From the NCBI RefSeq assembly GCF_040812015.1, contig NZ_JBFNXJ010000007.1, forward strand, positions 124,001-188,000: a stretch of 64,000 nucleotides of DNA, given 5' to 3'. Under the pieces are notes generated by a model. It saw nothing but the letters and a program-made list of their open reading frames with translations. It was not told the origin of the DNA and searched no databases. Positions 1 to 64,000 of the stretch are shown one piece after another; position 1 is the stretch's first letter; each line of letters starts with the position of its first letter. The stretch is from Chitinivorax sp. PXF-14. Lineage in GTDB: Bacteria > Pseudomonadota > Gammaproteobacteria > Burkholderiales > SCOH01. Made by a program: the position numbers and the translations under genes.

Positions 1-682
1 GCTCCCCGATCGACTCGTGCCAGGCCCGGCCCAGTGCCAACTGGGCAGCAGGTGGCACGATATCGAATTTCACGTTGCCACACACGACGGGCGCGGCGGC
101 ACCGAGTGCGGCCAGGCGTAGCGCATCGTCCTTGCTTTGCGCCGCCACGCCGGCCAGCCGGGCCAGGGCCGGCGACACCAGGCGCGCGATCTTGCCATAG
201 CCCCGCGCCGACCGGGCCGACAGGCGCGCATTGACAAGAAATAACGGAATACCGGCATCGGCCGTGGCATGGATCAAGTTCGGCCAGATCTCGGTCTCCA
301 TCAGCAAACCGAATGCCGGCCGGAAGTGTCGGATGAAGCCATTGATGGCAAACGGCAGATCGTAGGGCAGATAGACGGCCTCGACATCGTCCTTGTACAC
401 CTCCCTGGCGGTATCGCGCCCCGTCGGTGTCATCTGCGTCAGGATCAGCCGGTGACCAGGATAACGCCGCCGCAACGCCTGGACGAGCGAGGCCGCGGCA
501 CGAGTCTCGCCCACCGATACCGCATGGAGCCAAATCGTCGGCCCGGTGACCGGCGTCCGGTAGCGCCCGAAACGCTCGGCCCAATGTTGCCGATAGCCCG
601 GCTGCTGGCGGCCGCGCCACCACAGCCGGCACAGGATCAGCGGCAACAGCAGCCAGAATATCGCGCCATACAGCCGCCTCAT
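1..682 (-). CDS. waaA: 3-deoxy-D-manno-octulosonic acid (Kdo) transferase, partial
   Basis: N-terminal 227 codons of Kdo transferase; the rest lies beyond the left edge. The enzyme transfers Kdo from CMP-Kdo to lipid A precursor at the inner membrane, the step that starts the LPS core. A hydrophobic N-terminal segment (residues 7-20) is followed by HAVSVGE (53-59) and ETEIWPN (129-135), both typical of the GT30 family. The ATG at 682 overlaps the stop of waaC by four bases (ATGA), so the two are translationally coupled in one minus-strand LPS core operon. Confidence 0.93.
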   Translation of the reverse strand, partial: MRRLYGAIFWLLLPLILCRLWWRGRQQPGYRQHWAERFGRYRTPVTGPTIWLHAVSVGETRAAASLVQALRRRYPGHRLILTQMTPTGRDTAREVYKDDVEAVYLPYDLPFAINGFIRHFRPAFGLLMETEIWPNLIHATADAGIPLFLVNARLSARSARGYGKIARLVSPALARLAGVAAQSKDDALRLAALGAAAPVVCGNVKFDIVPPAAQLALGRAWHESIGE

Positions 683-1641
683 CCTGCCAACACCCCGTTC
701 AGCTTGCACCAGACTTCGTCTACCGTCGGCACCTTGCCGATGCCGCCCAGGTTGCAGACGAAGCCATTGCCAAGCACACCGGTCAGGATCGGATCGCTCG
801 CGGTAAACAATGCAATGACCGGGCACATGACGGCGGCGGCCAGGTGGCTCAGGCCGGTATCGACACCAATGGTCGCGCGAGCCCCCTTGAGCAGACCGGC
901 CGCAGCAGTCAAGCTCAGGCGCGGGGCAACGATGCCATTCGGCATCATCTGCACCAAGCGCTCGGCATCCGTCTTTTCGCTGGCGCTGCCCCATGGCAAC
1001 ACGCAGGCCAGCCCTTGTTCATGGCAGCGTCGCGCCAGCTCGGCCCAGCCATCGGGCTGCCATTGCTTGTCCGCCCGGCTGGTGGCGTGCAGGCAGACAA
1101 TATAGGGTTGTGGCGGGAGCCAGTCCGTAACCAGCGCTGAGGTCGACGAAAGCCCATAGTCGGGCAGGCCGCTAACGGTATAACCCAGCGCCGCCGCGGC
1201 AAGCTGCCGGTTGCGCGCGACTGCATGCTGTTGCCGGGCGATAGCAAAGCGCCGATCGTAAGCCAGGCTAGCCAAGGGTTCACGAGCGCTGGCCCAATCG
1301 TAGCCTGCCCGCGTAGCAGGTACCTGCCGCACGATCCATGCACTCTTCACCAGACCCTGCAGGTCAATGACCCAATCGTAGTCGGCCTCGACGAGTGAAC
1401 GACGGAACGTTCGAAGCTCGGCGCGTACTGCCGTCGTCCACCAGGCCTTGCGCCAGCGCCGGATGGCGACCGGCAGGACGTGCCTGACCCCGGGATGAAG
1501 CCGCGGCAACTCGGCAAATCCTTCCTCGACAACCCAATCGACAGCCGTCCCCGGCAATTGGGCGAGCAGATCGGTGACTGCGGGCAAGGCATGAATGACA
1601 TCGCCCATGGACGAAGTCTTGACGATCAATATCGATGACAT
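679..1641 (-). CDS. waaC: Lipopolysaccharide heptosyltransferase I
   Basis: GT9-family protein of 320 aa, the usual length for WaaC. It adds the first L-glycero-D-manno-heptose to the Kdo of the LPS inner core, on the cytoplasmic face of the inner membrane. The N-terminus carries the heptosyltransferase signature KTSSMGDVIHALPAVTD (residues 8-24), and the C-terminal half has the nucleotide-sugar loop VDTGLSHLAAA. The gene is first in the operon with waaA and reads away from the AT-rich gap on its upstream side. WaaC rather than WaaF is inferred from the SSMGD/HALPA pattern. Confidence 0.92.
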   Translation of the reverse strand: MSSILIVKTSSMGDVIHALPAVTDLLAQLPGTAVDWVVEEGFAELPRLHPGVRHVLPVAIRRWRKAWWTTAVRAELRTFRRSLVEADYDWVIDLQGLVKSAWIVRQVPATRAGYDWASAREPLASLAYDRRFAIARQQHAVARNRQLAAAALGYTVSGLPDYGLSSTSALVTDWLPPQPYIVCLHATSRADKQWQPDGWAELARRCHEQGLACVLPWGSASEKTDAERLVQMMPNGIVAPRLSLTAAAGLLKGARATIGVDTGLSHLAAAVMCPVIALFTASDPILTGVLGNGFVCNLGGIGKVPTVDEVWCKLNGVLAG

Positions 1642-1762
1642 GGGCGGATTTTAGCAGCCGGCACCGTCAAAAAACGGCCAGCCGCCTGTACGACGGCAAA
1701 AATCCACAGCTTTTCCCTTGTTTGTCCGACCCATGACGAACTGCCTAGTCGATTGAAATATC

Positions 1763-1783
1763 GGGATAAACCGGGTTTATCCC
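1763..1783. repeat. Perfect 21-bp palindrome, possible operator
   Basis: Ten-base arms GGGATAAACC and GGTTTATCCC surround a single central G. There is no T-run, so it is not a terminator. An operator for a dimeric regulator acting on waaC is possible. The half GTTTATCCC also resembles part of a DnaA box. Function unknown. Confidence 0.45.
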
Positions 1784-1839
1784 AGCTGGCCGGAAAAATC
1801 CGGATGGCAAACCCGCCGACAGCAATAGCAAGCACACAC

Positions 1840-2072
1840 TGTGGAAAACTTGCCAAATAAAATTTCAACAAATCAAAAACCAATATTATTCAATAGGTTG
1901 AAAGAAATTCAGCAATGTGGACAACAAGCATGGATGAAATGTGCAGAACCGGCAGTGGAGGCAGCACCGAAAAATCCCCACACATCACCGACACAGGCGC
2001 CAGCCCGCTTGTCCAGCATTCGTTACAGTTGCTAATCAGCTGAAAAAACATGGAAAACATGGCTTATCCACA
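1840..2072. other. Cluster of DnaA-box-like motifs
   Basis: Perfect box TTATCCACA at 2064-2072 (plus). Single-mismatch boxes lie on the minus strand: TTTTCCACA at 1840-1848 and TTGTCCACA at 1916-1924. A weaker AAATCCACA is at 1700-1708. An AT-rich tract (about 1850-1915) lies between two of the boxes. This could be a DnaA-regulated promoter, a DnaA-titrating site or an origin-like element. There is no dnaA, dnaN or rpmH in the window, so it is not called oriC. Confidence 0.35.
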
Positions 2073-2210
2073 ACAAGCCCGTGGGATTATTAATTGTTAT
2101 CGAAGTTTCTTTTTCTTATTCAACATAAAGAGAAAACCAGAACAAACGGGCCAATTTTGCAGACGTGGACAGCTATGTTATGTTTGGCGCCTTCCTGAAC
2201 CGAACCCACC

Positions 2211-2969
2211 ATGGCCACGCCAATTTCAGCAGTACTGATCACGCTCAATGCGGCCGATGTCCTCGAGCCCTGCCTACGGTCACTCGACTTCGTCGATGAG
2301 ATCGTGGTGGTCGATTCAGGCAGCACCGATGGCACGCGTGAACTGGCATTGCGATATGGCGCGACGGTCATCGAGCAGACTTGGCTTGGTTTTGGCCAAC
2401 AAAAGCAGTTTGCGGTAAACAAGGCCAGCCACGATTGGGTGCTATGCATCGATAGCGATGAACGGATCAGTGAAAGACTGAAGGCCGAAATTGGTTCTGC
2501 ACAGGCATCCACTGCTTTCCAAGCCTATGCCATGCCACGCAGCAATCGATTCATGGGACGTTTTCTGAAGCACGGAGAGGGTTATCCGGACTGGAGTCTG
2601 CGCCTGTTTGATCGCCGTCACGCCCGCTGGTCAGACGACAGCGTGCACGAGAAGGTGTTGTGCCAGGTTCCGGTAGGCAAGCTCAAGGGTGATTTGCTTC
2701 ACGAATCAGGCGAAAATATCAGCCGCTATCTGGACAAACAGAACCGCTATACCAGCCTGCAGGCAGAACAGATGCTCACAGACGGCAAGCGGGCCCGGGT
2801 ATCGCAGCTACTGTTGAGCCCGCTGGTGCGCTTCTTGAGATTTTACCTGTTCAGGAGAGGGTTTCTGGACGGTGTGCCCGGGCTTGTCCATATCCTCATC
2901 GGATGCATCAACAGCTTCACCAAATACGCCAAACTGATGGAACTCGAAAGACTGCGCAAGCAACCATGA
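2211..2969 (+). CDS. WaaE/KdtX-type glycosyltransferase family 2, LPS core
   Basis: GT2 protein of 252 aa, the length and type of the LPS core beta-1,4-glucosyltransferase WaaE (KdtX). The GT-A fold motifs are visible: VVVDSGSTDGT near residues 33-42 and the metal-binding DSDE at 81-84. It probably transfers a sugar from a UDP donor to the inner-core heptose at the cytoplasmic membrane. The stop overlaps the start of the next epimerase gene (ATGA), so both are co-transcribed from the AT-rich gap upstream. No strong Shine-Dalgarno precedes the ATG. The sugar and acceptor are inferred from family only. Confidence 0.8.
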   Translation: MATPISAVLITLNAADVLEPCLRSLDFVDEIVVVDSGSTDGTRELALRYGATVIEQTWLGFGQQKQFAVNKASHDWVLCIDSDERISERLKAEIGSAQASTAFQAYAMPRSNRFMGRFLKHGEGYPDWSLRLFDRRHARWSDDSVHEKVLCQVPVGKLKGDLLHESGENISRYLDKQNRYTSLQAEQMLTDGKRARVSQLLLSPLVRFLRFYLFRRGFLDGVPGLVHILIGCINSFTKYAKLMELERLRKQP

Positions 2970-3976
2970 AGACTCTCGTAACCGGTGCCGCGGGTTTCAT
3001 CGGCATGCATGTCTGTCAGGCCTTGCTGGCTAATGGCGAGGAAGTCGTTGGAGTCGATAATCTCAACGACTATTACTCTCCCGCCCTCAAGCAGGATAGA
3101 TTGGCACAGCTTTCCGGCTTTTCGGCTTTCCGCAACGAAGTGCTCGATATCGCTGATAGCGGGGCCATGACCCGTCTGTTTGTGCAAGAAAAGTTCGACA
3201 GGGTCATTCACCTCGCGGCGCAGGCCGGTGTACGTTACTCCCTGAAAAATCCGCTGGCTTACGCACAGAGCAACCTGCTTGGCTTTACCAATATTCTCGA
3301 AGGCTGCCGCCAGACAGGGGTCAAACATCTGGTGTTTGCCAGCAGTTCGAGTGTCTACGGCGCCAACATCAAGACGCCGTTCGATGAATCAGACAACGTC
3401 GATCACCCGGTCAGCTTGTATGCGGCAACCAAGAAAGCCAACGAGCTGATGGCACACAGCTATGCCCAGCTATATGGCATTCCGACCACCGGCTTGCGGT
3501 TCTTCACCGTCTACGGCCCCTGGGGTCGTCCCGACATGGCGGCGTGGCTGTTTACCGAGGCCATCCTCGCCGGCAAGCCGATCAAGGTTTTCAACCATGG
3601 CGATCTGCAGCGCGATTTCACCTATATCGACGATATCGTCGAAGGTGTCGTCCGTGTCTGGGATAACCCGCCGCAGCCCAATCCCCAGTTCGACCGGATG
3701 AATCCGGATCCGGCATCGAGCTTTGCGCCGTTCCGGGTTTTCAATATCGGTAATCACCGGCCGGTGCGGCTGGAAGACTTCATTGCCTGTCTGGAACGGG
3801 TATTGGGAAAATCGGCGATACGCGAATCGTTGCCCATGCAGCCGGGCGACGTCCATACCACCTATGCCAATATCGACCGGCTGGAAGCCGCTGTGGGCTT
3901 CAAACCGCTTACTACGCTGGAGAGTGGGATCGAGCGGTTTGCCGCATGGTACAAGCAATACCACGCGGTGAATTGA
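2966..3976 (+). CDS. NAD-dependent UDP-glucuronate 4-epimerase-like protein
   Basis: Extended short-chain dehydrogenase of 336 aa. The Rossmann motif is GAAGFIG (residues 7-13) and the catalytic pair is Y152/K156 in YAATK, with an SSS triad at 126-128. Length and motifs match UDP-glucuronate 4-epimerases (CapI/LspL/GAE group), which supply UDP-galacturonate for LPS or capsule. The start is the ATG that overlaps the preceding glycosyltransferase stop. It converges on thiE with only three bases between the stops and no terminator hairpin. UDP-glucose versus UDP-glucuronate specificity cannot be settled by eye. Confidence 0.85.
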   Translation: MKTLVTGAAGFIGMHVCQALLANGEEVVGVDNLNDYYSPALKQDRLAQLSGFSAFRNEVLDIADSGAMTRLFVQEKFDRVIHLAAQAGVRYSLKNPLAYAQSNLLGFTNILEGCRQTGVKHLVFASSSSVYGANIKTPFDESDNVDHPVSLYAATKKANELMAHSYAQLYGIPTTGLRFFTVYGPWGRPDMAAWLFTEAILAGKPIKVFNHGDLQRDFTYIDDIVEGVVRVWDNPPQPNPQFDRMNPDPASSFAPFRVFNIGNHRPVRLEDFIACLERVLGKSAIRESLPMQPGDVHTTYANIDRLEAAVGFKPLTTLESGIERFAAWYKQYHAVN

Positions 3977-3979
3977 TTG

Positions 3980-4612
3980 CTAGCCTCGTTCAAAACAGGC
4001 AGATAGCACCCTGGCGGCCTGCTCGATGTCGGCTGCATCGAACAGTGAGCTGATCACCGCCAGTGCATCGGCACCGGCATCGACGACCGATGAACCATTT
4101 TCGGCGGTAATGCCACCGATCGCCACGATCGGTGCCGACAACTGCCGGCGGGCCTGGGCGATCAAGTCAAGCGTGGCTCGGCGTACCAATGGTTTGGTTA
4201 TGGAAGGAAATACCGCACCGAACGCGACGTGGTCGGCCCCATTCGACAATGCCCGTTCCGCCAGTGCCAGGCTGGCATAGCACGAGGCACCGAGCAGCTT
4301 ATGCGGCCCCAGCCGCAGACGTGCTGACTGCAGGGAACCATCCTGCTCGCCCAGATGGACGCCTGCCGCATCGATCGCCAATGCCAGTTCCACGTCATCG
4401 TTGATGATCAGCGGCACCGCATAGCGGTCGCATAGTTGCTTGATCTGGCCGGCCTGGCTAAATCTGAGATCCGCATCATCGGACTTGTTGCGGTACTGCA
4501 TCACCTTGACACCGCCGGACAGCACAGCGGATACCTGCGCCAGCAGCCTGGCCGTGTCGCTGGTATCCGGCGTGATCGCGTAGATCCCTTCAATTTTCGG
4601 CATTGTCGCCAC
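3980..4612 (-). CDS. thiE: Thiamine-phosphate synthase
   Basis: TIM-barrel enzyme of about 210 aa that joins HMP-pyrophosphate and thiazole phosphate to thiamine phosphate in the cytosol. Family motifs include MQYRNK (38-43), the HLGEQD loop and the phosphate-binding AIGGI segment. The first ATG gives a 23-bp overlap with thiD. A second in-frame ATG nine bases downstream (4603, MPKIEGIY) is equally possible. It is the second gene of a thiD-thiE operon, an arrangement often found beside hemL in proteobacteria. Confidence 0.93.
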   Translation of the reverse strand: MATMPKIEGIYAITPDTSDTARLLAQVSAVLSGGVKVMQYRNKSDDADLRFSQAGQIKQLCDRYAVPLIINDDVELALAIDAAGVHLGEQDGSLQSARLRLGPHKLLGASCYASLALAERALSNGADHVAFGAVFPSITKPLVRRATLDLIAQARRQLSAPIVAIGGITAENGSSVVDAGADALAVISSLFDAADIEQAARVLSACFERG

Positions 4613-5411
4613 GGGCCCAGAACAGGCGATCGGGAATGTACTGGCCCATGCCGGGGCGGAATGCGTGTTTCAGCGTTTGCCAGGTGTATTCCTGTGCCTC
4701 CTTCACTGCTTCCGCCATGTCGAGGCCGGTGGCCAACATACCGGCGACGGCCGATGCCAAGGTGCAGCCGGAGCCGTGGTAACTGCCCGGCAGGCGCGAC
4801 CAGCTGTCGGCCCTGACCTTGCCGCCGCGGTTGTACAAGGTGTTGACGACATTGGGCGTGTTTTCATGGGTGCCGGTAATCAGCACGTATTCGCAGCCGA
4901 GTTCGCGGATACGCCTTGCGCATTCGTCCAGGCTCAGCTCTTCATCGCCGTCCTCGTCGGACAGGCGGCGTGCCTCGAAACTATTCGGCGTGATCAGCGT
5001 CGTATGCGGGATCAGCAATTCACGCATGGCACCGATCAGCTCTTCAGTGGCAAATTCGTCGCCCCGGCCCGAACTCAATACCGGATCGAGAATCAGCGGT
5101 ACGCTGGGATAGTCGGCCGCGATTTCTGCAATTGCCGCGACATTCTCGACACTGCCGATCACGCCGACCTTGAAGGCGGCGACTTCCATGTCTTCCAGGA
5201 TGAAACGCGCCTGTTCGGCGACTAGGTCGGCATCCAGTGCCTGCAACTCCTCGACACCGGCACTGTCCTGCACCGTGATGCCGGTGACCACCGACAAGGG
5301 ATGGCAGCCCAGGCTGGCAAGCGTCAGGAGATCGGCCTGTAAGCCGGCGCCGCTCGATGGATCGGTCGCCGCAAAAGTCAGGACGATGGGGAAGGAGTTG
5401 GACTGCATCAA
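4590..5411 (-). CDS. thiD: Hydroxymethylpyrimidine/phosphomethylpyrimidine kinase
   Basis: Ribokinase-fold kinase of 273 aa that phosphorylates HMP and then HMP-phosphate for thiamine synthesis. It shows the N-terminal DPSSGAGLQADL substrate loop (17-28), conserved KVGVIGS (81-87) and the anion-hole GSGC (213-216) with the catalytic cysteine. It is first in the operon with thiE. I looked for a TPP riboswitch in the 108-bp leader shared with the divergent rubredoxin gene and found none of the conserved CUGAGA or GGGUG elements. Confidence 0.94.
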   Translation of the reverse strand: MMQSNSFPIVLTFAATDPSSGAGLQADLLTLASLGCHPLSVVTGITVQDSAGVEELQALDADLVAEQARFILEDMEVAAFKVGVIGSVENVAAIAEIAADYPSVPLILDPVLSSGRGDEFATEELIGAMRELLIPHTTLITPNSFEARRLSDEDGDEELSLDECARRIRELGCEYVLITGTHENTPNVVNTLYNRGGKVRADSWSRLPGSYHGSGCTLASAVAGMLATGLDMAEAVKEAQEYTWQTLKHAFRPGMGQYIPDRLFWARGDNAEN

Positions 5412-5519
5412 GGGAGGCTTTCTTGAATTGGGTTAGAATCTTGTTTTTTGTCGGTTGCCGATACGACATACGTCGCTTCGGCGATATGAAATTATTGTAA
5501 CTGAATCACGGAAACTCGC

Positions 5520-5684
5520 ATGAAGCGCTATATGTGTCTGATTTGTGGCTTTATTTATGATGAAGCCGAAGGCCGTCCTGAAGATGGCATCGCCGCCGGC
5601 ACCAAATGGGAAGACATCCCGATGAACTGGACTTGCCCGGACTGCGGCGCCCGCAAGGAAGATTTCGAAATGGTTCAGCTGTAA
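5520..5684 (+). CDS. Rubredoxin
   Basis: Small iron protein of 54 aa. Two CxxC knuckles (CLIC at residues 6-9 and CPDC at 39-42) bind one Fe, and the spacing and aromatic residues (Y4, W37) are those of class I rubredoxins. It carries single electrons in the cytosol. The partner is unknown; in proteobacteria it often serves alkane hydroxylases or superoxide and NO detoxification, but none is encoded nearby. It is divergent from thiD and nine bases upstream of the longer M48 protease start. Confidence 0.95.
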
Positions 5685-5710
5685 CAGCAGCCATGCGTAC
5701 CATTTCCACC

Positions 5711-6529
5711 ATGAAACCACTTCTGCTGGCGTTGACCGTGGCGCTTGGACTCACGGCCTGCCAAAGCGTTCGAACCACCAATAGCGGTGCTGTCGGGGTC
5801 GATCGCAAGCAGTCGATGTTCATTGGTATCAGCGAACAGCAGGCCAATCAGCTGGCCGCCCAGCAATATGCCGAGGATTTGTCCAAGGCGCGCAGCAAGG
5901 GCCAGCTCAATGCCGATCAGCGCAATCTGGAGCGCCTGCGCGCCATCGCCGCACGGTTGATTCCGCAGACGGCGGTATTCCGTGCCGATGCCCCGTCGTG
6001 GAAATGGGAAGTCAATCTGCAAAGCTCGGACCAGCTCAATGCCTATTGCGCGCCGGGCGGCAAGATCATGTTCTACAGCGGCCTGATCACCAAGCTCAAA
6101 CTGACCGACGACGAGATCGCGGCCGTCATGGGCCACGAGATGGCGCATGCCCTGCGTGAGCATGGACGCGAAGCCATGTCGCGTGCCTATGCGCAGAGTA
6201 CCGTGCTGTCGATCGCAGCGGCCACAGGCAAGGTCGGCAACGATGCGCTGCAGCTCGCCGAGCTGGCGGGCAACTATGCCTGGCAGTTGCCGAACAGTCG
6301 CCAGAACGAAACCGAGGCCGACCGGATCGGGCTAGAACTGGCTGCTCGCGCGGGCTATGACCCGAACGCCGCGATTTCGGTCTGGCACAAGATGGATCGG
6401 GCCAGTGAATCGGGTGAGCCGCCGCAATGGATGTCGACCCACCCCTCGCATGGCTCGCGGGTACGCGACCTCGAAGACAAGATGCCGCTGGTTATGCCGC
6501 TCTATCAGGAAGCGCGCGGCAGGAAATAA
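5711..6529 (+). CDS. M48-family zinc metalloprotease, lipoprotein
   Basis: Putative membrane-anchored protease of 272 aa. The N-terminus is a lipoprotein signal with lipobox LTAC and lipidated C17. The catalytic site HEMAH (H142, E143, H146) and downstream zinc ligand E202 in NETEAD define M48. The family (LoiP/YcaL-like) performs envelope quality control in the periplasm. The start at 5711 is preferred because it puts the signal peptide first; an ATG at 5693 would add six residues. Its stop abuts the next gene's ATG, so it forms an operon with the hemJ-like gene and hemL. Confidence 0.9.
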   Translation: MKPLLLALTVALGLTACQSVRTTNSGAVGVDRKQSMFIGISEQQANQLAAQQYAEDLSKARSKGQLNADQRNLERLRAIAARLIPQTAVFRADAPSWKWEVNLQSSDQLNAYCAPGGKIMFYSGLITKLKLTDDEIAAVMGHEMAHALREHGREAMSRAYAQSTVLSIAAATGKVGNDALQLAELAGNYAWQLPNSRQNETEADRIGLELAARAGYDPNAAISVWHKMDRASESGEPPQWMSTHPSHGSRVRDLEDKMPLVMPLYQEARGRK

Positions 6530-6946
6530 ATGACCTATCTCTACCTCAAGGCATTCCACATCATCTTTGTCGTGAGTTGGTTTGCCGGCCTGTTTTACCT
6601 GCCACGGCTGTTCGTCAATCACGCGATGGCCGAGGATGAGGCAAGCCAGGCGCGGCTTGCGTTGATGGAACGCAAGCTGTTCCGTTTCATGACGCCGCTC
6701 GCCGTGCTCGCTCTGGGTTTCGGCAGCTGGCTGTGGCTTGGCTACGGCGTGAGCGGCGGCTGGCTGCATGCAAAGCTGACGCTGGTCGCCGTGCTGATCG
6801 CCTACCATCTCTACTGTGGCAAGCTGCTGCGCGATTTCGCAGCAGGCCGCAATGTACGCAGCCATCGTTGGTATCGCGTTTTCAACGAAATACCGGTTCT
6901 CATCTTGTTTGCCGTCGTCATCCTGGTTGTCGTGAAACCGTTTTGA
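6530..6946 (+). CDS. hemJ: HemJ-like protoporphyrinogen IX oxidase (UPF0093)
   Basis: Membrane protein of 138 aa with four predicted transmembrane segments. It keeps the two residues essential in characterised HemJ proteins: a histidine in the first helix (H10, in LKAFHIIFVVSWF) and a lysine in a later helix (K82, in HAKLTLV). HemJ oxidises protoporphyrinogen IX to protoporphyrin IX, the penultimate heme step. The gene starts directly after the M48 stop and lies 23 bp before hemL, which supports a heme role. No hemG or hemY-type oxidase is present in the window. Confidence 0.85.
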   Translation: MTYLYLKAFHIIFVVSWFAGLFYLPRLFVNHAMAEDEASQARLALMERKLFRFMTPLAVLALGFGSWLWLGYGVSGGWLHAKLTLVAVLIAYHLYCGKLLRDFAAGRNVRSHRWYRVFNEIPVLILFAVVILVVVKPF

Positions 6947-6969
6947 TGGCCGTTTCTTAGGAATTTTCC

Positions 6970-8250
6970 ATGTCCTCCAATAACGAACAACTGTTTGAAC
7001 GCGCCCGCCAGCACATCCCAGGTGGCGTCAATTCGCCGGTACGCGCTTTCGGTTCGGTCGGCGGTACGCCGCGCTTCTTCCGCGAGGCAAAGGGCGCGTA
7101 TCTGTGGGATGCGGATGGCAAGCGCTATATCGATTATGTCGGCTCGTGGGGGCCGGCCATCGTCGGTCACGCGCATCCGCAGGTGATCGAGGCCGTCAAG
7201 CAGGCGGCCGATCATGGCCTGTCCTTTGGCGCGCCGACCGAGGGCGAAATCGAGATCGCCGATCTGTTGTGCAGCCTGTTGCCGAGCATGGACAAGGTAC
7301 GCCTGGTCAGCTCGGGCACCGAGGCCACGATGAGCGCGATCCGCCTTGCGCGCGGCTTTACCGGTCGCGACAAGATCATCAAGTTCGAAGGCTGCTACCA
7401 CGGCCACGCTGATTCCTTGCTGGTGAAGGCGGGATCAGGCTTGCTGACCTTCGGCAACCCAAGCTCCGCGGGCGTGCCAGCGGCGGTGGCGGCCGATACC
7501 GTGGTGCTTGGCTACAACGACGTCAACCAGCTCGAAGACACCTTTGCGGCGATTGGCTCGCAGATTGCCGCGGTGATACTCGAGCCGGTTGCCGGCAATA
7601 TGAATCTGGTCAAGCCGAGCCAGGCATTCCTGCAGGGCTTGCGCAGCCTGTGCGACAAGCACGGCACCGTGCTGATCTTCGATGAGGTGATGACGGGCTT
7701 CCGCGTTGGCCCGCAGTGTGCGCAGGGCCTGTTCGGCATTCGCCCCGACCTGACCACGCTAGGCAAGGTCGTCGGCGGCGGCATGCCGCTCGCGGCATTC
7801 GGTGGCCGCGCCGACATCATGGACAAGATCGCGCCGCTGGGACCGGTCTATCAGGCCGGCACGTTGTCGGGCAACCCGGTCGCGGTCGCGGCGGGCCTCG
7901 CGACGCTCAAGCTGATTTCGGCGCCTGGCTTCTACGAGGCCCTGTCGGCTTCGACGCAGGCGCTGTGTACCGGCTTGGCCAAGGCGGCGGCCAAGGCAGG
8001 CGTCGAATTCAGCGCACAAAGCGTGGGCGGCATGTTCGGCCTGTATTTTTTGCAGGCTTGCCCGGCCAGCTATGCCGACGTGATGCAGGGTAACCGTGAG
8101 CGCTTCAACCGGTTCTTCCATGCCATGCTGGAAGAAGGTGTTTACCTGGCGCCGTCCGCATTCGAGGCGGGTTTCGTGTCGGCGGCTCATACGCAGGACG
8201 ATATCGATGCCACCGTCGCCGCCGCAGGCCGGGTGTTTGCGGGCCTCTAA
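6970..8250 (+). CDS. hemL: Glutamate-1-semialdehyde 2,1-aminomutase
   Basis: PLP-dependent class III aminotransferase-fold enzyme of 426 aa that makes 5-aminolevulinate from glutamate-1-semialdehyde (C5 pathway). The PLP lysine is K266 in TLGKVVGGG, and the cofactor motif FDEVMTGFR (238-246) and YHGHAD (143-148) are intact. An AGGAA ribosome site lies six bases before the ATG. It closes the M48-hemJ-hemL operon and is followed by a good terminator. Confidence 0.97.
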
Positions 8251-8265
8251 GGCATCGCGGTAGGG

Positions 8266-8293
8266 AAAACGGCAACCTGAAGCTGCCGTTTTT
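8266..8293 (+). terminator. Rho-independent terminator after hemL
   Basis: Nine-base stem AAAACGGCA / TGCCGTTTT with a nine-base loop, ending in five T. It lies 16 bp after the hemL stop and ends that operon. Confidence 0.85.
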
Positions 8294-8334
8294 ATATGCA
8301 ATTACGAATCGATTCAAGTTTGAGCGCAGGTCGC

Positions 8335-8366
8335 CGATAATTATTGCAATGCAGCAATTATTATCG
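8335..8366. repeat. 32-bp dyad overlapping the translation start region
   Basis: Arms CGATAATTATTGC and GCAATTATTATCG pair at 12 of 13 positions around a six-base centre (8348-8353). The right arm ends four bases before the ATG at 8371, where a ribosome site would sit. It may be an operator or an RNA hairpin controlling the next gene. There is no T-run. Confidence 0.5.
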
Positions 8367-8370
8367 TGAC

Positions 8371-8676
8371 ATGAAGACCGATCGCATTACCCAATTCAAT
8401 CGTCGCCTGGTGTCCGTACCGACTCGAGAAACCAGTGCAGTGGCCGATCTTGAGGGCGTTTCCGAACGTCAGGCGAATCAGGAAATATCCTGGGTGCCAC
8501 GGGCCGGGCGACGTCTGCTGTTCATCGAGCGTCGTGGCGGAAATGATCGCCGGCAACACGAGGACAGGCGCAGCCAGCATATGGCTGGACCATTCGACAC
8601 CCGTGCCAGCAGCGGCAGGCGCAAGCACAACCGGCGCGCGAGCGACTGCCAGGAGTCGATTTCGGTCAAAGTCTGA
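8371..8676 (+). CDS. Hypothetical Arg-rich protein with repeated DRR motifs
   Basis: Uncharacterised cytosolic protein of 101 aa without signal peptide or membrane segment. The C-terminal half repeats a basic pattern: ERRGGNDRR, HEDRRSQ, SGRRKHNRRAS. Such G-x-D-R-R repeats recur in small proteobacterial proteins of unknown role. The start at ATG 8371 is chosen because the more upstream ATG (8350) sits inside the dyad. No Shine-Dalgarno is visible for either. It is monocistronic, between the hemL terminator and a 26-bp hairpin. Confidence 0.6.
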   Translation: MKTDRITQFNRRLVSVPTRETSAVADLEGVSERQANQEISWVPRAGRRLLFIERRGGNDRRQHEDRRSQHMAGPFDTRASSGRRKHNRRASDCQESISVKV

Positions 8677-8705
8677 GCCCTTTTCGAGTCGCACCGATGT
8701 TTGAA

Positions 8706-8731
8706 CGCAGCCCGGCCATGGCCGGGCTGCG
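8706..8731 (+). terminator. 26-bp perfect palindrome, hairpin between genes
   Basis: Perfectly self-complementary, with core GCCCGGCCATGGCCGGGC. It lies 30 bp after the Arg-rich gene and 25 bp before the thioesterase start. Only a weak, broken T-tract follows (TCGTTCGTTT), so it is either a poor intrinsic terminator or an mRNA-stabilising hairpin. Confidence 0.5.
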
Positions 8732-8756
8732 TCGTTCGTTTATGGAGAAAGCAATC

Positions 8757-9167
8757 ATGAATCCACAGCTGACAGAGATTCGCGTCCGCGGCTACCACCT
8801 CGACGTCTACGGCCACGTCAACAATGCCCGCTACCTGGAATTCCTCGAAGAGGCACGCTGGCATTTCTTCGAGACCAGTGGTGCATTGCAGCGCTTCATG
8901 GATAGCGGGCTGGCTTTCGTCGTGGTCAATATCAACATCAGCTACCGCCGGCCGGCCCTGCTCAACGAGAGCCTGGTGCTGCACACCTCGGTGAAGACGA
9001 TCAACCGGCGCAGCGGCGTGTTGCACCAGGTAATCCATCTGAAGGATACCGAAATCGTCGTGGCCGACGCCGATGTCACCTTCTGCCTGTACGACCCCAA
9101 GCAGGACAGGTCGATCGCCATCGAGGGCGAGGTATTGCAGCTGCTGGAACAGATGGCCGCGTTGTAA
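8757..9167 (+). CDS. Acyl-CoA thioesterase, YbgC/YbaW-like hotdog fold
   Basis: 4HBT-family protein of 136 aa. The active-site motif is D16-x-x-G19-H20-V-N-N, followed by R25-Y26-L-E, as in YbgC and FadM-type thioesterases that hydrolyse acyl-CoA in the cytosol. The ATG at 8757 is preferred because GGAGAA lies nine bases upstream; a longer frame from 8697 would start inside the hairpin. It has no operon partners. Substrate chain length cannot be read from sequence. Confidence 0.85.
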   Translation: MNPQLTEIRVRGYHLDVYGHVNNARYLEFLEEARWHFFETSGALQRFMDSGLAFVVVNINISYRRPALLNESLVLHTSVKTINRRSGVLHQVIHLKDTEIVVADADVTFCLYDPKQDRSIAIEGEVLQLLEQMAAL

Positions 9168-9291
9168 TGCAACCCGTATATATGGCGGACTGTTTGCTAT
9201 TGCTGGACCAGACTCAATTAAAAGATTTTTTTACCGAGAGGGGTGCAGTCGACTATAGTTCGCTTGAATATTAGCAAAGGTTAATTTTCAG

Positions 9292-9987
9292 ATGAACACA
9301 CCAGCCTCACAAAGCTTCCAGCGGTCGATGCTCGGCCAGGTCCTGATCAAGAAGGGCCTGGTAACCGAAGATCAACTGAACCGAGCGATCGCGCAACAGC
9401 AACGCAGTGGCCAGAAGCTCGGTGAAATTCTGACCGAATGGAACCTCGTCACCAAGCGCCAGATCCAGGGTGCCTTGCGGCGCCAACGCAATCTGCGTGT
9501 TGCCGCCACGCTGGCGACGGCCCTGCTGGGCCCGTTGCAGGCGTTTGCAGTGTCGCCGGTGCCGGCAAGCCAGATTTCGGCACAAACCTCGTCGCGTGAA
9601 TCCGGGCTGAAGGCATTGAGCGAAGAGGAAATGGGCGATATCTCGGCGCAGGGCTTCGCCGAAGACCGTTTGCGCCAGCTCACCGGTAAAGCCGGCAGCG
9701 GCGATGGTGTCGAGACCATGAAGGAGCTCGCGCAGCTGATGAACCCGCTGCTGCAGTTCATCGATGCGGAAACTTCGATGAAGGACGTGACCTATGACGT
9801 CGATGGTGCCCGTGCCGCCATCAACGCCGATGGTTCCGTCACCTTGAAACTGCCGAGTTCCATCGGCGAGCTGAGTTTCAACAATATCCGCGTCAAGGGC
9901 TCCGAGGGGGCGAGTATGGGCAGCCTGACGATGAAGGGCATCGATCTGCGCGGCAGCTCGATGACTATCCTGCCGAACAAGCGCTGA
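9292..9987 (+). CDS. MshEN-domain (c-di-GMP-binding) protein with exported-looking C-terminus
   Basis: Protein of 231 aa in two unlike halves. Residues 13-36 and 42-65 each fit the 24-residue MshEN c-di-GMP motif (LG, then G, then Q: LGQVLIKKG and LGEILTEWN), as at the N-terminus of MshE/PilB ATPases. A hydrophobic stretch (69-86, VAATLATALLGPLQAFA) follows. Then comes LKALSEEEMGDISAQGF, a segment seen near the mature N-terminus of some pilus-related surface proteins, and a Gly/Ser/Asp-rich tail. There is no ATPase domain. It is flanked by its own promoter gap and a strong terminator. The role is unknown; a c-di-GMP-responsive membrane protein is an inference. Confidence 0.6.
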   Translation: MNTPASQSFQRSMLGQVLIKKGLVTEDQLNRAIAQQQRSGQKLGEILTEWNLVTKRQIQGALRRQRNLRVAATLATALLGPLQAFAVSPVPASQISAQTSSRESGLKALSEEEMGDISAQGFAEDRLRQLTGKAGSGDGVETMKELAQLMNPLLQFIDAETSMKDVTYDVDGARAAINADGSVTLKLPSSIGELSFNNIRVKGSEGASMGSLTMKGIDLRGSSMTILPNKR

Positions 9988-10003
9988 GCGCGTCAGTAAC
10001 AAC

Positions 10004-10033
10004 AAAAAAGCGAACCATCTGGTTCGCTTTTTT
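10004..10033 (+). terminator. Strong bidirectional Rho-independent terminator
   Basis: AAAAAAGCGAACC, a four-base ATCT loop, then GGTTCGCTTTTTT. The perfect stem with A-run and T-run serves the MshEN gene (plus) and the convergent zinc-ribbon gene (minus). Confidence 0.95.
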
Positions 10034-10049
10034 CATGGGCGCTTGCTAC

Positions 10050-10586
10050 TCAACGCAGGCGATAAACGAGGCAGGTGTCGACGAGTAGCTCGTTGCCATC
10101 GAGGCGTTCGAACTGGTTGCCGGCAAATACGCGCTCGAAGTCGTAATACTGGTTGCCGGTCTTGAGCCAGGCGTAGATCGGGCGGCCCTGGTAGCTGCCG
10201 AGCGCGATCTCGGCCTTGTCGTCGAAAGTATCGAGCGACAGGCTGTGGGGTGTGGCGGCAACGGGGGCCGCGGGCTCCACCGGCGGCACGAAAGGCGGCG
10301 AGATCAGTTGCAGGTAGGAGCGGAAAGCCCAGAGCGGCAGGCGTACCCGCAGTACTTTCTTGTCGGACGTAATGACGCAGGACACCGGGAAGCTGCGGCG
10401 GCAGGCCGGGCATTCCGCCTCGGCTGCCAGTGCGATCTGGCCTTTCATTGCACTGGCGACGCCCATCATGTGATCGGCGCTGACCACGTGGCCGCAGTGC
10501 GGGCATTTCTTGGAGAACTTCGAGATGCGGTCACCGTTGCCTACGGGCATCGGGAGAAAGTGGCTGATCCGGTCGGTTTTACGCAT
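10050..10586 (-). CDS. Hypothetical protein with N-terminal zinc ribbon
   Basis: Uncharacterised protein of 178 aa. Two CxxC knuckles (C28/C31 in CPHC and C59/C62 in CPAC) about 28 residues apart look like a zinc ribbon. The middle (about 105-120) is Pro/Ala-rich, and the C-terminal 60 residues form an aromatic-rich domain with no family I can name. There is no signal peptide. It is convergent with the MshEN gene across a shared terminator. A nucleic-acid or protein-binding role is possible but unsupported. Confidence 0.65.
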   Translation of the reverse strand: MRKTDRISHFLPMPVGNGDRISKFSKKCPHCGHVVSADHMMGVASAMKGQIALAAEAECPACRRSFPVSCVITSDKKVLRVRLPLWAFRSYLQLISPPFVPPVEPAAPVAATPHSLSLDTFDDKAEIALGSYQGRPIYAWLKTGNQYYDFERVFAGNQFERLDGNELLVDTCLVYRLR

Positions 10587-10696
10587 GAATGACGGCGGGA
10601 AAAAATTCGCTGGGGATGATAACCCAAAGCGACAGTCTGCGGAACGATTCGCTGATTTGAAAGCGTTTTTTCGCGCCGCAGCCCGCCGATGCGCAC

Positions 10697-11095
10697 TTAT
10701 TCGACAACTTCCAGCACACCGTGCATGCCCTGCTCCTTGTGGCTCTTCAACACCCAGAACTGGTTGGCGCAGAAGAACTCATAACTGCCGACCTTGGTCG
10801 GTGTGAAGCGTACCAGCGTCACGTCGTTTTCGAGCTGCTGCTTGACGTGCAGATCGCCCTCGGGGGCATCGATGGTGAAATCGTGTTTGGCGATGCCTGG
10901 CGCGAGCTGGATCATCAGCTCGACCGGCTTGCCGACCTGCACCTTGATATGGTTCGGCTTGAAATAATAGTTGCCGGCCTCGACCAGCTGGCGCTGCACA
11001 TTGTCGATGCCGGGTGTGGCGGTGACGGCAACACCGTCGTCTGCGTGGGCGGATGCTGCGGCAAGCAGCGCCAATGCGGCCAGGCTGTGTTTCAT
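10697..11095 (-). CDS. Periplasmic cupredoxin-domain protein
   Basis: Protein of 132 aa with a Sec signal peptide ending at AHA-DD (cut near residue 18). The type 1 copper ligands are present in the expected order: H71, C109, H119 and M124 (FFCAN...SHKEQGM). The fold resembles the plastocyanin/azurin group and soluble cupredoxin domains of oxidases. It probably carries electrons or binds copper in the periplasm. The gene stands alone; no copper operon is adjacent, so the partner is unknown. Confidence 0.85.
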   Translation of the reverse strand: MKHSLAALALLAAASAHADDGVAVTATPGIDNVQRQLVEAGNYYFKPNHIKVQVGKPVELMIQLAPGIAKHDFTIDAPEGDLHVKQQLENDVTLVRFTPTKVGSYEFFCANQFWVLKSHKEQGMHGVLEVVE

Positions 11096-11166
11096 TTGAT
11101 TTCTCCCGTTGTGATTGTGCGCTGACTATAGCAGCCGACATGACGTCGGGGTAGGAAAGCGCCGCC

Positions 11167-11193
11167 AAAAAAACGGCCCGGACGAACCGGGCC
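11167..11193 (-). terminator. Terminator after ppc
   Basis: On the minus strand a GGCCCGG / CCGGGCC stem with a five-base loop is followed by C and seven T. It lies 29 bp past the ppc stop and separates ppc from the cupredoxin gene. Confidence 0.9.
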
Positions 11194-11221
11194 AAGTCGG
11201 AAGGTAAACGGAAATTGTCGG

Positions 11222-13987
11222 TCAGCCGCTGTTGCGCAGGCCGGCAGCGATGCCGTTGATGGTGAGATGGACTGCATGCTGCACGTCTTCGCCGCCTTCA
11301 CCGGCGCGATAGCGGCGCAGCAGCTCGACTTGCAGGTGATTGAGCGGATCGAGGTAGGGCAGCCGGTTCTTCAGGCTGCGGGCGAGCGGCCGGTTGGATT
11401 CGAGCAACTCATCGCTGCCGGTGATCAGCTTGACCATCTCGATCGTGCGCTCCCACTCGGCACGCAGCTGGCCGAAGACACGGCCGGCCAGCGCCTGATC
11501 CTCGACCAGCCCGGCGTAGCGCGAGGCGATGCCGATGTCGGTCTTGGCCAGCACCATTTCCAGGTTGGACAGTACGGTCTGCAGGAAGGGCCAGCGTTGC
11601 ACCATCGCCTGCAGCGTCGCGAGGCCTGTGTCGCCTTCACGGTCGAGATAGTGTTTGACCGCACTGCCGAAGCCATACCAGCCAGGCAGCATCAGCCGGC
11701 ATTGCGACCAGCTGAACACCCACGGGATTGCACGCAGGTCGGCGATACCGCCGTTGGCACGGCGTTTGGCTGGGCGGCTGCCGATGTTGAGGCTGGCGAT
11801 CTCGTTGATGACCGTGGCCTGCTGAAAATAGGTGATGAATTCCGGGTTGCCGTAGACCAGCTCACGGTAGTACTCAAAAGCCGATTGCGACAGCGTCTCC
11901 ATCAGCGCGTAGTACTCGGTCGAGGCCTGGCCCAGGTCGTCGTGGTCGATGAAGCTGCCTTCGAGTGTGGCGGCGAGCAGGGTTTCGAGGTTGCGGCGGC
12001 CGATCTCCGGGTTGGTGTATTTCGAGGCGATGACCTCGCCCTGCTCGGTGATGCGCAGCTGACCGGCCACCGAGCCATAGGGCTGGGCGATGATGGCCTC
12101 GTAGCTGGGGCCGCCGCCGCGGCCGACAGAGCCGCCGCGGCCATGGAACAGGCGCAGGCGCACGTTGGCGTCGCGGAACACTTTAACCAGCGTGACTTCG
12201 GCCTTGTACAGCTCCCAGTTCGAGGTCAGGTAGCCGCCATCCTTGTTGCTGTCGGAATAGCCGAGCATGACCTCCTGCACCTGCTTGCGGCTGGCCAGCC
12301 ACTGCTGCCACTGCGGCAGCTTGAACAGGTCGCGCATGACGTCGCCGCATACGCGCAGGTCGGCGATGGTTTCGAACAACGGAATGATGTTCAGCGCGAG
12401 CTGGCCGTCGCTGCCGAGCAGGCCGACTTCCTTCAGCAGCAGTGCCACTTCCAGCATGTCGCTGATGCTCTCGCAGTTGGAGATGATGTAGTTCTGGATC
12501 GCCTGGGCGCCGTAGTCGCGATGGATCTGCGCAGCCATGTCGACGATGGCGAGCTCCTTCGCGGTGTCGGCGCTGTATTCGATGAACGGCGAACGTAGCG
12601 GGCGCGGTGAGGCAATCTCGCGTAGTAGCGCGGCCTGGCGCCCCGCCTCGTCGAGTTGCGCGTAGTCTTCGAGGCCGGCACGGGCGAACAGCTCGATCAC
12701 CGTGCGCTCGTGGATGGCCGAGTTCTGGCGCATGTCGAGCGGCGCCAGGTGGAAGCCGAACACGTCGACGGCGCGGCGCAGGCGGCGTAGACGACCATCG
12801 GCGATCAGCCTGGCGCCGTGGCTCGCGAGCGAGTCGTAGACGAGCTGCAGATCCGCCGCCAGCTCGGCCACGCTGGCATAGGGCTTGGCGTCGCTCTGCA
12901 CCGGCGGCGTGGTGAGGAAGTAGCACAGCCGCGCCGAGGTTGCATGGAGGCGGCTTTCGATGCCGATCAGCGCCAGCCGGTAGGGCTCTTCGGCACGGCT
13001 GACGGCGTGTTCGGGCGAATGCTCGGCAAGTTCCCGCAGCTCGTCGGTGAGGCTGACCAGCCGCGACGATTGCGACAGTTCGTTGGTCAGCTTGCGTACC
13101 TGTTCGAGGTAGAAGCCGATCGCGATGGCGGAATGGCGGCGCATCGCGTGGTGCATCATGGCCGCATCGACGAAAGGGTTGCCGTCGCGGTCGCCGCCAA
13201 TCCAGCTGCCGATGCGGAAGAACGACGGCAACTCGAACGGTTTGCCATCGTTGAAGTCGCGCGCCAGCCAATCTTCGAGATCGTTGTACAGGCGCGGCAG
13301 CTGGCGCAGGAAGGTGTAGCGGTAGTAGGTCAGGCCGTTCTCGATCTCGTCCTTGACGGTGAGCTTGAACGAGCGGATTTCCGACGATTGCCACAGGCTC
13401 AGGATGATGCGCTTGAGCGCCTTCTCGCTGTCGATCATCTCATCGGGCGTGAAATCGGCCCGGTCGCGGCGCGTGAGCAGCGTGGCGATGGCACGGTGGC
13501 AATCGAGAATGGTCTTGCGCTGGACTTCTGTCGGATGGGCCGTCAGCACCGGCGACAACAGCGCGTAGCTGAACAGCTGCTGGAGCTGCTCGGGTGTGAC
13601 CGCGTGCTCTTTCAGCCGGCGCAGCGCGGCGGCCACCGAGCCCGGCTGCGGTGCGGCCCCGGCGCGCTGGTAGGCACGGCGGCGGCGGCTGTGGTGCAGG
13701 TCTTCGGCGATGTTGAACAGGTGAGAGAAATAGCTGAACGCGCGCACCAGGGCCACGGTGTTCTCGTGGCTCAGGTTGTTGAGTGTGGCTTCGAGTGCCT
13801 CGCGTGCGCTGCTGTCGGCCTCGTGCACGAAACGCACGGCGGTCTGGCGGATCGTCTCGACGCGGTCGAAGGTATCGTCGCCTTCCTGCTCCTTGAGCAC
13901 CTCGCCGAGCAGGCGCCCGAGCAGGCGCAAGTCCTCGCGTAGCGGTTCTTCCTTTTCCAGTTGTGTATCCTGCACTACCTGTTGCAC
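11222..13987 (-). CDS. ppc: Phosphoenolpyruvate carboxylase
   Basis: Anaplerotic enzyme of 921 aa that makes oxaloacetate from PEP and bicarbonate. It has the catalytic histidine in VLTAHPTEVQRKT, the FHGRGGSVGRGGGP loop and the conserved C-terminal RNSG (RNTG in most). The frame stays open to an ATG at 14044 (940 aa), but that ATG has no ribosome site. A GTG at 13987 is preceded six bases upstream by GAGGGAG and gives an N-terminus of family length before PLREDLRLLGRLLG, so GTG is preferred. Divergent from hemC. Confidence 0.95.
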   Translation of the reverse strand: MQQVVQDTQLEKEEPLREDLRLLGRLLGEVLKEQEGDDTFDRVETIRQTAVRFVHEADSSAREALEATLNNLSHENTVALVRAFSYFSHLFNIAEDLHHSRRRRAYQRAGAAPQPGSVAAALRRLKEHAVTPEQLQQLFSYALLSPVLTAHPTEVQRKTILDCHRAIATLLTRRDRADFTPDEMIDSEKALKRIILSLWQSSEIRSFKLTVKDEIENGLTYYRYTFLRQLPRLYNDLEDWLARDFNDGKPFELPSFFRIGSWIGGDRDGNPFVDAAMMHHAMRRHSAIAIGFYLEQVRKLTNELSQSSRLVSLTDELRELAEHSPEHAVSRAEEPYRLALIGIESRLHATSARLCYFLTTPPVQSDAKPYASVAELAADLQLVYDSLASHGARLIADGRLRRLRRAVDVFGFHLAPLDMRQNSAIHERTVIELFARAGLEDYAQLDEAGRQAALLREIASPRPLRSPFIEYSADTAKELAIVDMAAQIHRDYGAQAIQNYIISNCESISDMLEVALLLKEVGLLGSDGQLALNIIPLFETIADLRVCGDVMRDLFKLPQWQQWLASRKQVQEVMLGYSDSNKDGGYLTSNWELYKAEVTLVKVFRDANVRLRLFHGRGGSVGRGGGPSYEAIIAQPYGSVAGQLRITEQGEVIASKYTNPEIGRRNLETLLAATLEGSFIDHDDLGQASTEYYALMETLSQSAFEYYRELVYGNPEFITYFQQATVINEIASLNIGSRPAKRRANGGIADLRAIPWVFSWSQCRLMLPGWYGFGSAVKHYLDREGDTGLATLQAMVQRWPFLQTVLSNLEMVLAKTDIGIASRYAGLVEDQALAGRVFGQLRAEWERTIEMVKLITGSDELLESNRPLARSLKNRLPYLDPLNHLQVELLRRYRAGEGGEDVQHAVHLTINGIAAGLRNSG

Positions 13988-14120
13988 CGGGTGCTCCCTC
14001 GCTGATTGGTTGGCCCGCCAGCAGGCTGGCTGCCAGGCTTGCATGTCATGGTTGTTGCGGAAATCTGCAATGTCGTTGTTTTACTACAGAGTGTAGGCGT
14101 GTCGAGCAAGTGCTTGTATT

Positions 14121-14151
14121 CGTAAAACCCCTAGCCCTAGCAGGTTTTACG
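14121..14151. repeat. Inverted repeat in the ppc-hemC divergent region
   Basis: Nine-base perfect arms CGTAAAACC and GGTTTTACG with a 13-base spacer that itself repeats CTAG twice. It sits 30 bp outside the longest ppc start and 109 bp before hemC. It could be an operator for either gene; there is no T-run to make it a terminator. Confidence 0.4.
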
Positions 14152-14259
14152 CGCGGCGATCGGCTCGGGGCTGATATGGATCATAGTGCGCAATGCGCGT
14201 GCCAAGTAGGCTTGGCGGCCCATGTTAGAATTCCGCCATAGACAAGAATCGAGCCCGCC

Positions 14260-15198
14260 ATGATCCAGACTGCCCTCCCCTCCCGCCTCGTCATCGCCTC
14301 GCGCGAAAGCCTGCTTGCCATGTGGCAGGCCGAGCACATCCAGGCGCGGCTCAGGGCGCTGTACCCGGGACTCGAGGTCGACATCCTCGGCATGACCACG
14401 CAGGGTGACCGCATCCTCGACGTCACACTCAACAAGATCGGTGGCAAGGGTCTGTTCGTGAAGGAACTCGAAGTGGCGCTCGAAGAAGGCCGCGCCGACA
14501 TCGCCGTGCATTCGATGAAGGATGTGCCGATGAACCTGCCCGAGGGCTTCACGCTGGCCGTGATCGGCGAGCGCGAAGACCCGCGCGACGCATTCGTCTC
14601 CAACCGGTATGCGAACCTGGCCGAACTCCCAGCCGGCAGCGTGGTGGGTACGTCGAGCCTGCGCCGTGAATGCCAGATCCGCGTGCGTTATCCCCATCTG
14701 ACCATTCAGCCGCTGCGCGGCAATGTGCAGACGCGGCTGCGCAAGCTCGACGAAGGCCAGTACGACGCGATCATTCTCGCCGCGGCCGGCCTGCGCCGGC
14801 TCGGCCTGACCGATCGCATCACGGCGCTGATCGACAGCGTCGACAGCCTGCCCGCCGTGGGCCAGGGGGCGCTCGGCATCGAGTGCCGTGCCGACCGTGC
14901 CGACCTGATCGCGCTGCTCGCGCCGCTCAACCATGCCGGGACAGCCGCCTGCGTGCGTGCCGAGCGCGCGATGAGCCGCCTGCTCGGCGGTAGCTGCCAG
15001 GTGCCGCTCGGCGGCTTTGCCGAAGTGCAGCAGGGCCAATTGTCGTTGCGCGGCTTCGTGGCGATGCCCGACGGCAGCCGTATGCTGCGTGCCGAATCGA
15101 CGGGCCCGCTCGATCGGCCCGAAGCGCTCGGCGAGCAGATCGGCCACGACCTGCTGGCGCAGGGTGCGGGCGAGATCATGCAGGCGCTTGCCGGTTGA
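14260..15198 (+). CDS. hemC: Porphobilinogen deaminase (hydroxymethylbilane synthase)
   Basis: Enzyme of 312 aa that polymerises four porphobilinogens to hydroxymethylbilane in heme synthesis. The dipyrromethane cofactor attaches to C246 in [10 protein letters not shown]. Active-site D87 (HSMKDVP) and arginine motif TSSLRRECQ (131-139) are intact. It is first in a tight hemC-hemDX-hemY operon, and its stop overlaps the TTG start of hemDX. Confidence 0.97.
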
Positions 15199-17030
15199 CC
15201 GCACCCTTGCTCCGCGCCTCCCCTGCCATCGTCGTCACCCGGCCGGCGGGGCAGGCACCACGCCTGATCGAGGCGATCCAGGCCGCAGGCGGCACGGCGC
15301 TGGCCTTGCCCCTGCTCGACATTGCCGAACCTGTCGATGCGGCGCCGTTTCGGGCCGCGCTGGCACGGCTGGCTGAGTTCGACTACGCGGTGCTGGTCAG
15401 CCCGTCGGCAATCGAGCGGGTATTGCCTCGCGTGATCGAAGCCGGCGGCTGGCCCGACGGCGTGACGCCTGTCGTCGTCGGCGAAGGCAGTGCCAACACC
15501 CTGGCAGCCTACGCCACGCCCGCGCCGCTGAAGCCGGCCGAGCGCTTCGACAGCGAGGGCGTGCTGGCGCTGGACCCGCTGCAGCAGCTGGACGGCAAAC
15601 GCATCGTGATCTTCCGCGGCGACGGTGGACGCGAGCTGATGGCGGATACGTTTCGAGCGCGCGGCGCCGAGGTCGAGGTGGTCGAGGCCTACCGGCGGCT
15701 GAAGCCCAGCCATGACCTGGCCCCGCTGCTGGCGACCGAGCCCTTGCCGGTATTCACGACCACCAGCTCCGACGCACTCAGGCACCTTATGGGGCTGGCT
15801 GGAGAAAGCCTGCGCGAGCGGCTACAATCCGCAGTGCTATTCGTTTCCCATCAACGTATTGCGGCGCTCGCCAGTGACTTGGGATTTTCCCGCATCGTCG
15901 TCACAACAAACGGCGATGAAGGTATGCTGCAAAGCCTTTGCGATTGGTTCAAGCACTCAATGGATGACAAGATGGATGCCCCGCTAGCCAGCGACAACGC
16001 GCCCCAGCCCGCGGCGGAGCCGACGAGCCCCGCTCCCCAGGCGAATGTGGCGGCGCCCCGGCGTGGCGGCATGAATCTCGGCGTCGTGGTCGGTGGCGTG
16101 GCTATCGTCCTGGTGGCGGCACACTGGCTCTCCACCACCCAGCAGATCACCAGGCTGCAGCTCGAGGCCGGCAGCTTCAATAAGGAAAGCCGCCAGCTGG
16201 CCGAGAAGAATGTCGAGCTGACACGCCAGCTGCAGTCGCGCTTCTCCGTATTCGAAAGCAAATTGTCCGAGTCGCAGAACCAGCAGGTCGCGCTCGAAGC
16301 GATGTACCAGGAGTTGTCGCGCAGCCGTGACGAAGCCTCGCTCGCCGACATCGAGCAGGCACTGATGCTCGCCAGCCAGCATTTGCAGCTTGCCGGCAAT
16401 GTGCGCCTGTCGTTGATCTCGCTGCAGAACATCGACCAGCGCCTGCAAGGCCTGAACCAGCCGCAGTGGCTGGCGGTGCGCCGCGCGATCGCACTCGATA
16501 TCGAGAAGCTGAAGAAATTCCCGTTTGTCGACACGGTCGGCATCGCCGTCAAGCTCGATGGGCTGGTCAGCGCCGTCGATGCCCTGCCGCTCGTGGTCGA
16601 ACAGCCGCAGCCCAGGCCCAGGCTGGTCGCCAGCCCCGATGGGGGCGACAGCAATGTCGTGTCGCGGTTATGGGGCGAGCTGTGGGGTGAGATCAAGGGC
16701 CTGGTGCGGGTGCGCCGCCTCGACAAGCAGGAGCCGTTGCTGCTGTCGCCCGAGCAGGCCTTCTTTCTGCGCGAGAACCTGAAACTGCGGCTGCTCGACG
16801 CGCGCATGGCTAATCTGCAGCGCGACGGCACGACCTTCCGCGCCGACCTGCAGCTTGCGCAACGTTATGTCGAGCGCTATTTCGACGCCGCCTCGCCGCT
16901 GGTCAAGGGCTTCAAGGACAGCATGACGCAGCTAGGCGCAGTCGAGATCGGCAACGAGCCGCCCAGCCTGGAGGCGAGCCTCGCCGCTGTGCGCGATGCC
17001 AAGCTGCGGCCCGAGAGGAGCGGCAAGTGA
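15195..17030 (+). CDS. hemDX: Fused uroporphyrinogen-III synthase HemD / membrane protein HemX
   Basis: One open frame of 611 codons joins two proteins that are separate in E. coli. Residues 1-255 are HemD, which cyclises hydroxymethylbilane (TRPAGQ near 15-20, TSSDAL near 190-195). Residues 256-611 are HemX: a Pro/Ala linker, one transmembrane helix (about 294-312), then a coiled coil and periplasmic domain. No stop or good internal ribosome site separates them; the internal ATG at 15960 lacks a Shine-Dalgarno. The start is a TTG overlapping the hemC stop. HemX's exact role is unknown. Such fusions are known in Betaproteobacteria. Confidence 0.92.
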
Positions 17031-18238
17031 AACTGCTCCTGTGGCTGATCGCCGTGTTCACGGCGGCCGTTGCCGTCACCATGCTGGCCGGGGTCAACGA
17101 CGGCTATGCGCTGTTCGTGGTGCCGCCGTACCGGCTAGATACCTCGCTCAATGCGCTGATCATCCTCATCGTGGTGGTCTTCGTCATCGTCTACGGCCTG
17201 TTCCGCCTGACCTTCAACGCGCTCGATCTGCCCAGGCAGGTCAAGGCCTATCACCGTCGCCGTGCCCAGGAGCAGGCGCGCATGGCCTTGTTCGATGCGC
17301 TTGAGGCGTATTTCGAGGGGCGCTACAACCGCGCCGAGCGCGAAGCCGGGCGCGTGCTGGAGCTCGAGGAAGATGGCCGCGGCAAGGCGCTGGCGGCATT
17401 GCTGGCAGCGCGCTCGGCCCATGTCGTGCGCGATTTCGACAAGCGCGACAACTACCTGTCGCAGGCCGGCGTCGCCGATGAGCATGCACGGCTTGCCCGC
17501 TACATGACCCAGGCTGAGCTGCTGTCCGACCAGCGCGACCATGTCGCCGCGCTCGAAGCGCTCGAAGAGGCCAAGCTGCTGGCACCCAAGCTGACCAGCG
17601 CGCTGCGCCTCGAACTCAAGATCCGCCAGCAGCGTGGCGAGCCGGAGGCCGTGCTGCGCCTGCTCGACACCTTGCAGAAGAGCGAGGCCATCGATGCACC
17701 GGCTGCCCAGCGCATCCGCCTCGCCGCCAATGTCGAGCGGCTCAAGAGCGAGCCGATGTCGGCCAAGGCCCTGCGCGAGTGGTGGCACAAGCTCGGCAAG
17801 GAAGAACGCCTGCAGCCGCGCCTTGCGGCACTGGCAGCCCGGCGCATGCTGCTGCTCGACAACTGCGAGATGGCCGCCGAGGTCATCGTCAACGCGCTCG
17901 ACGAGAACTGGGATGGCGAGCTGGTCGAGCTGTTCGGCACCATGGCATGCAGCGGCGGCGCCTGTGGCGACAAGCTGCTCAAGCACACGCAGCTGGCCGA
18001 ATCGTGGCTGCCCAAGCATGCGAAGGATGCGGCGCTGCTGCTGACGCTGGGCCGCCTGTGCCAGGCGCAGTCGCTGTGGGGCAAGGCCCGCAGCTATTTC
18101 GAGGCCAGCCTCGCGGTGGCGCCGAGCCTGGTTGCCCATATCGAGCTCGCCCAACTGCTCGAACAGCTCGACCAGCACGACGAGGCAGCGCGGCATTTCA
18201 AGCAGAGCGTCGATCTGGCGCTGGCGGAGCGCGACTAG
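17027..18238 (+). CDS. hemY: HemY-type heme biosynthesis-associated TPR protein
   Basis: Protein of 403 aa with two N-terminal transmembrane helices (about 3-22 and 40-62) typical of the HemY_N domain, then helical TPR-like repeats with PSLVAHIELAQLL near the end. It is not the protoporphyrinogen oxidase also named HemY. It is found in the hemCDXY operon of proteobacteria and is thought to organise heme enzymes at the membrane. The GTG start overlaps the hemDX stop by four bases. A strong terminator follows. Confidence 0.92.
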   Translation: MKLLLWLIAVFTAAVAVTMLAGVNDGYALFVVPPYRLDTSLNALIILIVVVFVIVYGLFRLTFNALDLPRQVKAYHRRRAQEQARMALFDALEAYFEGRYNRAEREAGRVLELEEDGRGKALAALLAARSAHVVRDFDKRDNYLSQAGVADEHARLARYMTQAELLSDQRDHVAALEALEEAKLLAPKLTSALRLELKIRQQRGEPEAVLRLLDTLQKSEAIDAPAAQRIRLAANVERLKSEPMSAKALREWWHKLGKEERLQPRLAALAARRMLLLDNCEMAAEVIVNALDENWDGELVELFGTMACSGGACGDKLLKHTQLAESWLPKHAKDAALLLTLGRLCQAQSLWGKARSYFEASLAVAPSLVAHIELAQLLEQLDQHDEAARHFKQSVDLALAERD

Positions 18239-18265
18239 CCGATTACCGCCGCGTAGCACCAATAC

Positions 18266-18290
18266 AAAGGCCGCCTGGAGCGGCCTTTTT
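18266..18290 (+). terminator. Terminator after hemY
   Basis: Stem AAAGGCCGC / GCGGCCTTT with a five-base loop and a TTTTT tail, 27 bp after the hemY stop. It ends the heme operon. Confidence 0.93.
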
Positions 18291-18312
18291 CACGCCCGGC
18301 CGCGCCAGCGGC

Positions 18313-18328
18313 TGTTTCACGTGAAACC
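18313..18328. other. parS site (ParB-binding centromere sequence)
   Basis: TGTTTCACGTGAAACC differs from the universal parS TGTTTCACGTGAAACA only at the last base; the 14-bp palindromic core is perfect. It sits between the hemY terminator and the FNR box upstream of the exporter operon. ParB-CTP would load here for chromosome segregation. Confidence 0.92.
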
Positions 18329-18355
18329 AGAATTTCATGACGCGTTGCAGCATAG

Positions 18356-18397
18356 TTGATTATCATCAAGCCATACCGAGCGAGCGTTAGAGAGAAT
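18356..18397 (+). promoter_or_regulatory. FNR/ANR-type box and promoter of exporter operon
   Basis: Perfect FNR box TTGAT-TATC-ATCAA at 18356-18369, centre 18362.5. A -10-like GAGAAT at 18392-18397 predicts a start near 18404, which puts the box at -41.5, the class II activator position. This suggests induction at low oxygen by FNR/ANR (or a DNR-type relative). Confidence 0.7.
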
Positions 18398-18428
18398 GAT
18401 CCCTACACCCGTAGCTTCGAGGATATCG

Positions 18429-19715
18429 ATGCGTGCCACGTGTCTTACCCTGCTTGCCTTGATCGCCCTGCCATCCGTCCAGGCCGAAACGCTGGACCAG
18501 GCATGGGCCGAGGCGCTGGCCAGCAGTCAGGTGCTCAAATCGTCGGCGCAGCAGCAGCGTGCCGCTGCGGCAACCCTATCGGCGGCCCAGGGCGCGCGCT
18601 GGCCGAGCCTTTCGGTCGAGAGCGCCTACACGCGGCTGAATGAGGCGCCGGCCGTGTCGGCCAGCCTGCCTTTGCCGGCACCGCTGCCGCATGAGCTGAC
18701 ACTGCCGATCAGCGACGAACGCTTTCACACGCGGGCGGCGACGGTGACCTTGCCCTTGTTCACCAGCGGCCGCATCCACTATGGCATCGAAGCCGCCCGC
18801 GCCGGTGTGGCGATGTCGGATGCCGAGTCGCAGCGTACAGCCCAGGACGTCAAGCTGGCAGTGACCGAGGCCTATTTCAATGTGCTGCGCGCGCGCCAGC
18901 TGCGTGAGGTGGCGCGGCACCTGGTCGACGGCATGCAGCGCCATCGCCACGATGTCGAGCAGTTCTACCGGCAGGGCCTGGTCGCCAAGGCCGACCTGCT
19001 GACCATCGACGTCGCGCTGGCCGACGCCAGGCAGAAACAGATCCAGGCCGACAACGCGGTCGACCTCAGCGCAGCGGCCTACAACCGCTCGCTGCAACGC
19101 CCGCTGGGTCAGACGGTGGCGCTCGACGACACGCAGCTCGCCGCCGACGCGCGTTCGCTGGACGAGCTGACCGCGCTCGCGCAACGCACTCGGCCCGAGC
19201 TGGCGCAACTGGAGCAGGCGCGCTCGGCGCTCAGCGCCCAGGCCAGGATGACGCGCGGCGAGGATGGCCCGCAGGTGGCGCTGATCGGCGGCTACCAGCA
19301 TCTCGAAAACCCCTATCTGAAGCAGGACAGCTTCCGCTCGCTGAGCATCGGCGTGAAGTGGAATGTGTTCGATGGCGGCGTGGTACGCCACCGTGCCGCC
19401 GCGCTCGACGCCAAGGCCGAGGCACTGCAGGCGCAGCAGGACGACGCGCGCTCGTGGATCGCGCTCGACGTGCGCCAGGCTTACAACAACCAGCGCGAGG
19501 CGCAGGCGCGGCTCGAACTGGCCACCAGCACGGTGGCGCAGGCTGAGGAAGCGCTCCGCGTCGCCCGCGACCGTTACGCCAACAGCCTCGCGCCGCAGAG
19601 CGAGGTGCTCGACGCCGAAACGCGCGAGGCCAACGCGCAGAGCAATTACCACAATGCACGCTACGACCTGCAGCTCGCGGTCGTGCGCATCCGCCGCGCC
19701 GTCGGCGAATTGTGA
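18429..19715 (+). CDS. TolC-family outer membrane efflux protein
   Basis: Outer-membrane channel of about 428 aa with a signal peptide ending at VQA-ET, then two repeats of the OEP helical domain (long Ala/Gln/Arg-rich coiled coils). It provides the outer-membrane duct of a tripartite exporter. Start 18429 puts MRATCLTLLALIALPSVQA first; an ATG 33 bases upstream would add 11 residues before the signal. It leads an operon with a periplasmic adaptor, a double-ATPase ABC protein and two permeases. Confidence 0.9.
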   Translation: MRATCLTLLALIALPSVQAETLDQAWAEALASSQVLKSSAQQQRAAAATLSAAQGARWPSLSVESAYTRLNEAPAVSASLPLPAPLPHELTLPISDERFHTRAATVTLPLFTSGRIHYGIEAARAGVAMSDAESQRTAQDVKLAVTEAYFNVLRARQLREVARHLVDGMQRHRHDVEQFYRQGLVAKADLLTIDVALADARQKQIQADNAVDLSAAAYNRSLQRPLGQTVALDDTQLAADARSLDELTALAQRTRPELAQLEQARSALSAQARMTRGEDGPQVALIGGYQHLENPYLKQDSFRSLSIGVKWNVFDGGVVRHRAAALDAKAEALQAQQDDARSWIALDVRQAYNNQREAQARLELATSTVAQAEEALRVARDRYANSLAPQSEVLDAETREANAQSNYHNARYDLQLAVVRIRRAVGEL

Positions 19716-19761
19716 TGCCTCCTACCCCATGCCAAGCGCGCCCATCTGACCGGACCGATCG

Positions 19762-20865
19762 ATGAAGCCAAACCTCAAACTCGCCCTTCCCGCTGCTGCC
19801 GTGCTCGCCGCTGCCGGCTACCTCGTGTGGCAGCAGCTCGACAACCGCCATACCCTGCCCGACGGGCTGATCCAGGCCAATGGCCGACTGGAGGGTGACC
19901 ATCTGTCCGTCGCGGGCAAGACGCCCGGCCGCATCGCGGCACTGCTGGTCAAGGAGGGCGACGCGGTCAAGGCCGGCCAGCCGCTGGCGCAGCTCGAAGA
20001 CGTGCAGCTCAAGGCCAAGGCCGACCAGGTGGCGCAGACGGTGGCCGCGCTCGAAGCCCAGCTGACAGCGGCGCGCACCGCGCTCGGCGTGCTCGAGAAG
20101 GAGGTGCCGCTCGGTGTCACGTCGAACGAGGCGCAGCTTGCCCGCGCCCGCGCCAGTGTGACCAAGGCGCAGGCCGCCGAGGTGCAGGCCAGACGCGATG
20201 CAGCGCGCATGAAGGAATTGCTGGCGCGCGGCTCGGTCGAGCGCCACAAGAGCGAGCTTGCCGAGCTCGGTGCGACGGCCGCCGCGGCCGACACCGAAGC
20301 GGCGCGCAGCGCTCAGCTGCAGGCCGAGCAGGCGCTGGCGCAGGCCCGGCTCGGCCACGACAAGGTGAAGGCGAAGGCCGCCGAAATCGGCGCGCTCGAA
20401 GCTCAGCTGGCGCAGGCGAAAGCGGGCCTGCGCGAGATCCAGAGCGTGGTGGACGACCTCACGCTGAAAGCACCGGCTGCCGGCGTGGTATCGAGCAAGG
20501 TGCGCGATGTCGGCGAGGTGGTGGCGGCCGGCTCGCCGGTGTTCGACGTGGTTGACCTCGATCACCTCTACCTCAAGGTCTACGTGCCCGAAAACCAGAT
20601 CGGCAAGCTCAGGCTCGGCCTGCCGGCCCGCATCTATACCGATGCCTTCCCCAACACCGCCTTCAACGCCACGCTGCGCACCATCGCGAGCCGTGCCGAA
20701 TTCACGCCGAAGGAAGTGCAGACGCCCGACGAGCGTGTCAAGCTGGTCTACGCAGTCAAGCTGTATCTCGACCAGAACCCCGAGCGCAAGCTGACGCCGG
20801 GCATCCCCGCCGATGCGGTGATCCGCTGGCAGGACGGTGTCGCCTGGCAGGCGCCGCGCTGGTAG
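19762..20865 (+). CDS. HlyD-family periplasmic adaptor (YbhG-like)
   Basis: Membrane-fusion protein of 367 aa. It has an N-terminal anchor (about 7-25), a lipoyl half (near 45-80), a long Ala/Gln coiled coil (about 80-225) and a second lipoyl/beta-barrel part (LKAPAAGVVSSKVRDVGEVV). It bridges the inner-membrane ABC complex to TolC. Sequence and order match E. coli YbhG-YbhF-YbhS-YbhR, here with a tolC gene included. The downstream ATPase starts six bases after its stop. Confidence 0.9.
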   Translation: MKPNLKLALPAAAVLAAAGYLVWQQLDNRHTLPDGLIQANGRLEGDHLSVAGKTPGRIAALLVKEGDAVKAGQPLAQLEDVQLKAKADQVAQTVAALEAQLTAARTALGVLEKEVPLGVTSNEAQLARARASVTKAQAAEVQARRDAARMKELLARGSVERHKSELAELGATAAAADTEAARSAQLQAEQALAQARLGHDKVKAKAAEIGALEAQLAQAKAGLREIQSVVDDLTLKAPAAGVVSSKVRDVGEVVAAGSPVFDVVDLDHLYLKVYVPENQIGKLRLGLPARIYTDAFPNTAFNATLRTIASRAEFTPKEVQTPDERVKLVYAVKLYLDQNPERKLTPGIPADAVIRWQDGVAWQAPRW

Positions 20866-20871
20866 CCGTCG

Positions 20872-22809
20872 ATGAGCGGGAGCGTGATTCGTGCCGCGGG
20901 CTTTGCCAAGCGCTATCGCCAGCATGTGGCGGTGGCGGGGCTCGACATCGAGGTCGGGCGCGGTGAGATCTACGGCCTGATCGGCCCCGACGGCGCGGGC
21001 AAATCGAGCTTCATGAAGGCCGTGGCCGGGGTGCTCGCCTTCGAGTCGGGCGAGCTCGACGTGTTCGGTGAGCGCATCGATTCGGAGCGCGCCGCCGAGC
21101 GCATCAAGGGCCGCATCGGGCTGATGCCGCAGGGCTTGGGCCAGAACCTCTATGCCGACCTGTCGGTGGAAGAGAACATCGATTTCTTCGCGCGCCTGCG
21201 CCTGGTGCCCGAGGCTGAACTCGGCCCGCGCAAGGACAAGCTGCTGAAGATGACGCGGCTCGACAAGTTTCGCGACCGCGCGATGAAGAACCTGTCGGGC
21301 GGCATGAAACAGAAGCTGGGCCTGGTCTGCACGCTGATCCACGAGCCTGGGCTGATCATTCTCGACGAGCCGACCACCGGCGTGGACCCGGTGTCGCGGC
21401 GCGACTTCTGGGCCATTCTCGGCGAGCTGTTGCAGGAACGCGGCATCACCGCGCTGGTGTCGACCGCCTATATGGACGAGGCCGCGCGCTTTCACCGCAT
21501 GTCGCTGCTGTTCGAGGGCAAGGTGCTGGCGCAGGGCACGCCCGAGGCGATCCTCGCGCTGGCGCCGGGCAGCGTCGTCACCGTGCAGGCGAGCCCGCAG
21601 GTCGAGGCCTTGCAGCGGCTGAAGCAGGCGCACCCGCAGATCGAGGCGCAGGGCGCCTATCTGCGGCTGTTCGTCGATGCGCTGTCGACCACGGCCGCCG
21701 CGCAGCAGGTGGCGGCGGCGCTGGCACCGCTGCAGGTGGTGGGGCTGACCGCTGCCGAGCCCGAGCTCGAGGATGTCTTCGTCGCGCTGTTGCGCCAGCG
21801 TGGGCTGGCGGCCGGTGACAGCAGCCTGGAAAGCGACATGGCCGGCGCGGGCAAGCGTCAGGCGGCGGCTGCCGCGGCGATCGAAGCACGGCAGCTGACG
21901 CGCCAGTTCGGCGAGTTCAAGGCTTGCGATCAGGTCAGCTTCAGCGTGCCGCCGGGCGAGATCTTCGGCCTGCTCGGCGCCAATGGCGCGGGCAAGACTA
22001 CCGCGATCAAGATGCTGACCGGCATCCTGCCGCCATCGTCCGGCGTGGGCCAGGTGGCCGGCGCCGACATGCGCACCGCCGGGCGGCAGATCAAGGAACG
22101 CATCGGCTATATGTCGCAGGCGTTCTCGCTCTACATGGATCTGACGGTGCTCGAAAACATCCGCCTCTATGCCGGCATCTACGGCCTCGACCGGCGCCAG
22201 ATGACCGAGCGCACCGGCTGGATCGTCGCCATGGCCGGGCTCAAGGGGCACGAGCACGACCTCGCGGCGACGCTGCCGATGGGCCTGCGCCAGCGCCTGG
22301 CGCTCGGCTGCGCGCTGGTGCACAAGCCGCAGGTGCTGTTCCTCGACGAACCAACCTCGGGCGTCGACCCGATCGGCCGCCGCCAGTTCTGGGACATCCT
22401 GTTCCACCTGTCGCGCGTCGAGGGCGTGGCAATCCTGATCACCACGCACTACATGAGCGAGGCCGAGCATTGCGACCACATCGCGCTGATGTTCGCCGGC
22501 CGCGTCGTCGCCGACGCCTCGCCGACCGCACTCAAGGATGAGCTGCGCGGCAAGGTCGGCACCTTGCTCGAAGTGGCCACCGATGCGCCGCAGCCGGCGC
22601 TGCGGGCATTGCAGTCGGCCGGTTTTGGCGATGCCTCGCTGTTCGGCAAGAAGATCCACCTGTTCACGCACCAGGCGGACACCGCACCGGCCGCCATCCG
22701 CGAGGCCCTGGCCGGCGCCGGCGTGGCCTGCCAGGCGGTCGAGCCGCGGCCGATCTCGATGGAGGATGTCTTCGTGCAGCGTGTGACCGAACTGGAGCGG
22801 CAGACATGA
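20872..22809 (+). CDS. ABC exporter ATPase with two nucleotide-binding domains (YbhF-like)
   Basis: Duplicated ATPase of 645 aa. The N-terminal domain has Walker A GPDGAGKSS, signature LSGGMKQ and Walker B ILDEPTTGVDP. The C-terminal domain has Walker A GANGAGKTT and Walker B FLDEPTSGVDP, but its signature is LPMGLRQ, lacking the usual Ser-Gly-Gly, as in other YbhF proteins. It energises two ABC-2 permeases encoded next, and its stop overlaps the first permease start (ATGA). The substrate is unknown; E. coli homologues export drugs and cations. Confidence 0.93.
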   Translation: MSGSVIRAAGFAKRYRQHVAVAGLDIEVGRGEIYGLIGPDGAGKSSFMKAVAGVLAFESGELDVFGERIDSERAAERIKGRIGLMPQGLGQNLYADLSVEENIDFFARLRLVPEAELGPRKDKLLKMTRLDKFRDRAMKNLSGGMKQKLGLVCTLIHEPGLIILDEPTTGVDPVSRRDFWAILGELLQERGITALVSTAYMDEAARFHRMSLLFEGKVLAQGTPEAILALAPGSVVTVQASPQVEALQRLKQAHPQIEAQGAYLRLFVDALSTTAAAQQVAAALAPLQVVGLTAAEPELEDVFVALLRQRGLAAGDSSLESDMAGAGKRQAAAAAAIEARQLTRQFGEFKACDQVSFSVPPGEIFGLLGANGAGKTTAIKMLTGILPPSSGVGQVAGADMRTAGRQIKERIGYMSQAFSLYMDLTVLENIRLYAGIYGLDRRQMTERTGWIVAMAGLKGHEHDLAATLPMGLRQRLALGCALVHKPQVLFLDEPTSGVDPIGRRQFWDILFHLSRVEGVAILITTHYMSEAEHCDHIALMFAGRVVADASPTALKDELRGKVGTLLEVATDAPQPALRALQSAGFGDASLFGKKIHLFTHQADTAPAAIREALAGAGVACQAVEPRPISMEDVFVQRVTELERQT

Positions 22810-23960
22810 ATGTGCAACGGGTGGTGGCCGTCGCCTACAAGGAATGGCGCGAGATCGTGCGCGACCGGCTGTTCTTCTCGCTTGCCTTCGTGGTGCCGGC
22901 GGTGCTGATGCTGCTGTTCGGCTATGGCCTGTCGCTCGATGTCGAGAACATCCCGTTCGCGGTAGTCGATTACGACCACTCGGCGCAGAGTCGCGACTAT
23001 GCCTACCGCTTCATCGATTCGCGCTATTTCGACTTCAAGGGCTATGTGCGCGACGAGCGCGAGCTCGGCGGCCTGCTCGCGCAGAGCCGGGTGCGCGCCG
23101 CCATCGTCATCCCCGAGCATTTCGGGCAGCGCCTGCAGGCCGGGCGTGGCGCCCAGGTGCAGACGCTGGTCGACGGCACCTTCCCGTTCCGCGCACTGAC
23201 CACCAAGGGCTATGTCACCGCGATCAACGCCAGCGCCAACCAGGAGACCATCGCGCAGCTATTGGCCCGCGCCAAGGGCGTGCCGGTGCAGACGGCGCGT
23301 GAGGCGGTGCAGCCGGTCAGGCTCGAGGTGCGCTATCTGTACAACCAGAGCGTAAAGAGCATCTGGTCGCTGGCGCCCAAGCTGCTGATGGTGATCCTGA
23401 TGATCTCTCCACCGTTTTTGACGGCGCTCGGTGTGGTGCGTGAGAAGGAGTCGGGCTCGATCTTCAACATCTACAGCTCGACTGTCACGCGCGGCGAGTT
23501 CCTGTGCGGCAAGCTCGCGCCCTATGTCGCCATCTCGGCGCTCAACATCCTGGCGCTGTGGCTGCTCGCCACGCTGCTGTTCGCGGTGCCGTTCAAGGGC
23601 GGTTTCCTGTTCTTCATGGCGGCGAGCCTGATCTATGTCATCTGCACCACCGGCATCGGCCTCATGGTGTCGGTGCTGGTGCGCACGCAGGTAGCGGCGA
23701 TGATCGTCACCGCCATCGTCACGGTGATCCCGGCCGTGCTGTACTCGGGCGTGCTGATCCCGATCCCCTCGCTCGGGCCATCGGCGCAGGCCATCGCCCA
23801 CCTGCTGCCGGCGATGTACTACACCAACATCGTGGTCGGCTGCTTCCTCAAGGGAGTCGGCCTCGCCGCGCTGTGGCCCGATGTGCTGATCCTGGCCGCA
23901 TACGCGGCGGTGCTGTTCACGGTCGGCTTCACCATGTTCCACAAGCGGCCCGTATCATGA
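22806..23960 (+). CDS. ABC-2 type permease (YbhS-like)
   Basis: Inner-membrane permease of 384 aa. One N-terminal helix (about 24-42, LFFSLAFVVPAVLMLLFGYG) is followed by a large periplasmic loop and five helices in the C-terminal half, the ABC-2 membrane family 3 plan. The conserved cytoplasmic segment VREKESGS is present. It overlaps both neighbours by four bases. It pairs with the next permease to form the heterodimeric channel. Confidence 0.92.
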   Translation: MNVQRVVAVAYKEWREIVRDRLFFSLAFVVPAVLMLLFGYGLSLDVENIPFAVVDYDHSAQSRDYAYRFIDSRYFDFKGYVRDERELGGLLAQSRVRAAIVIPEHFGQRLQAGRGAQVQTLVDGTFPFRALTTKGYVTAINASANQETIAQLLARAKGVPVQTAREAVQPVRLEVRYLYNQSVKSIWSLAPKLLMVILMISPPFLTALGVVREKESGSIFNIYSSTVTRGEFLCGKLAPYVAISALNILALWLLATLLFAVPFKGGFLFFMAASLIYVICTTGIGLMVSVLVRTQVAAMIVTAIVTVIPAVLYSGVLIPIPSLGPSAQAIAHLLPAMYYTNIVVGCFLKGVGLAALWPDVLILAAYAAVLFTVGFTMFHKRPVS

Positions 23961-25111
23961 CCCGGCTCGATCTACAGGTGTGGGGCCGGCGCCTCGCGGT
24001 GATGACCAAGAAGGAATTCCTGCAGCTGATGCGCGACGCGGTGCTGCTGGTGTTCATCGTCTACGCCTTCACCGCCGACATCTATCTCGCCGCCTCGGGC
24101 GTCACGCTGCAGCTCAACCATGCCGCCACCATGGTGCGCGATCTCGACCGCAGCGCCGCCTCGCGCGAGCTGCTCGGGCGCTTCCAGCCGCCCTACTTCC
24201 GCCTCGACGGCGAGCTCGCGAGCGACGCCGAGGGGCTGCACCGGCTCGACGATGGCAGCGCGATGCTGACGCTCGACATCCCGCCGCAGTTCGAGCGCGA
24301 CCTCGCCACCGGGCGGCAGACAGCGCTGCAGATGCAGGTTGATGCCACCAACAGCGTGCTCGGCTTCCTCGCCAGCAGCTACGCGGCGCAGATCGTCGGT
24401 GGCTACGGCCTGGAAGTCGGCCTGAAGCAGCTCGGCGTCGGTGGCGGCAATGCCGATGCGCTGCCGGTGGTCGATAACCGCATCCGCGTCTGGTACAACC
24501 CGAACCAGAACGACGCCTGGTTCATGGGCATCTCCGAGCTGCTCAACATCATCACCGTGTTCGCCATCCTGCTGCCGGCAGCGGCGATGGTGCGCGAAAA
24601 GGAACGCGGCACGGTGGAGCAGTTGCTGGTGTCGCCGCTGACGCCGTTCCAGATCATGTTCCCGAAGGTGATCTCGATGACCGCGGTGATCCTGCTCGGC
24701 ACGGCGCTGAGCCTGTTCGCGGTGCTGCTGCCCGGCTTCGGCCTGCCGGTGAAGGGCAGCCTGCCGCTGTTCTTCGCGCTGACCGGGCTCTACATCTTCA
24801 CCACCGCCGGGCTCGGCCTGTTCGCCGCCACCATTGCGCGCAATCTGGCCCAGGTCGGCATGCTGACGATCCTGATCCTGGCGCCGATGCTGTTCCTCTC
24901 CGGCGCCTGGACGCCGCCCGAAGCGATGCCGGTGTGGCTCAGGCAGCTGACCTTCGTCTCGCCGCTGCACTACTACATCGACATCGCCTTCGGTATCCTG
25001 CTCAAGGGCCAGACGGCGGGTGAACTGCTGCCGCTGATCGGCGGCATGCTGCTGCTCGGTGGCGCGGTGTTCGGCTTCGGCCTCTATCGTTTCCGCCGCC
25101 AGTTCGGCTGA
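23957..25111 (+). CDS. ABC-2 type permease (YbhR-like)
   Basis: Second permease, 384 aa, same plan as the previous one: N-terminal helix (about 28-48), periplasmic loop, then five to six helices with VREKERGTVEQLLVSP before them. The ATG at 23957 overlaps the previous stop; an open frame upstream of it is not used. It is the last gene of the exporter operon. A 165-bp gap without a clear terminator separates it from the protease-TPR pair. Confidence 0.92.
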   Translation: MTRLDLQVWGRRLAVMTKKEFLQLMRDAVLLVFIVYAFTADIYLAASGVTLQLNHAATMVRDLDRSAASRELLGRFQPPYFRLDGELASDAEGLHRLDDGSAMLTLDIPPQFERDLATGRQTALQMQVDATNSVLGFLASSYAAQIVGGYGLEVGLKQLGVGGGNADALPVVDNRIRVWYNPNQNDAWFMGISELLNIITVFAILLPAAAMVREKERGTVEQLLVSPLTPFQIMFPKVISMTAVILLGTALSLFAVLLPGFGLPVKGSLPLFFALTGLYIFTTAGLGLFAATIARNLAQVGMLTILILAPMLFLSGAWTPPEAMPVWLRQLTFVSPLHYYIDIAFGILLKGQTAGELLPLIGGMLLLGGAVFGFGLYRFRRQFG

Positions 25112-25276
25112 GCGCTGTCGGCAGGCTTTACACTGGCGCGCGGGTCCGGCGCGCGGCACGGTCATAAGCGTTTGTTCGGTTGATGTAAATGTCATAGCTG
25201 CGGCCATAGGCATGCTTGTTGCTGCAAACGAAGATCGGCCCGCGCCAACACGCTGCGGGTAGCCAGACAGCCCGTC

Positions 25277-27106
25277 ATGACCGCTTTTCCCTCTTCTTTG
25301 CCCCGCCGCCTGTGGCCGGCCTTGTGTACCGCACCGCTGCTGATCGCGCCGGCGGCTTCCGCGCTGACCGCGCAGCAGCTCTACCAGCAGGCGCAGCTGC
25401 AGGTGCTCGCGCTCGAACGGCTCGACAAGCAAGGCCAGGTGCAGTCGTACACCTCGGCGCTGTGGGTGGCGCCCGGCAAGGCCGTGACCCAGTGCGACCA
25501 GCTCGACAACGCCGAGGGGCTGCGCCTGAAGCTGGGCGAACGGCTGCTGCAGGCCAGGCTGGATAAGCGCGATGCCAGCCGTAACCTGTGCCTGCTCGAC
25601 GTGCCAGGCGCCGGCCCGGTGGCCGTGGCGACATGGCGCGAGGCCGACCCGCCACCGGGTGCCGTCGTATTCGCCGTCGGCAACGCACTGGGCATGGGGG
25701 TGAGCATTGCGGAAGGTGTGGTGGCGGGTGTCAGGCAGTTCAGCGGCGAGAATTACGTGCAGTTCACCGCCGCGATCGCGCCGGGCTCGGAGGGCGGCGG
25801 CCTGTTCGACGCCGAGGGGCGGCTCGTGGGCATGATCAGCTACCGGCCGCGTGACGGCCAGAACATCAACTTCGCGCTGCCCGCGCGCTGGCTCGGCGAG
25901 GTCGAGCAGCGTTCGGCCAGCGCCGATGGCATCGCCGAATGGCAGGGCAAGGCCCAGGCGCTGTCGCGCGACGCAAACTGGAAAGCCCTGGCCGAGCTGG
26001 CGCAACGCTGGACCATGGCGCTCGGGGACAGCAGCGAAGGCTGGCTCTGGCTCACGCTCGCGCACAGCATGCTGAAAGACTGGCCCGCCGCCGAAGCCGC
26101 CGCGCATCAGGCCCTGCGGATCGATCCCGGCCTGATCGAGGCGGGACTGAGCCTGTCCGAAGCGCAGGTGCAGCAGGGCAAGGCCGCCGAGGGGCTGGCC
26201 ACGGCCCAGGCCCTGCTCGCCCAGCGCCAGGAGGATGCGCGTATCTGGCTCGCCATCGGCCATGCCGAGCTGGCCCGGCAACACCTGGCCGAAGCGCGCC
26301 AGGCGCTCGAGCGGGCTGCCGGCTTCGCGCCATGGAACTACGCCGTGCAGCTCGGCCTGAGCCGGCTCGCCTATCAGCGCGGCGACTGGAACGCGATGGT
26401 GGCGGCCCAGCAGCAGCTCACCCGGCTCAACCCCGGCAACGTCGATTCGTGGATCATCCTGTCCGACGCCTATCGCAACGCCGGCCGGCCCGAGCGTGCG
26501 CTGGCGAGCGTGGACAAGGCGCTGGAACTGGCGCCCGACAATGGCGACGCGTGGGTCGGCAAGGGCAATGCCCTGCACCAGCTCAAGCGTGACCAGGAAG
26601 CGATCGCCGCGCTGCAAAAAGGGCTGGGGCTCAAGCCGCTGCGCGCCGCCGATGGCTGGGTCGGCCTCGGCGACGTCTATTACACGCTCGGCCTCTTTCC
26701 CGAGGCGATCAACGCCTATCGCCAGGCGCGCCGCATCGCGCCCGACGGCTTCACCCCGGTCGCCCGGCTGCAGGTGGCGCTCAAGGACAACTATCAGTTC
26801 GACGAGGCGATGCGGCTCGCGCAGCAGATCAAGGCGGAACACCCGGACGACCCGTTCCCGCATCGCCAGATCGGCTTCATCGATGGTTATCAGGGCCAGT
26901 ACGAACAGGGTATCCCGGCGCTGGAGCGGTCGCTGGCGCTGAACCCGAACCAGGCCAAGGTGTGGATGGCCCTGCTCGAGCAATACATGGGTACCGGCCG
27001 CCGCGACGAGGCCGTGCGCGGTTACCGCAAGCTTGCGGCAATCGATGCGGGCGCGGCCGAGAATGCCTATCGGCGGCTGTTCCTGCCCTACGGGATCACG
27101 CCATGA
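25277..27106 (+). CDS. Catalytically dead trypsin-like protease domain fused to TPRs
   Basis: Exported protein of 609 aa: signal peptide (about 1-29), an S1/HtrA-like domain (about 35-205) and TPR repeats (about 215-600). Compared with the next gene, all three catalytic residues are replaced: His by D74 (TQCDQL versus TNCHVI), Asp by N103 (RNLCLL versus RDLCQL) and Ser by E172 (GSEGGGLFD versus GSSGGGLFD). The fold residues around them are kept, so it is a pseudoprotease, not a decayed gene. It probably acts as a periplasmic scaffold or regulator of its active neighbour, whose ATG overlaps its stop. Confidence 0.88.
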   Translation: MTAFPSSLPRRLWPALCTAPLLIAPAASALTAQQLYQQAQLQVLALERLDKQGQVQSYTSALWVAPGKAVTQCDQLDNAEGLRLKLGERLLQARLDKRDASRNLCLLDVPGAGPVAVATWREADPPPGAVVFAVGNALGMGVSIAEGVVAGVRQFSGENYVQFTAAIAPGSEGGGLFDAEGRLVGMISYRPRDGQNINFALPARWLGEVEQRSASADGIAEWQGKAQALSRDANWKALAELAQRWTMALGDSSEGWLWLTLAHSMLKDWPAAEAAAHQALRIDPGLIEAGLSLSEAQVQQGKAAEGLATAQALLAQRQEDARIWLAIGHAELARQHLAEARQALERAAGFAPWNYAVQLGLSRLAYQRGDWNAMVAAQQQLTRLNPGNVDSWIILSDAYRNAGRPERALASVDKALELAPDNGDAWVGKGNALHQLKRDQEAIAALQKGLGLKPLRAADGWVGLGDVYYTLGLFPEAINAYRQARRIAPDGFTPVARLQVALKDNYQFDEAMRLAQQIKAEHPDDPFPHRQIGFIDGYQGQYEQGIPALERSLALNPNQAKVWMALLEQYMGTGRRDEAVRGYRKLAAIDAGAAENAYRRLFLPYGITP

Positions 27107-29436
27107 AGCGGACGCTGATTGCGGCCTCGCTGCTGCTGGCCCTGCCCTGCCAGGCCGACGACGCGGCGCGCGTGTTCGATAGCGTACGCGCGTCGGTGGT
27201 GACCATCGCCACGCGCGACGAACACCGGCAGATCGACAGCGAAGGCAGCGGCGTGGTGATCGGCCCGGCGACGGTGATCACCAACTGCCACGTCATCCAG
27301 CTCGCGACCGAGATCGAGGTCACCGTCGCTGGCAAGCCCATGGCGGCCGAGCCGGCATTGCAGGACGGCGAGCGCGACCTGTGCCAGCTGCGCGTCGCCG
27401 GGCTCGCGGCCCCGGCCGCCGTGGTACGCGGCTACCAGGCGCTGAAGCCTGGCGAGCCGGTGTTCGCCGTCGGCAATCCGCTCGGGCTGGGCGTGTCGGT
27501 CAGCGCTGGCATCGTGTCGTTGCTCGATGCGCGCAACGGCCAGATCTTTACCAGCGCGCCGATCTCGCCGGGATCGAGTGGCGGCGGCCTGTTCGACGCC
27601 GAGGGCCGGCTTGTCGGCATCACCACGCGCCAGTACGGCGGCGCGCAGAACCTCAATGTGGCGATCCCGGCTGACTGGATCGCCGAACTCGCGCGCCGCG
27701 GCCGCAAGCCTGTTGCGGCGCCGAGCCCGCGCGGCGCGGACCCGGACTGGCCGGCGGAGGCCGAGGCACTGCGCGCCAGCTCCGATTGGCCGCAGCTGCT
27801 CGAACTGGCGCGGCGCTGGCGCCAGGCCTATCCGACCTCGGCCGAGGCCTGTGCGCTGCAGGGCCTGGCGCTGTACGAACTCAAGCGTTACGGGGAAGCC
27901 CGGCAAGCGCTGCAGGCCGGGCTGGCGGCAAATTCCCTGCACGAGAAGTCCTACAGCTATCTCGGCCTGGTGCAGCGGGCCGAGGGTGACAGGCGCGCGG
28001 CCTATGCGAGCGTCGACAAGTCGCTCGCGATCTGGCCGTTGTCCCCGTATTCGCTATGGCTCAAGGCCGACTGGCTGCGCCAGGACGGCTCGCTCGACGA
28101 GGCGCAGAAGCTGGCGGAACACGCGCTGCGCCTGATGCCGTGGCTTGACGGCGTATGGGAAACGCTCGGCGACGTCCGCATGCTCAAGAAGCAGTATGGC
28201 GACGCGGCCGAGGCCTATCGCGTGGCCCAGCGGCAGCGCCAGGGTGATGCGCGCATCGCCGGCAAACTGGCCGAAGCATTGGCCGCGACCGGCGACACGC
28301 GCGGTGCGCGGCAGTTGCTGGCGGCCCAGCCCGAGCAGGCGACGGACGCCAACAGGAGCTGGGTCGATGTCGGCCTGGCCGACGCGCAGCTCGGCCGCCA
28401 CGGCGAAGCCGAGCGCGCCTATCGCAAGGCGCTGGCGCTCGATCCCGCCAATGCGCAGGCCTGGTATTACCTGGCGCTCACGCTGGTGGCCACCGGGCGC
28501 GTGCCCGAGGCCGAGCAGGCCTTGCAGGAGTCGGTCCGGCTCAAGGCCGATCTGGCCGGGGCCTGGGTCAAGCTCGCGCAGATCCGCGCCGAGCGCAACG
28601 ATCTGCCGGGGGCAAGGCAGGCTTTCGAACGGGCGACCGCTGCCGAGCCGGCCGACGCCAACCACTGGGTCATCCAGGGGCTGGTGCTCAAGCACGCCGG
28701 CGACCCGCGCGGCGCGCTGGCGGCGCTGGAGCGGGCGGCCCAGCTCGGCAGCAGTGATGCCAATGCCTGGGCTACGCTCGGCGAGCTGCGCATCCGCAAC
28801 GGTTCGCTACAGACCGGCCTGGCCGCGCTGCAGAAGGCGCTGCAGCTCGATCCCAGGCACGTCAACGCGCTGCTTGGCATGGTGATCTACCACGGGGGAC
28901 TCGGTGAACAGGACAAGGCGCTCGCCTTCTCCGAACAGGCGCTCGCAATCGACGGCACCCAGGCCGCGGCCTGGAGCAGCAAGGGCTACGCCCTGCTCAA
29001 GCTCAAGCGCCTGCCGGAAGCGACGCAGGCATTCGAGACCGCCACCCGCCTCGATCCCGATTTTGCCAACGCCTGGATCAATCTGGGCGAGGGTTATCTG
29101 TATCAGCGCCAGCTCGGCAAGGCCATCACCGCACTCGAACGCGGCATCAAGCTCGCGCCGGGAGCCACCGATGCGCGCTATTACGCGGCACAGGCCTATG
29201 CCGCCACGGCTCAGCTCGGCAAAGCCCGCGAACATCTCGAAGTGGTGCTGCAGCACTCGCCGAACATGGCGCCGGCACTCTATCTGCTGAGCGGCGTCAA
29301 CCTCGGCCTGCACGACCAGACGGCACTCGATGCATCGCTGCGCCGGCTCGGCGAGGCCAACCCGACCATGGCGCGCAAGTTCCGCGACGAGGCGATGGCG
29401 CGCGGCCTGCCACAGGGCATCACGTTGTCCAACTGA
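27103..29436 (+). CDS. Periplasmic trypsin-like serine protease with TPR repeats
   Basis: Protein of 777 aa with signal peptide (LLALPCQA-DD), S1C/HtrA-type protease domain and about twelve TPR-like repeats (about 215-770). The triad is complete: H63 (TNCHVI), D92 (ERDLCQL) and S159 (GSSGGG). There is no PDZ domain; the TPRs may do substrate selection instead. The ATG overlaps the pseudoprotease stop, so both are translationally coupled. Substrate unknown. Only the ECF41-type promoter lies between it and the next operon. Confidence 0.88.
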   Translation: MKRTLIAASLLLALPCQADDAARVFDSVRASVVTIATRDEHRQIDSEGSGVVIGPATVITNCHVIQLATEIEVTVAGKPMAAEPALQDGERDLCQLRVAGLAAPAAVVRGYQALKPGEPVFAVGNPLGLGVSVSAGIVSLLDARNGQIFTSAPISPGSSGGGLFDAEGRLVGITTRQYGGAQNLNVAIPADWIAELARRGRKPVAAPSPRGADPDWPAEAEALRASSDWPQLLELARRWRQAYPTSAEACALQGLALYELKRYGEARQALQAGLAANSLHEKSYSYLGLVQRAEGDRRAAYASVDKSLAIWPLSPYSLWLKADWLRQDGSLDEAQKLAEHALRLMPWLDGVWETLGDVRMLKKQYGDAAEAYRVAQRQRQGDARIAGKLAEALAATGDTRGARQLLAAQPEQATDANRSWVDVGLADAQLGRHGEAERAYRKALALDPANAQAWYYLALTLVATGRVPEAEQALQESVRLKADLAGAWVKLAQIRAERNDLPGARQAFERATAAEPADANHWVIQGLVLKHAGDPRGALAALERAAQLGSSDANAWATLGELRIRNGSLQTGLAALQKALQLDPRHVNALLGMVIYHGGLGEQDKALAFSEQALAIDGTQAAAWSSKGYALLKLKRLPEATQAFETATRLDPDFANAWINLGEGYLYQRQLGKAITALERGIKLAPGATDARYYAAQAYAATAQLGKAREHLEVVLQHSPNMAPALYLLSGVNLGLHDQTALDASLRRLGEANPTMARKFRDEAMARGLPQGITLSN

Positions 29437-29452
29437 AAGATGTTGCCGGTTT

Positions 29453-29479
29453 TGTCACAAATTGCCTGTCTCCAACGTC
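29453..29479 (+). promoter_or_regulatory. ECF41-type sigma factor promoter
   Basis: TGTCACA (29453-29459), a 16-bp spacer, then CGTC (29476-29479). These are the conserved -35 and -10 elements described for ECF41 sigma factors. The element lies about 30 bp upstream of a three-gene operon whose last gene encodes an ECF41 sigma factor, so autoregulation is very likely. Confidence 0.85.
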
Positions 29480-29509
29480 TAGCCTGTGTGATCAACGATG
29501 GAGACCGAG

Positions 29510-29908
29510 ATGAACAGATTTTCACGCTATGGCAAGACGGCCGCGACCCTGCTGGGTGCGGCGGCGCTCGGCAACGGTGCCTGGATGTACCTGGCGCCGC
29601 ATGCCTGGTTCGTCACCATTCCGGGTGTGCTCGACACCGGGCCGTTCAACGCGCACCTGGTGCGCGACGTGGGGGCGGCCTATGCCGCGCAGGGGCTGGC
29701 GCTGGCCTTGCCCGTCCGCGCCTGGTCGCTCTATCTCGTGGCGGCGATGTTCGGCGGCCTGCATGCACTGCTGCATGTGTGGGAAGTGGCATGTGGACGG
29801 GTTGGCGTCGCGCATCTGTGGATCGACCTGCCCGGCGTGCTGTTGCCTGGCATGTTGACCGTGATGCTGGCACTGACCGCCATGCGCATCGTGCGGAAGG
29901 AGGCCTGA
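29510..29908 (+). CDS. Small four-helix integral membrane protein
   Basis: Protein of 132 aa with four predicted transmembrane helices (about 11-31, 54-72, 73-92, 108-127) and a conserved-looking HLVRDVGAAYAAQG segment. I cannot name the family with confidence; the pattern resembles small DUF4345-like membrane proteins. ATG 29510 is preferred over 29498 because a GGAG lies nine bases upstream. It is first gene behind the ECF41 promoter, so it is a likely target of the sigma factor. Confidence 0.75.
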   Translation: MNRFSRYGKTAATLLGAAALGNGAWMYLAPHAWFVTIPGVLDTGPFNAHLVRDVGAAYAAQGLALALPVRAWSLYLVAAMFGGLHALLHVWEVACGRVGVAHLWIDLPGVLLPGMLTVMLALTAMRIVRKEA

Positions 29909-29909
29909 T

Positions 29910-30437
29910 ATGCTGCGACACTGGATCAAGCGCCGGCTCAAGGCCTTCGAACGCCGCACCGGTGAAAGCACAGCCTATGTCGAGGAGATGATGCGCCACA
30001 CCCCGGCCGGTTTCCGGCGCTTTGCCCTGTTTTTGCCCCTCACCGCCTTCCATCGCGCCTTGCCGAAGGATGCCTACCACCTGGCACGGGTGGCCACCAT
30101 CCGCCACGAGGATTGCGGCCCCTGTCTGCAGACCGTGGTGCGCATGGCGTTCGAGGATGGCGTGCCGCGCGACTGGCTGCAGGCCGTGCTGTCAGGGCAT
30201 GGCGAGCGTCTGCCGCAGTGGGCGCAGGTGCTGCTGCCCTTCACCGAGGCGGTGCTCGATAACTCCGCGCAGCTGCCGGCACTGCAATTGAGCATGGCGG
30301 GCCATTTCGACGAGGCCCAGCTGGCCGAGCTTGCCCTGGTGATCGCCAGCGTGCGCGTGTTTCCGACCGTAAAACGGGCCATGGGCCATGCCCTTAGCTG
30401 CAGCCTCGTGAAACTGGAGCTCGACCATGCGGCTTGA
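29910..30437 (+). CDS. Carboxymuconolactone decarboxylase/AhpD-like protein
   Basis: All-alpha protein of 175 aa with the AhpD-type redox motif HEDCGPC (C69, C72, with H66/E67), in which the two cysteines act as a peroxidase-like dithiol. ECF41 sigma genes are typically linked to carboxymuconolactone decarboxylases, oxidoreductases or epimerases, and this fits. A GGAGG precedes the ATG. Its 3' end overlaps the sigma gene by 11 bases. It may detoxify a peroxide or small oxidant, but the substrate is unknown. Confidence 0.82.
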   Translation: MLRHWIKRRLKAFERRTGESTAYVEEMMRHTPAGFRRFALFLPLTAFHRALPKDAYHLARVATIRHEDCGPCLQTVVRMAFEDGVPRDWLQAVLSGHGERLPQWAQVLLPFTEAVLDNSAQLPALQLSMAGHFDEAQLAELALVIASVRVFPTVKRAMGHALSCSLVKLELDHAA

Positions 30438-31308
30438 TGCGGCGACCGAACGTTTCATGCGGCACCGGCCCATGCTCAGGCGGCTCGCCTACCGCATGCT
30501 CGGCGAGCCGGGCCAGGCCGACGACATGGTGCAGGAGGCATGGCTGCGCTGGCATGGCGCAGATCTCGCGGCGATCGCCAATGACCAGGCGTGGCTGGTC
30601 ACGACGCTGTCGCGGCTGTGCCTCGACCGCCTGCGTGAACTCAAGCGCGAGCGCGAACGCTATGTCGGCCCCTGGCTGCCCGAGCCGAGCGATGAAGCGG
30701 ATAGCGCGGCGGACCCGGCGCAGGTGCTGGCGCGCGGCTCCGATATCGGCATGGCGCTGCTGCTGCTGTTGGAACAGCTCAGCCCGGAGGAGCGCGTCGC
30801 CTTCCTGATGCAACAGGTGTTCGAGCACGATTACCGCCATATCGCCGCCGTGCTGGGCAAGCGCGAAGCGGCCTGCCGCCAGCTGGTGAGCCGTGCGCGC
30901 AAACAGCTGGCAGCGGGGCAAGGCGTGCGCGAGACCGACGGCGCGGTGCGGGCGTACCTGCTGGCCGCCTTCGTCGGCGCCCTGGCGAGCGGTGATATCA
31001 GCGCCCTGCTGGCGACACTGGCACCCGATGTGGTGTTGATTTCCGACGGAGGCGGACATGTGTCCGCCGCCAGCAAGCCGGTTTACGGCCAGCGTGCCGT
31101 GTCGCGCCTGCTGCATGGTCTGGCGAGGCTGCAGGCCGCGACGGCGCAGGTCGAGATGCGCATCGTCAACGGTGAGCCGGCGCTGGTCGGCCTGCGCGAT
31201 GGCCTGGTCTATTTCGTCATGGCCTTCGACATCGGCACGAGCGGGCTCAGGCGGATTTTGACGCTGAACAACCCGTTTCGGCTGCAGCGCCTGCAGGCCG
31301 CGGCCTGA
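30427..31308 (+). CDS. ECF41-family RNA polymerase sigma factor with SnoaL-like C-terminus
   Basis: Protein of 293 aa: sigma2 (about 5-75), the ECF41 hallmark linker WLPEP (83-87), sigma4 (about 105-162) and a C-terminal SnoaL-like domain carrying DGGG (207-210) and an NP motif (282-283). In ECF41 proteins this C-terminal extension acts in place of an anti-sigma factor. No anti-sigma gene is present here. Together with the CMD partner and the matching promoter this is a complete, self-contained regulon. The signal is unknown. Confidence 0.92.
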   Translation: MRLDAATERFMRHRPMLRRLAYRMLGEPGQADDMVQEAWLRWHGADLAAIANDQAWLVTTLSRLCLDRLRELKRERERYVGPWLPEPSDEADSAADPAQVLARGSDIGMALLLLLEQLSPEERVAFLMQQVFEHDYRHIAAVLGKREAACRQLVSRARKQLAAGQGVRETDGAVRAYLLAAFVGALASGDISALLATLAPDVVLISDGGGHVSAASKPVYGQRAVSRLLHGLARLQAATAQVEMRIVNGEPALVGLRDGLVYFVMAFDIGTSGLRRILTLNNPFRLQRLQAAA

Positions 31309-31317
31309 GCAGAAACG

Positions 31318-31348
31318 ACGAGGCCCCGCCGTACAGGCAGGGCCTCGT
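31318..31348. terminator. Hairpin between sigma gene and DUF465 gene
   Basis: Nine-base arms ACGAGGCCC and GGGCCTCGT with a 13-base loop, between two convergent genes. Neither side has a T-run, so it may be a weak or Rho-assisted bidirectional terminator. Confidence 0.55.
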
Positions 31349-31422
31349 GTTGCCGGAGCGGGCCGTGCTCGGTGCCGCCGCACGATCTGTCGCGGGCGAT
31401 CCGGCACAGCCCTGGGCGGGTG

Positions 31423-31692
31423 TTAGCCGCAGGAGCCGCAGCAGCTGCTCGGGGTGGCTGCCTTGAGCTGGCCGTAGAGATCGTCCTTGAGCGCCAGACG
31501 CTGCTTCTTCAGGGCTTCCAGCGCTTCGTCGGTCACGGGCGTATCGGCATCCTCGAGGCGGCAGATTTCCTTGTCCACGTCCTGGTATTCGGTGAAACGG
31601 CGCGCAAAATGCGCATCCTTCGCCTTCAGCGCGTGGATTTCAGCCTTGAATTCGGGAAATTCGCGGGCCAGGTCGTGGTGTTCGATGTGCAT
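31423..31692 (-). CDS. YdcH-family (DUF465) protein with Cys-rich C-terminus
   Basis: Coiled-coil protein of 89 aa. Residues 1-70 match the DUF465/YdcH pattern (HDLAREFPEF, then alternating Lys/Glu heptads). The C-terminus is unusual: SSCCGSCG, a likely metal or FeS-cluster-binding tail not found in ordinary YdcH. The ATG at 31692 begins the domain; an upstream ATG would add 13 unrelated residues. It is divergent from the TIGR02647 gene, with an FNR box between. Confidence 0.8.
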   Translation of the reverse strand: MHIEHHDLAREFPEFKAEIHALKAKDAHFARRFTEYQDVDKEICRLEDADTPVTDEALEALKKQRLALKDDLYGQLKAATPSSCCGSCG

Positions 31693-31754
31693 GGGTCGTT
31701 CCTTCTCGTCTTGTGGATCAGGTTCCATCATAGAGAGTCGCGACAGGAATGTTG

Positions 31755-31798
31755 TTGATGCACATCAATCCTGCCTCACCGGTCTTGGGTGCTATATT
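31755..31798 (+). promoter_or_regulatory. FNR/ANR box with class II promoter
   Basis: Perfect box TTGAT-GCAC-ATCAA at 31755-31768 (centre 31761.5). The -10 TATATT at 31793-31798 predicts a start near 31804, so the box sits close to -41.5, as in FNR-activated promoters. It faces the TIGR02647 gene and may also affect the divergent DUF465 gene. Confidence 0.8.
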
Positions 31799-31821
31799 GA
31801 AGGCTCTACAAGGAGGACCTC

Positions 31822-32100
31822 ATGACTGAATTCATTCATCCCGAACGCCAGGCCGAACTCGAACTGCTGGCGCGCTTTCCGCTGGCCTCGCGCCAGCAGG
31901 GCATCAAGCTGCACCGCGATGCCGCTCCGGATCTGCTCGCTGCCGCGCAGCGACTGCATGCATCAGGGATGACCAGCTCGCCCGATGGCGGCTATTTGAC
32001 CGATGCCGGCTTTCACCTGGCCCAGGCGCTGCAGGGCGTGCTGGCGGTATTGTCGCGGCCTGCCGGCGTGCGCCCGCCCAGCCATGAGCTGATCGAGTGA
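31822..32100 (+). CDS. TIGR02647-family protein (DUF2375-like)
   Basis: Cytosolic protein of 92 aa. It keeps the family pattern ELELLARFPL, then QQGIKLHRDA, AAQRLHASGM and PDGGYLTDAG (about 11-60). Proteins of this family are small, proteobacterial and uncharacterised. A strong AGGAGG lies six bases before the ATG. It is expressed from the FNR-type promoter and is five bases before the next gene's start, so both probably respond to oxygen. Confidence 0.85.
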   Translation: MTEFIHPERQAELELLARFPLASRQQGIKLHRDAAPDLLAAAQRLHASGMTSSPDGGYLTDAGFHLAQALQGVLAVLSRPAGVRPPSHELIE

Positions 32101-32104
32101 AGCC

Positions 32105-32854
32105 ATGCTGCGGCCCGGTCTGCTTGCCTGCCTGTTACTGGGCCAGCCAAGCTGGGCTGATGAAGGCATGCTCAAGGCCTGCCACGAGGAGTGGGAGCCC
32201 TACGCCTATCACACGGCGGACGGCCGGACCCGTGGCATCACCGCCGAGCTGTTGACCCAGGCCCTGCGCCAGCTCAGTTACCGGCTCAGCTTCACCGAGA
32301 CCTCCTATGCGCGATGCAAGCGCGAGGTCGAGGTCGGCGCCATGGATATCGCCTTGTTCGCCAATCGCGATGAGGCGCCGGCGCTGCTTCATACCACGGT
32401 GTCGACCGAATACTGGATCGTCTCTGCCTGGGTGGCGGATTCCTCGCCGCTGCGCAGTTACACCGGCCTGCAGGCATTCAGCGGCGCCACCGTCGGCATG
32501 CCGCTCGGCTACAGCTGGCCCGAGCCGCTGGCAAGTTTCAAGGATTGGACGCGGATCGACAGCAGCGATCCGCGCAAGAACCTGCGCTCGCTGGCCTCCG
32601 GCCGCGTCGACGCGGTGTTCGACGATGCGGTGTGGGGCGACCGCGTGCGTGAGCAGGAGCACCTGCCGATCCGCCTGCTACGCCCGCCGATCGTCGTCGA
32701 GCCGCAGTTTGCGCTGTTTAATCCACGCCACCGCGAGCTGGTGGCGAAACTCGACGCGATATTGCGCAAGATGCAGCAACATGGCGATTTCGATCAGGCA
32801 TATCGCCGCCACACCGGCGCCAATATGCACGACTGGATTCATAGCGCGGACTGA
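32105..32854 (+). CDS. Periplasmic solute-binding protein family 3, orphan
   Basis: SBP_bac_3 protein of 249 aa with a short signal peptide (LLLGQPSWA-DE). Binding-fold segments include GITAELLTQAL (near 42-52) and VGAMDIALFANRDE (near 77-90). There is no permease or ATPase next to it, so it may feed a remote ABC system or act as a sensor. It is co-transcribed with the TIGR02647 gene behind the FNR-type promoter. Two more orphan proteins of this type lie at 45.5 and 54.9 kb. Confidence 0.82.
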   Translation: MLRPGLLACLLLGQPSWADEGMLKACHEEWEPYAYHTADGRTRGITAELLTQALRQLSYRLSFTETSYARCKREVEVGAMDIALFANRDEAPALLHTTVSTEYWIVSAWVADSSPLRSYTGLQAFSGATVGMPLGYSWPEPLASFKDWTRIDSSDPRKNLRSLASGRVDAVFDDAVWGDRVREQEHLPIRLLRPPIVVEPQFALFNPRHRELVAKLDAILRKMQQHGDFDQAYRRHTGANMHDWIHSAD

Positions 32855-32866
32855 ATCGCAACACCC

Positions 32867-32906
32867 AAAAAGCGACATCGGCGCCACGTGGGCGCCGATA
32901 TTGTTT
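32867..32906. terminator. Bidirectional terminator between orphan SBP gene and lipA
   Basis: Stem ATCGGCGCC / GGCGCCGAT with a five-base loop. On the minus strand, GTCGC and five T follow; on the plus strand, ATTGTTTC follows. It separates two convergent genes. Confidence 0.75.
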
Positions 32907-32929
32907 CGGGCCAGCCTGGCGGTCAACCG

Positions 32930-33880
32930 TCAGGCCACACCCGCGCCGTGCGCCTGCTGGTCGGCATGGTAGCTCGAGCGTACCATGGCGCCGACCGCTG
33001 CATGCTTGAAGCCCATCTCGACGGCTTGCTGCTCGAACCACTTGAAGCGGTCCGGCGTCATGTAGCGCAGCACCGGCAGGTGGCCGTCGGACGGCTGCAG
33101 GTACTGGCCGATGGTGATCATGTCGATATCGTGCTCGCGCATGTCGCGCATCAGCTGCAGCATTTCGTCGTCCTCTTCGCCGAGGCCCACCATGATGCCG
33201 GACTTGGTCGGAATGCCCGGATAGCGCGCCTTGAACTGCTTGAGCAGCTGCAGCGAGTGGGCATAGTCGGAGCCAGGGCGTGCCGCCTTGTACAGGCGTG
33301 GCACTGTTTCGAGGTTGTGGTTCATCACGTCGGGCAGGCCCTGTGCGAACACCTCGAGCGCGATGTCGAGGCGGCCACGGAAATCGGGCACCAGTACCTC
33401 GATCGTGGTGTGCGGCGACAGCTCGCGGATTTTCTGGATGCACTCGACGAAATGCTGGGCGCCGCCGTCGCGCAGGTCGTCGCGGTCGACCGAGGTGATC
33501 ACGACGTATTTGAGCTTGAGCGCGGCGACCGTTTCGGCGAGGTGGATCGGCTCCTGCGGGTCGAGCGGCTGCGGGCGGCCGTGGCCCACGTCGCAGAACG
33601 GGCAGCGCCGGGTACAGATGTCGCCCATGATCATGAAGGTGGCCGTGCCCTTACCGAAGCATTCGCCGATATTGGGGCAGCTCGCCTCCTCGCAGACGGT
33701 GTGCAGCTTCTGCTCGCGCAGGATCTGCTTGATCTCGTAGAAGCGCGAGTTGTCGGCCGGCATGCGCACACGTATCCAGTCGGGCTTGGGCAGCTTCTGC
33801 TCGAGCGGAACGACTTTGATCGGGATGCGCGCAGTCTTGTCGGCGCCCTTGAGCTTCAGTTTGTCTGCTTGGTCGGTCAT
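32930..33880 (-). CDS. lipA: Lipoyl synthase
   Basis: Radical SAM enzyme of 316 aa that inserts two sulfurs into protein-bound octanoyl chains. Both FeS clusters are present: the auxiliary cluster [12 protein letters not shown] and the radical [11 protein letters not shown]. The ATG overlaps the lipB stop (ATGA). Together with LipB it makes lipoylated E2 subunits and GcvH. It is the last gene of a dat-ybeD-lipB-lipA run. Confidence 0.97.
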
Positions 33881-34503
33881 GGTGTGTCCTGTGCCGCTGG
33901 CACGATGTGGTGTTGCAGATGGCGCTGCAACTGGCGCGCCACCTCGTCGACAGGGAGCGCGACCCCCTGGTCCTTCATCTGCGTCATCGCCATGTTGGCG
34001 TAGCCGCAGGGGTTGATCGAGCGAAACGGTGCGAGGTCCATGTCCACGTTGAGCGCGAGGCCGTGGTAGCAGCAGCCGTTCTTGATGCGCAGGCCGAGCG
34101 AGGCGATCTTGGCCTCGCCGACGTAGACACCCGGTGCATCGACGCGGCCACGGGCTTCGATGCCATGTTCGGCCAGCAGGTCGATGATGCTGTTCTCGAT
34201 GCGCCGCACCAGCTCGCGCACGCCGAGGCCGAGCCGCTTCACGTCGAGCAGCAGGTAGACCACGAGCTGGCCCGGGCCGTGATAGGTGATCTGGCCGCCG
34301 CGTTCGGTCTTGACCACGGGGATGGTCGTGGCTTGCAGCAGGTGCTCGGGCTTGCCGGCCAGGCCCTGGGTGTAGACGGGAGGATGCTCGAGAAACCAGA
34401 TTTCGTCGGGCGTGCCATCGCCGCGCTGGGCGGTGAACGCTTCCATCGCGGCGACGGTGGGCTCGTATGCGACGAGCCCGAGATGTTTGGCTGTCCAGCT
34501 CAT
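33877..34503 (-). CDS. lipB: Octanoyl-[ACP]:protein N-octanoyltransferase
   Basis: Protein of 208 aa that moves octanoate from ACP to lipoyl domains. It has the [16 protein letters not shown] motif (about 69-84) and the catalytic C/K pair, with the cysteine in [12 protein letters not shown]. It is coupled to lipA by a four-base overlap and lies 31 bp after the DUF493 gene. Confidence 0.96.
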
Positions 34504-34534
34504 AGTCGGCAGCGGGCAGGTAGCCGTCGATGTG

Positions 34535-34807
34535 TCAAAAGACGATCTTCACCATCGGGTGCCCGGTCAGCTCCATATACAGCGCATCGAGTTGCGCTTT
34601 CGATACGGCCGTGATGGTAACCGTCACGGCCAGGTAGTTGCCATTCTTGCTTACCCTCATATCGAGGTCGGCCGAGACGAAATCGGGCGCATGCTTGAGC
34701 GTGATGTTGTGGATGGTCTGTGCGAATTCGTCATGGCGCGCGCCCATCACCTTGACCGGGAAGCGGCACGGAAATTCGAGGAGTGTTTCTTTGGCCTGGT
34801 CGCTCAT
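34535..34807 (-). CDS. ybeD: YbeD-family protein (DUF493)
   Basis: Small ACT-like fold protein of 90 aa, conserved just upstream of lipB in many proteobacteria. It contains the typical [12 protein letters not shown] start and the [13 protein letters not shown] core. Its function is unproven; a link to lipoate metabolism is inferred from position. It overlaps the dat stop by four bases. Confidence 0.92.
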
Positions 34808-35664
34808 GTGTCACCACCTTTTCGTAAAACATCGTTCTTGTAAGCCTGGTACAGCGTATCCATGCGCGCGTTGACAGGCCCTGGCCGGCCATTGCCGATC
34901 GCCTGGCCGTCGAGCGTGGTGATTGCCAGCACCTCGCGTGTCGATGACGTCATCCACAACTCGTCCGCCGTGCGCACCTCGGCCTCGCTCACGGCGCGCA
35001 CCTCGTGCGGCAGGCCATGGCGGGCAGCCAGTTCCAGCACCAGGTCGTAGGTGATGCCGGACAGCATCAGGTGCGACTTGGGCGGCGACAGCATGATGCC
35101 GTCCCTGACCACGAAGATATTGCTCGCCGCGCCCTCGCTCAGCCAGCCGTCGCGGAACAGCACGGTCTCCGCGCAGCCCGCGGCGATCGCCTCGTTGCGC
35201 AGCAGTACGTTGGCGAGCAGCGCGATCGACTTGATGTCGCAGCGCAGCCAGCGGAAATCCTCGTGCGTGATGGCGCTGACGCCCGCCGCCTTCACCTCGG
35301 CCGATGGCGTGACCAGCGGCATCGGGTAAATCATGGCCGTCTGGCGTGCCGTGGGCGGGAACGGGAAATCACGATTGGGCCCCGCGCCGCGCGTCACCTG
35401 GATGTACACCGACTGGTCGTCGAAACCTTGCTTGGCCACGGCCTGCCGGATCAGGCTGCGCCATTCGTCGCGGCTGTGCGGGTTGGCGATCTTCACGCTG
35501 GCGAGGCTCGCCTCGAGGCGGCTCAAATGCTCGTCGAGCCGCAACAGGTGCCGCGAGTAGACGGGCACGACTTCGTACACGCCGTCGCCGAACAAGAAGC
35601 CGCGATCGAGCGGCGAGATGCTCGCATCCTGTATCGGCATGAACTTGCCGTTGAGGTAAATCAT
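34804..35664 (-). CDS. dat: D-amino-acid aminotransferase
   Basis: PLP class IV aminotransferase of 286 aa. The PLP lysine is K145 in RCDIKSIALL, and the start has the class IV DRGFLFGDGVYEV pattern (20-32). It probably interconverts D-alanine and D-glutamate, feeding peptidoglycan; a branched-chain or ADC lyase role is less likely given the RWLRCDIKS motif. The ATG overlaps the acetyltransferase stop. A longer frame upstream is antisense-free but covers the GNAT gene in another frame and is not used. Confidence 0.88.
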   Translation of the reverse strand: MIYLNGKFMPIQDASISPLDRGFLFGDGVYEVVPVYSRHLLRLDEHLSRLEASLASVKIANPHSRDEWRSLIRQAVAKQGFDDQSVYIQVTRGAGPNRDFPFPPTARQTAMIYPMPLVTPSAEVKAAGVSAITHEDFRWLRCDIKSIALLANVLLRNEAIAAGCAETVLFRDGWLSEGAASNIFVVRDGIMLSPPKSHLMLSGITYDLVLELAARHGLPHEVRAVSEAEVRTADELWMTSSTREVLAITTLDGQAIGNGRPGPVNARMDTLYQAYKNDVLRKGGDT

Positions 35665-36113
35665 GTGGGCTCCTCCAGTGCTTGCGTCAGCGCAAACACG
35701 AGCTGTTGCTTGGTGATCTCGAAACCGTAATCGAGATAGAACTGGTGCGCCTCCGCGCGCTGGCTGCTCGATCTCAGCACGACGCGCGCCACGCCCTGCC
35801 GCCGGCCCCAGCCACAGGCCGTGTCGAGCAGGCGGCTGGCGATGCGCTGGCGGCGCAACGCTGCATCTACCACCAGGCCGGTGATCTCGATGCGTGGCGG
35901 TGATTCGAGCATCACGCGCCGTTCCACGCCGATGAAGCCGACGACGGCGCCATTCTCCACCTGCGCGACAAACACCGCCGCGTGCGGGTTTTCGCCGATC
36001 ATTGCCAGATTGTGGCAAAGCGCCGATTTTTCAATCGTGTAACCGAGCTGGCCGCACAGCGTGACCAGCTCGTCTGCATCGCTCAGCCCGGCCGGGCGGA
36101 TCGTGATACCCAT
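35661..36113 (-). CDS. GNAT-family N-acetyltransferase
   Basis: Protein of 150 aa with the acetyl-CoA-binding segment LRRQRIASRLLDTA (about 90-103) and the conserved beta strand ITGLVVDAA before it. Substrate unknown. It is located between dacC and dat and coupled to dat by overlap, which hints at a shared cell-wall or amino-acid context but does not prove it. Confidence 0.85.
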   Translation of the reverse strand: MGITIRPAGLSDADELVTLCGQLGYTIEKSALCHNLAMIGENPHAAVFVAQVENGAVVGFIGVERRVMLESPPRIEITGLVVDAALRRQRIASRLLDTACGWGRRQGVARVVLRSSSQRAEAHQFYLDYGFEITKQQLVFALTQALEEPT

Positions 36114-36120
36114 GGCTTGC

Positions 36121-37272
36121 TTACTTGTTGAACATCAGGCGCACGCTATCCCAGGCGCGGCCGAAAATGCCGGCCTGCGCCACGTTGTTGAGCGCCACCA
36201 CCGGGTATTCGCCGAGCGGCTGGCCGTCGAGTGTCAGCGTCAGCTTGCCGACGCGCTGGCCGGCCGCGACCGGTGCGAGCAGTGGCTGTTGCGTGGTCAG
36301 GCTGGCCTTGATGCGGCTTGCGGTGCCCTTGGGCAGCGACAGGTAGAGATCGTTGCGGAAGCCGACCTTGATCTCGCGTTCGGCACCCTTCCATACCGGC
36401 ACCTGCTGCAGCGACTGGTTGGCGCTGTACAGCTTGGGCGTATCGTAGAACTGCAGACCCCAGTTCAGCAGCTTGGATGACTCGGTGGCGCGCACATTGT
36501 CGCCGGTGGTGCCGAGCACGACCGAGATCACGCGGCGGCCATCACGCTTACTCGATGCGATCAGGCAGAAGCCGGCGCTCTCGGTGTGGCCGGTCTTCAT
36601 GCCGTCGACGTTGGGGTCGCGGTACAGCAGCAGGTTGCGGTTGGGCTGCTTGATCTTGTTGTAGGTGAATTCTTTCTGCGAGTAGATCGGGTAGAACTCG
36701 GGGAAGTCGCGCACCAGTGCCGCGGCGATCAGCGCCAGATCGTGTGCGGTGGTGTAGTGCTGTGGGTCGGGCAGGCCCGTCGAATTCACGAAGTGGGTGT
36801 TCTTCATGCCCAGGCGCGCCGCTTCCTGATTCATCATCTGCGCGAACACCGCTTCGCTGCCGGCGATCGCTTCGGCCAGCGCGATGCAGGCATCGTTGCC
36901 GGACTGGATGATCATGCCGTGGATCAGCTCATCTACGGTGACCGGGATCTTCGGGTCGATGAACATCACCGAGCCCTCTTTCTTGTAGGCATTGCTCGAT
37001 ACCGGCACCACCTGGTCGAGCTTGATACGGCCTTGCTTGACGGCCTTGAAGGTGACGTAGGCGGTCATCAGCTTGGTCAGCGAGGCCGGCTCGACGCGCA
37101 TGTTCTCGTCACGCTGGGCGAGCGTCTGGCCGCTGTAGTAATCGGTGAGCAGGTAGGCGCGAGCGGCTATCTCGGGTACCGGTGGTGTCAGCAGGGTATT
37201 GGCAGTGGCAGTGGCGGTGGCGCTGGCTGCGAGGCAGGCCAGGGCCGCGAAAATTCGTTTCAGGGAGGTCAT
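36121..37272 (-). CDS. dacC: D-alanyl-D-alanine carboxypeptidase (PBP5/6 type)
   Basis: Periplasmic low-molecular-weight penicillin-binding protein of 383 aa that trims the terminal D-Ala of peptidoglycan pentapeptides. The signal peptide ends near TATA-NT. The active-site motifs are S64-L-T-K67, S124-G-N126 and K226-T-G228, and a C-terminal amphipathic membrane anchor (FGRAWDSVRLMF) is visible. Start 37272 places the signal first. It leads the dacC-GNAT-dat-ybeD-lipB-lipA series. Confidence 0.93.
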   Translation of the reverse strand: MTSLKRIFAALACLAASATATATANTLLTPPVPEIAARAYLLTDYYSGQTLAQRDENMRVEPASLTKLMTAYVTFKAVKQGRIKLDQVVPVSSNAYKKEGSVMFIDPKIPVTVDELIHGMIIQSGNDACIALAEAIAGSEAVFAQMMNQEAARLGMKNTHFVNSTGLPDPQHYTTAHDLALIAAALVRDFPEFYPIYSQKEFTYNKIKQPNRNLLLYRDPNVDGMKTGHTESAGFCLIASSKRDGRRVISVVLGTTGDNVRATESSKLLNWGLQFYDTPKLYSANQSLQQVPVWKGAEREIKVGFRNDLYLSLPKGTASRIKASLTTQQPLLAPVAAGQRVGKLTLTLDGQPLGEYPVVALNNVAQAGIFGRAWDSVRLMFNK

Positions 37273-37617
37273 CGGCGCGGTTTCGGCAAAAGGTGAAATT
37301 ATATCGGAATCCCTCACTGGCGCGGGGCGGAAGCCGTGTTGCGGCAACGTTTTATCGGGCCAGTGGGCCCTGCTTTGAGCGGCGTTGGCCGGATGAGTTC
37401 AGCACGATGCGCAACGGCTGTCTGGCGGGGTTGCCAGTGACAGGTTGGGTGGGTGTTTCGATCGCGTTTCACGTGAAACGCGGCGCCCGGCGGCCGTGTG
37501 GATACAGCTGCCGGCCAGCCGTTCCGCGGGCCTCTGCAGCCACGGATTGGCGGCTCGTCGGTGCAGGGCTGGCGCGGCCCCGGGTGGGCACCGCGCCGGT
37601 ATCCCTTATGTCGCGGC
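37273..37617. other. 345-bp intergenic region with parS
   Basis: Gap between dacC and rapA, both on the minus strand. It holds the dacC promoter region and a parS site at 37465-37480. I see no supported gene or clear terminator for rapA. Confidence 0.6.
37465..37480. other. parS site
   Basis: CGTTTCACGTGAAACG: the 14-bp parS core is perfect, and the whole 16-mer is a perfect palindrome. Intergenic, between dacC and rapA. Confidence 0.92.
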
Positions 37618-40470
37618 TCAGCTTGCCACGATCACGCGCACGGCTTCGAGGCGCAGTTGCGAGTTGTCGATCGCGTTCTGCAGCTGCTCCTTCTGCTGCT
37701 CGAGGAAATCGATCTCGATCTGCGGCACGCTTGGGTTCAACGCACGCAACGCTCTCATGCGGCCGATCTCGCCGTCGAGCGTGTGGTTCATCAATGCCGA
37801 GGCCTGACGCGTCAGCTTGGCCTGCTCGCTGCCGGCCAGGCGCTCGGCGATGTCGAGCATCTGGCGGATTGGCGCCTGCTGCATGCGGATGATCTCGTTG
37901 GCGACATTGGCCTCGATGCCGATGCGCTCGCAGCCGCGCAGGCGGATGTCGAGATCGACCTGCTGGCCGCGCGCGTCGGTGACGAAGCGCATCAGCAACG
38001 GCGGCAGGAAGCGCCCTGCGCGCAGGCTGCGCGGCGCCGAGCATTGCACGGTGTAAAGCGTTTCGACCAGTACCGAGCCGGGCTTGAAGCGGCTGCTCTG
38101 GATCACGCTGACCACGGCGTTGCCGTGCTGGCTCTCGCGCATCCAGTCGAGCGCGGCGCGCACCATCGGGTGTTCCCAGGTGAGGAACTGCAGATCCTCG
38201 CGCGACAAGGCCCGGTTGCGGTCGAAGGTAACGAGCGTGGTGCCGTCGTCTTCGAGCTTGGGCAGGTGCGGGATCAGCATGTTCTCGCCCGGCTCGAGGC
38301 GCAGCACGTCTTCGCAGTGCTCCTCGACGTCGACACCGATGGCGCCGAACACCTTTTCCATGAAGGCTTCGAGGTGGCTGTTTTCTTCCTCTTCGACGAT
38401 CTGCTGGCACAGGCGATCAGCCTGCGGCTGGCGGCAGGAGTTCAGTTCGAGCAGGCGGTCGCGGCCCTGCTCGAGCTCCTGCGTCAGGTGCTGGTTGAGC
38501 TTCTTGCTCTGCGCGATCAGCTTGTCGATCTCGGCCGTGTTGTCGGGCTCGAACAGCGCGGCCAGCAGCTTGTCCTCAACTACTTCGTACAGTGTGTGGC
38601 CGGCCGGACAGGTGGTCTGCAGTGCGTCGATGCCCTCGTGCATCCAGCGCAGCAGCGCATGCTGGGCGGTGTTCTCGAAATAAGGCACATGCAGGTTGAT
38701 GGTCTCGGTCTGGCCGATGCGGTCTAGGCGGCCGATGCGCTGTTCGAGCAGGTCGGGAGACAGCGGGATGTCGAACAGCACGAGATGGTGCGCGAACTGG
38801 AAGTTGCGGCCTTCCGAGCCGATTTCCGAGCACACCAGCGCCTGCGCGCCTTCGATCGGATCGGCGAAATAGGCCGAGGCACGATCGCGGTGGGTCAGGC
38901 TCATGCCCTCATGGAACACGCCGGTATGCAGGCCTTCAAGGCGCAGCTTCTCTTCGAGGTCGATCGCCGTCAGCGCGCGGTGGCAGATGATCAGTGTCTT
39001 CTGGCCCTTGAGCTCGCCCTTGAGCAGCTTCACCAGCCATTGCACGCGTGGGTCGAAGGTCAGCCAGTCCTCGTCCGCGAGCATCTCGGGATAGAGCAGC
39101 GGGTTGATCTCGTTATCGAGCTTGGCAAAGGCCTGGCGATAGCGTTCCGGCATCGCCTGCGGATAGCTGTGCACCTGGCGGCCAGGGAAGCCGGTGACGG
39201 TGGCGCGCGTGTTGCGGAACAGCAGGCGGCCAGTGCCGTGGCGGTCGATCAGGTTGTTGAGCAGGGTCTCGCGTGCCTGAGCCCTCTCCTCGTCTGCGGT
39301 CTGGGCGGAGGCGAGTTTGTCGATCAGCGGCAGCTGGTCGCTATTGACGAAGGCGGCCAGTTCGTCGCGCCAGTCGGCCGGCAGCACCGAGTTGCCGAGC
39401 ACCGCCTGTGCGGCGTCGGCGAGCGGCACGAAGTTGGCCTCCTCTTCGAGGAAGGCGGAGAAATCGTAGAAGCGGTCCGGGTCGAGCAGCCGCAGGCGTG
39501 CAAAATGGCTGGCCTGGCCTAGCTGCTCGGGGGTGGCGGTGAGCAGCAGCACCGACGGCGTCAGCGCAGCGAGCTTCTCGATGGCCGTGTATTCCTTGCT
39601 GGCGTGGCCCTCTTCCCAGATCAGGTGGTGTGCCTCGTCGACGATGAGCATGTCCCAGCCGGCTTCGAGCGCCTGTTCAAGACGCTTGGGCTTGCGTGCC
39701 AGCAGGTCGATCGACACCAACACGATGTTTTCGCTGTCGAAGGGGTTTTCGCCGGCCTCGTCGAAATCGACGCAGCGTTCCTCGTCGAACAGCGACACAT
39801 GCAGGTTGAAGCGGCGCAGCATCTCCACCAGCCACTGGTGCTGCAGCGCCTCGGGCACGGCGATCAGCACGCGGCTGGCGCGTTCGGTCAGCAACTGCTG
39901 CTGCAGGATCAGGCCGGCCTCGATGGTCTTGCCGAGCCCCACCTCGTCGGCCAGCAGCACGCGCGGCGCGGCGCGGTTGGCGACTTCGCGCGCGATGTAG
40001 AGCTGGTGCGGGATCAGGCTGGTGCGGCCGCCTCTGAGGCCGGTCAGCGGCGACTGTTCGAGCTGGGCCAGGTGATTGAGCGTCTCGTAGCGCAGCTCGA
40101 ACCAGTCTTCGCCGTCGAGTTGGCCGTTGAACAGGCGCTGCTGCGGCTGGCTGAACTGCAGGTGGTGGTCGAGATCGCCCTCGGGCAGCTCGACCGGCCG
40201 ACCCGAGCGGGTGCCGATATAGGTGATCAGCCCGGCGCTCTCCTGCACATCGCTGATGCTGATCTTCCAGCCGAAGCGCGTGCCCACGGTGTCACCCGGG
40301 TTGAAGCGCACGCGTGTCAATGGCGCGTTGTTGCGGGCGTAGACACGGGTTTCGTCGGCGGCGGGGAAGTTGATCTTGACCAGGCGGAAGTCGCATTCGG
40401 CAACCACGCCCAGACCTAGTTCGGTTTCGGTATCGCTGATCCAGCGTTGACCGGGAATGAAGGTGTGCAT
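37618..40470 (-). CDS. rapA: RNA polymerase recycling ATPase RapA (HepA)
   Basis: SWI2/SNF2-type ATPase of 950 aa (E. coli RapA is 968) that releases stalled RNA polymerase. It has an N-terminal Tudor-like region, Walker A DEVGLGKT (175-182), the DEAH box (278-281) and the helicase C-terminal arginine-finger motif QRIGRLDRIGQ. It is transcribed divergently from the hydrolase gene, across a 277-bp AT-rich promoter region. Confidence 0.96.
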   Translation of the reverse strand: MHTFIPGQRWISDTETELGLGVVAECDFRLVKINFPAADETRVYARNNAPLTRVRFNPGDTVGTRFGWKISISDVQESAGLITYIGTRSGRPVELPEGDLDHHLQFSQPQQRLFNGQLDGEDWFELRYETLNHLAQLEQSPLTGLRGGRTSLIPHQLYIAREVANRAAPRVLLADEVGLGKTIEAGLILQQQLLTERASRVLIAVPEALQHQWLVEMLRRFNLHVSLFDEERCVDFDEAGENPFDSENIVLVSIDLLARKPKRLEQALEAGWDMLIVDEAHHLIWEEGHASKEYTAIEKLAALTPSVLLLTATPEQLGQASHFARLRLLDPDRFYDFSAFLEEEANFVPLADAAQAVLGNSVLPADWRDELAAFVNSDQLPLIDKLASAQTADEERAQARETLLNNLIDRHGTGRLLFRNTRATVTGFPGRQVHSYPQAMPERYRQAFAKLDNEINPLLYPEMLADEDWLTFDPRVQWLVKLLKGELKGQKTLIICHRALTAIDLEEKLRLEGLHTGVFHEGMSLTHRDRASAYFADPIEGAQALVCSEIGSEGRNFQFAHHLVLFDIPLSPDLLEQRIGRLDRIGQTETINLHVPYFENTAQHALLRWMHEGIDALQTTCPAGHTLYEVVEDKLLAALFEPDNTAEIDKLIAQSKKLNQHLTQELEQGRDRLLELNSCRQPQADRLCQQIVEEEENSHLEAFMEKVFGAIGVDVEEHCEDVLRLEPGENMLIPHLPKLEDDGTTLVTFDRNRALSREDLQFLTWEHPMVRAALDWMRESQHGNAVVSVIQSSRFKPGSVLVETLYTVQCSAPRSLRAGRFLPPLLMRFVTDARGQQVDLDIRLRGCERIGIEANVANEIIRMQQAPIRQMLDIAERLAGSEQAKLTRQASALMNHTLDGEIGRMRALRALNPSVPQIEIDFLEQQKEQLQNAIDNSQLRLEAVRVIVAS

Positions 40471-40576
40471 GATGTGCTGGAAAATCTTAATTGGGCGATG
40501 GTACTAAATCTGGGGCGTCACGGCATCAAATGGGGGCAAACCGGCCAAATGAAAGCGCCATCCATTGCTGTTTTGG

Positions 40577-40637
40577 TTATAAGAAAATCGATATTTATAA
40601 GTTATGTTTATTTTCGATGCTTGCTACAGTGGCGCCG
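40577..40637 (+). promoter_or_regulatory. AT-rich promoter with repeated TTATAAG and extended -10
   Basis: Two direct TTATAAG copies (40577-40583, 40595-40601) lie upstream of an extended -10 TGCTACAGT (40622-40630). A related element, ATTTA-AGAGTTAT then TGCTACACT, lies upstream of sbp. It probably drives the hydrolase gene. Confidence 0.45.
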
Positions 40638-40747
40638 ATGCCCCCGGCCAAGCCCGCGGGCTGTGATGTACCTTAGCAAATCTGACCACACTGTGCCGGC
40701 GACCGCGCGTGCCGTGAGCCCGATCGTCTCAATCTGAAGGAGCCTTC

Positions 40748-41302
40748 ATGCCTGCCGAACCGACTTTCCTGATCCTGCCCGGCCTGTTCAATTCGGGGCC
40801 CGAGCATTGGCAGACGCGCTGGCAATCGCTGCTGCCGAAGGTCGAGCGGGTCGAACAGCAGAGCTGGGATGCCCCGCTGCGCGCGGACTGGGTGGCGGTG
40901 CTCGATGCACATCTGGCCGCCATCGACGGCCCGGTGGTGCTGGTTGGCCACAGCCTTGGCTCGATTACCGCGGTGCACTGGGCACAGCACGGTGCCGGCA
41001 AGGTGGTCGGTGCGCTGCTGGTGGCGCCGGCCGATGTCGAGCGTGATGGCGCGCCGGCGCCGATCGTCAACTTCGCGCCTATCCCGCTCGCGCCGCTGCC
41101 CTTCCCCACCATTGTGGTGGCAAGCGATGACGACCCCTACGCCGCGATCGAACGCAGCGAGCAGCTGGCAGCCGCCTGGGGAGCCGAGCTGGTACGCTTG
41201 CCGGGCGCGGGCCACATCAATGGCGAATCGGGTCTGGCCGACTGGCCGCAAGGCCGTGCCTTGCTCGCGCAACTGGCCGAGATGCATGCCGGTGCCAACT
41301 AA
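40748..41302 (+). CDS. RBBP9/YdeN-family serine hydrolase
   Basis: Small alpha/beta hydrolase of 184 aa. The nucleophile is S69 in GHSLG; the aspartate is in ASDDDPY and the histidine in GAGHING, which is the RBBP9/YdeN layout. Substrate unknown. It is 125 bp upstream of the sulfate importer operon, and both share a similar promoter element, so a sulfur-limitation role is possible. A GAAGGAG precedes the ATG. Confidence 0.86.
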   Translation: MPAEPTFLILPGLFNSGPEHWQTRWQSLLPKVERVEQQSWDAPLRADWVAVLDAHLAAIDGPVVLVGHSLGSITAVHWAQHGAGKVVGALLVAPADVERDGAPAPIVNFAPIPLAPLPFPTIVVASDDDPYAAIERSEQLAAAWGAELVRLPGAGHINGESGLADWPQGRALLAQLAEMHAGAN

Positions 41303-41338
41303 TAATTCCATGGAAGAATAACAATCGACGCAAATATT

Positions 41339-41376
41339 ATTTAAGAGTTATATAGGCACACTGCTACACTCGTTGC
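41339..41376 (+). promoter_or_regulatory. sbp promoter with CysB-like AT-rich element
   Basis: ATTTAAGAGTTAT (41339-41351) matches 11 of 13 bases of ATTTATAAGTTAT upstream of the hydrolase (40593-40605). It is followed by an extended -10 TGCTACACT (41362-41370). The palindrome TTCCATGGAA lies further upstream. Regulation by a CysB-type LysR protein is expected for sulfate uptake but is inferred. Confidence 0.5.
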
Positions 41377-41438
41377 CATCGCGTCTGCAGCCTATACCGA
41401 TAGCACTGTCAGGCATAACCAGGTGAATGGAGACCCCC

Positions 41439-42446
41439 ATGTTGAAACCGGCATCCAGATTATTGATCTCGCTCGCGCTGGCGGCGGGGCTGGCAGGCGG
41501 CGCGCAGGCCGGCGAGCCGCTGCTGAATGTGTCCTACGACGTGATGCGTGATTTCTACAAGGACCTGAACCCGGCCTTCATCAAGGCCTACAAGGCCAAG
41601 GCCGGTGACGAGCTGCAGATCCAGATGTCGCACGGCGGCTCGACCAAGCAGGCACGCGCGGTGATCGACGGGCTCGCCGCCGACGTGATCACGATGAACA
41701 TGGCGGCCGATATCGACATCCTGCACGACAAGGCAAACCTGGTGCCAGAAAACTGGGCCAGCCGCCTGCCGAACAACAGCGTGCCGTTTACCTCGGCCTC
41801 GGTGTTCATCGTGCGCAAGGGCAACCCGAAACAGATCCACGACTGGGCCGATCTGGTCAAACCCGGCACGCAGGTCGTGATCCCCAATCCCAAGCTCACC
41901 GGCAACGGCCGCTACACCTATCTCTCGGCCTGGGGCTACGCGCTCAGGCAGCCGGGTGGCAATGAAGCGAAGGCGCGCGAATTCGTCGGCAAGCTGTTCG
42001 GCAATGTGCCGGTGCTCGATTCCGGCGGCCGCGCCGCGACGACGACCTTCATGCAGCGCCAGATCGGTGACGTGCTGATCACCTTCGAGAACGAGGCCGA
42101 GATGATCGCGCGCGAATTCGGCCGCGGCAGCTTCGAGGTGGTGTACCCGAGCGTGTCGATCCAGGCCGAGCCGCCGGTATCGGTCGTCGACAAGGTGGTC
42201 GACCGCAAGGGCACGCGCAAGCAGGCCGAGGCCTACCTGGCCTGGCTGTGGACGCCCGAGGCACAGGAAATCGCCGCGCAGAACTACCTGCGGCCGCGCA
42301 ATGGCGAGGTGTTCAAGAAATACGCGGCGCAGTTCCCGAAGATCAGCCTGTTCACCGTCGACGAGGTATTTGGCGGCTGGAAGAAGGCACAGAAGACCCA
42401 CTTCGACGATGGCGGCGTGTTCGACCAGATCTACCTGAAGAAGTGA
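41439..42446 (+). CDS. sbp: Sulfate/thiosulfate ABC transporter, binding protein
   Basis: Periplasmic protein of 335 aa with signal peptide (GGAQA-GE). It matches the Sbp family: NVSYDVMRDFYKDLN near residues 30-44 and SHGGSTKQARAV near 66-77, which binds sulfate through backbone NH groups. The ATG at 41439 has a GGAG seven bases upstream. It heads sbp-cysT-cysW-cysA. Confidence 0.95.
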   Translation: MLKPASRLLISLALAAGLAGGAQAGEPLLNVSYDVMRDFYKDLNPAFIKAYKAKAGDELQIQMSHGGSTKQARAVIDGLAADVITMNMAADIDILHDKANLVPENWASRLPNNSVPFTSASVFIVRKGNPKQIHDWADLVKPGTQVVIPNPKLTGNGRYTYLSAWGYALRQPGGNEAKAREFVGKLFGNVPVLDSGGRAATTTFMQRQIGDVLITFENEAEMIAREFGRGSFEVVYPSVSIQAEPPVSVVDKVVDRKGTRKQAEAYLAWLWTPEAQEIAAQNYLRPRNGEVFKKYAAQFPKISLFTVDEVFGGWKKAQKTHFDDGGVFDQIYLKK

Positions 42447-42594
42447 ACCGGGCCGGGCTGACCCGGCACGACCTTGGGCGCCTTGCACGGGTGTTGCAGC
42501 TTCGTGCGTGTGCCGTGCATGTCCGAGGTGCCCCCCGATTTGCCCTGGCGGCCGCTACGGCCGCGGGCTCCGCTCATTCCGATGTTGACGAACG

Positions 42595-43434
42595 ATGGCT
42601 TCTCCTTTCAAACAACATAGCGTGTTGCCCGGCTTTGGTCTGGGCCTGGGCTATGCGATCTTCTGGCTGTGCCTGATCGTGCTGCTGCCCTTGTCGGCGC
42701 TGGTGCTGAAGACCACCGACCTAGGTTGGGCGGCGTTCTGGGACACCGTCACCGCACCACGTGTGCTGGCCTCTTACCGGCTCACCTTCGGCGCCTCGCT
42801 GATCGGCGCGCTGATCAATCTGGTATTCGGTTTTCTCGTCGCCTGGGTGCTGACGCGCTATGCCTTTCCCGGCAAGCGCCTGGTCGATGCGCTGGTGGAC
42901 CTGCCGTTTGCGTTGCCGACAGCGGTGGCCGGCATCGCGCTGACCACGATCTACGCGCCGAACGGCTGGCTCGGGCAATATCTGGTGCCGCTCGGCCTCA
43001 AGGTGGCGTTCACGCCGCTCGGCGTGGTCGTCGCGCTCACCTTCATCGGCCTGCCTTTCGTGGTGCGCACGGTGCAGCCGGTGCTGCAGGAACTCGAGGT
43101 CGAACTCGAAGAGGCGGCGAGCAGCCTCGGTGCAACGCGCTGGCAGGTGTTCGCGCGGGTCATTGCACCGACGGTGTGGCCGGCGTTGCTGACCGGCTTC
43201 ACACTTGCCTTCGCGCGCGCGATCGGCGAATACGGCTCGGTGATCTTCATCGCTGGCAATATCCCGATGGTGTCCGAGATCACACCGCTGATCATCATCT
43301 CCAAGCTCGAACAGTACGACTACACGGGCGCGACCTCGGTGGCCGTGGTCATGCTCGTGTTGAGCTTCGTGCTGTTGCTGCTGATCAACCTGCTGCAATG
43401 GTGGGGCGCGCGCCGCACCGGGGGTAAGCGCTGA
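42595..43434 (+). CDS. cysT: Sulfate ABC transporter permease CysT
   Basis: Inner-membrane permease of 279 aa with six predicted helices and the EAA loop [17 protein letters not shown] (about 168-184). It forms the channel with CysW. It starts 149 bp after sbp and its stop overlaps the cysW start (TGATG). Confidence 0.95.
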
Positions 43435-44309
43435 TGCATGCTACGCAGAATCAACATCGCTCGATCGTGACGACCGAGCGCCGCGCTGTTCAGTGGCTGC
43501 TGATCGGCACAGCGCTGGCTTTCCTCGCCGTGTTCCTGCTGCTGCCGCTGGCGGCGGTGTTCGCCGAGGCGCTGCGCAAGGGCGTCGGGGCCTATCTCGA
43601 ATCATTGCATGACCCCGATGCGCTGGCGGCGGTCAGGCTCACGCTGATCACCGCAGCCATCGCCGTGCCGCTGAACCTGGTGTTCGGCGTGGCGGCGGCC
43701 TGGGCCATCGCCAAGTTCGAGTTCAAGGGCAAGAGCCTGCTGACCACGCTGATCGACCTGCCGTTCTCGGTTTCGCCCGTGGTCGCCGGCCTCATCTATG
43801 TGCTGCTGTTCGGCGCGCAGGGTTGGCTCGGGCCGTGGCTGCAGGCGCACGACATCAAGCTGATCTTCGCAGTGCCCGGCATCGTGCTCGCCACCGTCTT
43901 CGTCACCTTCCCCTTCGTCGCACGCGAGCTGATCCCGCTGATGCAGGCGCAGGGCTCGGAGGAAGAACAGGCGGCGATGGTGCTCGGCGCCAGTGGTTTC
44001 CAGGCCTTCTGGCGTGTCACGCTGCCGAACATCAAGTGGGGCCTGCTGTATGGCGTGATCCTGTGCAATGCGCGGGCGATGGGCGAGTTCGGTGCGGTCA
44101 GCGTGGTGTCGGGCCATATCCGTGGCATGACCAACACCATCCCGCTGCATGTCGAGATTCTCTACAACGAGTACAACTTCGTCGCAGCCTTTGCCTGCGC
44201 CTCCATCCTCGCCTTGCTGGCGTTGGTGACGCTGGCGCTGAAGACCTGGGTGGAGTGGAAGGCCGAGCGCGATACCGATGCGGCGCAGCGCACCGCTTAC
44301 GACGAATAG
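43434..44309 (+). CDS. cysW: Sulfate ABC transporter permease CysW
   Basis: Second permease of 291 aa, six helices, with the EAA-type loop [17 protein letters not shown] (about 178-194) that contacts the ATPase. Its start overlaps cysT by one base. A 121-bp gap to cysA follows. Confidence 0.95.
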
Positions 44310-44430
44310 CACATGATTTTCCGCCCCCTTGGCGCGGGGCCTGTCCGCATCGGGAGCTCGGCGGCAAGGGGGGCGGTAACCAGACAGTACGGCACGGCTG
44401 ACGCCGGGGCCGATTTGAAGAGGCATAGCG

Positions 44431-45492
44431 ATGAGCATCGAGATCAAGGGTATCAACAAGCAGTTCGGCGCGTTCACCGCGCTGAACGACATCAAGCTCG
44501 ACATCGAGACCGGCGAGCTGCTGGCGCTGCTCGGCCCCTCCGGCTGCGGCAAGACCACGCTGCTGCGCATCATCGCCGGGCTCGAAACGCCCGACAGCGG
44601 CCAGATCCTGTTCCACGGCGAGGATGCGACCGATACCCATGTACGCGAGCGCCAGGTCGGCTTCGTGTTCCAGCACTATGCGCTGTTCCGCCACATGACC
44701 GTGTTCGAGAACGTCGCCTTCGGCCTGCGCGTGCGGCCGCGCAAGACGCGTCCATCCGAGGCCGAGATCAAGCGCAAGGTACACGAGCTTTTGAACCTGG
44801 TGCAGCTCGATTGGCTTGCCGACCGCTACCCGGCCCAGCTATCCGGCGGCCAGCGCCAGCGGATCGCGCTGGCCCGCGCGCTGGCCGTCGAACCCAAGGT
44901 GCTGCTGCTCGACGAGCCCTTCGGCGCGCTCGATACCAAGGTGCGCAAGGAGCTGCGGCGCTGGCTGCGCCGTCTGCACGACGAGATGCACATCACCTCG
45001 GTATTCGTCACCCACGACCAGGAAGAGGCGCTCGAAGTCGCCGACCGCGTGGTGGTGATGAACAAGGGCAGGATCGAGCAGGTGGGCAGCCCCGATGCCG
45101 TCTACGACAAGCCGGCGACGCAGTTCGTCTACCAGTTCCTCGGCAATGTGAACCTGTTCCACAGCCGCGTCCACGGCGGCTTTGCCGAGATCGGCGAGGC
45201 GCGCTGGCCGGCCCCTGATACCGGCGATGGCCAGGCGGTGGCCTATGTGCGCCCGCATGACATCGAGATCGAGCGCACGCGCATCGGCGATGCCCTGCCG
45301 GTGACCGTCGATCATGTGCGCGCGATCGGCCCGATCGTGCGGCTCGAAATGACGCTGGCCGATACCAGCGAAGTAGTCGAGGCCGAGATGACGCGCGATG
45401 CCTTTGGCGAGCGCCAGTTCCGCGAGGGCGAGCGGGTGTTCATCCGGCCGAAGCAGGCCAAGGTGTTCCTGGCGGACGACTACGCGATCTGA
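44431..45492 (+). CDS. cysA: Sulfate/thiosulfate import ATPase CysA
   Basis: ABC ATPase of 353 aa: Walker [10 protein letters not shown] (35-43), signature LSGGQRQR (about 135-142) and Walker [14 protein letters not shown]-terminal TOBE-type domain (about 240-353) matches the MalK/CysA subgroup. It powers the sbp-cysTW importer and ends the operon, convergent with an orphan binding protein. Confidence 0.95.
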
Positions 45493-45546
45493 GCCGGGCC
45501 CGCCAGGCGCACGGCCGCGCTGACCGTGGCCCGCGGCGGCTGGCCC

Positions 45547-46338
45547 TTAGCGGTTGTTGCCTTGCGCCTTGGCGGTGTCGCGCAGCACGCTCAGATATTT
45601 GTCGAGCAGCTTGTCGGTCTCGTGGTGCTCGGTGAGCTGGCGCAGGCGCAGCTCGAAGCCCGGCAGCAGGAAGGCGCACGGGCTCTTGCGCGTGAAACCG
45701 ACATGGATCACGCCGCGGTTGACCGGCTTGGGCAGCGGCACCAGGTCATCCATCGCGTTGTCGGCGAGGAAGGCGAGCCCCGGATAGAGGCCGGTGATGT
45801 AGTAGTCGATACGCCCCGCCTTGAGCTTCTTGAAGTTCGAGGCCATCTCGGTGGTCGGCTCGACGGCCAGGTTGTTGCGCAGGAATTCATCGAAACCCTC
45901 GCCGTAGCGATCGCCGGAGTTCACGCCGCCGCGCTTGCCGATGAGGTCTTCCCAACGGTCGAAGGCGAAGGACTTGTCACGGCGCACGAATACCGCCATC
46001 GGGTTGGCGAAGGCTGGTGTCGGGGTGAAGTCGAGGTAATCGCGGCGTTCCGGCGTGTTCTTCAGGCTCATCACGATATCGACCTGGCCATTCTCGGCGA
46101 GCTTGAGCACGCGCGGCCACGGGCCGACATAGCGGATTTCGTAGGGGATGCGCATGTCGTCGAGGATGTGCTTGGCCAGCTCGATGCTGGCGCCGGTCAG
46201 CTCACGGCCATCGTACCAGTGATAGGGCTTGTAGTCGGGGTGGCTGGTCACCACCACTTTTGTACACTCGGCGGCGGTCGCCGGGTGGGCCAGCGCGGCA
46301 GCCGCCAGTATCAGCAGCGCTCGCCAGTTCGGTTTCAT
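45547..46338 (-). CDS. Periplasmic solute-binding protein family 3, orphan
   Basis: SBP_bac_3 protein of 263 aa with signal peptide (HPATAA-EC). The ligand fold shows TGASIELAKHIL and IVMSLKNTPERRDYLDFT. The ATG at 46338 has GGAGA nine bases before it. No permease is adjacent, so it is probably a component of a remote amino-acid transporter or an orphan sensor. Antisense to nothing; convergent with cysA. Confidence 0.84.
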   Translation of the reverse strand: MKPNWRALLILAAAALAHPATAAECTKVVVTSHPDYKPYHWYDGRELTGASIELAKHILDDMRIPYEIRYVGPWPRVLKLAENGQVDIVMSLKNTPERRDYLDFTPTPAFANPMAVFVRRDKSFAFDRWEDLIGKRGGVNSGDRYGEGFDEFLRNNLAVEPTTEMASNFKKLKAGRIDYYITGLYPGLAFLADNAMDDLVPLPKPVNRGVIHVGFTRKSPCAFLLPGFELRLRQLTEHHETDKLLDKYLSVLRDTAKAQGNNR

Positions 46339-46419
46339 GCTGGTTCTCCATGGAGTCTTGATCCGTGCTGCGCCGCCGCAAACGGCGCCTCGATTCACCA
46401 TAGCACAGCGCGCCACGCG

Positions 46420-46435
46420 CGTTTCACGTGAAACC
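46420..46435. other. parS site overlapping the 3' end of the HIT gene
   Basis: CGTTTCACGTGAAACC with a perfect 14-bp core at 46421-46434. It supplies the TGA stop (46424-46426) of the HIT gene, so the site is partly inside a coding region. Confidence 0.9.
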
Positions 46436-46891
46436 GGTGGCGGTGTTGCCGCCGAGCAGCGAACGCAGCGTGGCAGCTTCCTGCGCCAGCCGGTAGCGAT
46501 CGTTCATCGGCGACCACGGATTGATAAAGCGCGTGGCGTGGCGCCAGTACACCTGCGCTGCATCGCCCTGCCGGCGCGGCACGATGTGCCAGTGCACATG
46601 CGGTACATGCTGGCCCGATGCCTTGCCATTATTGAGCAGCAGATTGGTGGCCAGTGCGTAGCCCTGTTCGCGGTAGCGCCTGGCGATGCGTGCGGCGATG
46701 TCCATCAGGTGGGCCGTGGCCTCCGCCGGCAGCTCTTCGAGATGCGGCTGATGACGGCGCGGGATCAGCAAGGTATGGCCGCGGCTGGCCGGCTGGATGT
46801 CGAGGAAGGCCAGGCAATGTTCATCCTGGTAGACGATTTCAGCCGGCAGGCTGCCCGCCGCGATGCTGCAGAATATGCATTCGCCGTTCAT
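46424..46891 (-). CDS. HIT-family nucleotide-binding protein
   Basis: Histidine-triad protein of 155 aa. The motif is HVHWHIV near residues 99-105, with CIFC at the N-terminus (residues 5-8). The family hydrolyses or transfers nucleoside phosphoramidates and dinucleotides; the substrate here is unknown. ATG 46891 starts MNGECIFC; a frame five codons longer exists but does not match the family. The stop lies inside a parS site. Confidence 0.9.
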   Translation of the reverse strand: MNGECIFCSIAAGSLPAEIVYQDEHCLAFLDIQPASRGHTLLIPRRHQPHLEELPAEATAHLMDIAARIARRYREQGYALATNLLLNNGKASGQHVPHVHWHIVPRRQGDAAQVYWRHATRFINPWSPMNDRYRLAQEAATLRSLLGGNTATGFT

Positions 46892-47063
46892 CAAATATCC
46901 TTGCAAATAGAGTGACTTATCGCCATGACGCCGAAATCTGTTATCGTGGCGCCTGAATTTTCAGCACGGCCGTTGTCACAGCCCATTCGGGTTCGCCACG
47001 GACCGCACAACCACGCTCATCCCGCGACGGACATCGCCCGTCGCCGCATTACTCTGACACATT

Positions 47064-48773
47064 ATGATTATCGGCATCGATCTCGGCACCACCAACAGTC
47101 TCTGCGCCGTCTGGCGCGAGGGCCGCGCGGTGATGATCCCCAACGCACTGGGCCACCACCTGACACCGTCAGTCGTCGGCCTGGACGACAATGGCCACAT
47201 CCTGGTCGGCCTCGCCGCGCGCGAACGCCTGATCACGCATCCGCACCAGAGCACGGCGCTGTTCAAGCGCTACATGGGGTCGGACCGCGTGGTGCAGCTC
47301 GGCACCGAGCGTTTCCGTGCGGAAGAGTTGTCGGCCCTGCTGCTCAAGTCGCTCAAGGCCGATGCAGAGCGTTTTCTCGGCGAAACGGTGACCGAGGCGG
47401 TGATCACCGTCCCGGCCTATTTTTCCGATGCGCAACGCAAGGCCACCAAGATTGCCGGCCAGCTCGCCGGGCTCAAGGTCGATCGCCTGCTCAACGAGCC
47501 GACCGCCGCCGCCCTCGCCTACGGCCTGCACCAGAATGAGCCGGAGAGCCGCTTTCTGGTATTCGATCTCGGTGGCGGCACTTTCGACGTGTCGATTCTC
47601 GAGCTGTTCGAAGGGGTCATGGAAGTGCGCGCGAGTGCCGGCGACAATTTCCTCGGCGGCGAGGATTTCGTCGAGGCACTGATCGACGGCTTCATCGATG
47701 CCGTCGGCAAGCCGGCTGGCCTCGAAGACAAACAGGCCGATGCCTATCTGTACCAGGCGCTGCGCAAGGAGGCGGAGCGCGTGAAGCGCGCGCTGTCGAG
47801 CCAGGATGCCGCCGATTTCGAGATCGAATACCAGGGCCAGCCGCTACGCTGGCATGTCGGCGAGGCCGATTTCGCCAAGCTCGCCGAGCCCCTGCTCAAG
47901 CGCCTGCGCGAGCCGATCGAGCGTGCCCTGCGCGACGCGCGCATCCGCGCCCACGAGCTGAACCAGATCGTGCTGGCAGGTGGCGCCACGCGCAAGCCGC
48001 TGATCAAGAAGCTGGTGGCGCGCATGTTCGGCCGGCTGCCTGCGATGCACCTGAACCCGGATGAAGTCGTCGCGATGGGCGCGGCCGTGCAGGCCGGGCT
48101 CAAGGCGCGCGATGCGGCACTCGACGAAGTGGTGATGACCGACGTCTGCCCCTACACGCTCGGCGTCGAGGTCAGCGAGCAGATGGGGGCGGGGCGCTTC
48201 CAGGCTGGCTTCTTCCTGCCCATCATCGAGCGCAACTCGGTGGTGCCGGTGTCGCGCGAGCAAACGGTGTCGACCGTGCAGGACGACCAGCCAGCCGTGC
48301 TGGTGCGCATCTATCAGGGCGAGAGCCGCATGACGCGCGACAACATCTTCCTGGGCGAACTGCACGTGCCGGTGCCGCCCAAGCCCGCTGGCGAGGTCGG
48401 CCTGTCGATCCGCTTCACCTACGACGTCAATGGCCTGCTCGAATGCGAGACCACGGTGGCCGAGACCGGCGAGAAATGCCAGCTCGTGATCGAGGAAAAT
48501 CCAGGCGTGCTGACGCCGGAGCAGGTGCAGGAGCGCTTGGCGGCCTTGTCCAGGCTCAAGATCCACCCGCGCGACCAGCTGGTCAATACCGCCATGCTGG
48601 CGCGCGCCGACCGCCTGTACCAGCAGACGCGCGGCGAGGAACGGCTGTTCGTGGGGCAGGAGACGGCGCAGTTCCAGGCCGCGCTGGAGACGCAGGACGA
48701 CGACATCATCGCGGATGCGCGCGAAACCCTGAAGATCGCGCTCGACGAAGTCGAGGGTGAAACCTGGCTCTAG
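47064..48773 (+). CDS. hscC: HscC-type Hsp70 chaperone
   Basis: Short Hsp70 of 569 aa. The ATPase domain begins [14 protein letters not shown] (4-17), with phosphate loops [10 protein letters not shown] (about 168-177) and [13 protein letters not shown] compact substrate domain follows, and the C-terminal lid is much shorter than in DnaK (638 aa), as in HscC. E. coli HscC works with J proteins DjlB/DjlC. Here a J-domain gene lies 285 bp downstream. Client proteins unknown. Confidence 0.9.
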
Positions 48774-48802
48774 GCCGGCGCCCGCCGGGCAATCGACGAA
48801 CG

Positions 48803-48827
48803 GGCCGCTTGCGGCCTGTTTTGTTTT
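48803..48827 (+). terminator. Terminator after hscC
   Basis: GGCCG / CGGCC stem with a four-base loop, followed by the T-rich tract TGTTTTGTTTT. It lies 29 bp past the hscC stop, so hscC and the J-protein gene are separately transcribed or only partly coupled. Confidence 0.75.
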
Positions 48828-48940
48828 CGGGCGCCGGCGCTCGGCATGCGTGCGGCACCGCTGGCACGGGCGAATCCCGGTAAAATGGTGGTATGGATTA
48901 CCGGCTGAGAGCGGGCGTGCCCGTGCGTGGCGGTCGGCTC

Positions 48941-49020
48941 GCGGTGCAAAGCGCATCCCAGTGTGCACGATGGCTGCACCGCAAGGAACGGTGAACGTGC
49001 AGGCGCGACCTGCCTTTTCT
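48941..49020 (+). ncRNA. Structured leader or small RNA upstream of the J-domain gene
   Basis: Predicted nested hairpin: GCGGTGCA (48941-48948) pairs with TGCACCGC (48975-48982), and inside it GCGCA pairs with TGTGC. It is followed by GCAGG / CCTGC (48999-49013) and CTTTTCT, terminator-like. It does not match any RNA family I recognise. It could be a leader with attenuation or an sRNA, or chance structure in GC-rich DNA. Confidence 0.3.
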
Positions 49021-49058
49021 GAGTGATCCAAGCCCTGACTAACGATATTTGAAGCGTC

Positions 49059-49976
49059 ATGATGAACCCCTGGCACATACTCGGCATCGAGCCTACCCAA
49101 GACCTGCGCGACATCAAGCGTGCCTACGCCAAACTGCTCAAGGCCACGCGCCCTGATGACGATCCGCAGGGCTTTCAACGCCTGCGCGACGCATTCGAAC
49201 AGGCCCAGTTCGAGGCCATGCAGCCGCCACCCGACACGGCGGTGCAAGCCAATGCCGACGCGGCACCCGACGCCGCGCCAGCCCATGCGTCCGGGCGAGG
49301 TGAGCTGTGCCCGCACTGCGGCAAGATCCACGAGCCGCTGGAGGACGTGCCGGAACACGAGAAGCCGATCGTCGCGAAACTGCGGCCCTGGATCTACGAG
49401 CTATCCGACCTCAACAAGGCCGACCAGGTGGACGAGGCGATTGCGCGCCTGCGCGGCATGCTGGCCGACCCCTACCTGACCGAGCACGACGTGCACCGCG
49501 AGATTTTCGAGGATGGCATGCTCTACCTGGCCTGTGACGACCGCGAGGTGCGCGACGAATTCGTGCGCGTGCTGATCGAGCACTATCGCTGGACCGAGCC
49601 GGACAACTGGCTCGCGGGCAAGGACCCGGCGACGGCCGACTACCTGAAGGTGCGCATGCAGGAGGCCGATGCGCTGGCCAAGGTGGACGAGCTGTTCGAG
49701 CTGATCGAGGACGAAAGCGAAGAGATCGCGATCCAGGCTTTCGATGCAGTGATCGACGGCGACACCCTGCTCAACGTCGATGTGAAGGCCCTGTTCGAGG
49801 GCGAGCTGATGATCGGCCTGTCGGAATTCGAGCCGCTGCCGCTGGGCTTCATCCGCCATGTCGCGGCGCATTTCGACTGGCAGCGCGACCACCGCCACCT
49901 GCAGGCCTATCATCCGCAGGCCTGGCGCGATCTGCAGCGCGCTTTGCTGAAAGAAACCCACAGCTGGTGGCGATGA
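49059..49976 (+). CDS. J-domain protein, HscC partner (DjlB/DjlC-like)
   Basis: Protein of 305 aa with a short N-terminal J domain (about 3-50, PWHILGIEPTQDLRDIKRAY). The signature HPD tripeptide is replaced by R31-P32-D33. It has a single CPHC (C84/C87) and an acidic helical C-terminal domain with TPR-like character. The J domain suggests that it stimulates the nearby HscC. The start may be 49059 or the adjacent ATG at 49062. A strong bidirectional terminator follows. Confidence 0.82.
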   Translation: MMNPWHILGIEPTQDLRDIKRAYAKLLKATRPDDDPQGFQRLRDAFEQAQFEAMQPPPDTAVQANADAAPDAAPAHASGRGELCPHCGKIHEPLEDVPEHEKPIVAKLRPWIYELSDLNKADQVDEAIARLRGMLADPYLTEHDVHREIFEDGMLYLACDDREVRDEFVRVLIEHYRWTEPDNWLAGKDPATADYLKVRMQEADALAKVDELFELIEDESEEIAIQAFDAVIDGDTLLNVDVKALFEGELMIGLSEFEPLPLGFIRHVAAHFDWQRDHRHLQAYHPQAWRDLQRALLKETHSWWR

Positions 49977-49980
49977 CACG

Positions 49981-50008
49981 AAAAATGGCAGCCGAGGCTG
50001 CCATTTTT
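49981..50008. terminator. Bidirectional terminator
   Basis: AAAAATGGCAGCC GA GGCTGCCATTTTT, a 13-bp perfect inverted repeat with A- and T-runs. It is shared by the J-protein gene (plus) and the PEP-CTERM gene (minus). Confidence 0.95.
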
Positions 50009-50028
50009 GCGGGTACGCGAGTCAGTGC

Positions 50029-50937
50029 TCATGCACGGCGCCGACGCAGCCATCCCATCCCGAACAGCCCGGCGCCGAGCAGCGCCAGCGATGCCGGCTC
50101 TGGCAGCACGAACGGACGATCGGTGATCTCGAAGAACACCTGGAAGTTGTTGCTCTGACCCTCGACGGTGGTGAAGCCCACGCAACCCGCTGCCGCGCCC
50201 GCGGCCGTACAGGCGGCGTTCGACAGGTTCGAGACGCCGTCGATGTTGACCTTGGCGTTATACAGGTTGCCGTCGAACAGGAAGGTCTGGTTGAAGCTGT
50301 TATCGACCGGGTTGAACCCAGCGCCGGCAACGTCGAGTACGAAGATGTCGTTACACGGCGTCGGACTCGCTACCACGCAGGTGCCGTCGACGTTGGGGGT
50401 TTCGAGGAAATTGACGTTGAACAGCAGCGCCGGTACGGGGGCCTCCGGCCCGGGATAGGGCGGATTGGGCAGTAGCGGCTGCAGGAACAGCATGTCGAAC
50501 AGTGTTGCATTCGCCAGCGACGGTGCAAAAATCGGCTGATTGTTGTGCACGACGGTGACGGTTGGCGTGGCGCCACCGTTGGTGGTGATGTTGCCGGTGA
50601 ATTCGCCTGGGTTCGCCAGTTCCGAGCCGACGGACAGCGACGACTGGGTGCCGCCGGGCACGGCTGGCGAGCCCCACTGCAGCTTGGTGTAAACATTGCC
50701 GACGGTGCTCATGTCGAACAGGCCGCCGGTTTGCAACGGAATCATGTCATTGGATGCGCTGAGCACCGCATTCGGGTTGCTGCCGGTGACGCCAGCTGGT
50801 GCGAACGAGGTAAAGCCGGACTCCAGCCGATAACCCCAATCGGTGATCAACGGCCCTGCTGTCGCGTTTTGTGCCGCGAGCAGACCAACAGCTGCGAGCC
50901 CCAGCAGCCCCATGGTTTTCTTGGCGAAACGTTTCAT
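50029..50937 (-). CDS. PEP-CTERM sorting domain surface protein (THxN-like)
   Basis: Exported protein of 302 aa: signal peptide (AAQNATA-GP), a beta-rich region with VVHNN in place of the family's THxN motif, and a C-terminal sorting tail PEPASLALLGAGLFG plus helix and RRRR. Such tails are cut by an exosortase (EpsH type) and the protein is linked to exopolysaccharide or surface. No exosortase gene is in the window. The ATG at 50937 has AGGAG seven bases upstream. A long upstream frame extension is not used. Confidence 0.88.
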   Translation of the reverse strand: MKRFAKKTMGLLGLAAVGLLAAQNATAGPLITDWGYRLESGFTSFAPAGVTGSNPNAVLSASNDMIPLQTGGLFDMSTVGNVYTKLQWGSPAVPGGTQSSLSVGSELANPGEFTGNITTNGGATPTVTVVHNNQPIFAPSLANATLFDMLFLQPLLPNPPYPGPEAPVPALLFNVNFLETPNVDGTCVVASPTPCNDIFVLDVAGAGFNPVDNSFNQTFLFDGNLYNAKVNIDGVSNLSNAACTAAGAAAGCVGFTTVEGQSNNFQVFFEITDRPFVLPEPASLALLGAGLFGMGWLRRRRA

Positions 50938-51541
50938 GCTGACTCCTCTCTGCAAAGTGTTGTCTCGACACCGTAAGCTACGCATGAAACATGCCATTGC
51001 AGCAAATTGCATGTAAGTCAATGAAAAGTATAATATATTTTCAACGCATGCCAGTTGCATGGCTGCGCATGTAAACAAATTCGACATGAATGGCTATTCG
51101 GCCAAGCCCTGCCCTGCAGCGACTGCGTAGCCCTTGGGCGCGGGCGCCAATCAGCGGACGTTTCCATCGGGCCCAATATGCAAAGGGACACCCTGGGAGT
51201 CGCGGCAGTCTGTCCGCGGCGGATCGGAGCCCCGCTTGGCCCGAACAGGCGCTCCCTGCCGTCAGGTTCCTTACTTGGATGGCCGGCTGACACGGCGCCA
51301 ATGGGTATGCCACGCACCAAGGCGCCCTACCTGTATGCCGAGTGTGGCTCGGGTGTGGCGCTAACCGAGACAGTTGCCCTGTGCGCTAAGACGTACAAAA
51401 TCAATGGACTGCCCCTGCGCGCGCACCAGCACATCCCGTCGGCGCCGCTGGCATCTCATCGTGGGTTTGGGGGGCGGCCATGCCTTGGCCGGTCGGCGGG
51501 AAAGGATGCGGCGGACGTCTCGCGTGATTGCGGGAGGAAAA
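50938..51541. other. 604-bp intergenic region, no supported gene
   Basis: Gap upstream of the PEP-CTERM gene. The 50940-51080 part is AT-rich (TATAATATATTTT) with GCATGTAA repeated at 51008 and 51065, probably the PEP-CTERM promoter. The rest is GC-rich with open frames on both strands that lack family resemblance or a ribosome site. Confidence 0.5.
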
Positions 51542-52588
51542 CTAGGCTCCGGTCTGCATGAGCGCCAGCGGCTTACGCTGAGAACGCGTGACCGTGTGGC
51601 ACGGCCAGCCGACGCGCAGCAGCATCGCCAGCGGCCGTTGCTCGCCCAGTTGCAGCTGGCAGCGCCGTGCCAGATCGAGTGCCGCCTGCCGGTGCGCGGC
51701 GTCGAGCTGCCCGGTTTCCTGGCGGCGCAACTGGTCGGCGACCACATAGTAGGGCTGGACGGCCAGGCCCGCCTCGTTGAGGGTGATCCAGGCCCGCTCC
51801 ATCAGCGCCCCCGCGGCCCGCATGGCGTCGCGGTTGTCGTCGCGCAGGATGGCGATCAGCAGCGGGCCGGCGGCGATGGGGCGGGCCTCGATCGCCGCCA
51901 GCAGCTTGTAGGCGCCCACCCGGTTCGCTGCGCGCAGGCAGGGTGCCGAGCTGATCATGTGCAGCATCAGGGTGCCGCCGGGCGGTAGATCGAAGGTGCG
52001 GATATCGAGGCCGTCGCCGTGATCGGCGTCTTCGGGCTTGAACCGCAGGCTGTGTGCCAGCCAGCCCATGATTTCCATGTTCTGGAACCGCAATTCGCCG
52101 GCGCGGCGCACGATGTCGCTCCACGCTTGCAGTTGCCGCTTGTCCTGCATGAGCTGCAACTGTGCACCAGGCTCATGCATTGCCGCGACGTGCGCCTGCA
52201 CGGCATCCGGCACTGGCGAGGGGCGGAAGGGATAACGATTGGTATGGCGCCGAAACAGCGGCAGCTCGGTTTCAAGCCGCCGCGGGTCCGGCAGGGTGGT
52301 GATTTCCGCACGTAGCCGCAGCGTATCGCTATCGTGGCGATGCAGCTGCACCTCCGCGCCGATCACCTGTGCCGCCTGGCGTAGGTTTTCCTCGATGGCG
52401 CCCAGGCTGATCTGCGTGGCTTCGGCTTCGAGTGGAAAGGTGGTGCCGGCAGCGGCGGTGGCGTCGAAATGCACATCGAAGCCATCGGGCCGGCGCAGGA
52501 AACGCCACGGCTGCATATTGTCCGGGGACGGCGCCCAGCGGGCTGCTTCCATCAGCACGTCGAGCGGCGCCATATTCGTCGTGTGCAT
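51542..52588 (-). CDS. Nitroreductase-family flavin oxidoreductase
   Basis: Protein of 348 aa resembling the Acg-like FMN-dependent nitroreductase branch: AARWAPSPDNMQPWRF (15-30) is the FMN/substrate start, and a second half carries MISSAPCLRAANRVG and helical segments typical of the dimeric fold. The C-terminal half may be a degenerate second nitroreductase unit. Substrate unknown. It is on the minus strand, downstream of the S9 peptidase and 255 bp from it. Confidence 0.75.
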   Translation of the reverse strand: MHTTNMAPLDVLMEAARWAPSPDNMQPWRFLRRPDGFDVHFDATAAAGTTFPLEAEATQISLGAIEENLRQAAQVIGAEVQLHRHDSDTLRLRAEITTLPDPRRLETELPLFRRHTNRYPFRPSPVPDAVQAHVAAMHEPGAQLQLMQDKRQLQAWSDIVRRAGELRFQNMEIMGWLAHSLRFKPEDADHGDGLDIRTFDLPPGGTLMLHMISSAPCLRAANRVGAYKLLAAIEARPIAAGPLLIAILRDDNRDAMRAAGALMERAWITLNEAGLAVQPYYVVADQLRRQETGQLDAAHRQAALDLARRCQLQLGEQRPLAMLLRVGWPCHTVTRSQRKPLALMQTGA

Positions 52589-52812
52589 GCCATGTTTCCT
52601 GGCTGGGAAGGGAGGATAGTTGCGGAGCGGCTACTGCAAGCATAGCCGATTCCCGATATAGCGATACGCCGAACCCGCGCCCGGCCAGCTCACCCGCTGG
52701 TCGCCCTTGCCTTCATATGCCTGTCATCTTTGCCCGGTAAATTGCCGCCACGTCGAGCCGATGGCCGCGTGACCTTGGCTTGGGTGGGTCCGATACTCAG
52801 GCACCAGACACC

Positions 52813-52844
52813 ATGCCCCGGCTTTTCAAGGCCGGGGCATTTTT
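52813..52844 (+). terminator. Orphan plus-strand terminator
   Basis: Stem ATGCCCCGGC / GCCGGGGCAT with an eight-base loop and TTTTT (52840-52844). The T-run is on the plus strand only, but both flanking genes are on the minus strand, so no known gene uses it. A small plus-strand RNA upstream (52589-52812) is possible. Confidence 0.7.
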
Positions 52845-54787
52845 CATGGACGCGGCTTCAGCGCCTGATCGAAGAAGCGCAGCGTGTGGCCGATGGTGTA
52901 CAGGCGGTTCTCGCGTTTTTGTGCGCCGTGGCCCTCGTCGGCGAAGATCATCAGCTCGCTGGCAACCCCCTTCTGCGTTGCGGCCTCGTACATCTGGACG
53001 GCCTCGCCCACCGGCACGCGCGGGTCGCTGGCGCCCTGGATGATCAGCAGCGGCGCGCTGAGCCTATCGATATAGGTAACTGGCGACAGCTTGATCAGCG
53101 CCTCGCGGTCGATTTCCGGGTCGCCGTATTCGCTGGTGCGCAGCTTGCGGCGGTAGGGCGCGGTATTATTGAGGAAGGTCAGCAGGTTCGACATGCCCAC
53201 GTTGGCCACGCCGGCGTCGAAGCTGCCGGCGAACATCGTCATGCCGACCAGCGTCGAGTAGCCGCCATAGCTGCCGCCCATGATGCCGATCTTCGGTGTG
53301 CTGCCGTGGCTGCCCCAGTTGGTGCGGATGTAGCGCGCGGCATCGTCGATGTCGGTGATCACATCGAGGCGCTTGGCGCCGTCGTCGGCATGGAACCACG
53401 CCTTGCCGTAGCCGTTGGAGCCGCGCACATTGGGCTCGACGAAGATGTAGCCGGCATCGACGAACAGCTGCGCGTAGGGCGAGAAACCCGGTGTCGCCTG
53501 CGACTCGGGGCCGCCGTGGAAATGGACGATGACCGGGCATGGTGCCGGATCGCAACTGGCCGGCCGGCGCACGAACATCGGGATGGGCGTGCCATCGCGT
53601 GCCGGGTAGGTTTCGAGCGTGGCGCGGGCGAAACGGCGCGTATCCACCTCGGGGCTCGACGGCCACACCCACTGCGTCTGCTGGCCGCGGCGCCAGTCGT
53701 AGACATAGGCCGAGCGCGGTGCCTGTGCCGTTTCCACGATCAGCACGCTGTAGCGGCCGTCGCGCGTGCTCGAGCCGGGCAGCACGTGGTCGGCTCCCTT
53801 GAAGGCGGGCAATGCAAGCGGCTTGCCGCTCTGTGCATCGAGCGCATGGAGCGTGCTGTAGCCGTTGTCGTTGACCGTGTAGAGGATGCGGCGGCGCGTG
53901 TCGTCGATCTGGAAGCCCGATACATCCCACTTGAGCTCGGGCGTGATCGCGTCGAAGCGGCCACCGGCATAGCGGTACAGCCGGCGGAAGTTACCGAAGC
54001 GCGGCGTCTGCGCCAGGTATTCGCCGGGCTTGGCGCCGAAGCGCATTTCATACTCTTCGTTGTCGTCCTGGCCGATCACCGGGGCCAGCTTGCCGGACTG
54101 CCATTCGTAGTATTCGCTGTGCGTGCTGCCGATGCCCTTCTCCAGCAGCAGCCGGCCATCGTCGAGGTGGTCGGCGATCGCCCACAGGCCCGGTTCGGTG
54201 AAGATCGCCTCCTTCTTGCCGGTGGCGATCTCATAGCGGTACAGCGCGCGGCTGTCGGGGCGGATGTCGTTGGCTGCGTAGTAGACGTAGCGGCTGTCGC
54301 GGCTGACGAACTGGTGAAAGGTCTGCACCCCTTCCTTGTGCTGGATCTCGATCAGCGCCCCGCCCGCGGTCGGCTGCAGGTAAAGGCCGGGGTTCTCCTC
54401 GCCCTTGCGGTCGCGTTGCACGAGCAGGTAGCGGCCGTCCGGCGTGATGTCGGCGAGTGTGGTGGCATCCTCGCCGCCGGTCATCTGCACCGGGAAGCGC
54501 TGCGGCCCGTCGATGCGCCAGATCTGCGAGACGCCGGTCACACGCCAGGTGAAGAACAGCTGCCTCGCGTCCGGGCTCAACAGGCCGCCGCCCGGCGCCG
54601 AGATGTCGAGCATGGACTGGATGCGGCGGCTCAGCGAGGCATCGAGCGGCTTGGGGCGGAACTGTTCGAGTGTTTCCTTGCTGACGCTGCTGGCGCCAAG
54701 GCCGGTGTAGCCGGCGGCCTGCGCGGCCGGGCTGCAGAGCGCGGCGCACAGCGCCGTCAGGGTGAGCTTGCGAGTGATCGGGGTCAT
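52844..54787 (-). CDS. S9-family (prolyl oligopeptidase-type) serine peptidase
   Basis: Exported peptidase of 647 aa: signal peptide (AAQA-AG), a beta-propeller (about 60-380) and an alpha/beta hydrolase domain. The catalytic triad is S506 (GGSYGG), D588 (GASDP) and H620 (DEGHG), the acylaminoacyl-peptidase/DPP-IV layout. It cleaves short peptides in the periplasm. It stands alone; the nearest gene upstream on the same strand is the orphan binding protein. Confidence 0.9.
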   Translation of the reverse strand: MTPITRKLTLTALCAALCSPAAQAAGYTGLGASSVSKETLEQFRPKPLDASLSRRIQSMLDISAPGGGLLSPDARQLFFTWRVTGVSQIWRIDGPQRFPVQMTGGEDATTLADITPDGRYLLVQRDRKGEENPGLYLQPTAGGALIEIQHKEGVQTFHQFVSRDSRYVYYAANDIRPDSRALYRYEIATGKKEAIFTEPGLWAIADHLDDGRLLLEKGIGSTHSEYYEWQSGKLAPVIGQDDNEEYEMRFGAKPGEYLAQTPRFGNFRRLYRYAGGRFDAITPELKWDVSGFQIDDTRRRILYTVNDNGYSTLHALDAQSGKPLALPAFKGADHVLPGSSTRDGRYSVLIVETAQAPRSAYVYDWRRGQQTQWVWPSSPEVDTRRFARATLETYPARDGTPIPMFVRRPASCDPAPCPVIVHFHGGPESQATPGFSPYAQLFVDAGYIFVEPNVRGSNGYGKAWFHADDGAKRLDVITDIDDAARYIRTNWGSHGSTPKIGIMGGSYGGYSTLVGMTMFAGSFDAGVANVGMSNLLTFLNNTAPYRRKLRTSEYGDPEIDREALIKLSPVTYIDRLSAPLLIIQGASDPRVPVGEAVQMYEAATQKGVASELMIFADEGHGAQKRENRLYTIGHTLRFFDQALKPRP

Positions 54788-54936
54788 GGTGTCGTCGTGG
54801 GTCGATGATGGGCGTCAACAAGTGAGGTGTGACCGGCTGCTGCGCATCGAGTTCGCCCACCGTCACGCCACGCCGCATTGCGCGTGTGGCGCTGATGCTA
54901 ATCCGACTCGCGGCCCGCTGACCAGCCCCGTGCGGC

Positions 54937-55671
54937 CTACTTCAGGTATTTGTCGTAGATGGCCTGGTAGCGGCCGGTTTCCTTCAGGTGGCGTAGCCCG
55001 GCGTTGAAGTCGTCGCGTACCTGAGGGTCGCGAAACACCGGGCGGTAGTCCTGCGGGTTCGGCGTGACGAAGTCGTGCTCCTCCACCAGCTTGGTCGCGG
55101 TACCGCTCCTCATGAGCTCCAGCGTGAAGTAGCGGAAGATGTGGCGGTCGCTGAGCACCACGTCGTAGCGCCCGGCCATCAGGGTTCTGACCTGCAACGC
55201 CTGGTCGTTCAGCTCGAAATAGCGGCCCGCCTTGCGCACCGGGTCGAGCCAGGCCGGATAGCGCTTGCTCGCCCCCTGAAACGACACCACGCTCAGGCCG
55301 TCGAGATCGGACGGGCGGGTGATGACCAGATTGCGCTCCTGCAGCGTGATGAACACATTGTCGTAGCGCACGGCCGGGTCGCCATAATGGCCGCCGAAGT
55401 GCGTCAGATCTTCGCCCAGGTCGGTCATCACGGCATCGACCTGATTGCTTTTGAAGGCCATCGGCACGCGCGCGAACGAGAAATAGTGCGGCTTCAGCAC
55501 GTGGCCACGGTAGGCGAGCGCCTCGCCGATCACCTCCAGTTCGATGCCGGAATTGGTGTCGGGAAAGCAGAACGGCGGAATCCTTTCGCCAAAGGCCATG
55601 CTGACGTCGGCCGCCATGGCCCCTGTCGACAGCGTCAGCAGCATTGCGCCCAGCAAGGCCCACCTCACCAC
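54937..55671 (-). CDS. Periplasmic solute-binding protein family 3, orphan
   Basis: SBP_bac_3 protein of 244 aa with signal peptide (STGAMA-AD). Typical segments are GIELEVIGEALAYRG (about 42-56) and VDAVMTDLGEDLTHFGG. The start is a GTG at 55671 or the next GTG (55668), which sits five bases after AGGAGG and is the better spaced. No transporter genes are adjacent. Third orphan of this type in 23 kb. Confidence 0.82.
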   Translation of the reverse strand: MVRWALLGAMLLTLSTGAMAADVSMAFGERIPPFCFPDTNSGIELEVIGEALAYRGHVLKPHYFSFARVPMAFKSNQVDAVMTDLGEDLTHFGGHYGDPAVRYDNVFITLQERNLVITRPSDLDGLSVVSFQGASKRYPAWLDPVRKAGRYFELNDQALQVRTLMAGRYDVVLSDRHIFRYFTLELMRSGTATKLVEEHDFVTPNPQDYRPVFRDPQVRDDFNAGLRHLKETGRYQAIYDKYLK

Positions 55672-55759
55672 TGCCTCCTGTTGTGTCGATCACGTCCGGC
55701 GGACGAACCGCCGCCCCGTCCCTGCCTCAGTATAGCCTGCGACGGCGGCGCCCCCGCGC

Positions 55760-57190
55760 TCACGGGCTGACCATCTCGGCATAGTCCAGCAGCGCCGCCA
55801 GCACCTGCTGCTGGCGGCCCGTCAGGTCCGCCCTACCCTGCAGTTGCTCGATCTGGGCGAGGTAATCGTCGATGGTGATGCTGGCGCCGCCGGCCGGATC
55901 GGTCAGGCGCCATTCGCGGTAGTCGTCCCAGCGCATGGCCTCGGTGGACGCCAGGGTCTCCGGGAAATTGCGGGCGCGGTAACGGAACAGCATCTCGGGC
56001 AGGCGCGCGTCGTCGAAATCCAGCCGCAGCTCGGCCAGCTGTTGCGGCAGCGTGGCGCGGATGCGGTTCATCAGCCCGCGATCCTTGTTGCTGAAGAAGC
56101 CGCCGCCATACAGCATCAGGTCCGGGTCGCTCGGCGGCTCGCCGGCCGGGCGGTCGAACACCGTCGCCAGCTTGGCGGAGAGGTCGTTCGCGGCCAGCCG
56201 TTTCCAGTGACGCTCGCTTTGCGCCAGGTCGATCTGCCAGTGTTCCGCCAGCGCCGGGGTCAGCAGCTTGCTCGATGCCACGATCGGGCACTTGTTGAGG
56301 TGGATGGTCTTGAGCGGCAGCCGTTCGACCCCCTCGGGCAGATCGGCCGCGCGTGTGAACAGCCGCTCGCGGATCTGTTCCGGCGTCAGGTCGAACAGCG
56401 GCGCCGGGTCGGCGCGCAGGTCGAACACCACGACCTCGTTCTTGTTGGTCGGGTGCATGGCGATCGGCGAAACGAGCGCGAGGCAGCCGAAATCGGTGGA
56501 ATACATGCCCGAGACATGCAGCACCGGCCGCTTGCTGTCGAGGTCGATCTGCCCGGCCACCTTGTGCTTGTCGCGCAGCTGGTAGACATAGTCGTAGAGC
56601 TTGGGCTGAGTGGCCTTGACGAGCCGCGCCACGGCGATGGTGGCGCGCACGTCGGACAGCGCATCGTGCGCGGCCTCGTGCACGAGGCCATTGGCCGCGC
56701 TCAGGTGTTCGAGCTTGAAGCTCGGCTTGCCGTCCTCATGCGTGGGCCAGACGATGCCCTCGGGCCGCAGCGCACGCGTCAGGCGCAGCATGTCGAGGAT
56801 GTCCCAGCGCGAGCAGCCGTGTTGCCATTCGCGCGCATAGGGGTCGAAAAAATTGCGGTAGAGCAGATTGCGCGTGAACTCGTCGTCGAAGCGCAGGGTG
56901 TTGTAGCCGACGCCGCAGGTGCCCGGCTGGCCCAGCTGTTCGAGGATGGCGGCGATGAAATCGACCTCGGGCAGCCCCTTCTCCAGCGCCAGCTGCGGCG
57001 TGATGCCGGTGACCAGGCAGGCCTCGGGCTGCGGCAGGAAGTCGTCGGCCGGCCGGCAGTAGACATTCAGCGGCTCGCCGATCTCGTTCAGATCTTCGTC
57101 GGTGCGGATGCCGGCGAACTGCACGGCGCGGTCGCGGCGCGGGTCGGTGCCGAAGGTTTCGTAGTCGTGCCAGTAGAGGGTGTTGGGCAT
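55760..57190 (-). CDS. sbcB: Exodeoxyribonuclease I
   Basis: 3'-5' single-strand DNA exonuclease of 476 aa. The DEDD catalytic start is D9-Y-E11 in WHDYETFGTDP, and the later Asp is in HDALSDVRATI. C-terminal SH3-like and helical extensions give the family length. It acts in recombination and mismatch repair. Minus strand, upstream of SBP gene. Confidence 0.95.
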   Translation of the reverse strand: MPNTLYWHDYETFGTDPRRDRAVQFAGIRTDEDLNEIGEPLNVYCRPADDFLPQPEACLVTGITPQLALEKGLPEVDFIAAILEQLGQPGTCGVGYNTLRFDDEFTRNLLYRNFFDPYAREWQHGCSRWDILDMLRLTRALRPEGIVWPTHEDGKPSFKLEHLSAANGLVHEAAHDALSDVRATIAVARLVKATQPKLYDYVYQLRDKHKVAGQIDLDSKRPVLHVSGMYSTDFGCLALVSPIAMHPTNKNEVVVFDLRADPAPLFDLTPEQIRERLFTRAADLPEGVERLPLKTIHLNKCPIVASSKLLTPALAEHWQIDLAQSERHWKRLAANDLSAKLATVFDRPAGEPPSDPDLMLYGGGFFSNKDRGLMNRIRATLPQQLAELRLDFDDARLPEMLFRYRARNFPETLASTEAMRWDDYREWRLTDPAGGASITIDDYLAQIEQLQGRADLTGRQQQVLAALLDYAEMVSP

Positions 57191-57375
57191 GGGCTGGGTC
57201 GTGGGGCTGGATCAGGCGCAGTGTCGCTTGCCCCGGCGCGGTTTTCAAGCGTGCGCCTGCCGCGCGGCCCGGCTGTCGGGCCCGGTGTGGTTATGCTGGC
57301 CGTCTGCCTGGGCTTGTCCTGCGGTCAGCCGCCGGCCGCTTTCCGGCTGCGGCTCAGCCGTCGCTTGGCTGGGTG

Positions 57376-58221
57376 CTACAGGCTCAGATTGCCCGTGCCG
57401 AGGTGGACCACGCGCCCACCGACGAAGATCTGGCGCTGCAGGTTGACTTCGAGCTTGAGATGGCTGATGCGCTTGATCGTGTGGCCCTGGCGTACGTCGA
57501 GATTGATCGGGCGCGGGGCGCCGTTGGCCAGCAGCCAGCCGCCGAGGTTGGCGCAGGCCGAGCCGGTGCCGTGGTCCTCGGCCAGCGCGCCGCGGTCGGT
57601 ATAGAAGAAGCGCAGGTTCACCAGCACCTCGTCGCGATGCCAGACGCAGACCTGGGCGCGGCCCTCGCGGTTCGGCACGAACTCGTCGAGCACATGCGCT
57701 TTCGGCGTGCAGCGCAGCACGGCGTCACGGCTTGCCAGCGGCACCACCAGCTGTTCCGTGCCGGTGTTGACGAACAGCGCGGTGCCGCCGAGGTCGGCCG
57801 GCGCCAGGCCGAGAATGGCCGCCAGCTGCTCGTTGCTGAGCTCGCAGGCGCGGTAGGTCGGCGTCTTGGCCTGAAAGGTCCACACATCGTGCTTGCTGCG
57901 CCACAGCGGAATCACGCCGGCCGCCGTCTCGATGTTCAGGCGCGTGCCGTCGAGCTGCCTCAGGCGTGCTACCACATGCGCGCTGCCCAGCGTCGGATGG
58001 CCGGCGAACGGCATCTCGTAGGCCGGCGTAAAAATGCGGATGCGCGCGTGCGCCTGTTCTGCCTCGAACAGGAAGCTGACCTCGGGCAGATTGAGCTGGC
58101 GCGCGATCGCCAGCAGGGTGGCGTCGTCGAGCCCCTGTGCGTCTTCGAACACGGCCAGGGCATTGCCCGACAGCGCCGTTTCGGCAAAAACGTTGACCAG
58201 GTGGTAGCGGTAGATGGCCAT
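57376..58221 (-). CDS. PhzF-family isomerase/epimerase, copy 1
   Basis: Protein of 281 aa with the two-domain PhzF fold: N-terminal VNVFAETALSGNALAVF (with the GNAL-x-V motif) and the later FAGHPTLGSAHV loop. The C-terminal half repeats the pattern with GTGSACANLG. PhzF proteins isomerise small acids; no phenazine genes are present, so the substrate is unknown. It lies 2 bp after the paralogue encoded upstream, so they form one operon. Confidence 0.88.
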   Translation of the reverse strand: MAIYRYHLVNVFAETALSGNALAVFEDAQGLDDATLLAIARQLNLPEVSFLFEAEQAHARIRIFTPAYEMPFAGHPTLGSAHVVARLRQLDGTRLNIETAAGVIPLWRSKHDVWTFQAKTPTYRACELSNEQLAAILGLAPADLGGTALFVNTGTEQLVVPLASRDAVLRCTPKAHVLDEFVPNREGRAQVCVWHRDEVLVNLRFFYTDRGALAEDHGTGSACANLGGWLLANGAPRPINLDVRQGHTIKRISHLKLEVNLQRQIFVGGRVVHLGTGNLSL

Positions 58222-58223
58222 GG

Positions 58224-59066
58224 CTAATCCGGAAGGTTGATCTCGCCCGCGCCCTGGCGCGCGACGCGGCCGCCGACGAAGACGCGGCCATCGGCATCGA
58301 TGTCGAGTGCGATACGGCAGGCCCGGCTGATCTGGTCGCCCTGCGCGATCACGGCCTTGAGCGCTTGCTGGCCATGGTGCAGCAGCCAGTAGCCGAGGTT
58401 GCAGGCGGCCGAGCCGGTACCGGGGTCTTCGTGCAGATTGCCGTTGACCAGCGTGAAATAGCGCGCGGTGATGCGCTCGCCGTCGCGGTGCCAGGCGTAA
58501 ACCTTGGGCTGTCCCTGGCGGTTGGCCGCCAGCGCTTGCAGCAGCTCGACGCGCGGGCGGCAGCGCGCCACCGCGTCGGCGCTGGCGAGCGGCAGCATCA
58601 GCTGTTCGTTGCCGTTGTCGACGAAGGCGGCATGCGGCAGCACCTCGGGCAGCGGCAACGTCAGCATCTGCGCCAGCTCGGTGCGGCTGGCCTCGCTCGG
58701 GCGCAGCAAGGCTCGCGGCGTCTGCAGCATCCAGACATCGCCGCGGGCGAACAGCGGCACCAGCGCCGCGCGGGTCTCGACAATCATCTGGTCGCTGCCG
58801 CCCAGCAGCGCGCGGATCACGGCGGCGCTGCCGAGCACCGGGTGGCCGGCGAAGGCCATTTCCCGCTCGGGGGTGAAGATGCGGACGCGCGCGGCGGCCT
58901 TGTCGCTGCGCAGGATGAATGCCGTCTCCGACAGGTGCATCTGTTGCGCCAGGGCCTGCATCAGCTCGTCGCCCATGTCGTGTGCGTGCTCGAACACAGC
59001 GAGCGCATTGCCCGAGAGCGGCGCCTCGGCGAACACGTTGACGATCTGGTAGCGGTAAGTGGGCAT
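58224..59066 (-). CDS. PhzF-family isomerase/epimerase, copy 2
   Basis: Paralogue of the next gene, 280 aa, with VNVFAEAPLSGNALAVF, FAGHPVLGSAAV and GTGSAACNLGYW. The two share the start TYRYQIVNVF / IYRYHLVNVF but differ in active-site surroundings (HMLSETAF versus NLPEVSFL), so their substrates may differ. ATG 59066. It is the first gene of the pair, 34 bp after the parS-bearing small gene's stop. Confidence 0.88.
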   Translation of the reverse strand: MPTYRYQIVNVFAEAPLSGNALAVFEHAHDMGDELMQALAQQMHLSETAFILRSDKAAARVRIFTPEREMAFAGHPVLGSAAVIRALLGGSDQMIVETRAALVPLFARGDVWMLQTPRALLRPSEASRTELAQMLTLPLPEVLPHAAFVDNGNEQLMLPLASADAVARCRPRVELLQALAANRQGQPKVYAWHRDGERITARYFTLVNGNLHEDPGTGSAACNLGYWLLHHGQQALKAVIAQGDQISRACRIALDIDADGRVFVGGRVARQGAGEINLPD

Positions 59067-59096
59067 CCGAGTTATCCGGTGGCGGGCGTCGGGTTG

Positions 59097-59112
59097 GGTT
59101 TCACGTGGAACC
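59097..59112. other. Degenerate parS-like site
   Basis: GGTTTCACGTGGAACC: one mismatch from the 14-bp parS core (A to G in GTGAAAC). It includes the TGA stop (59101-59103) of the small secreted gene, as the parS at 46.4 kb does for the HIT gene. Binding is likely weaker. Confidence 0.55.
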
Positions 59113-59370
59113 AGCACCGCAGTTCAAACGGCGCTGTTCTTCGTCGACGCGCGTGAGGATGGCTTCCCAGCGCGCGCGACTCATCGGGTCGCGGGTCGAG
59201 GCACGTGCCTTGAGCGCCGCCTCACGCTGCTCGTTCAGCGCCTTGCAGCGCGCCGCGACGGCCGCGTCTTCCGGGGCCGCCGGCGTGGCCGTTGGCGGCG
59301 CATCCGCCGCCATTGCCCGCGTCAGTGTGCCGGCCAGCATCAGCGCCATCATAATGCGGCGAGGAAGCAT
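59101..59370 (-). CDS. Small secreted Cys-pair protein, copy 1
   Basis: Exported protein of 89 aa, signal peptide ending at TRAMA-AD. The mature part is a helical hairpin with two cysteines (RC near 41, RRLNC near 84) that could form a disulfide. It matches the neighbour (59390-59650): RCxxL...R....SR..W.....R.E...RRLxC. Unknown function; a periplasmic helper for the neighbouring mpl or PhzF genes is not supported. Confidence 0.6.
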   Translation of the reverse strand: MLPRRIMMALMLAGTLTRAMAADAPPTATPAAPEDAAVAARCKALNEQREAALKARASTRDPMSRARWEAILTRVDEEQRRLNCGAGST

Positions 59371-59389
59371 CGATATCGCCTTTGGTCGA

Positions 59390-59650
59390 TCAATACATGC
59401 AGCTTAGCCGCCGCATATCGAGTTCATGGCGCCGTTTCTGCTGCGCCCAATAGTCGCGGCTGCGTGCATCCTGGCCATTGCGCGACTGGCTCTCGGCCAT
59501 GTCGCGCAGCCGCAGCAGGGTGTCACAGCGCTGCTGCAGGTCGGCGCGCGGCTGGTCGGACAGCACCAGCACGCTGGGCTTGCCAGCGTGCCCCTCGCCC
59601 GCGGCCAACGGTGCCAACAACAGGCAGAGCAGCGCCAGGCCGTAGCGCAT
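59390..59650 (-). CDS. Small secreted Cys-pair protein, copy 2
   Basis: Exported protein of 86 aa: signal peptide (LLAPLAAGEG), then RCDTL...RLRDM...SRDYW...RRHELDMRRLSC. The same cysteine frame as the previous gene shows tandem duplication. The ATG at 59650 overlaps the mpl stop by three to four bases, so it is transcribed with mpl. Unknown function. Confidence 0.6.
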   Translation of the reverse strand: MRYGLALLCLLLAPLAAGEGHAGKPSVLVLSDQPRADLQQRCDTLLRLRDMAESQSRNGQDARSRDYWAQQKRRHELDMRRLSCMY

Positions 59651-61029
59651 CAGGCGCCCTTGTGGCGCAGTGCATCGAGCAGCTTGCCGTGCACGCCGCC
59701 GAAGCCGCCGTTGCTCATCACCAGCACCTGGTCGCCAGGCTCGGCATCGGCGACCACGGCTTGCACGAGCTTGCCCAGGTCGTCGAAGGTGCGTGCGCGT
59801 TCGCCCAGCGGCGCCAGCGCTTCGGCGGCATCCCAGCCGAGATTGGCGCCGTAGCAGTAAACCAGGTCCGCCTGCTGCAGGCTGCCCGGCAGCAGCTGTT
59901 TCATGGTGCCGAGCTTCATGGTGTTGGAGCGCGGCTCGAGCACCGCCAGGATGCGTGCCTGGCCTACCTTGCGACGCAGGCCGGCAACGGTGAGGTCGAT
60001 CGCGGTCGGGTGGTGGGCGAAGTCGTCATACACCGTCACGCCGTGCTCGGTGCCGCGCACTTCCATGCGGCGCTTCACGTTCCTGAACTGGGCCAGTGCC
60101 GCAATGCCCTGCGCCGCCGGCACGCCGACATGGCGTGCGGCGGCCAGCGCCGCCAGCGCGTTCTGCTGGTTGTGCTCGCCCAGCAGTTCCCACTGCAGGC
60201 GGCCCTGCGACTGGCCGTCGAGCAGCACCTCGAAGCCGTCGTCGTATACCGTGCCGACCTGCCAGCCGGCCGCCGCGCCGAAGCGCTCGACCGGTGTCCA
60301 GCAGCCGCGTGCGAGCACGCGGTCGAGGCTGGTCTCGCGGCCGTTGGCGACGATCAGGCCCTGCCCGGGCACGGTGCGGACGAGGTGGTGAAACTGGGTC
60401 TCGATCGCGCCGAGGTCGGCGAAGATGTCGGCATGGTCGAATTCGAGGTTGTTGAGAATCGCCGTGCGCGGGTGGTAGTGCACGAACTTCGAGCGCTTGT
60501 CGAAGAAGGCGGTGTCGTATTCGTCGGCCTCGATCACGAAGAAGGGGCTCTTGCCACCGGGCTCCTGGCGCGGCTCGCCGGGCAGGCGGGCGGACAGGCC
60601 GAAGTTCTGCGGAATGCCGCCGATCAGGAAGCCCGGCGCGAGGCCGGCATCTTCGAGTATCCAGGCCAGCATCGAGGTGGTGGTGGTCTTGCCGTGTGTG
60701 CCGGCCACGGCAAGCACCCACTTGTCGTGCAGCACGTTCTCCGCCAGCCATTGCGGGCCCGAGATATAGGGCAGGCCACGGTTGAGGATTTCCTCCATCA
60801 GCGGGTTGCCACGCGTCACCACATTGCCGATCACGAACACATCGGGCTTCAGCTCGGCCTGCGCGGCGTCGAAACCCTGGATCAGCTCGATGCCCTGGTC
60901 TTCGAGCTGCGTGCTCATCGGCGGATAGACGTTGGCATCGCAGCCGGTGACGCGGAAGCCCGCTTGTTTGGCGATGACGGCGATGCCGCCCATGAAGGTA
61001 CCGCAGATGCCGAGGATGTGGATGTGCAT
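59650..61029 (-). CDS. mpl: UDP-MurNAc:L-Ala-gamma-D-Glu-meso-DAP ligase
   Basis: Murein recycling ligase of 459 aa that rejoins tripeptide to UDP-MurNAc. Mur-ligase motifs: Rossmann start HILGICGTFMGG (4-15), ATP-binding GTHGKTTTTS (110-119) and catalytic EADEYD. ATG 61029 begins MHIHILG; the frame extends upstream but without family match. It ends in a translational overlap with a small secreted gene. Divergent from the diguanylate cyclase gene. Confidence 0.95.
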   Translation of the reverse strand: MHIHILGICGTFMGGIAVIAKQAGFRVTGCDANVYPPMSTQLEDQGIELIQGFDAAQAELKPDVFVIGNVVTRGNPLMEEILNRGLPYISGPQWLAENVLHDKWVLAVAGTHGKTTTTSMLAWILEDAGLAPGFLIGGIPQNFGLSARLPGEPRQEPGGKSPFFVIEADEYDTAFFDKRSKFVHYHPRTAILNNLEFDHADIFADLGAIETQFHHLVRTVPGQGLIVANGRETSLDRVLARGCWTPVERFGAAAGWQVGTVYDDGFEVLLDGQSQGRLQWELLGEHNQQNALAALAAARHVGVPAAQGIAALAQFRNVKRRMEVRGTEHGVTVYDDFAHHPTAIDLTVAGLRRKVGQARILAVLEPRSNTMKLGTMKQLLPGSLQQADLVYCYGANLGWDAAEALAPLGERARTFDDLGKLVQAVVADAEPGDQVLVMSNGGFGGVHGKLLDALRHKGA

Positions 61030-61198
61030 GTCGCTGTTGCCGTGATGGGTTGAAGTGGCGGAATCGGGTGTCTTCCGCCACGGTAAACGATGTCCGCCAT
61101 TATCGGGCATCGCCGGGGTGCGGAAAAGCGCGGCGGTTCTGCCGCATTGCAGCAACAGGCTCTATAATACTGTTGATACGTACCCAGGTTGCCCTACC

Positions 61199-62149
61199 AT
61201 GGCTCCGCGCCTTACCTCCCCCGCCGACATTGCACGCGTGGCGCTCAAGCGCCTCGCCGAACTGGGCCTATCGCCCACGCCCGAGAACTATGCGCGCTTC
61301 TATCACGACATCGCCGGGGTGAGCCAGGTGGTGGCGGGCGGCGCCAGCCAGCAGGCCGACAGTGATCTCGTGGCCTCGGTGCACGAGGTCGTGGCCGGCG
61401 CGGCCGAGGCCACCGGCAGCCTGGCCGACCTGATCCACGACCATAACCAGGATTTCCAGTCCTCGCTCTCAGGACTGCGCCAGACCGACGAGAAAGCCGA
61501 CATCATGCGCATTCTCGGCTCGATCATCTCCACCGCGAGCTCGATGCACGAGACGGTGGAGGACTCGCACAGCAGCCTGTCGCAGCTGCGCGGCACGCTC
61601 GAGCAGATGCAGGAGGACATGGCGGCGAGCCGCCACGCGCTCGAGCGCGATCCGCTCACCGGCACGCAGAACCGTCAGGGCCTCGACTTCCTGCTGGCCA
61701 AGGAGGTGACGCGCGCGCACCGCCACCAGAGCAAGCTCACGCTGGCCCTGCTCGACCTCGACGACTTCAAGCTGGTCAACGACCGCTACGGCCACACGGT
61801 GGGCGACAAGGTGCTGATCCACGTCACCAACATCACCAAGGCCGTGTTGCGCACCAGCGACACGCTCGTGCGCTACGGCGGCGAGGAATTCCTGATCCTG
61901 CTGCCCGAGACCGACGTCAACGGCGCCAAATTCCTCATGGAGCGCCTGCGCCAGGTGTTCCGCAACAACCCGGTGATGCACGAGGGGCGGCGCATCGACG
62001 TTAGCTTCAGCGCCGGCATTGCCCAGCTCGCCGCCGAAGAGAACGGCCATGCGCTGATCCTGCGCGCCGACCAGGCCATGTACGCGGCCAAGGCCGGCGG
62101 CCGCAACGCCATCATCGTCGCGGCCGATCGCACGATCCAGGCCGGCTGA
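61199..62149 (+). CDS. Diguanylate cyclase (GGDEF)
   Basis: Protein of 316 aa: an N-terminal helical coiled coil (about 1-150) then a GGDEF domain. The active site is GGEEF (227-231) and the product-inhibition site RTSD (218-221) is present five residues before it, so the enzyme is predicted active and feedback-limited. No membrane or PAS domain is seen, so it is cytosolic with an unknown input. ATG 61199; MAPRLTSPADIARVAL begins the conserved region. Confidence 0.92.
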   Translation: MAPRLTSPADIARVALKRLAELGLSPTPENYARFYHDIAGVSQVVAGGASQQADSDLVASVHEVVAGAAEATGSLADLIHDHNQDFQSSLSGLRQTDEKADIMRILGSIISTASSMHETVEDSHSSLSQLRGTLEQMQEDMAASRHALERDPLTGTQNRQGLDFLLAKEVTRAHRHQSKLTLALLDLDDFKLVNDRYGHTVGDKVLIHVTNITKAVLRTSDTLVRYGGEEFLILLPETDVNGAKFLMERLRQVFRNNPVMHEGRRIDVSFSAGIAQLAAEENGHALILRADQAMYAAKAGGRNAIIVAADRTIQAG

Positions 62150-62153
62150 GCGC

Positions 62154-63131
62154 GTGACGCCGGTCAACCTCGTCACCGGCCTGCTCGGCAGCGGCAAGAC
62201 CAGCACTATCCGCCATCTGCTTGCGCACAAGCCGGCGCACGAGCAGTGGGCGGTGCTGGTCAACGAATTCGGCAGCGTCGGCATCGACGGCGCCCTGCTC
62301 ACCGATGACGGCATCGAGGTGCGCCAGGTGGCGGGCGGCTGCATCTGCTGCGTCAGCAGCCCGCTGTTCCGCGTCGGCCTGACCCGGCTGCTGCGCGAAG
62401 CGAAGCCCGACCGGGTACTGATCGAGCCATCCGGCCTGGCCCACCCCGCCGCCGTGGTCGACATGCTGCGCGACGCCTATTTCGCCAGGGCGGTCCGGCT
62501 CGATGCCGTGGTGTGCATCGTCGACCCGCGCCAGCTCGGTGACGCGCAGGCCATGCCGCTGCTGCACGATCAGCTGCAGCTTGCCGATCTCGTCGTCGCC
62601 AACAAGGCCGATCTCGCCGCGCCCGCCGACCTGGCACGGCTGGCCACACTGCTGGCGGGCCTCTACCCGCCAAAGGCGATCTCGGCAGCGGTCGAACACG
62701 GGCGGCTCGACCCCGCCTGGCTTGCCTCGCCCTCGACGGTGGAGGCCGCGTCCGCCCCTACCCCGCCCTCGCACCTGCTCATGCGGCTGCCGCGCAGCCC
62801 CGCCGGCGAAGTCACGGAACGTCTGCAACGCCAGGCCGGCGCGGGCCACGTCGCCTATGGCGCAAGCTGGCCGCCCGCTCGCGTCTTCGACGGCAAGCGC
62901 CTGCATGGCTGGCTCGCGCTACAGCAAGCCAACCCCGCGTTGCGGCGTGCCAAGGGCGTGGTGCGTATCGGCAACACGTGGTGGCAATTCAATCTGAGCG
63001 GGACCGAGCGGGAATGGCAGACCAGCGCCTGGCGGCGCGACAGCCGCATCGAGCTGATCTTCGACGAGGCCGGGGCGCCCGCCGGCGAGCAGCTCGAACG
63101 CGAACTCACCGACTTGCTGCTGCCTGCCTGA
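62154..63131 (+). CDS. CobW/YjiA-family GTPase, metal chaperone-like
   Basis: G3E GTPase of 325 aa: P-loop GLLGSGKT (9-16), metal-binding CxCC in GGCICC (61-66), and NKAD for guanine recognition. The C-terminal CobW_C domain (about 205-325) is present. The family inserts Zn, Co or Fe. It starts with GTG, four bases after the cyclase stop. No cobalamin or zinc genes adjoin; the metal is unknown. Confidence 0.9.
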   Translation: MTPVNLVTGLLGSGKTSTIRHLLAHKPAHEQWAVLVNEFGSVGIDGALLTDDGIEVRQVAGGCICCVSSPLFRVGLTRLLREAKPDRVLIEPSGLAHPAAVVDMLRDAYFARAVRLDAVVCIVDPRQLGDAQAMPLLHDQLQLADLVVANKADLAAPADLARLATLLAGLYPPKAISAAVEHGRLDPAWLASPSTVEAASAPTPPSHLLMRLPRSPAGEVTERLQRQAGAGHVAYGASWPPARVFDGKRLHGWLALQQANPALRRAKGVVRIGNTWWQFNLSGTEREWQTSAWRRDSRIELIFDEAGAPAGEQLERELTDLLLPA

Positions 63132-63186
63132 GCGCCAATCCCCGCGCGGCTTGCAGCCCGGCTGCAGGGCCCGCCCGGAGCGGCCG

Positions 63187-64000
63187 TCAGCCTTTCAGGG
63201 CAACCCAGTATTCGAGCGCGCTGTGCTCGTCGAACGGCGAGGCCTGCGGCGCGAAGCGGAAGAAGGCCGGGGCATCCGCCAGCACATAGCCCGAGCACGG
63301 CAGCCAGGCGCCGAAGATGTAGTGCATCGTGTATTCCCATGCGCTGCCGCTGCCGGCATGGCTGAATACCGCGTTGTGCAGCGCCGGGCGCACGGTGGTG
63401 ACCATGCCTTCGGGCACATCCGAGAAATTGCCGACCTCGATGCAGGGCATGATGAACACGCGGATCTCGGTTTCGCTCGACGACACGATGTCGCACAGCA
63501 GCGCCGCGCGCTCGCCGACGCGGTTCGGCACCTCGCCCAGCCGCGCCAGGAAGGACTGCCACAGCGGCCGGCCCAGCTCGATCAGGTCGAAGGCCTCGTG
63601 CGGCACGGTGAGATCGGCCTTGATGCCGACCAGGCGGATTTCCGGCGAGGCGTCGAGACGCGGTGCCAGCCCGACATTGTGGTGCAGGTGTTCGAGGTAG
63701 ACCTGGGTGATCTGCGGCTTGATCTGCGGAAAACCGGGCGCCTGCCGGTTCTGCCGGAACTCGCGCGGGCTGGCGCCGAACTGGGCGCGGAAGGCACGTG
63801 TGAACGCTTCGTTCGAATCGAAACCGGCATCGAGCGCGATGTCGAGCACGTTTTCCTTGCCGTCGAGCAGGCGCTGGGCGGCCCACGACAGGCGACGGCG
63901 GCGGATGTAGTTCTTCACCGTCTCGCCCACCGTGGCGCGGAACACGCGCTGGAAGTGCCAGTGCGACATGCCGGCAAGCTCGGCCAAGTCGCGGATGCCG
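63187..64000 (-). CDS. AraC-family transcription regulator with GyrI-like domain, partial
   Basis: Open at the right edge: the visible part has 270 codons. Two AraC-type helix-turn-helix units (about residues 1-95, with MSHWHFQRVFRATVGETV and DSNEAFTRAFRAQFGASPREF) are followed by a GyrI-like effector domain (about 120-265). This is the Rob/SoxS-like type that senses small ligands. The missing N-terminus is short, perhaps under 30 residues. Target genes unknown. Confidence 0.9.
   Translation of the reverse strand, partial: GIRDLAELAGMSHWHFQRVFRATVGETVKNYIRRRRLSWAAQRLLDGKENVLDIALDAGFDSNEAFTRAFRAQFGASPREFRQNRQAPGFPQIKPQITQVYLEHLHHNVGLAPRLDASPEIRLVGIKADLTVPHEAFDLIELGRPLWQSFLARLGEVPNRVGERAALLCDIVSSSETEIRVFIMPCIEVGNFSDVPEGMVTTVRPALHNAVFSHAGSGSAWEYTMHYIFGAWLPCSGYVLADAPAFFRFAPQASPFDEHSALEYWVALKG

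Follow-up and report, generated by a model that had tools for sequence, protein, structure and literature searches.

A conserved gene pair for a pseudoprotease and an active-type protease, both with TPR arrays, as candidate subunits of one secreted protease

Few systems are known in which a live protease is paired with a dead one, MamE/MamO and the insect clip-domain serine protease homologs (cSPHs) among them. MamO/MamE of magnetotactic bacteria appears to be the nearest characterised precedent for the locus described here. In the excerpted account, one gene cluster encodes an active protease of the HtrA type, MamE, together with a trypsin-fold protein, MamO, that is catalytically dead; MamO has lost the triad and kept the fold, and it activates MamE-dependent proteolysis without catalysis, although the authors detected no physical interaction between MamE and MamO (PMC4794232). 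The cSPHs, as far as the available part of the source describes them, are likewise trypsin-fold proteins without catalysis, serving as cofactors in prophenoloxidase activation; they differ in belonging to the animal S1A family and in carrying clip domains, and a common origin is not implied (PMC10540698). DegP, DegQ and DegS, the HtrA proteins of the Do family, have the Trypsin_2 fold followed by PDZ domains.

Within the 64,000-nucleotide stretch of DNA analysed here (the window), two overlapping genes, A and B, combine a domain of this fold with tetratricopeptide repeat (TPR) arrays. Their features are as follows.

25277..27106, + strand: gene A, pseudoprotease-TPR protein, 609 aa
25361..25912, + strand: gene A pseudoprotease domain, approximately residues 29-212, with D74, N103 and E172 at the catalytic positions
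25979..27097, + strand: gene A TPR array, ~11 repeats (structural model and Pfam TPR families)
27103..27106, + strand: ATGA overlap of the A stop and the B start, 4 bases
27103..29436, + strand: gene B, active-type protease-TPR protein, 777 aa from the ATG at 27103
27157..27699, + strand: gene B protease domain, with H63, D92 and S159 intact
27748..29400, + strand: gene B TPR array, ~16 repeats (structural model and Pfam TPR families)

The N-terminus of A is a hydrophobic stretch and, judged by hydrophobicity only, a likely Sec signal. The open reading frame of B can be extended to a GTG at 26962; as its signal-like stretch, likewise judged by hydrophobicity only, starts at 27103, the GTG probably lies upstream of the true start.

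Both proteins match Trypsin_2 in Pfam well above the cut-off of 27.6 bits (A, residues 64-186, E 3.9e-17, 63.8 bits; B, residues 48-173, E 2.3e-25, 90.4 bits). In the structural models an N-terminal domain rich in strands is followed by helices as far as the C-terminus: 23 from residue 203 in A, the first being a long linker helix, and 33 from residue 216 in B. Many TPR families match A and B, and a PDZ domain finds no match in either at E<=0.01 (Pfam), in agreement with the initial annotation, which had described overlapping genes with TPRs in place of PDZ domains. The Do model TIGR02037 covers the protease domain of both proteins at scores below its cut-off of 416.2 bits (A 50.4, B 102.5). 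Unlike DegP, DegQ and DegS, the catalyst-like protein is here encoded alongside a dead partner, and only B has the triad that those proteases share. The NCBIfam model of MamE, NF040960, gives B 37.8 bits against a cut-off of 800 and is absent for A among the best 25 of 26 NCBIfam matches. MamO further differs from A in its TauE-like transporter domain and metal binding, and in lacking the glycine at position 193 that 21 of 22 A genes have (G170 in our own numbering); the excerpt does not mention a TPR array in MamO or MamE (PMC4794232). No magnetosome gene was noticed in the flanks of the pair that were read. The A-B pair is a TPR version outside the MamO/MamE family. The annotation was aware of no characterised system like this one; MamO/MamE, the nearest, also pairs a pseudoprotease with an HtrA-type protease.

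The aligned sequences bear out the reported replacement of His, Asp and Ser by D74, N103 and E172 in the first gene. The motifs around the three positions, TQC-D74, SR-N103-LC and PGS-E172-GGGLFD in A, correspond to TNC-H63, ER-D92-LC and PGS-S159-GGGLFD in B. None of 23 A-type genes has the His-Asp-Ser triad (His is missing in 23, Asp in 22 and Ser in 23), and sequencing error was discarded as the cause of this loss, which recurs in 23 genes of 22 genomes. By contrast, the triad is complete in every B gene whose domain could be read (21 of 21), so that B is predicted to be an active-type serine protease, as the annotation had it. The former active site of A is nevertheless embedded in a conserved fold. 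Nineteen positions of the A domain are invariant in 22/22 genes, including C73, C105, Q162, G173, G174, D178 and R212, and the segment surrounding the site (residues 165-198) is the most conserved of the protein, with a mean identity of 65% (19 sequences). The frequency of acidic residues, with Glu in place of Ser in 18/23 genes and Asp or Glu in place of His in 14/23, might suggest a new active or metal-binding site built on a carboxylate pair of E172 and D/E74. We reject this very improbable explanation because both positions vary in otherwise intact A genes: position 74 is elsewhere S, G, R, N, A or T (the His position holds eight different residues in the alignment of 22 A genes), and position 172 is A, G, T or D. 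With a site that varies inside a fixed fold, A would most likely belong to an A-B protease as a subunit without catalysis.

A-type genes were found in 22 genomes (23 genes, the one in the window and 22 others), and a survey of the tandem, which the annotation had proposed, places B directly downstream in 22 of the 23. In all 22 pairs A comes first, B second, and the TGA stop of A overlaps an in-frame B start by exactly 4 bases (ATG in 20, GTG in 2). Counting against the subunit reading given below, overlaps of 4 bases are common in operons, and further in-frame starts lie close to the overlap in many pairs. The pair persists with the same overlap at ~40% identity, although the genes that adjoin it vary between lineages and gave no clue to function (the flanks are very unequal in length, and two loci have almost none). 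The association also holds when approached from B: a B-type match at E<=1e-60 occurs in 15 genomes of a 249-genome family, and A stands alongside in 15/15. Three of these A genes are divergent and were detected only through reading of the flanks; the B genes that the B profile had presented as lone (G979, G945 and G876) each proved to have a divergent A upstream. As the A profile, applied at thresholds of 1e-40, 1e-50, 1e-55 or 1e-60 in different readings, missed three divergent genes, the number of genomes with an A-type gene is a minimum. The counts also include near-copies, hence dependent samples (G1070/G1009/G1033, and G296/G325 on contig C62), and the two named genomes are MAGs. In G1009, G1033, G945 and G979 the pair lies on contigs of more than 4 Mb, and a search of plasmids with A at 1e-20 returned no match. 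The lesion in A together with its downstream B partner is more than chance, and the same pair, order and overlap in related bacteria indicate that A has probably been kept as a subunit of B that does not cut.

The trees point in the same direction. In a 72-row tree, one branch (SH-aLRT 100) sets off the 23 A rows from all others and another (SH-aLRT 83) the 21 B rows. These are all the A and B sequences; an earlier, smaller tree was limited to 9 A and 7 B of them. A test of A and B as sister groups gave a p-AU of 0.475 and did not separate the alternatives; the duplication of a catalyst into a regulator that the annotation had seen in the pair is accordingly no more than possible. The A and B trees of 20 proteins each have 14 of 17 splits in common, against a mean of 0.25 and a maximum of 3 in 2000 random trees; G912, in which B is cut by contig ends, was omitted from this comparison, and both it and G325b (for the same reason) from the B conservation profile. 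The conservation profiles exclude the near-copies G1009, G1033 and G325a, and G816 lies outside the overlap, triad-alignment, split-comparison, length and conservation-profile sets.

The only sign of A as a decaying duplicate on its way to loss is this G816, in which a truncated A-type gene stands without B. The annotation had regarded random decay of the first gene in homologues as evidence against its reading, and none was found apart from this copy. We give decay almost no credence and reject it: the matched-domain start to the protein end spans 580-591 residues in 22/22 full-length A genes, and the A genes of G296 and G325 (contig C62), when compared, give a dN/dS of 0.10 for the pseudoprotease domain and 0.153 for the TPRs, values that come from one close gene pair in assemblies 92 and 87% complete with 6% contamination each. 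Near-constant length, a dN/dS of 0.10 and a single tree group indicate that the A group as a whole is not decaying. By its conservation, a dead A paralogue kept beside a live B fits a pseudoenzyme-enzyme pair. It is quite improbable that A acts in the same pathway without contact to B and has a role of its own, such as that of a TPR scaffold or peptide binder. Its TPRs are at least as conserved between lineages as those of B (mean identity 38.5% against 33.4%; 21 comparisons, 7 lineages), as such a role would allow, but pairing, order and overlap stay constant where neighbouring genes do not, and the sole A found without B is the truncated one. The TPR segments of highest conservation in B lie at about residues 630-697. 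Invariant TPR residues include K503, D504, R530 and Q531 in A and W658 and N660 in B.

The reading we prefer, with a probability of about 0.6, is that A and B would together form a heteromeric protease, secreted and probably periplasmic, as its two subunits, with A as a non-catalytic adaptor or activator. B, with its HtrA-like trypsin-fold domain, complete triad and superhelix of ~16 TPRs, would be the catalyst, and A, with ~11 TPRs, a non-catalytic pseudoprotease. Translation of B probably re-initiates at the stop codon of A (ATGA), an arrangement that would yield both proteins jointly and in constant proportion. A may dock on B through protease-protease contacts, as between HtrA domains, through TPR contacts, or both, and would bring substrate to B as an adaptor or act as an allosteric activator. 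In this scheme we infer secretion, coupled translation, A-B binding, and activation of B rather than inhibition; joint inheritance of A and B falls short of proof of a complex. A further-reaching version, somewhat less likely than not, is a previously undescribed two-component secreted protease whose TPR-for-PDZ catalyst would work only with its co-translated dead twin, as an obligate hetero-oligomer (16 + 11 TPRs).

Unlikely, though the most serious competitor, is a role of A as an inhibitor or folding chaperone, made first and keeping B inactive until a signal or substrate displaces it; its hold on B would, with the same low probability, be exerted by the dead protease domain or by the TPRs. 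The position of A ahead of B in 22 pairs with a 4-base overlap and the presence of A beside each of the 15 B-type genes in 249 genomes suit this role, and the conserved segment 165-198 would fit a binding face. However, MamO, the closest bacterial precedent, activates according to the excerpted source (PMC4794232), and none of the present results tells inhibition from activation. As the pair is a compact two-gene unit without PDZ domains, a single co-expression construct would suffice to test how a pseudoprotease controls a trypsin-fold protease. Moreover, the site is variable and the fold fixed across the single group of dead copies, so the system separates the role of the fold from that of the catalytic residues.

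Single protease-TPR proteins also occur in the same order or class (for example in G049, G051, G311, G421 and G549). Like B, they have a homologous protease domain with His-Asp-Ser followed by TPR-like repeats, the latter recognised by eye. In the trees they belong to neither the A nor the B group, and, unlike the pair, their loci hold one protease ORF each (7/7 loci with wide flanks, L099-L102 and L110-L112). Score does not distinguish B-type genes from these unpaired active relatives, since those of G311, G051 and G049 reach the values of some paired B genes; the distinction was made by tree and location. An adjacent pair in family f23 (G026, G155 and G251) was considered as A-B and set aside uncounted, as it falls outside the A group in trees; its upstream copy has Asn for Asp in G026, Asn for Ser in G155 and an intact triad in G251. 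Among the genes that flank the A-B pairs, one neighbour common to four loci resembles, by eye, a syntenic NAD+ synthetase.

A conserved pseudoprotease gene (gene A) is coupled to an active-type protease gene (gene B), at the coordinates that the initial annotation had assigned correctly:

25277-27106, plus strand: gene A, 609 residues, Trypsin_2 domain and TPR array
27103-29436, plus strand: gene B, 777 residues, Trypsin_2 domain and TPR array

B probably starts at the ATG at 27103, which shares ATGA with the stop of A. The AlphaFold2 models, both confident overall (mean pLDDT 88.7 and pTM 0.62 for A; 89.8 and 0.55 for B), place a strand-rich domain first and helices alone after it, with 23 helices from residue 203 in A (about 11 TPRs) and 33 from residue 216 in B (about 16 TPRs). 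The domain search matched no PDZ domain in either protein, which agrees with the earlier description of TPR arrays replacing PDZ domains in both. Within the window's genome, the N-terminal 208 residues of A match A itself, B (36% identity) and three weaker sequences (30-35%). Both proteins are probably secreted to the periplasm, because both members of the pairs carry a hydrophobic N-terminal stretch, the judgement being drawn from this stretch only.

The catalytic triad is lost in A and kept in B. H63, D92 and S159 of B are replaced in A by D74, N103 and E172, and all three substitutions had been read correctly from the start. Among the 23 A-type genes (A and its relatives), the His position is occupied by Asp (7), Glu (7), Ala, Ser and Gly (2 each) and Arg, Asn and Thr (1 each), never by His; the Asp position by Asn (15), Ala (3) and Gly, Arg, Gln, Glu and Asp (1 each, the Asp in genome G912); and the Ser position by Glu (18), Ala (2) and Gly, Thr and Asp (1 each), never by Ser. 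Wherever the B domain is readable (21 genes), all three triad residues are present, and a 77-residue B fragment on contig C62 of genome G325 has the His and stops before the Asp. Variable catalytic positions together with 19 others that are invariant in 22 A genes (A61, C73, L104, C105, G128, A133, G141, G147, Q162, A165, G173, G174, L176, D178, G185, G194, N196, A200 and R212) thus mark the catalytic sites as relaxed and the fold as constrained, as read from the A-type genes. Conversion of the dead site into a new enzyme site with a carboxylate pair is very improbable: Glu at the Ser position is frequent, yet dispensable, and this counts against a newly gained activity.

The survey of the tandem in other genomes, called for by the initial annotation, gives 23 genes of the A type, spread over 22 genomes that include the window's, with two in G325; 22 of the genes are paired with B. 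The samples overlap and thresholds vary, and the A-type counts are lower bounds. In a sample of 60 genomes that surround and include the window's, the best matches read outside the window's genome are active-type, except for G026, which has a looser pair. Scanning named genomes adds one full-length pair each from an Azonexus MAG (L038) and a Thiobacillus MAG (L039), whose A proteins are 42% and 40% identical to the window's. By profile search, 4 of the 399 genomes sampled from the order (window's included) carry A-type genes, as do 2 of 10 and 3 of 74 genomes of two families; among 369 genomes of the class, only the window's own does, the matches in G421 and G549 being active-type. A-type genes also occur in 1 of 5 genomes of the window's family and in 15 of 249 of the Azonexus MAG's family, three divergent ones having been reached via B.

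In 22 of 22 pairs, A lies upstream and ends in TGA, overlapped by exactly 4 bases by an in-frame start codon of B (ATG in 20, GTG in 2, the C62 frame of G325 having been checked); B starts were taken at the overlap from sequence, and many pairs have further in-frame starts close by. Such an overlap points to translational coupling, with A and B made in a fixed ratio. The 23rd A-type gene (G816, 83% complete; L109 4674-5420, plus strand) is without B and stops after 248 residues, running into unrelated sequence that holds a hydrolase-like ORF (by eye) in the opposite orientation; its truncation may be due to rearrangement or misassembly. In the 249-genome family, B-type matches at 1e-60 occur in 15 genomes, and A adjoins in 15 of 15. 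In the order sample, the B profile matches 10 genomes at 1e-60, four of them the paired ones; the remaining matches (G049, G051, G311, G053 and G199, the last two read with short flanks only, G251, one of the looser pairs of another family of the order, f23, and a second gene of G296) fall outside the B group in the tree, and some matches outside this group score level with paired B genes.

That A is a decaying duplicate is extremely unlikely, with A proteins measuring 580-591 residues from the matched-domain start in 22 of 22 cases, and with dN/dS between the A genes of G296 and G325 C62 (one gene pair) of 0.10 for the pseudoprotease domain and 0.153 for the TPRs. B proteins uncut by contig ends and started at the overlap have 777-834 residues. 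Over seven lineages (21 comparisons), mean identity is 46% for the A domain, 51% for the B domain, 39% for the A TPRs and 33% for the B TPRs. A carefully built tree of 44 domains unites the 9 A rows used (100/99) and, separately, the 7 B rows (99/99), and a quick tree of 72 rows does this for all 23 A (SH-aLRT 100) and all 21 B (83), these groups being clades only with a root outside them; the test of A and B as sister groups gives p-AU 0.475, and direct duplication of B would be one possible origin of A. Separate trees, one of 20 A and one of 20 B proteins, have 14 of 17 splits in common (2000 random trees: mean 0.25, maximum 3). The agreement of these sequence-based trees shows joint inheritance, not contact, because common species history alone suffices.

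HtrA proteases are oligomers in action and are switched via their non-protease domains. The TPRs of A and B occupy the place of the HtrA PDZ domains, and A is a putative adaptor or activator of B; the main rival reading is that A inhibits B. The most conserved segments of A are residues 165-198 around the lost Ser (65%) and 131-164 (51%), followed by TPR segments 471-504 and 539-606 (42-47%); those of B are residues 154-187 around Ser159 (69%) and TPR residues 630-697 (54-56%). These segments are candidate binding faces.

An activating role of A would resemble that of MamO, a dead trypsin-fold protein that binds metals and activates MamE non-catalytically (PMC4794232), and the A-B pair may act alike in outline. 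The pair is nevertheless not placed in the MamE/MamO family: no match to the MamE model reaches the cut-off, and TPRs are present in place of the transporter domain of MamO (PMC4794232). Insect cSPHs are a eukaryotic analogue (PMC10540698). The listings of the literature searched, with few subscription papers among it, showed no description of the pair, which, known here from sequence, is a clear new instance of an established principle and easily tested.

Gene neighbours vary between pair loci, each of those listed recurring in at most 4 of 22 loci in the flanks read. Examples are:

window 18396-25111, upstream of A: apparent exporter cluster; family matches identify a TolC-like outer membrane protein and an HlyD-like adaptor
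window 18396-25111, after the HlyD-like gene: ABC ATPase and ABC-2 permease genes of this cluster (by eye)
L094 7593-9764, minus strand (G296): subtilase with DUF11 and an IPTL-CTERM signal; also a PpiC-type isomerase

The exporter cluster was not seen beside the other pairs whose neighbours were read. The G296 subtilase has relatives among ORFs beside the pairs of G325 (C62) and G979; a pyridoxamine oxidase-like gene adjoins the G271 pair and a GGDEF protein gene the Azonexus pair.

The two A-type genes of G325 (87% complete, 6% contamination; L096, L097) lie on separate contigs and are only distantly alike; either the genome has a second copy or its assembly is mixed. A single protease-TPR protein of G421 (L111 300-1964, minus strand) keeps the catalytic Ser, the loop before it being short of the usual three residues, and is possibly another impaired copy. 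In the looser f23 pairs (L010 in G026, L073 in G251, L074 in G155), the upstream copy keeps Cys-His, with Asn for Asp in G026, Asn for Ser in G155 and an intact triad in G251; in G026 and G251 the two ORFs are consecutive and in one frame, separated by a single stop, and in G155 their frames differ. This arrangement could be a looser pairing of a live with a dead copy, independent of A-B.
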